DNA of 10,629 nucleotides from Chitinophagaceae bacterium (GTDB lineage: Bacteria; Bacteroidota; Bacteroidia; Chitinophagales; Chitinophagaceae): positions 1 through 10,629 of the forward strand of contig CANCKV010000060.1 of assembly GCA_947378615.1 (NCBI GenBank), read 5' to 3'. Positions 1-10,629 of this stretch are shown here, piece after piece. The position numbers and the translations under genes were made by a program. How positions within the stretch are numbered: the stretch's first letter is position 1; the number at the start of each line of letters is the position of its first letter. The notes beneath the pieces were generated by a model that had not been told where the DNA came from, did not search any database, and was given only the letters and a program-made list of their open reading frames with translations.

Positions 1-205
1 TTTCTTTTTCTTTTATCGCCTTAACAAAATATTTATCAATAGCTGAAATAGAATTTAATTGTTCGATTTCCTGATTTATTAAATCAACTGTCTCTTCTGC
101 CAATTCTTTTACTTCCAAGGCATTTAAAAGTTTGCCAAGTTGTTGGTAATAATTAGATGCTTTTGAGCTTTCTGAAATGTTCTGTCTTGTTATTAGTTTT
201 GTCAT
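1..205 (-). CDS. Unknown helical protein, N-terminal part only (runs off the left edge)
   Basis: An open frame starts with ATG at 205 and stays open to the window edge, giving 68 residues that begin MTKLITRQNISESSKASNYY. The visible part is rich in Lys, Glu, Leu and Ile and looks like amphipathic helix or coiled coil (around KELAEETVDLINQEIEQL). It has no signal peptide or membrane segment. I do not recognise the family. The start is supported by the even codon use and by the A-rich stretch directly upstream on the coding strand, where Bacteroidota translation signals usually lie. The gene begins only 25 bp after the edge of repeat A, so any promoter must lie within that repeat or further upstream. 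The C-terminal part is missing, so total length and function cannot be judged. Confidence 0.7.
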   Translation of the reverse strand, partial: MTKLITRQNISESSKASNYYQQLGKLLNALEVKELAEETVDLINQEIEQLNSISAIDKYFVKAIKEKE

Positions 206-230
206 TTTTTTTATTTGTTTTAAGTTGTTT

Positions 231-360
231 TCTAACGAACGAGTATTTATAATGTATCAAAAAAAGAACGTTCCGCCTGCTGATAAATTGGTAAAAGAAA
301 GCTGAATTGCTGTATTACTTCCTTCTGCAAGAACTTAGCTAAACAATAATATTAGCAGCT
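231..360 (-). repeat. Intergenic palindromic repeat, copy A (diverged, shortened)
   Basis: This is the most diverged member of the A-E family. It keeps the left terminus TCTAACGAACGAG, the motif TTCCGCCTGC (271-280; compare TTCCGTCTGC in copy E), the block around GTAAAAGAAAGCTGAATTGC, the motif ATTACTTCCTTCTGCAAG (314-331) and the right terminus ATTAGCAGC. It lacks the central segment with CCGAAACTACTGC that copies B, D and E share. Its right end overlaps the last codons and stop of the DUF3050 gene. Strand is given in the direction of the genes. Confidence 0.65.
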
Positions 361-1136
361 GTTGATCCTTTCATCATTTGTCTGTACGCTCCATCCCAAA
401 GATTAATACGTTTTTGTAGAGAGACAATAGTTACTTTTTCAGCCTCTTCCCAAAATGTTTGGTTGTCTACACATAGGTTTGATGTCATTTGTAAAGAAAG
501 ATGACTATGGTGGTCCCCGTCAACCTCAATATGTCTATCAAGATAGTATTTGAAAGTTGTAATACTGTCTGGAAAGTTGTTATTAATATCATTGACTATT
601 GATACAAACATTCTTGGAATCAAGTCTTCACGTCCAAATGTGAACATTGCAGATTGTAAATAATCTTTATCACTATCAATTATTTTAAATGTAAATTCAA
701 CAAAGTCCTTTGCTTCAATTGGGGTTTTTGAAATTTCAAAAGCTGAATTGAAATCTCCCGTCCTTTTTAAAACTTCTATGAATGTTTCAATCTGAGAAGT
801 GTCTGCCCCACATTGTTTCATAGCATCAAGGTATATTTCGAAATGGCTTTTCCTAATGCCGCTATTGTCAACATCTGATTCTTCACCAACAACAATTTCA
901 TTTATAAGGTACCGAGTGTCGGCAGAACCTCTTGGAAACCAAGGAATACTTGTACAAGTCAAGTTTTTTTGAAGTGTTTTAAGCAAAGACATAAAGTCCC
1001 ATACAGCATAAACGTGATATTGCATAAAAACTTTCAAGTCGTTTATGTCTTTAATTGCTGAATAAACCTTATGATTAATTATCTGCAGCCTCAGAGGTTC
1101 AATTGTTTTTCTAATTTTTTCTATTTGTTCTGACAT
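339..1136 (-). CDS. DUF3050 family protein (heme-oxygenase-like fold, possible metal-dependent oxidase)
   Basis: The 265-aa cytoplasmic protein has no signal peptide and is mostly helical. I recognise it as DUF3050 from its overall pattern: IEPLR...NHKVY (residues 12-25), the FMQYHVYAVWDFMSLLK helix (37-53), the IPWFPRG turn (64-70) and the C-terminal RHIEVDGDHHSHLSL stretch (201-215). The last stretch holds H202-x3-D206-x2-H209 (also H210, H212). With the acidic residues near E80-E86 and H98/E100, this resembles the metal ligands of heme-oxygenase-like diiron oxidases and PqqC-like proteins. That function is inference; the family is uncharacterised to my knowledge. The ATG at 1136 is followed by a natural N-terminus and preceded by a nested inverted repeat. 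The final residues (AANIIV) and the TAG stop are encoded inside repeat A, so the C-terminal tail may have been altered by repeat insertion or recombination. Confidence 0.88.
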   Translation of the reverse strand: MSEQIEKIRKTIEPLRLQIINHKVYSAIKDINDLKVFMQYHVYAVWDFMSLLKTLQKNLTCTSIPWFPRGSADTRYLINEIVVGEESDVDNSGIRKSHFEIYLDAMKQCGADTSQIETFIEVLKRTGDFNSAFEISKTPIEAKDFVEFTFKIIDSDKDYLQSAMFTFGREDLIPRMFVSIVNDINNNFPDSITTFKYYLDRHIEVDGDHHSHLSLQMTSNLCVDNQTFWEEAEKVTIVSLQKRINLWDGAYRQMMKGSTAANIIV

Positions 1137-1196
1137 TATTGTAAATTATATATCCAAGTAACATTACAATAATGTAAATAGTTTAATTTACAATAA
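1136..1196 (-). promoter_or_regulatory. Nested inverted repeat in front of the DUF3050 gene, possible operator
   Basis: A perfect 13-bp inverted repeat, TTATTGTAAATTA (1136-1148) and TAATTTACAATAA (1184-1196), encloses a second palindrome ACATTA-CAA-TAATGT (1161-1175) almost exactly at its centre. The motif TTGTAA/TTACAA occurs three times with near-symmetric spacing. The outer arm touches the ATG. Two symmetric levels sharing one centre suggest a dimeric or cooperative regulator site, or an RNA stem hiding the start codon. No terminator T-tract is associated with it. Confidence 0.45.
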
Positions 1197-1250
1197 GCAT
1201 TTTGACTATAGATTGCCCTTAGGGACTATAAATTAAAAGTATTGAATGAC

Positions 1251-1430
1251 AGCTAACTAATGAGTGTTTAGGATGGGGCTTGAGAAGAATATTACGTCTG
1301 CCGATGACAATTACTTGGTTCTTGCTCAATTATCTCATAGTTATAGGACTGCCGAAACTACTGCTAAAAGAAAGTACAATTGCTCAATTACTTTCGTCTG
1401 CAAGCCCTTTCCATTAATTTTAGCGGCTGC
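1251..1430 (-). repeat. Intergenic palindromic repeat, copy B
   Basis: This full-length copy runs from AGCTAACTAATGAGTG to TTTTAGCGGCTG. Its core (about 1340-1412) differs from copy E at only about 6 of 84 positions by eye: TATAGGACTGCCGAAAC, TACTGCTAAAAGAAAGTAC, AATTGCTCAATTACTTTC, GTCTGCAAGCCCTTTCC. The ends pair: GGATGGGGCTTG (1271-1282) faces CAAGCCCTTTCC (1401-1412). It lies between the MORN/TPR gene stop (19 bp away) and the DUF3050 start (114 bp away). A 63-codon plus-strand frame crosses it but is not conserved in the other copies. The rest of the 1137-1449 interval holds the DUF3050 upstream region. Confidence 0.85.
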
Positions 1431-1449
1431 TCTTTGTAGGGCAGTAATC

Positions 1450-2448
1450 CTATAATGCCTTTCTAATCGCTTCTGAATCAGCACCTAAGAATACTGCTCT
1501 TTGTAAGTCACTACATATTTTTAAATGTTCATCGTCTGGGATAGCCACTTCTCGCTTTTTTGAATTTGATTTTTTGTATTCACTTTGATATTTCCTAATT
1601 CTAACAAATGCTCTATCAGCAAAAGCATAAGAGCTATCTAACTCAATTACTTTTGAATAATTTTCAATTGCACTTTTATAATCTTTTTTGCAATAACTCA
1701 CGTACCCTTTATGAATATAAGGAAGTATTTTTTCTATTCCTTTATTTGCCGTTACTTTTCCATCTGTAATTTCCTGAACATTAATAACTTTTCCTGATGA
1801 ATAATAATCAGTTAACTCTCCTTGCATTACTCCATTAACATAATTACTTCTTTGGCTAATTTGCACATTTGGACAATATTTAACGCAAATCCCATTTTTC
1901 CTTCCGTTTACAAACTCACATTTTTGTTTTAATGAACCATCTTCATAATACCACAAGTCAAGGCCATTTGCAATTCCATCTTTGTATTCCGACTCAAAAA
2001 GTATTTTACCATTTTGATTATAACGTTTATAATATCCGTTTAATCTACCATTTAAACATATTCTTTCGCTTTGTGTATGTCCGTTTAAATAATAATCTAT
2101 AATACGCCCATTGTAAGGGGAATTATGTAAAAGGAAAGCTCCGCTGATATTTTCCATTTGTGCTGAAGAAGGTATTTGTTTTAAACTGTCTGGTCTATTG
2201 CGATATTCTTTTGTGAAAATATATGTTACTCCATCAAATTTTCTATAGCCTAATAGCTTTAAAGAGTCTTTATTTATTATAACCTTCCTGTCGGCAATGT
2301 CGGATTGAAATATTTCAATATCTTCTTTAGGTTCGTATAAAATAGGAATAGAGTCAATAACATACAACATCTTATGCTTTGAAATCTGTCCAAATAAAGT
2401 GGAGTAAAATGTAATTAGTCCAATGCATAAAAGGTATAGTTTGCTCAT
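1450..2448 (-). CDS. Secreted MORN-repeat (YwqK-like) protein with C-terminal TPR
   Basis: The 332-aa protein begins with a Sec signal peptide (hydrophobic residues 4-19, likely cleavage after TLFG or GQ). It has a poorly recognisable segment to about residue 105, then four or five MORN-2 / YwqK-type repeats at about 112-230, with recurring NG...G.y..Y...G motifs (NGRLNGYYKRYNQNGK, DGIANGLDLWYYEDGS, NGRKNGICVKYC, NGVMQGELTDYYSSGK). A TPR follows at about 243-285 (KGYVSYCKKDYKSAIENY...), and a typical closing TPR helix (CSDLQRAVFLGADSEA, 312-327) comes before the C-terminus. The YwqK family is sometimes annotated as a toxin-antitoxin component, but the evidence for that is weak; an envelope or surface scaffold role is more plausible here. 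It starts 27 bp after the inverted repeat that follows the pectate lyase gene, and its stop lies 19 bp from repeat B. Confidence 0.88.
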   Translation of the reverse strand: MSKLYLLCIGLITFYSTLFGQISKHKMLYVIDSIPILYEPKEDIEIFQSDIADRKVIINKDSLKLLGYRKFDGVTYIFTKEYRNRPDSLKQIPSSAQMENISGAFLLHNSPYNGRIIDYYLNGHTQSERICLNGRLNGYYKRYNQNGKILFESEYKDGIANGLDLWYYEDGSLKQKCEFVNGRKNGICVKYCPNVQISQRSNYVNGVMQGELTDYYSSGKVINVQEITDGKVTANKGIEKILPYIHKGYVSYCKKDYKSAIENYSKVIELDSSYAFADRAFVRIRKYQSEYKKSNSKKREVAIPDDEHLKICSDLQRAVFLGADSEAIRKAL

Positions 2449-2475
2449 AATAGATTGTCTTTTAAAATATCCGCA

Positions 2476-2564
2476 ACGAATGATAGAAAATATTAGTGAC
2501 TATTGACATGATGAAAATTCGCTAATATTTTAAAGTTTGGGGAACTAGTAATAGTATCATTCGT
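2476..2564 (-). repeat. Interrupted inverted repeat after the pectate lyase stop
   Basis: Outer arms ACGAATGATA (2476-2485) and TATCATTCGT (2555-2564) are perfectly complementary. Directly inside the left arm, GAAAATATTAG (2486-2496) pairs with CTAATATTTT (2522-2531). On the right the two arm blocks are separated by 23 nt, so the structure is a stem with one large internal bulge. It begins at the base next to the pectate lyase TAA and occupies nearly the whole gap to the MORN/TPR gene. It shows no similarity to copies A-E but holds the same position relative to its gene. Confidence 0.6.
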
Positions 2565-3923
2565 TTATTTTATACTATTAATGAATTCTTCCAACATTGT
2601 AAATCCACTTTTGGTTACTTTATTTCTATCGTCAGCATTGTTAGGATTTAAACCATTCGCTATTTCCCAAGTGTCGGGCATTCCATCGTGGTCACTGTCT
2701 ATCGCAGCTGTGGTTGATTTTAATAAAGGCCATCCTCCCACAGAACCTACACTATCAATTATACCCCTATTTTTTCCATAAGAATCGCCACTGTTACATT
2801 TCCCAGATTTAATTTGATGTAGAATCCGCTCATCAACAATATCTCTTTTAGGTAGTGTTGCGCCAACATTTTGCAATACCAATAGATAAGCTTCTTTTGC
2901 AGACTGTGTGATAACAGGAGCAAAAGGGAAAGGCATTACCATTCTTACACTATCCGCATTTGCTGCAGGCCCTTGCACCCCTCCTTTCCAATTATCTTCA
3001 GATATTGATGGAGCCCCTTCTATATAATTGCCATTAATATACCATTTACCAGGGTCTGTGCCTTTATTACCAATCTCTACAATCATAAATTCCTTAGATT
3101 CTTTTGTAGCTGGTCCGGATTTAAAGTAATTATTAATCATGTTTTGATGCCCCAATTCTCCGCCATAGGCACTTTTATAACCCCAATTAAAAATTACATT
3201 ATTTCGGAAGTCAACGATTTCTTCGCTTGCTGTTTCGGGATGTTTCCTAGCTCCACTAAAACGAGGGTTACGACTCGTATTATCGGCATATAAGTTATGA
3301 TGAAAGCTTGCACCCATTCCTCCTTGAATGCCACCAAATCCGTGTAGTACACTTTCGCCAGATTTAGTATCTTTTACCCTGCCTGCATTATATAAACTTT
3401 CGCTTAGCATGCACCATTGCATAGTAAAGTTTTTATTGTCGTAAAAAGAACCTACTTCATCTACCGACCAACTCATCGAGCAATGATCAATGATGATATC
3501 TTTTTGTTGTCTGCCTCCAAACGCATCACCTTGACAGCCCTTTTCATTGCCTAATCTAAACCGCAGATAACGTACAATTACATTACTAGCTTGAATTAAA
3601 GTGCTAAAATTAGCCATACAAATTCCATCACCCGGCGCAGTTTGTCCAGCAATTGTCAGGTTACCATTTGTTATTTTGATGTTGGATTGTAAAAAAATAG
3701 TACCTGAAACACGGAAGACAATAGTTCTTGCTCCACTTTTAGAACAAGCTTCTCTAAAACTACCTGCACCAGCATCGTTTAAATTTGTAACCTCAATGAC
3801 TACACCTCCATGGCCACCTGTAGTAAAACGTCCAAATCCTTCAGCACCAGGAAAAGCTATTTGTTGCGAAAATGTATTTGTGGTTATTAAAATTAGCAGT
3901 AAAATCAAAAGTTTTATTGTCAT
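2565..3923 (-). CDS. Secreted pectate lyase, polysaccharide lyase family 1
   Basis: The 452-aa protein cleaves polygalacturonate (pectin) by beta-elimination, with calcium. A signal peptide occupies residues 1-20 (cleavage near TFSQ-Q). The mature N-terminus FPGAEGFGRFTTGGHGG and the GSFREA motif open the right-handed beta-helix typical of PL1. Expected motifs are present: NVIVRYLRFRLG (114-125), DHCSMSWSVDE (146-156) with calcium-type acidic residues, SRNPRFSG (217-224) with the arginines expected for catalysis or substrate binding, and NNVIFNWG (241-248). Near the C-terminus, DSDHDGMPDTWE (409-420) is an EF-hand/thrombospondin-3-like calcium loop common in Bacteroidota pectate lyases. There is no T9SS tail, so Sec export to the periplasm is likely. 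No SusC/SusD or other polysaccharide-utilisation genes adjoin it. The start codon is only 30 bp from repeat C. Confidence 0.93.
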   Translation of the reverse strand: MTIKLLILLLILITTNTFSQQIAFPGAEGFGRFTTGGHGGVVIEVTNLNDAGAGSFREACSKSGARTIVFRVSGTIFLQSNIKITNGNLTIAGQTAPGDGICMANFSTLIQASNVIVRYLRFRLGNEKGCQGDAFGGRQQKDIIIDHCSMSWSVDEVGSFYDNKNFTMQWCMLSESLYNAGRVKDTKSGESVLHGFGGIQGGMGASFHHNLYADNTSRNPRFSGARKHPETASEEIVDFRNNVIFNWGYKSAYGGELGHQNMINNYFKSGPATKESKEFMIVEIGNKGTDPGKWYINGNYIEGAPSISEDNWKGGVQGPAANADSVRMVMPFPFAPVITQSAKEAYLLVLQNVGATLPKRDIVDERILHQIKSGKCNSGDSYGKNRGIIDSVGSVGGWPLLKSTTAAIDSDHDGMPDTWEIANGLNPNNADDRNKVTKSGFTMLEEFINSIK

Positions 3924-3953
3924 ATAAAATTGCTTTGAATTGGTGTTACTCTA

Positions 3954-4112
3954 CAATAACAAATGAGTGATTGTAAAACGGCTTGACAAGAAAGTCCCTT
4001 CTGCCGATTCTAATTACTTAATTCTTACTCCATTGTCCCATAACTGCTAAAAAATGTAGAAATGCTGAATTACTTCCGTCTGCAAGCCCTTTCAAAAACC
4101 CTAATGTTATTG
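3954..4112 (-). repeat. Intergenic palindromic repeat, copy C (with swapped, still complementary ends)
   Basis: The copy has termini CAATAAC (3954-3960) and GTTATTG (4106-4112), which are perfectly complementary although they differ from GCTAAC/GTTAGC in copy E. Further inside, ACGGCTTG (3978-3985) faces CAAGCCCTTT (4083-4092). It retains CTTCTGCCGATTCTAATTAC (compare CGTCTGCCGATGACAATTAC in copy B) and GCTGAATTACTTCCGTCTGC, but has lost part of the middle of the repeat. It fills most of the space upstream of the pectate lyase gene. Confidence 0.8.
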
Positions 4113-4138
4113 CATACCAACATGGTAGAAGAACCACC

Positions 4139-4175
4139 AAAAAAGGAAGTGCAGCTATTATCTAACTGCACCTCC
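4139..4175 (-). terminator. Intrinsic terminator of the T9SS-protein gene
   Basis: On the minus strand the stem GGAGGTGCAG is followed by an 11-nt loop and CTGCACTTCC (9 of 10 pairs plus one G-T wobble), then a TTTTTT tract (4144-4139). It begins 16 bp after the TAG stop of the 651-aa gene, ahead of repeat C. It is the clearest Rho-independent terminator in the window. It implies that the pectate lyase gene needs its own promoter, which must lie in or near repeat C. Confidence 0.8.
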
Positions 4176-4191
4176 ATTTAATCATGTGAAT

Positions 4192-6147
4192 CTATTTGTT
4201 GATGAGTAGTTGCTCATTATAGTTGCCTGTGTCAGTGGTTATTTTAACCACATAAACACCACTTTTCAAAGATTGTGTGTTTAGTTTGTAAGCGCTTGCC
4301 ATCCTTAGAGGTTGTGCAATAACTGCTTTGCCTGTATTGTCGTAAACTGTAATCACTGCCTTCTCAACGGGTTTAGTAAAGCTGATGGTCGCAAAGTCTT
4401 TTGCAGGATTGGGAGAAATAGAAAATTGCTTATCACTAAATGTTAGTAACGAAATATTGCTATAAAATGTCTTTCCGTCATTATCCAATTGCTGTAGGCG
4501 ATAATAAACAGTGCCTATTGTTGTATAGCTATCTTCGAAATGATAGGAAGAACCACCATTGACCACCACTTGCCCTACAGTTGAAAACGTAACTCCATCT
4601 GTACTACGCTGAATATTGAAGACCTTTGTATTTAATGTATTGACAACTTCCCATTGTAAATAAGGCGTCTTGTTATGCCAAGAGGCAGCGAAGGAAGTGA
4701 TTTGTAAAGGCAAGGCTGTTCCTTTATAGTAAGTGGCTTGCCATTTGGTATATACCCTATTATTATAATAAAAAGTAGTGTAAGAATTTGTTAGCTGCAT
4801 CAATGGAAAATGTATTCCATTAGTCATAAACCAATATCCATCCCCGGCTACAGCACAAACGACATTAATATAAGTCGCATTAGGGAGTTTTAATGTCCCA
4901 TAACCTATTCCTCTTATTAATTTATATTTTAATTCACCAACTGTAGTATTGTATTGAATACTATCAATCCTTCCTTTGCCACTGTCAAGCCAACTGTTAT
5001 AATTACTATGCCCAAATACCATATAGGTTTGACCGTAACTCAATGGGTAAATCATTTCTGTACCAGAAGGATTATCTCTCTCGATATGTCTTTTTTTAAT
5101 GGAACTATCATAAGTATAAGTGCCTGCCCAACCAAGTTTGGTCGGTGTCGTTTCTAAATAACTAATGGTCTCAAAGGGGTTGTTACCAACTGCAATATTT
5201 GATGCTGGAAAACTATCCGCCCCTGGTAATCCTTTTGAGGAATAAATTGAAACGAAATTAGCATTGCCACTGTCTTTCATATTGCTGAAGTCCCAAACCT
5301 TGTTTTCACCTTTTAAAAGGGAATCTGTTATGATTGTAGATAGGTATTTAGTATCTTGTATGATAAAATTTTCTCCAACTCGAGGGTTTAATCCAGTATC
5401 GGTGATAATTGGGGCTTTTGTGTCTTTGCTTTTAAGGTATCTTGTGTCCTTCTTATTTAAGGCTACATACAGCAAAGGAAAATGTATTCCATTTGTATGG
5501 AAACTATATCCATCATCCTGTAATACACAAACCACACTATCAAAAGTACCATAAGGCAACTTTAATGTTCCATACCCAATCCCCGTGATAGTATCATGAT
5601 GAGTAGTTGGTGAATTATTGGTACTTGGGAAGGTGTAAAACATATTTTGATGGGTAAAGGTATAAGTTGTTCCAAAAGTCATTGGAAAAGCTGTAAGCGG
5701 ATGCCGAGGGGAATTTGTTTCAACGTTTTGAAGTAGCCCATTGTTAGTACCGCCATCTGTGGTATCTAACTGAAAAGCAGCAAGAGTGCCCCAACCATTA
5801 TTATCTGTTTGGTCAAACTGATATTGACTTTTATACTTTCCAGTTTCTGTATATCCAGAGTTAATCAATACAATATTTGCATTGGGCAAACTATCTGCAA
5901 ATAGAACTCCTTTTGGCGAAACGAATGACATAAATCTAACTGAACCACTATCTACAAGATTGCTAAAGTCCCAAACATTGTTTGCTCCATAGAAGGAGGG
6001 TACAGTTGTTAGTCTTTTAGTACTTTGCCATTGATAATTTTCCCCGATAACAGGGTTACAGCCAACTGCCGTAAGTACTGGTTGTGCATTAGTGGCAATT
6101 CCTCCTAACAATAGGCAGAAAAAGATTCCTTGTAATTTTTTTTTCAT
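4192..6147 (-). CDS. Secreted protein with duplicated unknown module and C-terminal T9SS sorting domain
   Basis: The 651-aa protein has a Sec signal peptide (1-21, MKKK then hydrophobic, cleavage near TNA-Q). Two homologous modules of about 200 residues follow, at about 30-230 and 254-452. Paired motifs show the duplication: NPVIGENYQ against NPRVGENFI, NNVWDFSNLVDSGS against NKVWDFSNMKDSGN, and GIGYGTLKLPYGTFDSVVC against GIGYGTLKLPNATYINVVC, each ending in TNGIHFPL. Residues 478-570 resemble the beta-sandwich linker usual before T9SS tails (LPLQITSFAASW...LQWEV...FNIQRSTDG). The tail at about 575-651 is a type A sorting domain (SISPNPAKD, VYDNTGKAV, LKSGVYVVKI, EQLLINK), directing export across the outer membrane and surface anchoring or release. 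No enzyme motif is visible; adhesion or glycan binding is possible but unproven. A terminator follows the stop. Confidence 0.9.
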   Translation of the reverse strand: MKKKLQGIFFCLLLGGIATNAQPVLTAVGCNPVIGENYQWQSTKRLTTVPSFYGANNVWDFSNLVDSGSVRFMSFVSPKGVLFADSLPNANIVLINSGYTETGKYKSQYQFDQTDNNGWGTLAAFQLDTTDGGTNNGLLQNVETNSPRHPLTAFPMTFGTTYTFTHQNMFYTFPSTNNSPTTHHDTITGIGYGTLKLPYGTFDSVVCVLQDDGYSFHTNGIHFPLLYVALNKKDTRYLKSKDTKAPIITDTGLNPRVGENFIIQDTKYLSTIITDSLLKGENKVWDFSNMKDSGNANFVSIYSSKGLPGADSFPASNIAVGNNPFETISYLETTPTKLGWAGTYTYDSSIKKRHIERDNPSGTEMIYPLSYGQTYMVFGHSNYNSWLDSGKGRIDSIQYNTTVGELKYKLIRGIGYGTLKLPNATYINVVCAVAGDGYWFMTNGIHFPLMQLTNSYTTFYYNNRVYTKWQATYYKGTALPLQITSFAASWHNKTPYLQWEVVNTLNTKVFNIQRSTDGVTFSTVGQVVVNGGSSYHFEDSYTTIGTVYYRLQQLDNDGKTFYSNISLLTFSDKQFSISPNPAKDFATISFTKPVEKAVITVYDNTGKAVIAQPLRMASAYKLNTQSLKSGVYVVKITTDTGNYNEQLLINK

Positions 6148-6210
6148 CTATTATTCAATTTAATTTTTCCTACACTTCAAGATCCGCAGTAGGCATTCGT
6201 AGCTGGTTTT

Positions 6211-6234
6211 AGAAAAGTGGCCGCCACACTTTCT
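6211..6234. promoter_or_regulatory. Small GC-containing hairpin in the leader of the T9SS-protein gene
   Basis: AGAAAAGTG (6211-6219) pairs with CACTTTCT (6227-6234) around a GCCGCCA loop, with one bulged A. It lies about 64-87 bp upstream of the ATG at 6147 and stands out from the surrounding AT-rich DNA. It could form in the leader RNA, but there is no T-tract on the coding strand to make it a clear terminator. The remainder of 6148-6309 shows no gene and no other signal I can defend. Confidence 0.25.
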
Positions 6235-6309
6235 TATTTATAAAATATTTTGTCAAAATTGCAATTTAAATTTTAGTTTTTTAACATCTATGCAATTCTT
6301 GCATTGAAT

Positions 6310-6483
6310 GCTACCAACTAATAAGTGCTTGATAAAAACGTTGAGTATGCCAATAACATTTGATTAATTCTTGCTCTATTATCTCATAGTGATAGGACTG
6401 CCGAAACTACTGCTAAAAGAAAGTAATATTGCTGAATTACTTCTGTCTGAATGCCCTTTTCAAAACACTTTTGTTACCTGCCG
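6310..6483 (-). repeat. Intergenic palindromic repeat, copy D
   Basis: The copy runs from GCTACCAACTAATAAGTG to CACTTTTGTTACCTGCCG. Its core is nearly identical to copies B and E (TTAATTCTTGCTCTATTATC, ATAGTGATAGGACTGCCG, AAACTACTGCTAAAAGAAAG). AAGTGCTTGATAAAAACG near the left end pairs imperfectly with CCTTTTCAAAACACTT near the right end. The repeat abuts the Fic gene: the TAA stop lies at its very edge (6486-6484). The T9SS-protein start is 162 bp away. Confidence 0.85.
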
Positions 6484-7524
6484 TTATATTGTCGAATAGT
6501 TTGTACTTGGCCCAACTCCATTTTTTTCAATTAATTTTTTTTCAATAAGTTCTGATAATAATCGTTTAACAGTAGGATTGGGCACTCCAAGTTTTTTTGA
6601 TATTTCTCCTGATTTGCAACCAACATTATTTTCAATAAAAGTCAAGATTAATTTTTCTCTTTGTGATAATTGAGAAGAAGCATTATTGAAATTTAGTTTA
6701 AGTATTAGTTGCTCTTGAATATTTTTTAATGCGTCAAAATAAAAACTATTCCATTCACTAACATTTTCATTTGGTCTTTGGCTTTGGCAATTTCTTAATA
6801 CGCTGTAATACGCTAGTTTTCTGTTTTCTATTTCGTGTTCAAAACTTACATATTGAATCCAATTATAGCCGTTTTTCAACAATAATAGAGACGATATAAG
6901 CCTACTCAATCTGCCATTTCCATCTTGAAAAGGATGAATGCTTAAAAAATCATAAGTAAACAAAGAGCATTTCACAAGTGGGTGGGTTACATTATCATTT
7001 TTGTACCAATTCACAAGATTTCTCATTGCGTTTTCTGTAGCAATACCTGCTTCTGTTGTTTCAAAAATTATTTGCTTTGTACCATCTCCAAAATTCGCTT
7101 CAACTGCATTACTATGTTGTTTATAATCTCCTTTGTGCCATTCGTCTTTTTTGCTAAACTTCATTAAAATGTTATGCAAATTTTTGAGGCTACTTTCAGT
7201 TATTTCGATATCTAAAAATGATTCTGATATGATGTCTAACGTATTAAAATAGCCAACTACTTCCTGCGAATCTCTATCTTCAAGTTTCGTTATATCTATT
7301 TTTTGAAGTAGAACATTCACTTCTTCATCACTCATTTTTGAACCTTCAATTCGCGTGGATGCACCTACACTTCTAACTGTCGCAATAGATTTTAATTGTT
7401 TTAAACTTTGTCCTTCCTTTTTTTCAATTGTTGCCCAAGAAGCATCAAATCTGTCAATTTGGCTAATTATTGAAATCAGTTTCCAATCTATGTCAACTTT
7501 AAGGTTGTAAACAACATTTTCCAT
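6484..7524 (-). CDS. Fic-domain protein (class II, N-terminal inhibitory motif) with C-terminal winged helix
   Basis: The 346-aa cytoplasmic protein is predicted to transfer AMP (or another nucleotide moiety) from NTP to a hydroxyl side chain of a target protein. The Fic active-site loop HPFQDGNGRLSR (197-208) is intact, with catalytic H197 and the phosphate-binding GNGR. The autoinhibitory helix motif [S/T]xxxE[G/N] is present upstream as S56-T-R-I-E60-G61, placing it in the class with an N-terminal inhibitory helix, so no separate antitoxin is needed. Residues about 286-345 form a winged helix-turn-helix (LSQREKLILTFI..., SGEISKKLGVPNPTVKRLLS), as in many bacterial Fic/DUF4172-like regulators, suggesting DNA binding and possible self-regulation. 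Length is normal for this architecture. The stop lies at the edge of repeat D; repeat E lies 176 bp upstream. Confidence 0.93.
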   Translation of the reverse strand: MENVVYNLKVDIDWKLISIISQIDRFDASWATIEKKEGQSLKQLKSIATVRSVGASTRIEGSKMSDEEVNVLLQKIDITKLEDRDSQEVVGYFNTLDIISESFLDIEITESSLKNLHNILMKFSKKDEWHKGDYKQHSNAVEANFGDGTKQIIFETTEAGIATENAMRNLVNWYKNDNVTHPLVKCSLFTYDFLSIHPFQDGNGRLSRLISSLLLLKNGYNWIQYVSFEHEIENRKLAYYSVLRNCQSQRPNENVSEWNSFYFDALKNIQEQLILKLNFNNASSQLSQREKLILTFIENNVGCKSGEISKKLGVPNPTVKRLLSELIEKKLIEKNGVGPSTNYSTI

Positions 7525-7528
7525 TTTT

Positions 7529-7536
7529 CAAATATA
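7529..7536 (-). promoter_or_regulatory. Candidate Bacteroidota -7 promoter box for the Fic gene
   Basis: On the minus strand TATATTTG matches the Bacteroidota -7 consensus TAnnTTTG exactly. It ends only 4 nt before the ATG at 7524, which would give an almost leaderless transcript or imply a later start codon. I see no well-spaced -33 TTTG, so this is a weak call. Confidence 0.3.
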
Positions 7537-7553
7537 GGAACATTTGTCAAAAT

Positions 7554-7581
7554 GATACGATACGATACGAATTTGTACGAT
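7554..7581. repeat. GATAC direct repeats upstream of the Fic gene, possible operator
   Basis: GATAC occurs three times head to tail (7554-7568), followed by TACGAT at 7576-7581, all within 60 bp of the Fic start codon and next to the candidate promoter box. Short tandem pentamers at this position could bind the winged helix of the Fic protein itself. That link is inference. The rest of the gap to repeat E (7582-7700) holds a weak imperfect hairpin, ACCATAACG (7650-7658) with CGTTTTTATGGT (7677-7688), and nothing else I can name. Confidence 0.3.
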
Positions 7582-7700
7582 AGTGATTCGATAATTATGA
7601 CTAACGTACATTTTACGGTTAAAAATTATTTGTATTTTCTCTTTCTAAAACCATAACGTTTGCTCAAAAACTCAACCGTTTTTATGGTAGGGGGATGGTA

Positions 7701-7879
7701 GCTAACGAATGAATGTTTTGGAAGGTGCTTGACAAGAATGTTCCGTCTGCCAATAACAATTGATTAATTCTTGCTCGATTATCTCCTAGTGATAGGACTA
7801 CCGAAACTACTGCTAAAAGAAAGTACAATTGCTCAATTACTTCCGCCTGCAAGTCCTTTCCTAAACACTAGATGTTAGC
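7701..7879 (-). repeat. Intergenic palindromic repeat, copy E (best-preserved palindrome)
   Basis: This copy is the clearest palindrome. Termini GCTAAC (7701-7706) and GTTAGC (7874-7879) are complementary; TGTTTTGGAAGGTGCTTG (7714-7731) pairs with CAAGTCCTTTCCTAAACA (7851-7868) with few mismatches. Further in, CAATTG (7759-7764) faces CAATTG (7825-7830), and TCCTAGTGATAGGA (7785-7798) can form a small apical hairpin. The whole element can therefore fold into one long, bulged hairpin. It starts 28 bp after the YiiX-like gene stop. Confidence 0.85.
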
Positions 7880-7907
7880 GGCATGCATTAGTCTTCGCTT
7901 TCTATTA

Positions 7908-8588
7908 TCAGTTAGATATTACGGTCTTCAATAGTTCACAATTGTAAATACTTGCAGGTGAAATTACGACCTCTTCTAATGGAATCTTTTCGCCATAGCG
8001 TTCTTTCATCTTTGATTTAACTGCCTCACTCGTTAAATCAAAGTCTTTTAGCTTTTGTAGATTTCCAACTTCAAGTCCTGTTGCCTCTTTATAAACTTTC
8101 CAAATTAGCTCTGAACAATATATTCTGTCATCCGTCCATTCAAAGTATGTGTCGTAATGCTTATTCTTGAACCTGTCTTCACTAATTTTCATTTTGTTAA
8201 GTGTGGGAATTGTCAAAACCTTGTCTGCATCTAATAAGCGTTTAGTCACAAAATGTCCGTCTTGTCCACGAGCAATCCATTTATTTAATGGTGTCATCTT
8301 TATTGGTTCTACAGCCTCAAAAACAAAATAATCATTACCGATTTTATGAATTAACCCACAATGACTAAACTCTGAATGAGTAGCTATTTGAATTGCTTTA
8401 CTTTGTCTTGAAAGTGAAGTCTGAAAAATAATGTCACCTTCTTTTAATTCATCATTATCTATAAGCTTTGAAAGTTGTTTGTCTACCAACGCAAGTTTGT
8501 GATTTGGGTCGTAAAGTCTTCGTTTTACGTAAATACCAACTAATCCCAATGTTACTAAAACTATGATAAATATTATTATCCTTTTCAT
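7908..8588 (-). CDS. YiiX/YebB-like permuted papain-fold amidase, membrane-anchored
   Basis: The 226-aa protein belongs to the permuted NlpC/P60 (YiiX/YaeF) group of papain-fold hydrolases, which act on amide or ester bonds in peptidoglycan, lipids or other substrates. Residues 4-20 form one N-terminal membrane segment or uncleaved signal, so the domain lies outside the cytoplasmic membrane. Family motifs in permuted order are LKEGDIIFQTS (49-58), the catalytic-histidine motif SHCGL (H76), FEAV with E91, and the catalytic-cysteine motif YCSEL (C158) in IYCSELIWKVYKEATG. Length fits the family. The natural substrate cannot be told from the sequence. The ATG lies 10 nt after the stop of a 36-aa small ORF, so the two may be co-transcribed; repeat E follows the TGA stop. 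Confidence 0.88.
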   Translation of the reverse strand: MKRIIIFIIVLVTLGLVGIYVKRRLYDPNHKLALVDKQLSKLIDNDELKEGDIIFQTSLSRQSKAIQIATHSEFSHCGLIHKIGNDYFVFEAVEPIKMTPLNKWIARGQDGHFVTKRLLDADKVLTIPTLNKMKISEDRFKNKHYDTYFEWTDDRIYCSELIWKVYKEATGLEVGNLQKLKDFDLTSEAVKSKMKERYGEKIPLEEVVISPASIYNCELLKTVISN

Positions 8589-8598
8589 GCTTTTAGGT

Positions 8599-8709
8599 TT
8601 ACGCTTTGCTTGCCGCTAACTCTTCAATAGTTACAGTTTTTAAATAATCATCAAATCTTTCATATCCAATTCCCGCACCGTTTGGTAGCGAATGTAAAAG
8701 ATTTTTCAT
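8599..8709 (-). CDS. Small ORF of 36 aa directly upstream of the YiiX-like gene
   Basis: ATG at 8709 opens a 36-residue frame, beginning MKNLLHSLPNGAGIGYERF and ending in TIEELAASKA, that stops at 8599, 10 nt before the YiiX-like ATG. The composition looks protein-like and the spacing suggests translational coupling. The frame remains open upstream for about 15 more codons, so this could also be the C-terminal remnant of a longer, broken gene. The codons for EELAAS contain GTTAGCGGCAAGC, matching the right terminus of repeat E (GTTAGCGGCATGC) at 12 of 13 positions. I do not recognise a family. Confidence 0.4.
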   Translation of the reverse strand: MKNLLHSLPNGAGIGYERFDDYLKTVTIEELAASKA

Positions 8710-9040
8710 TACAATCTTTTTTTGAAACAGCGTACTTATCAAGAATAAAGTGTCCTAATTTGTTCGAACTTGGCAATATGGGTTTTGATGAATCATTGAT
8801 TCTACTATTTCTGAAAAAAAGGGGAATACTTATTTGAAGACCATTCAAAAGAAACAGGCCTATAAAAAATTTTGAAATTTATCTTGTTTCTCTAGTTACT
8901 TCTATTCATTATCAACGAAATAACAAGTGAAAATCTTGTGGTAGCAGCGAGTAGGTGAGGCATGATTTATTGGGTTCTCGTTTGTTATTTATACCTTATT
9001 TCAATCAATCAAAAGTGTAGATAGATTATTCTAACTCTTC

Positions 9041-9142
9041 GAGTGCATAAAAGTTTTTCGCTTAATGAGTTTCGTGAAGACACGAACCTCGGCTGTCTGC
9101 CGCACGGCGTGTCCTCACGCAGCGAAAAACTTTTATGCACCC
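9041..9142. mobile_element. MITE-like hairpin element with 8-bp flanking direct repeats
   Basis: A perfect 20-bp inverted repeat (9043-9062 and 9121-9140; arm ends GTGCATAAAAG / CTTTTATGCAC) encloses a second one, CGTGAAGACACG (9073-9084) with CGTGTCCTCACG (9108-9119; 11 of 12), and an apical CGGC-TGTCT-GCCG (9090-9102). AACTCTTC occurs on both sides (9033-9040 and 9143-9150), 2 bp outside the arms, as expected for a target-site duplication. The interior is much richer in G+C than its surroundings. It has no room for a transposase. It lies about 47 bp after the stop of the 318-aa gene and could also act as a terminator-like stem. The remaining interval (8710-9032) shows no credible gene. Confidence 0.6.
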
Positions 9143-9187
9143 AACTCTTCTTATACTATTTCAACCCTTGATTCGCATTAATTAGTA

Positions 9188-10144
9188 TTAAATATTCACT
9201 TCAATATGTGCCGTTCCTGTACCCATATTCATTACGTAACAATGCCTTCTGTCATCGGAATAATTCATTAATAGTGGATTATGGCTGCCCGTTGAGTTTG
9301 GAAGCAAATCAATAAATAACTCTCCAAGAACAAGCTTATCTGTCAATCCATTTGTAAAATAAATCCTGACGATGAAATCACTATTATTAATGGTATCTAT
9401 CGTTTGCTTTACTGCATCCATTTTACGTTTGAAAAGAAAAGCAGGTTTTTGGTCAACAAGTGTTCTTTCATAACTGTACTGTGTTTTCCTTGTTAAATAT
9501 TCTATTGGAAAATATACATCAATAGCTTTGGGATTAAGGTAATTTTTTCCAAGCAAAGTAGCAAATCCCAATAGCATCGAACTGCCTGCACTTTTACGGG
9601 CAGTTTCTAAGACAAGCAATGCTTTTTCAATTGCTACCCATTGACTTTGATGTTGATTACGAGCTGCAAGAAGTTGGGTTAAAAAAGATTGAACAGATGC
9701 TTTTACAGTAGCAAGTGAAAGATCTGTTCCAATTGCAGCCACTAAATTTTCGACGGCCATTAACCTACTCAATCCCGTGCCTGATTGAAATGGAATACGG
9801 CGATTAGGCATCAAACTAATATAATTTGAGGAATCTTGCGTATAAACTTGCTGAATAGCAGTATCCCAAGCTTTTGCTTTTGTGGACATTAATTGATCTA
9901 TCAACAATGCCGCACCATGTGTCAAACCCTTACTAGTACTCTTCAGTACATCCCAAACATTATATGCTGCATCGAATGCACTACATATAATATGATTGTC
10001 CGTATATAAGGTTTGTACTGCCGGGTCAGCAATGCCCGAATGAAGTTTTAAGTCATAGCTATCAAATATCTTTTTAGACAAAAGATAATTACCTTCTGTT
10101 AGATTGTTGAAAAAATCTTCTGAACGTAACCAATTCGTACCCAT
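9188..10144 (-). CDS. Hypothetical protein, 318 aa, family not recognised
   Basis: This is a long, clean frame with normal codon use and no signal peptide or membrane segment, so it is probably cytoplasmic. Residues about 15-205 look largely helical (for example GLSRLMAVENLVAAIG at 124-139 and WVAIEKALLVLETARK at 169-184). After IDVYFPIEYL (208-217) the protein turns to predicted beta strands: DFIVRIYFTNG (256-266), KLVLGELFIDLL (270-281), RRHCYVMNMGTGTAHIEVNI (299-318). The end of a strand coincides with the stop, so the C-terminus appears complete. I see no catalytic motif. ATG at 10144 is the first start in the frame; the upstream 200 bp are AT-rich, with no promoter I would defend. The MITE-like hairpin lies downstream. 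Confidence 0.8.
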   Translation of the reverse strand: MGTNWLRSEDFFNNLTEGNYLLSKKIFDSYDLKLHSGIADPAVQTLYTDNHIICSAFDAAYNVWDVLKSTSKGLTHGAALLIDQLMSTKAKAWDTAIQQVYTQDSSNYISLMPNRRIPFQSGTGLSRLMAVENLVAAIGTDLSLATVKASVQSFLTQLLAARNQHQSQWVAIEKALLVLETARKSAGSSMLLGFATLLGKNYLNPKAIDVYFPIEYLTRKTQYSYERTLVDQKPAFLFKRKMDAVKQTIDTINNSDFIVRIYFTNGLTDKLVLGELFIDLLPNSTGSHNPLLMNYSDDRRHCYVMNMGTGTAHIEVNI

Positions 10145-10345
10145 AAAATGAAATTTTGAGGATTAAATAATCACCTTTTTATAGTGACAAAATCGAAGGT
10201 CGTAGTAATAAATTTAAAATAAAAAATCATTTGCTTTTTTATTCACTAACTACGCGAGATTGAAAAAAAAGGTGTATATGATTAGTTCAAAAAAAGTATA
10301 GAACTAAATATTTTAAAACAACAACATTTTATATCCTAAGAATTC

Positions 10346-10629
10346 TTAAGTATCCACTCAACGTGAGTTGCAACTTGTAACTTATTAAAAGCATCTACTC
10401 GAACTGCGTTGCAAGTTGCAACCCTCTTAAAGCAGATGCATTTAGTGAGTTGCACGAAATAAAAAGGCAAAAGCATCTACTCGAACTGCGTTGCAACTTG
10501 CAACCCTCTTAAAGCAGATGCATTTAGTGAGTTGCACGAAATAAAAAGGCAAAAGCATCTACTCGAACTGCGTTGCAAGTTGCAACGCAGTTCGAGTAGA
10601 TGCTTTTAATAAGTTACAAGTTGCAACTC
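10346..10629. repeat. Tandem array of 41-bp subunits in 82-bp units, ending in a palindrome
   Basis: Two 82-bp units (10387-10468 and 10469-10550) differ at one base (G10415 against C10497); a third begins at 10551 and breaks off at about 10586. Each unit is a diverged pair of 41-bp subunits sharing AAAGCA at the start and GTTGCA near position 22. A further diverged subunit at 10346-10386 matches 27 of 41 positions of the next. GTTGCAA/TTGCAAC recurs throughout. A perfect palindrome of 57 bp (10551-10607, centre G10579) follows, and the last 50 bases are the exact reverse complement of 10365-10414. A 12-bp palindrome, TAAGAATTCTTA (10337-10348), marks the left border. No frame crosses the region; the preceding 10145-10336 is AT-rich and featureless. 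Confidence 0.85.

Follow-up and report, generated by a model that had tools for sequence, protein, structure and literature searches.

Palindromic repeats of a Chitinophagaceae contig as attC-like sites of a probable integron-like cassette system with a Xer-like recombinase in Bacteroidota

Integrons usually have the core GTTRRRY at their recombination sites and an integrase gene that reads opposite to the cassettes, the VCR arrays of Vibrio being large and one-stranded, while the Xer modules of Acinetobacter have short dif-like sites and are not known to have a long palindrome or a dedicated recombinase. PMC2674596 defines the cassette unit as beginning at the T of one core and ending at the G of the core that follows, and gives 126-129 bp for most Vibrio attC sites (VCR). 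According to PMC7790495, the I2 helix is needed by integron integrases and is said to be absent from other proteins; single-strand recombination is attributed there to this helix, whose deletion abolishes function completely. One complete integron has been reported in Salinibacter ruber M1 (PMC9024848), and genes of Acinetobacter are thought to move as modules between Xer sites (PMC7399989).

The window, i.e., the whole 10,629-nt stretch of DNA analysed here (contig CANCKV010000060.1), contains five palindromes, A to E, which a sequence-only reading had pointed out; all five are present where it placed them, belong to one repeat family and are very probably attC-like sites belonging to a Bacteroidota system that resembles integrons, the window being a decayed part of such an array. 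Site coordinates refer to the minus strand, which is the reading direction of the array in the window, from the AAC-like end to the GTT end.

7706..8619, minus strand: cassette E, Peptidase_C92 gene plus site E; ends complementary at 6/6 positions
7908..8588, minus strand: gene for a Peptidase_C92 (YaeF/YiiX-like) protein, 226 aa
7704..7876, minus strand: site E, attC-like, 3' of the gene for the C92 peptidase; preserved better than the other copies, ends CTAAC...CGTTAG intact
6318..7705, minus strand: unit D, Fic gene with site D; 4/6 end positions complementary
6484..7524, minus strand: gene for a Fic protein with winged helix, 346 aa, matching PADLOC SoFic
6316..6475, minus strand: site D, attC-like with an AGTT end, on the 3' side of the Fic gene
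3960..6317, minus strand: unit C, gene for the T9SS-sorted protein plus site C; ends 1/6, not complementary
4192..6147, minus strand: gene for a protein with a Por secretion (T9SS) sorting tail, 651 aa
3958..4108, minus strand: site C, attC-like with a TGTT end, on the 3' side of the gene for the T9SS-sorted protein
1257..3959, minus strand: unit B, two genes (2565-3923 and 1450-2448) plus site B; ends 2/6, not complementary
2565..3923, minus strand: gene for a 452-aa protein with no Pfam match
1450..2448, minus strand: gene for a MORN/TPR protein, 332 aa
1255..1421, minus strand: site B, attC-like; 5' AAC reads AAA
236..1256, minus strand: unit A, DUF3050 gene with site A; 4/6 end positions complementary
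339..1136, minus strand: gene for a DUF3050 protein, 265 aa
234..353, minus strand: site A, attC-like, 120 nt, overlapping the end of the DUF3050 gene; 5' AAC reads AAT
1..248, minus strand: beginning of the unit that follows A, with 82.7% identity to G008:C145 (L088:8785-9033), a stretch that there comes after another copy of the repeat

Sites B, D and E are direct repeats with 70-86% identity over 167 nt, the other pairings among the five share 60-81% over 75-86 nt, and the alignment of all five has a mean column identity of 72%. A BLAST search of E against its own genome returned B (1.8e-51), D (1.2e-43) and C (7.4e-16); A was absent from the list of matches and was recovered by a profile search, its two halves at 4e-12 and 1.5e-05. 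The ends CTAAC...GTTAG, which had been attributed to the family, are intact in E only; A to D lack the full pair, their 5' ends reading CTAAT (A), CTAAA (B), ATAAC (C) and GTAAC (D), and the 3' ends of the five copies GTTAG (A, B and E), GTTAT (C) and GTTGG (D). Plasmid and phage collections searched with repeat E at an E-value of 1e-5 gave no match, and an Rfam search of the window gave matches below the gathering score only.

As had been read from the sequence, the genes share one strand: all eight ORFs taken as genes lie on the minus strand, and plus-strand ORFs do not exceed 108 aa. Each site lies 3' of a gene on the minus strand, and between B and C there are two genes, separated by a different palindrome of 91 nt (2475-2565). 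Perfect closure occurs in one of the five units, cassette E, which starts within GTTAGCGGCA (8620-8611) and ends with TGCCGCTAAC plus site E, the two sequences pairing over 10 nt; this cassette start, at 8618-8620, was missing from the earlier list of repeats. The lack of an integrase in the window, already remarked upon, extends to its contig, and the genome itself (67.7% complete) holds weaker recombinase matches only, the best at 1.1e-28. The window is best read as a worn stretch of a cassette array, without integrase.

A search for related copies, which had been proposed as a check, shows that genomes of the same genus hold one-strand arrays of the same repeat, with copies mostly 184-195 or 120-128 nt long. 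In the 333 kb of DNA after recombinases, sites of class size number 39 on the array strand and one on the other, as against three on both strands together in 398 kb of control DNA; in 31 named loci, the array strand leads the other by 56 to 0 for sites of 185-194 nt and by 8 to 0 for sites of 120-129 nt. Across the 64 named loci (67 minus L160-L162, which are weak or partial), 70 sites lie downstream of the recombinase on the array strand, distributed over 26 loci, and two on the other strand; upstream of the recombinases the counts are 5 and 4 (508 kb). At least 1 kb of downstream DNA is available in 38 of the 64, among them all 26 site-bearing loci, and 12 of these 38 have no site of 176-204 nt, including L102, L141, L149 and L157, which have 4.9-8.9 kb downstream. 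In other genomes, 5 of 20 stretches gave no site (L211, L214, L218 and two under 1.4 kb). Some recombinase loci having given no site, not every member of the family heads an array visible to the scanner. One look at the loci covered 34 of the 67, those with more downstream DNA.

Neighbouring sites are linked by the pairing of cassette ends. Perfect pairing between the 6 nt behind GTT in one site and the 6 nt ahead of AAC in the following site occurs in 45 of 72 adjacent pairs; the count is 22 of 420 for other pairs and 4 of 93 for same-site pairs; a second set gave 11/24 for adjacent, 1/50 for other and 0/39 for self pairs. Closed cassettes mostly contain one ORF (43/53), and 66 of 67 ORFs lie on the array strand. 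In a typical cassette, TTRNNGC is followed by one ORF and then by GCNNYAAC with a palindromic site that ends in CG. The usual core of the sites is GTTRNNGC, in which GTT and AAC are kept and GTTRRRY / RYYYAAC are not followed. Cassette contents include Fic/SoFic, TIR and MerT proteins, esterases and many unknowns.

Two comparisons of arrays reveal historical breakpoints: L077 and L087 are 98.4% identical up to nt 304 and 26% identical in the following 120 nt, the switch lying at the CGT of the repeat end, and L081 and L082 are identical at 126/126 positions from GTT onward, the preceding repeats being 64% alike. Since the letters at the switch are common to both repeats, the cut is placed only within a few nucleotides in both cases. 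The cassette units look circular, given the pairing of their ends, and swappable.

The alternative that the palindromes are a foldback MITE/REP or IS-derived family inserting at gene ends would fit their interspersion between genes and their many copies in one genome, several of them single on short contigs. Nevertheless, their polarity on one strand downstream of recombinases differs from dispersal in both orientations, the complementarity is between neighbouring copies and not within a copy, the breakpoints fall at the CGTT end and the repeats that flank them differ, and the units are tandem, with one ORF and a link to a recombinase. This explanation is consequently given hardly any weight, and the foldback transposon that the sequence-only reading had kept as an option does not fit the cassette-end complementarity, the one-ORF units or the CGTT-end breakpoints.

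The arms of the sites co-vary, with a score of 0.622 against 0.185 for shuffled and at most 0.117 for slid arms, in an alignment of 42 of the sites found that is preselected for pairing, as the scanner picks sites by arm pairing; 15 of 17 arm pairs show a change on both sides, i.e., an attC-like structure is kept rather than the sequence. Regulatory or terminator RNA repeats would likewise be expected to form hairpins behind genes, on the coding strand, with co-varying stems. This would leave unexplained the complementarity of one copy's 5' flank with the preceding copy's 3' flank, as well as the recombinase and the attI-like site, and no Rfam family was matched at gathering score in seven array loci, making a regulatory or terminator function of the palindromes extremely improbable as their main role; a secondary RNA role of the hairpins is possible.

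A search for a tyrosine recombinase or IntI at one end of the arrays had also been suggested, and a tyrosine recombinase indeed heads several of them, but it is Xer-like and not IntI. The array-linked protein has about 400 aa, is of Xer type and carries an extra N-terminal region of 140-150 residues with no Pfam match. Its closest models are XerA/XerC/XerD and IntI, none of which reaches its cut-off: TIGR02249 (IntI) gives 163 and 172 bits against 265 in the two proteins scanned, NF040815 189.5 of 220 bits, and the XerC/XerD equivalogs 156.5 of 335 (TIGR02224) and 154.5 of 330 bits (the other model). The best solved relative is 4a8e, a XerC-like protein. Residues 181-246 of IntI4 (66, unaligned), which we take to be the place of the extra (I2) domain, face 26 residues of the recombinase, about 40 fewer. 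The columns invariant in 17 recombinases (alignment without L159, whose match contains stop codons) are R, K, H-x-x-R, H and Y, presumably the catalytic residues.

In a midpoint-rooted tree, the recombinases are separate from the Xer-like rows of the genus, and the 17 array-marked ones do not form one clade (7 changes), a label that marks only the aligned proteins, other rows not being scored as array-free. Deep order in the tree is unsure owing to several long branches, and as the tree has no known IntI row, kinship to IntI is judged from model scores and a single PDB alignment. One match count was restricted to E-values of 1e-60 or better. The gene ssb was considered as an obligatory partner and rejected; it precedes the recombinase by no more than 250 nt in 11 of 64 loci, seven of them from the window's genus. 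Of the 64 named loci, 21 end within 310 nt of the recombinase match, some inside the gene.

Between the recombinase and the first detected site, a start complementary at 6/6 positions to that site is found in 21 of 26 arrays, against 9 of 642 when flanks of other arrays serve as queries. All 20 aligned starts carry a C at -13 and an A at -8, and 15 of the 20 lie 126-231 nt past the recombinase match; the alignment omits L117, L125, L131, L137, L155 and L159 (ambiguous) and includes L103 by its second-best start, the best start in L103, L117 and L131 being, or possibly being, the end of a missed site. This places a putative attI-like site beside the recombinase.

The arrays could have been built by an ordinary integron, through a canonical or diverged IntI acting elsewhere or in the past, the Xer-like neighbour being incidental. 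The architecture matches that of integrons, the 120-128-nt class is close to the Vibrio attC length, and the Salinibacter integron offers a precedent. However, the IntI model has no match over its cut-off in 13 genus and 117 family genomes, sites lie downstream of the adjacent recombinase in 26 of the 64 named loci, and an attI-like motif follows the recombinase; we thus regard this origin as improbable.

Somewhat less improbable, though still unlikely, are Xer/dif-type modules with double-stranded exchange at short core sites, the long hairpin having another purpose. This explanation overlaps with the main reading except for the folded-strand step, so the two are not mutually exclusive. It would account for a recombinase nearest to XerA/XerC/XerD and IntI models and under every cut-off, and for several attI-like sites with AAC about 13-15 nt before GTT; two narrow site-length classes and arm covariation would be needless for a short double-stranded site.

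The likeness to integrons comprises an integrase at the head, an attI-like site, imperfect palindromic sites with AAC...GTT ends and an unpaired spacer between core and inner stem, and cassettes in tandem on a single strand, mostly with one ORF, each unit beginning at a core's T and ending at the G of the following core. In contrast, the Bacteroidota integrase scores under the IntI cut-off, with 26 residues against 66 of IntI4, and reads in the cassette direction, the core is GTTRNNGC and not GTTRRRY, and sites reach about 195 nt. The shorter class resembles VCR in length (120-128 nt and 126-129 bp) and differs in its integrase. Although XerA/XerC/XerD are the nearest models, and include the best solved relative, the array recombinase departs from them by its Pfam-less N-terminal region, its array association and its separate place in the tree.

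The sequence-only reading centred on an integron-like array of cassettes with a new family of repeats, and this proposal is supported by the arrays of relatives, the head recombinase, end complementarity, one-ORF units and breakpoints. These sequence data are best read as a system of integron type whose integrase is not IntI and which occurs in several families of Bacteroidota. Cultured carriers include Ginsengibacter hankyongi and Agriterribacter humi. On balance, we lean towards integrons of Bacteroidota's own, in which a Xer-type recombinase without I2, probably via its N-terminal region, recombines folded palindromic sites. In better preserved relatives the platform is ordered as recombinase, attI-like site and tandem cassettes on the same strand; the recombinase would cut at G^TT, excise circular cassettes and insert them at attI and at the sites. 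Recognition of the site as a folded single strand is inferred from arms that keep pairing while their sequence changes, and the N-terminal region is a candidate for enabling the reaction without the IntI I2 helix.

Bacteria with these arrays seem to have a gene-capture system of their own, with an enzyme unlike that of classical integrons. If it works on folded sites and without I2, cassette capture by folded strands either has two or more origins or predates the gain of I2 by IntI, and the system spans many families of a phylum in which a survey with the standard integron tool reported very little. With a second type of integrase that has attI and attC sites of its own, the need for I2 could be tested directly, and cassette pools overlooked by current annotation would be added; the arrays may explain assembly breaks after the recombinase, and the second integrase type could explain accessory-gene turnover in the bacteria that carry it.

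All five palindromes of the sequence-only reading were found in place and form one family, each lying 3' of a gene. Its single-strand arrangement also stands: all eight ORFs treated as genes sit on the minus strand, so that the array reads in this direction. B and C are separated by two genes, and the CTAAC...GTTAG ends vary among copies.

234-353, minus strand: palindrome A
1255-1421, minus strand: palindrome B
3958-4108, minus strand: palindrome C
6316-6475, minus strand: palindrome D
7704-7876, minus strand: palindrome E
7706-8619, minus strand: cassette E, with a Peptidase_C92 gene

A BLAST search of its own genome with repeat E recovers B (1.8e-51), D (1.2e-43) and C (7.4e-16), repeat A being detected by profile search alone; the 24 places matched at E<=1 cluster on C60 (the window's contig), C161, C336, C242 and C25, with the others single and on short contigs. 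At E<=0.01, matches are present in 10 of 59 genomes including its own, all from the same genus (13 genomes in the set), and absent from the 46 genomes outside it; the plasmid and phage collections searched with the repeat gave none. Genus genomes carry copies as one-strand arrays, with seven plus-strand copies in G004:C225, ten minus-strand copies (some partial) in G007:C98 and five plus-strand copies in G006:C126.

The sequence-only reading suggested looking for IntI or a tyrosine recombinase at an array end, and only the latter was found. The IntI model gave no protein over cut-off in the 13 genus genomes or in 117 genomes of the family, and in the genus it partially matches a protein of ~415 aa heading the arrays. 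This recombinase lies immediately upstream of the array on the same strand in G007:C98, and in G006:C126 follows ssb (ssb 297-641, recombinase 658-1914, first repeat 2914). It has Phage_integrase and SAM-like Pfam domains, with no Pfam match in the first 140-150 residues, and neither of two scanned recombinases reaches the cut-offs of the XerA, IntI, XerC or XerD models. The R, K, H-x-x-R, H and Y columns, which we take to be catalytic, are invariant in 17 relatives. One recombinase aligns with IntI4 (PDB 2a3v) over residues 14-180 and 247-319, and 26 of its residues face the 66 between (181-246), presumably the region in which IntI carries its extra domain.

The recombinase gene is immediately preceded by ssb in the genus of the window and in a few others (L081:297-641, L080:2954-3298, L089:6031-6366, L091:9247-9591), and the ssb product is a possible partner for single-strand sites. 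At the 3' part of the recombinase gene, 698 bp are 100% identical between G007 (L085:19303-20000) and G001 (L091:10475-11172), neighbouring DNA being ~89% identical. Such Bacteroidota genes are publicly annotated 'site-specific tyrosine recombinase/integron integrase' in plasmid records H8 and H9, a name apparently derived from that of model NF040815.

Scanning GTDB contigs yielded 67 loci. Most carry the label Chitinophagaceae or Chitinophagales, others no more than Bacteroidota or Sphingobacteriales, and isolates of Ginsengibacter, Terrimonas, Agriterribacter, Flavisolibacter, Flavihumibacter and Niastella are among them. Clear ~200-nt repeats 3' of the recombinase are present in about 11 of the 34 loci examined, their sequence being specific to each array and their anatomy common to all: GCNNNNAACA, 3-4 unpaired nt, a stem (e.g. 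GGTTTGC), a long middle, the stem complement, 3-4 nt and CGTTNNNNGC. A scanner for 176-204-nt sites that have pairing arms and run from AACA to CGTT or CGTA identified 70 downstream sites on the array strand (26 of 64 loci) versus 2 on the other, compared with 5 plus 4 in 508 kb upstream; 12 of 38 loci with at least 1 kb downstream have no scanner site. Across 42 sites, 15 of the 17 outer-stem pairs vary on both sides, 88.5% of cells are paired versus 60.9% when shuffled, and covariation is 0.622 versus 0.185 shuffled (sd 0.016) and at most 0.117 in slid versions, all for rows chosen by a scanner requiring arm pairing, a preselection that these controls leave in place. Compensated change with low sequence conservation is in keeping with recognition of a folded strand.

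Under a cassette reading, the start of a unit is expected to pair with the end of that unit and not with its own repeat. Such closure (6 nt after GTT of one site with 6 nt before AAC of the next) was scored in 25 array loci, four of them without a site. Adjacent pairs match 6/6 in 45 of 72 cases and at least 5/6 in 53, versus 22 and 57 of 420 for other pairs within an array and 4 and 12 of 93 for self pairs; all ten pairs of locus L114 score 5 or 6. Many failures, in our reading, adjoin missed or doubtful sites. The 53 cassettes closed at 5/6 or better contain 67 ORFs (60 aa or longer), of which 66 run in array direction; 43 cassettes have one ORF and one has none, and the median unit is 932 bp. 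Four of ten cassette proteins tested have no Pfam match, and among the rest are members of the TIR-TPR, esterase or hydrolase, MerT-HMA and CAAX-protease families. Loci L077 (G004) and L087 (G008) are 98.4% identical over 304 nt and 26% over the next 120, with the switch at the repeat's terminal CGT, and two G006 contigs are identical from GTT onward (126/126 nt) behind repeats 64% alike; because the last letters before GTT are common to many repeats, these breakpoints place the cut only to within a few nt.

A putative attI-like site was sought in 26 arrays between the recombinase and the first detected site, as a GTT or GTA start followed by 6 nt that pair with the 5' flank of that site. A perfect start is present in 21 arrays, versus 9 in 642 trials using flanks from other arrays, a control that favours an integron-like reading. 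Twenty starts, aligned with six ambiguous arrays omitted, lie 126-1198 nt past the recombinase match (15 at 126-231 nt) and share CRTAWATTTANGN before GTT (-13 C 20/20, -8 A 20/20, -7 T 18/20, -10 A 17/20). Of 35 further or omitted loci, 14 have a looser version of the motif within 700 nt, and in several of these a typical core comes next.

At E<=1e-60, the profile built for this recombinase hits 92 of 296 Bacteroidota genomes (62 of 140 genera). Among 20 stretches of up to 20 kb downstream of matched genes (19 genomes; two stretches <1.4 kb), 15 carry one or more sites measuring 118-130 or 180-196 nt. Counts on array and other strands are 31/0 for 120-128 nt, 8/1 for 184-195 nt and 19/8 for other lengths; 20 control stretches (398 kb; 14 genomes, 13 of the 19 plus G007) hold three class-size sites, both strands together. 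In the stretches after recombinase genes, closure is perfect in 11 of 24 adjacent, 1 of 50 other and 0 of 39 self pairs. Further out, at 20-40 kb downstream, four of 12 stretches have array-strand sites (G241 six, G112 four, G253 and G063 one each) and two have a single other-strand site. Sites in L209 and other arrays group into two classes by length, of about 124 and 188 nt; since consecutive 189-nt and 124-nt sites in L209 close perfectly, one recombinase may use both. Locus L211 (G304) has no class-size sites, and at 1416-17640, downstream of a family recombinase, carries ~15 copies of another repeat, mostly 190-280 nt.

The window itself reads as a worn array. Perfect closure is limited to cassette E, where GTTAGCGGCA (8620-8611) pairs with TGCCGCTAAC preceding site E, and the other units score 4/6 (D, A), 1/6 (C) and 2/6 (B). 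No recognised repeat precedes cassette E; by eye, part of the attI motif is recognisable in the 13 nt ahead of it, suggesting possible insertion at a secondary site. The window is an entire contig of a fragmented genome, and no integrase of its own array was found in that genome, which is 67.7% complete. Positions 2280-6930 (4651 bp) are 99.9% identical to the whole of G006:C173 (L083), from another species' genome, through either bin mixing or very recent transfer, and the unit at 1-248 has an 82.7% identical counterpart in G008, behind a different repeat copy.

Other elements of the window include a 91-nt palindrome with AAC...CGTT ends (2475-2565) between two minus-strand genes, its flanks lacking closure, perhaps a short or different site type; a palindrome at 9043-9140 (27-nt arms, 44-nt loop) unlike the five, possibly a terminator or other repeat; and, at the contig end (10346-10629), a foldback built of 82-nt units and inverted copies (79-nt arms, 90%) that looks like an assembly end effect and whose Rfam miRNA matches are all below gathering score. 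The Fic protein encoded at 6484-7524 matches the SoFic anti-phage model (E 5e-42).

In the portions consulted of the literature searched (including PMC8618304, PMC9668308, PMC8138268, PMC9024848, PMC2674596, PMC2727003 and PMC7790495), no mention was found of a Bacteroidota integron of non-IntI type; preprints and most subscription papers lie outside this scope, and a description may exist elsewhere. We do not class the system as an IntI integron, because its integrase fails the defining feature of that family. As far as sequence can show, it behaves like an integron, and it is possibly an independent invention of an integron-like system.
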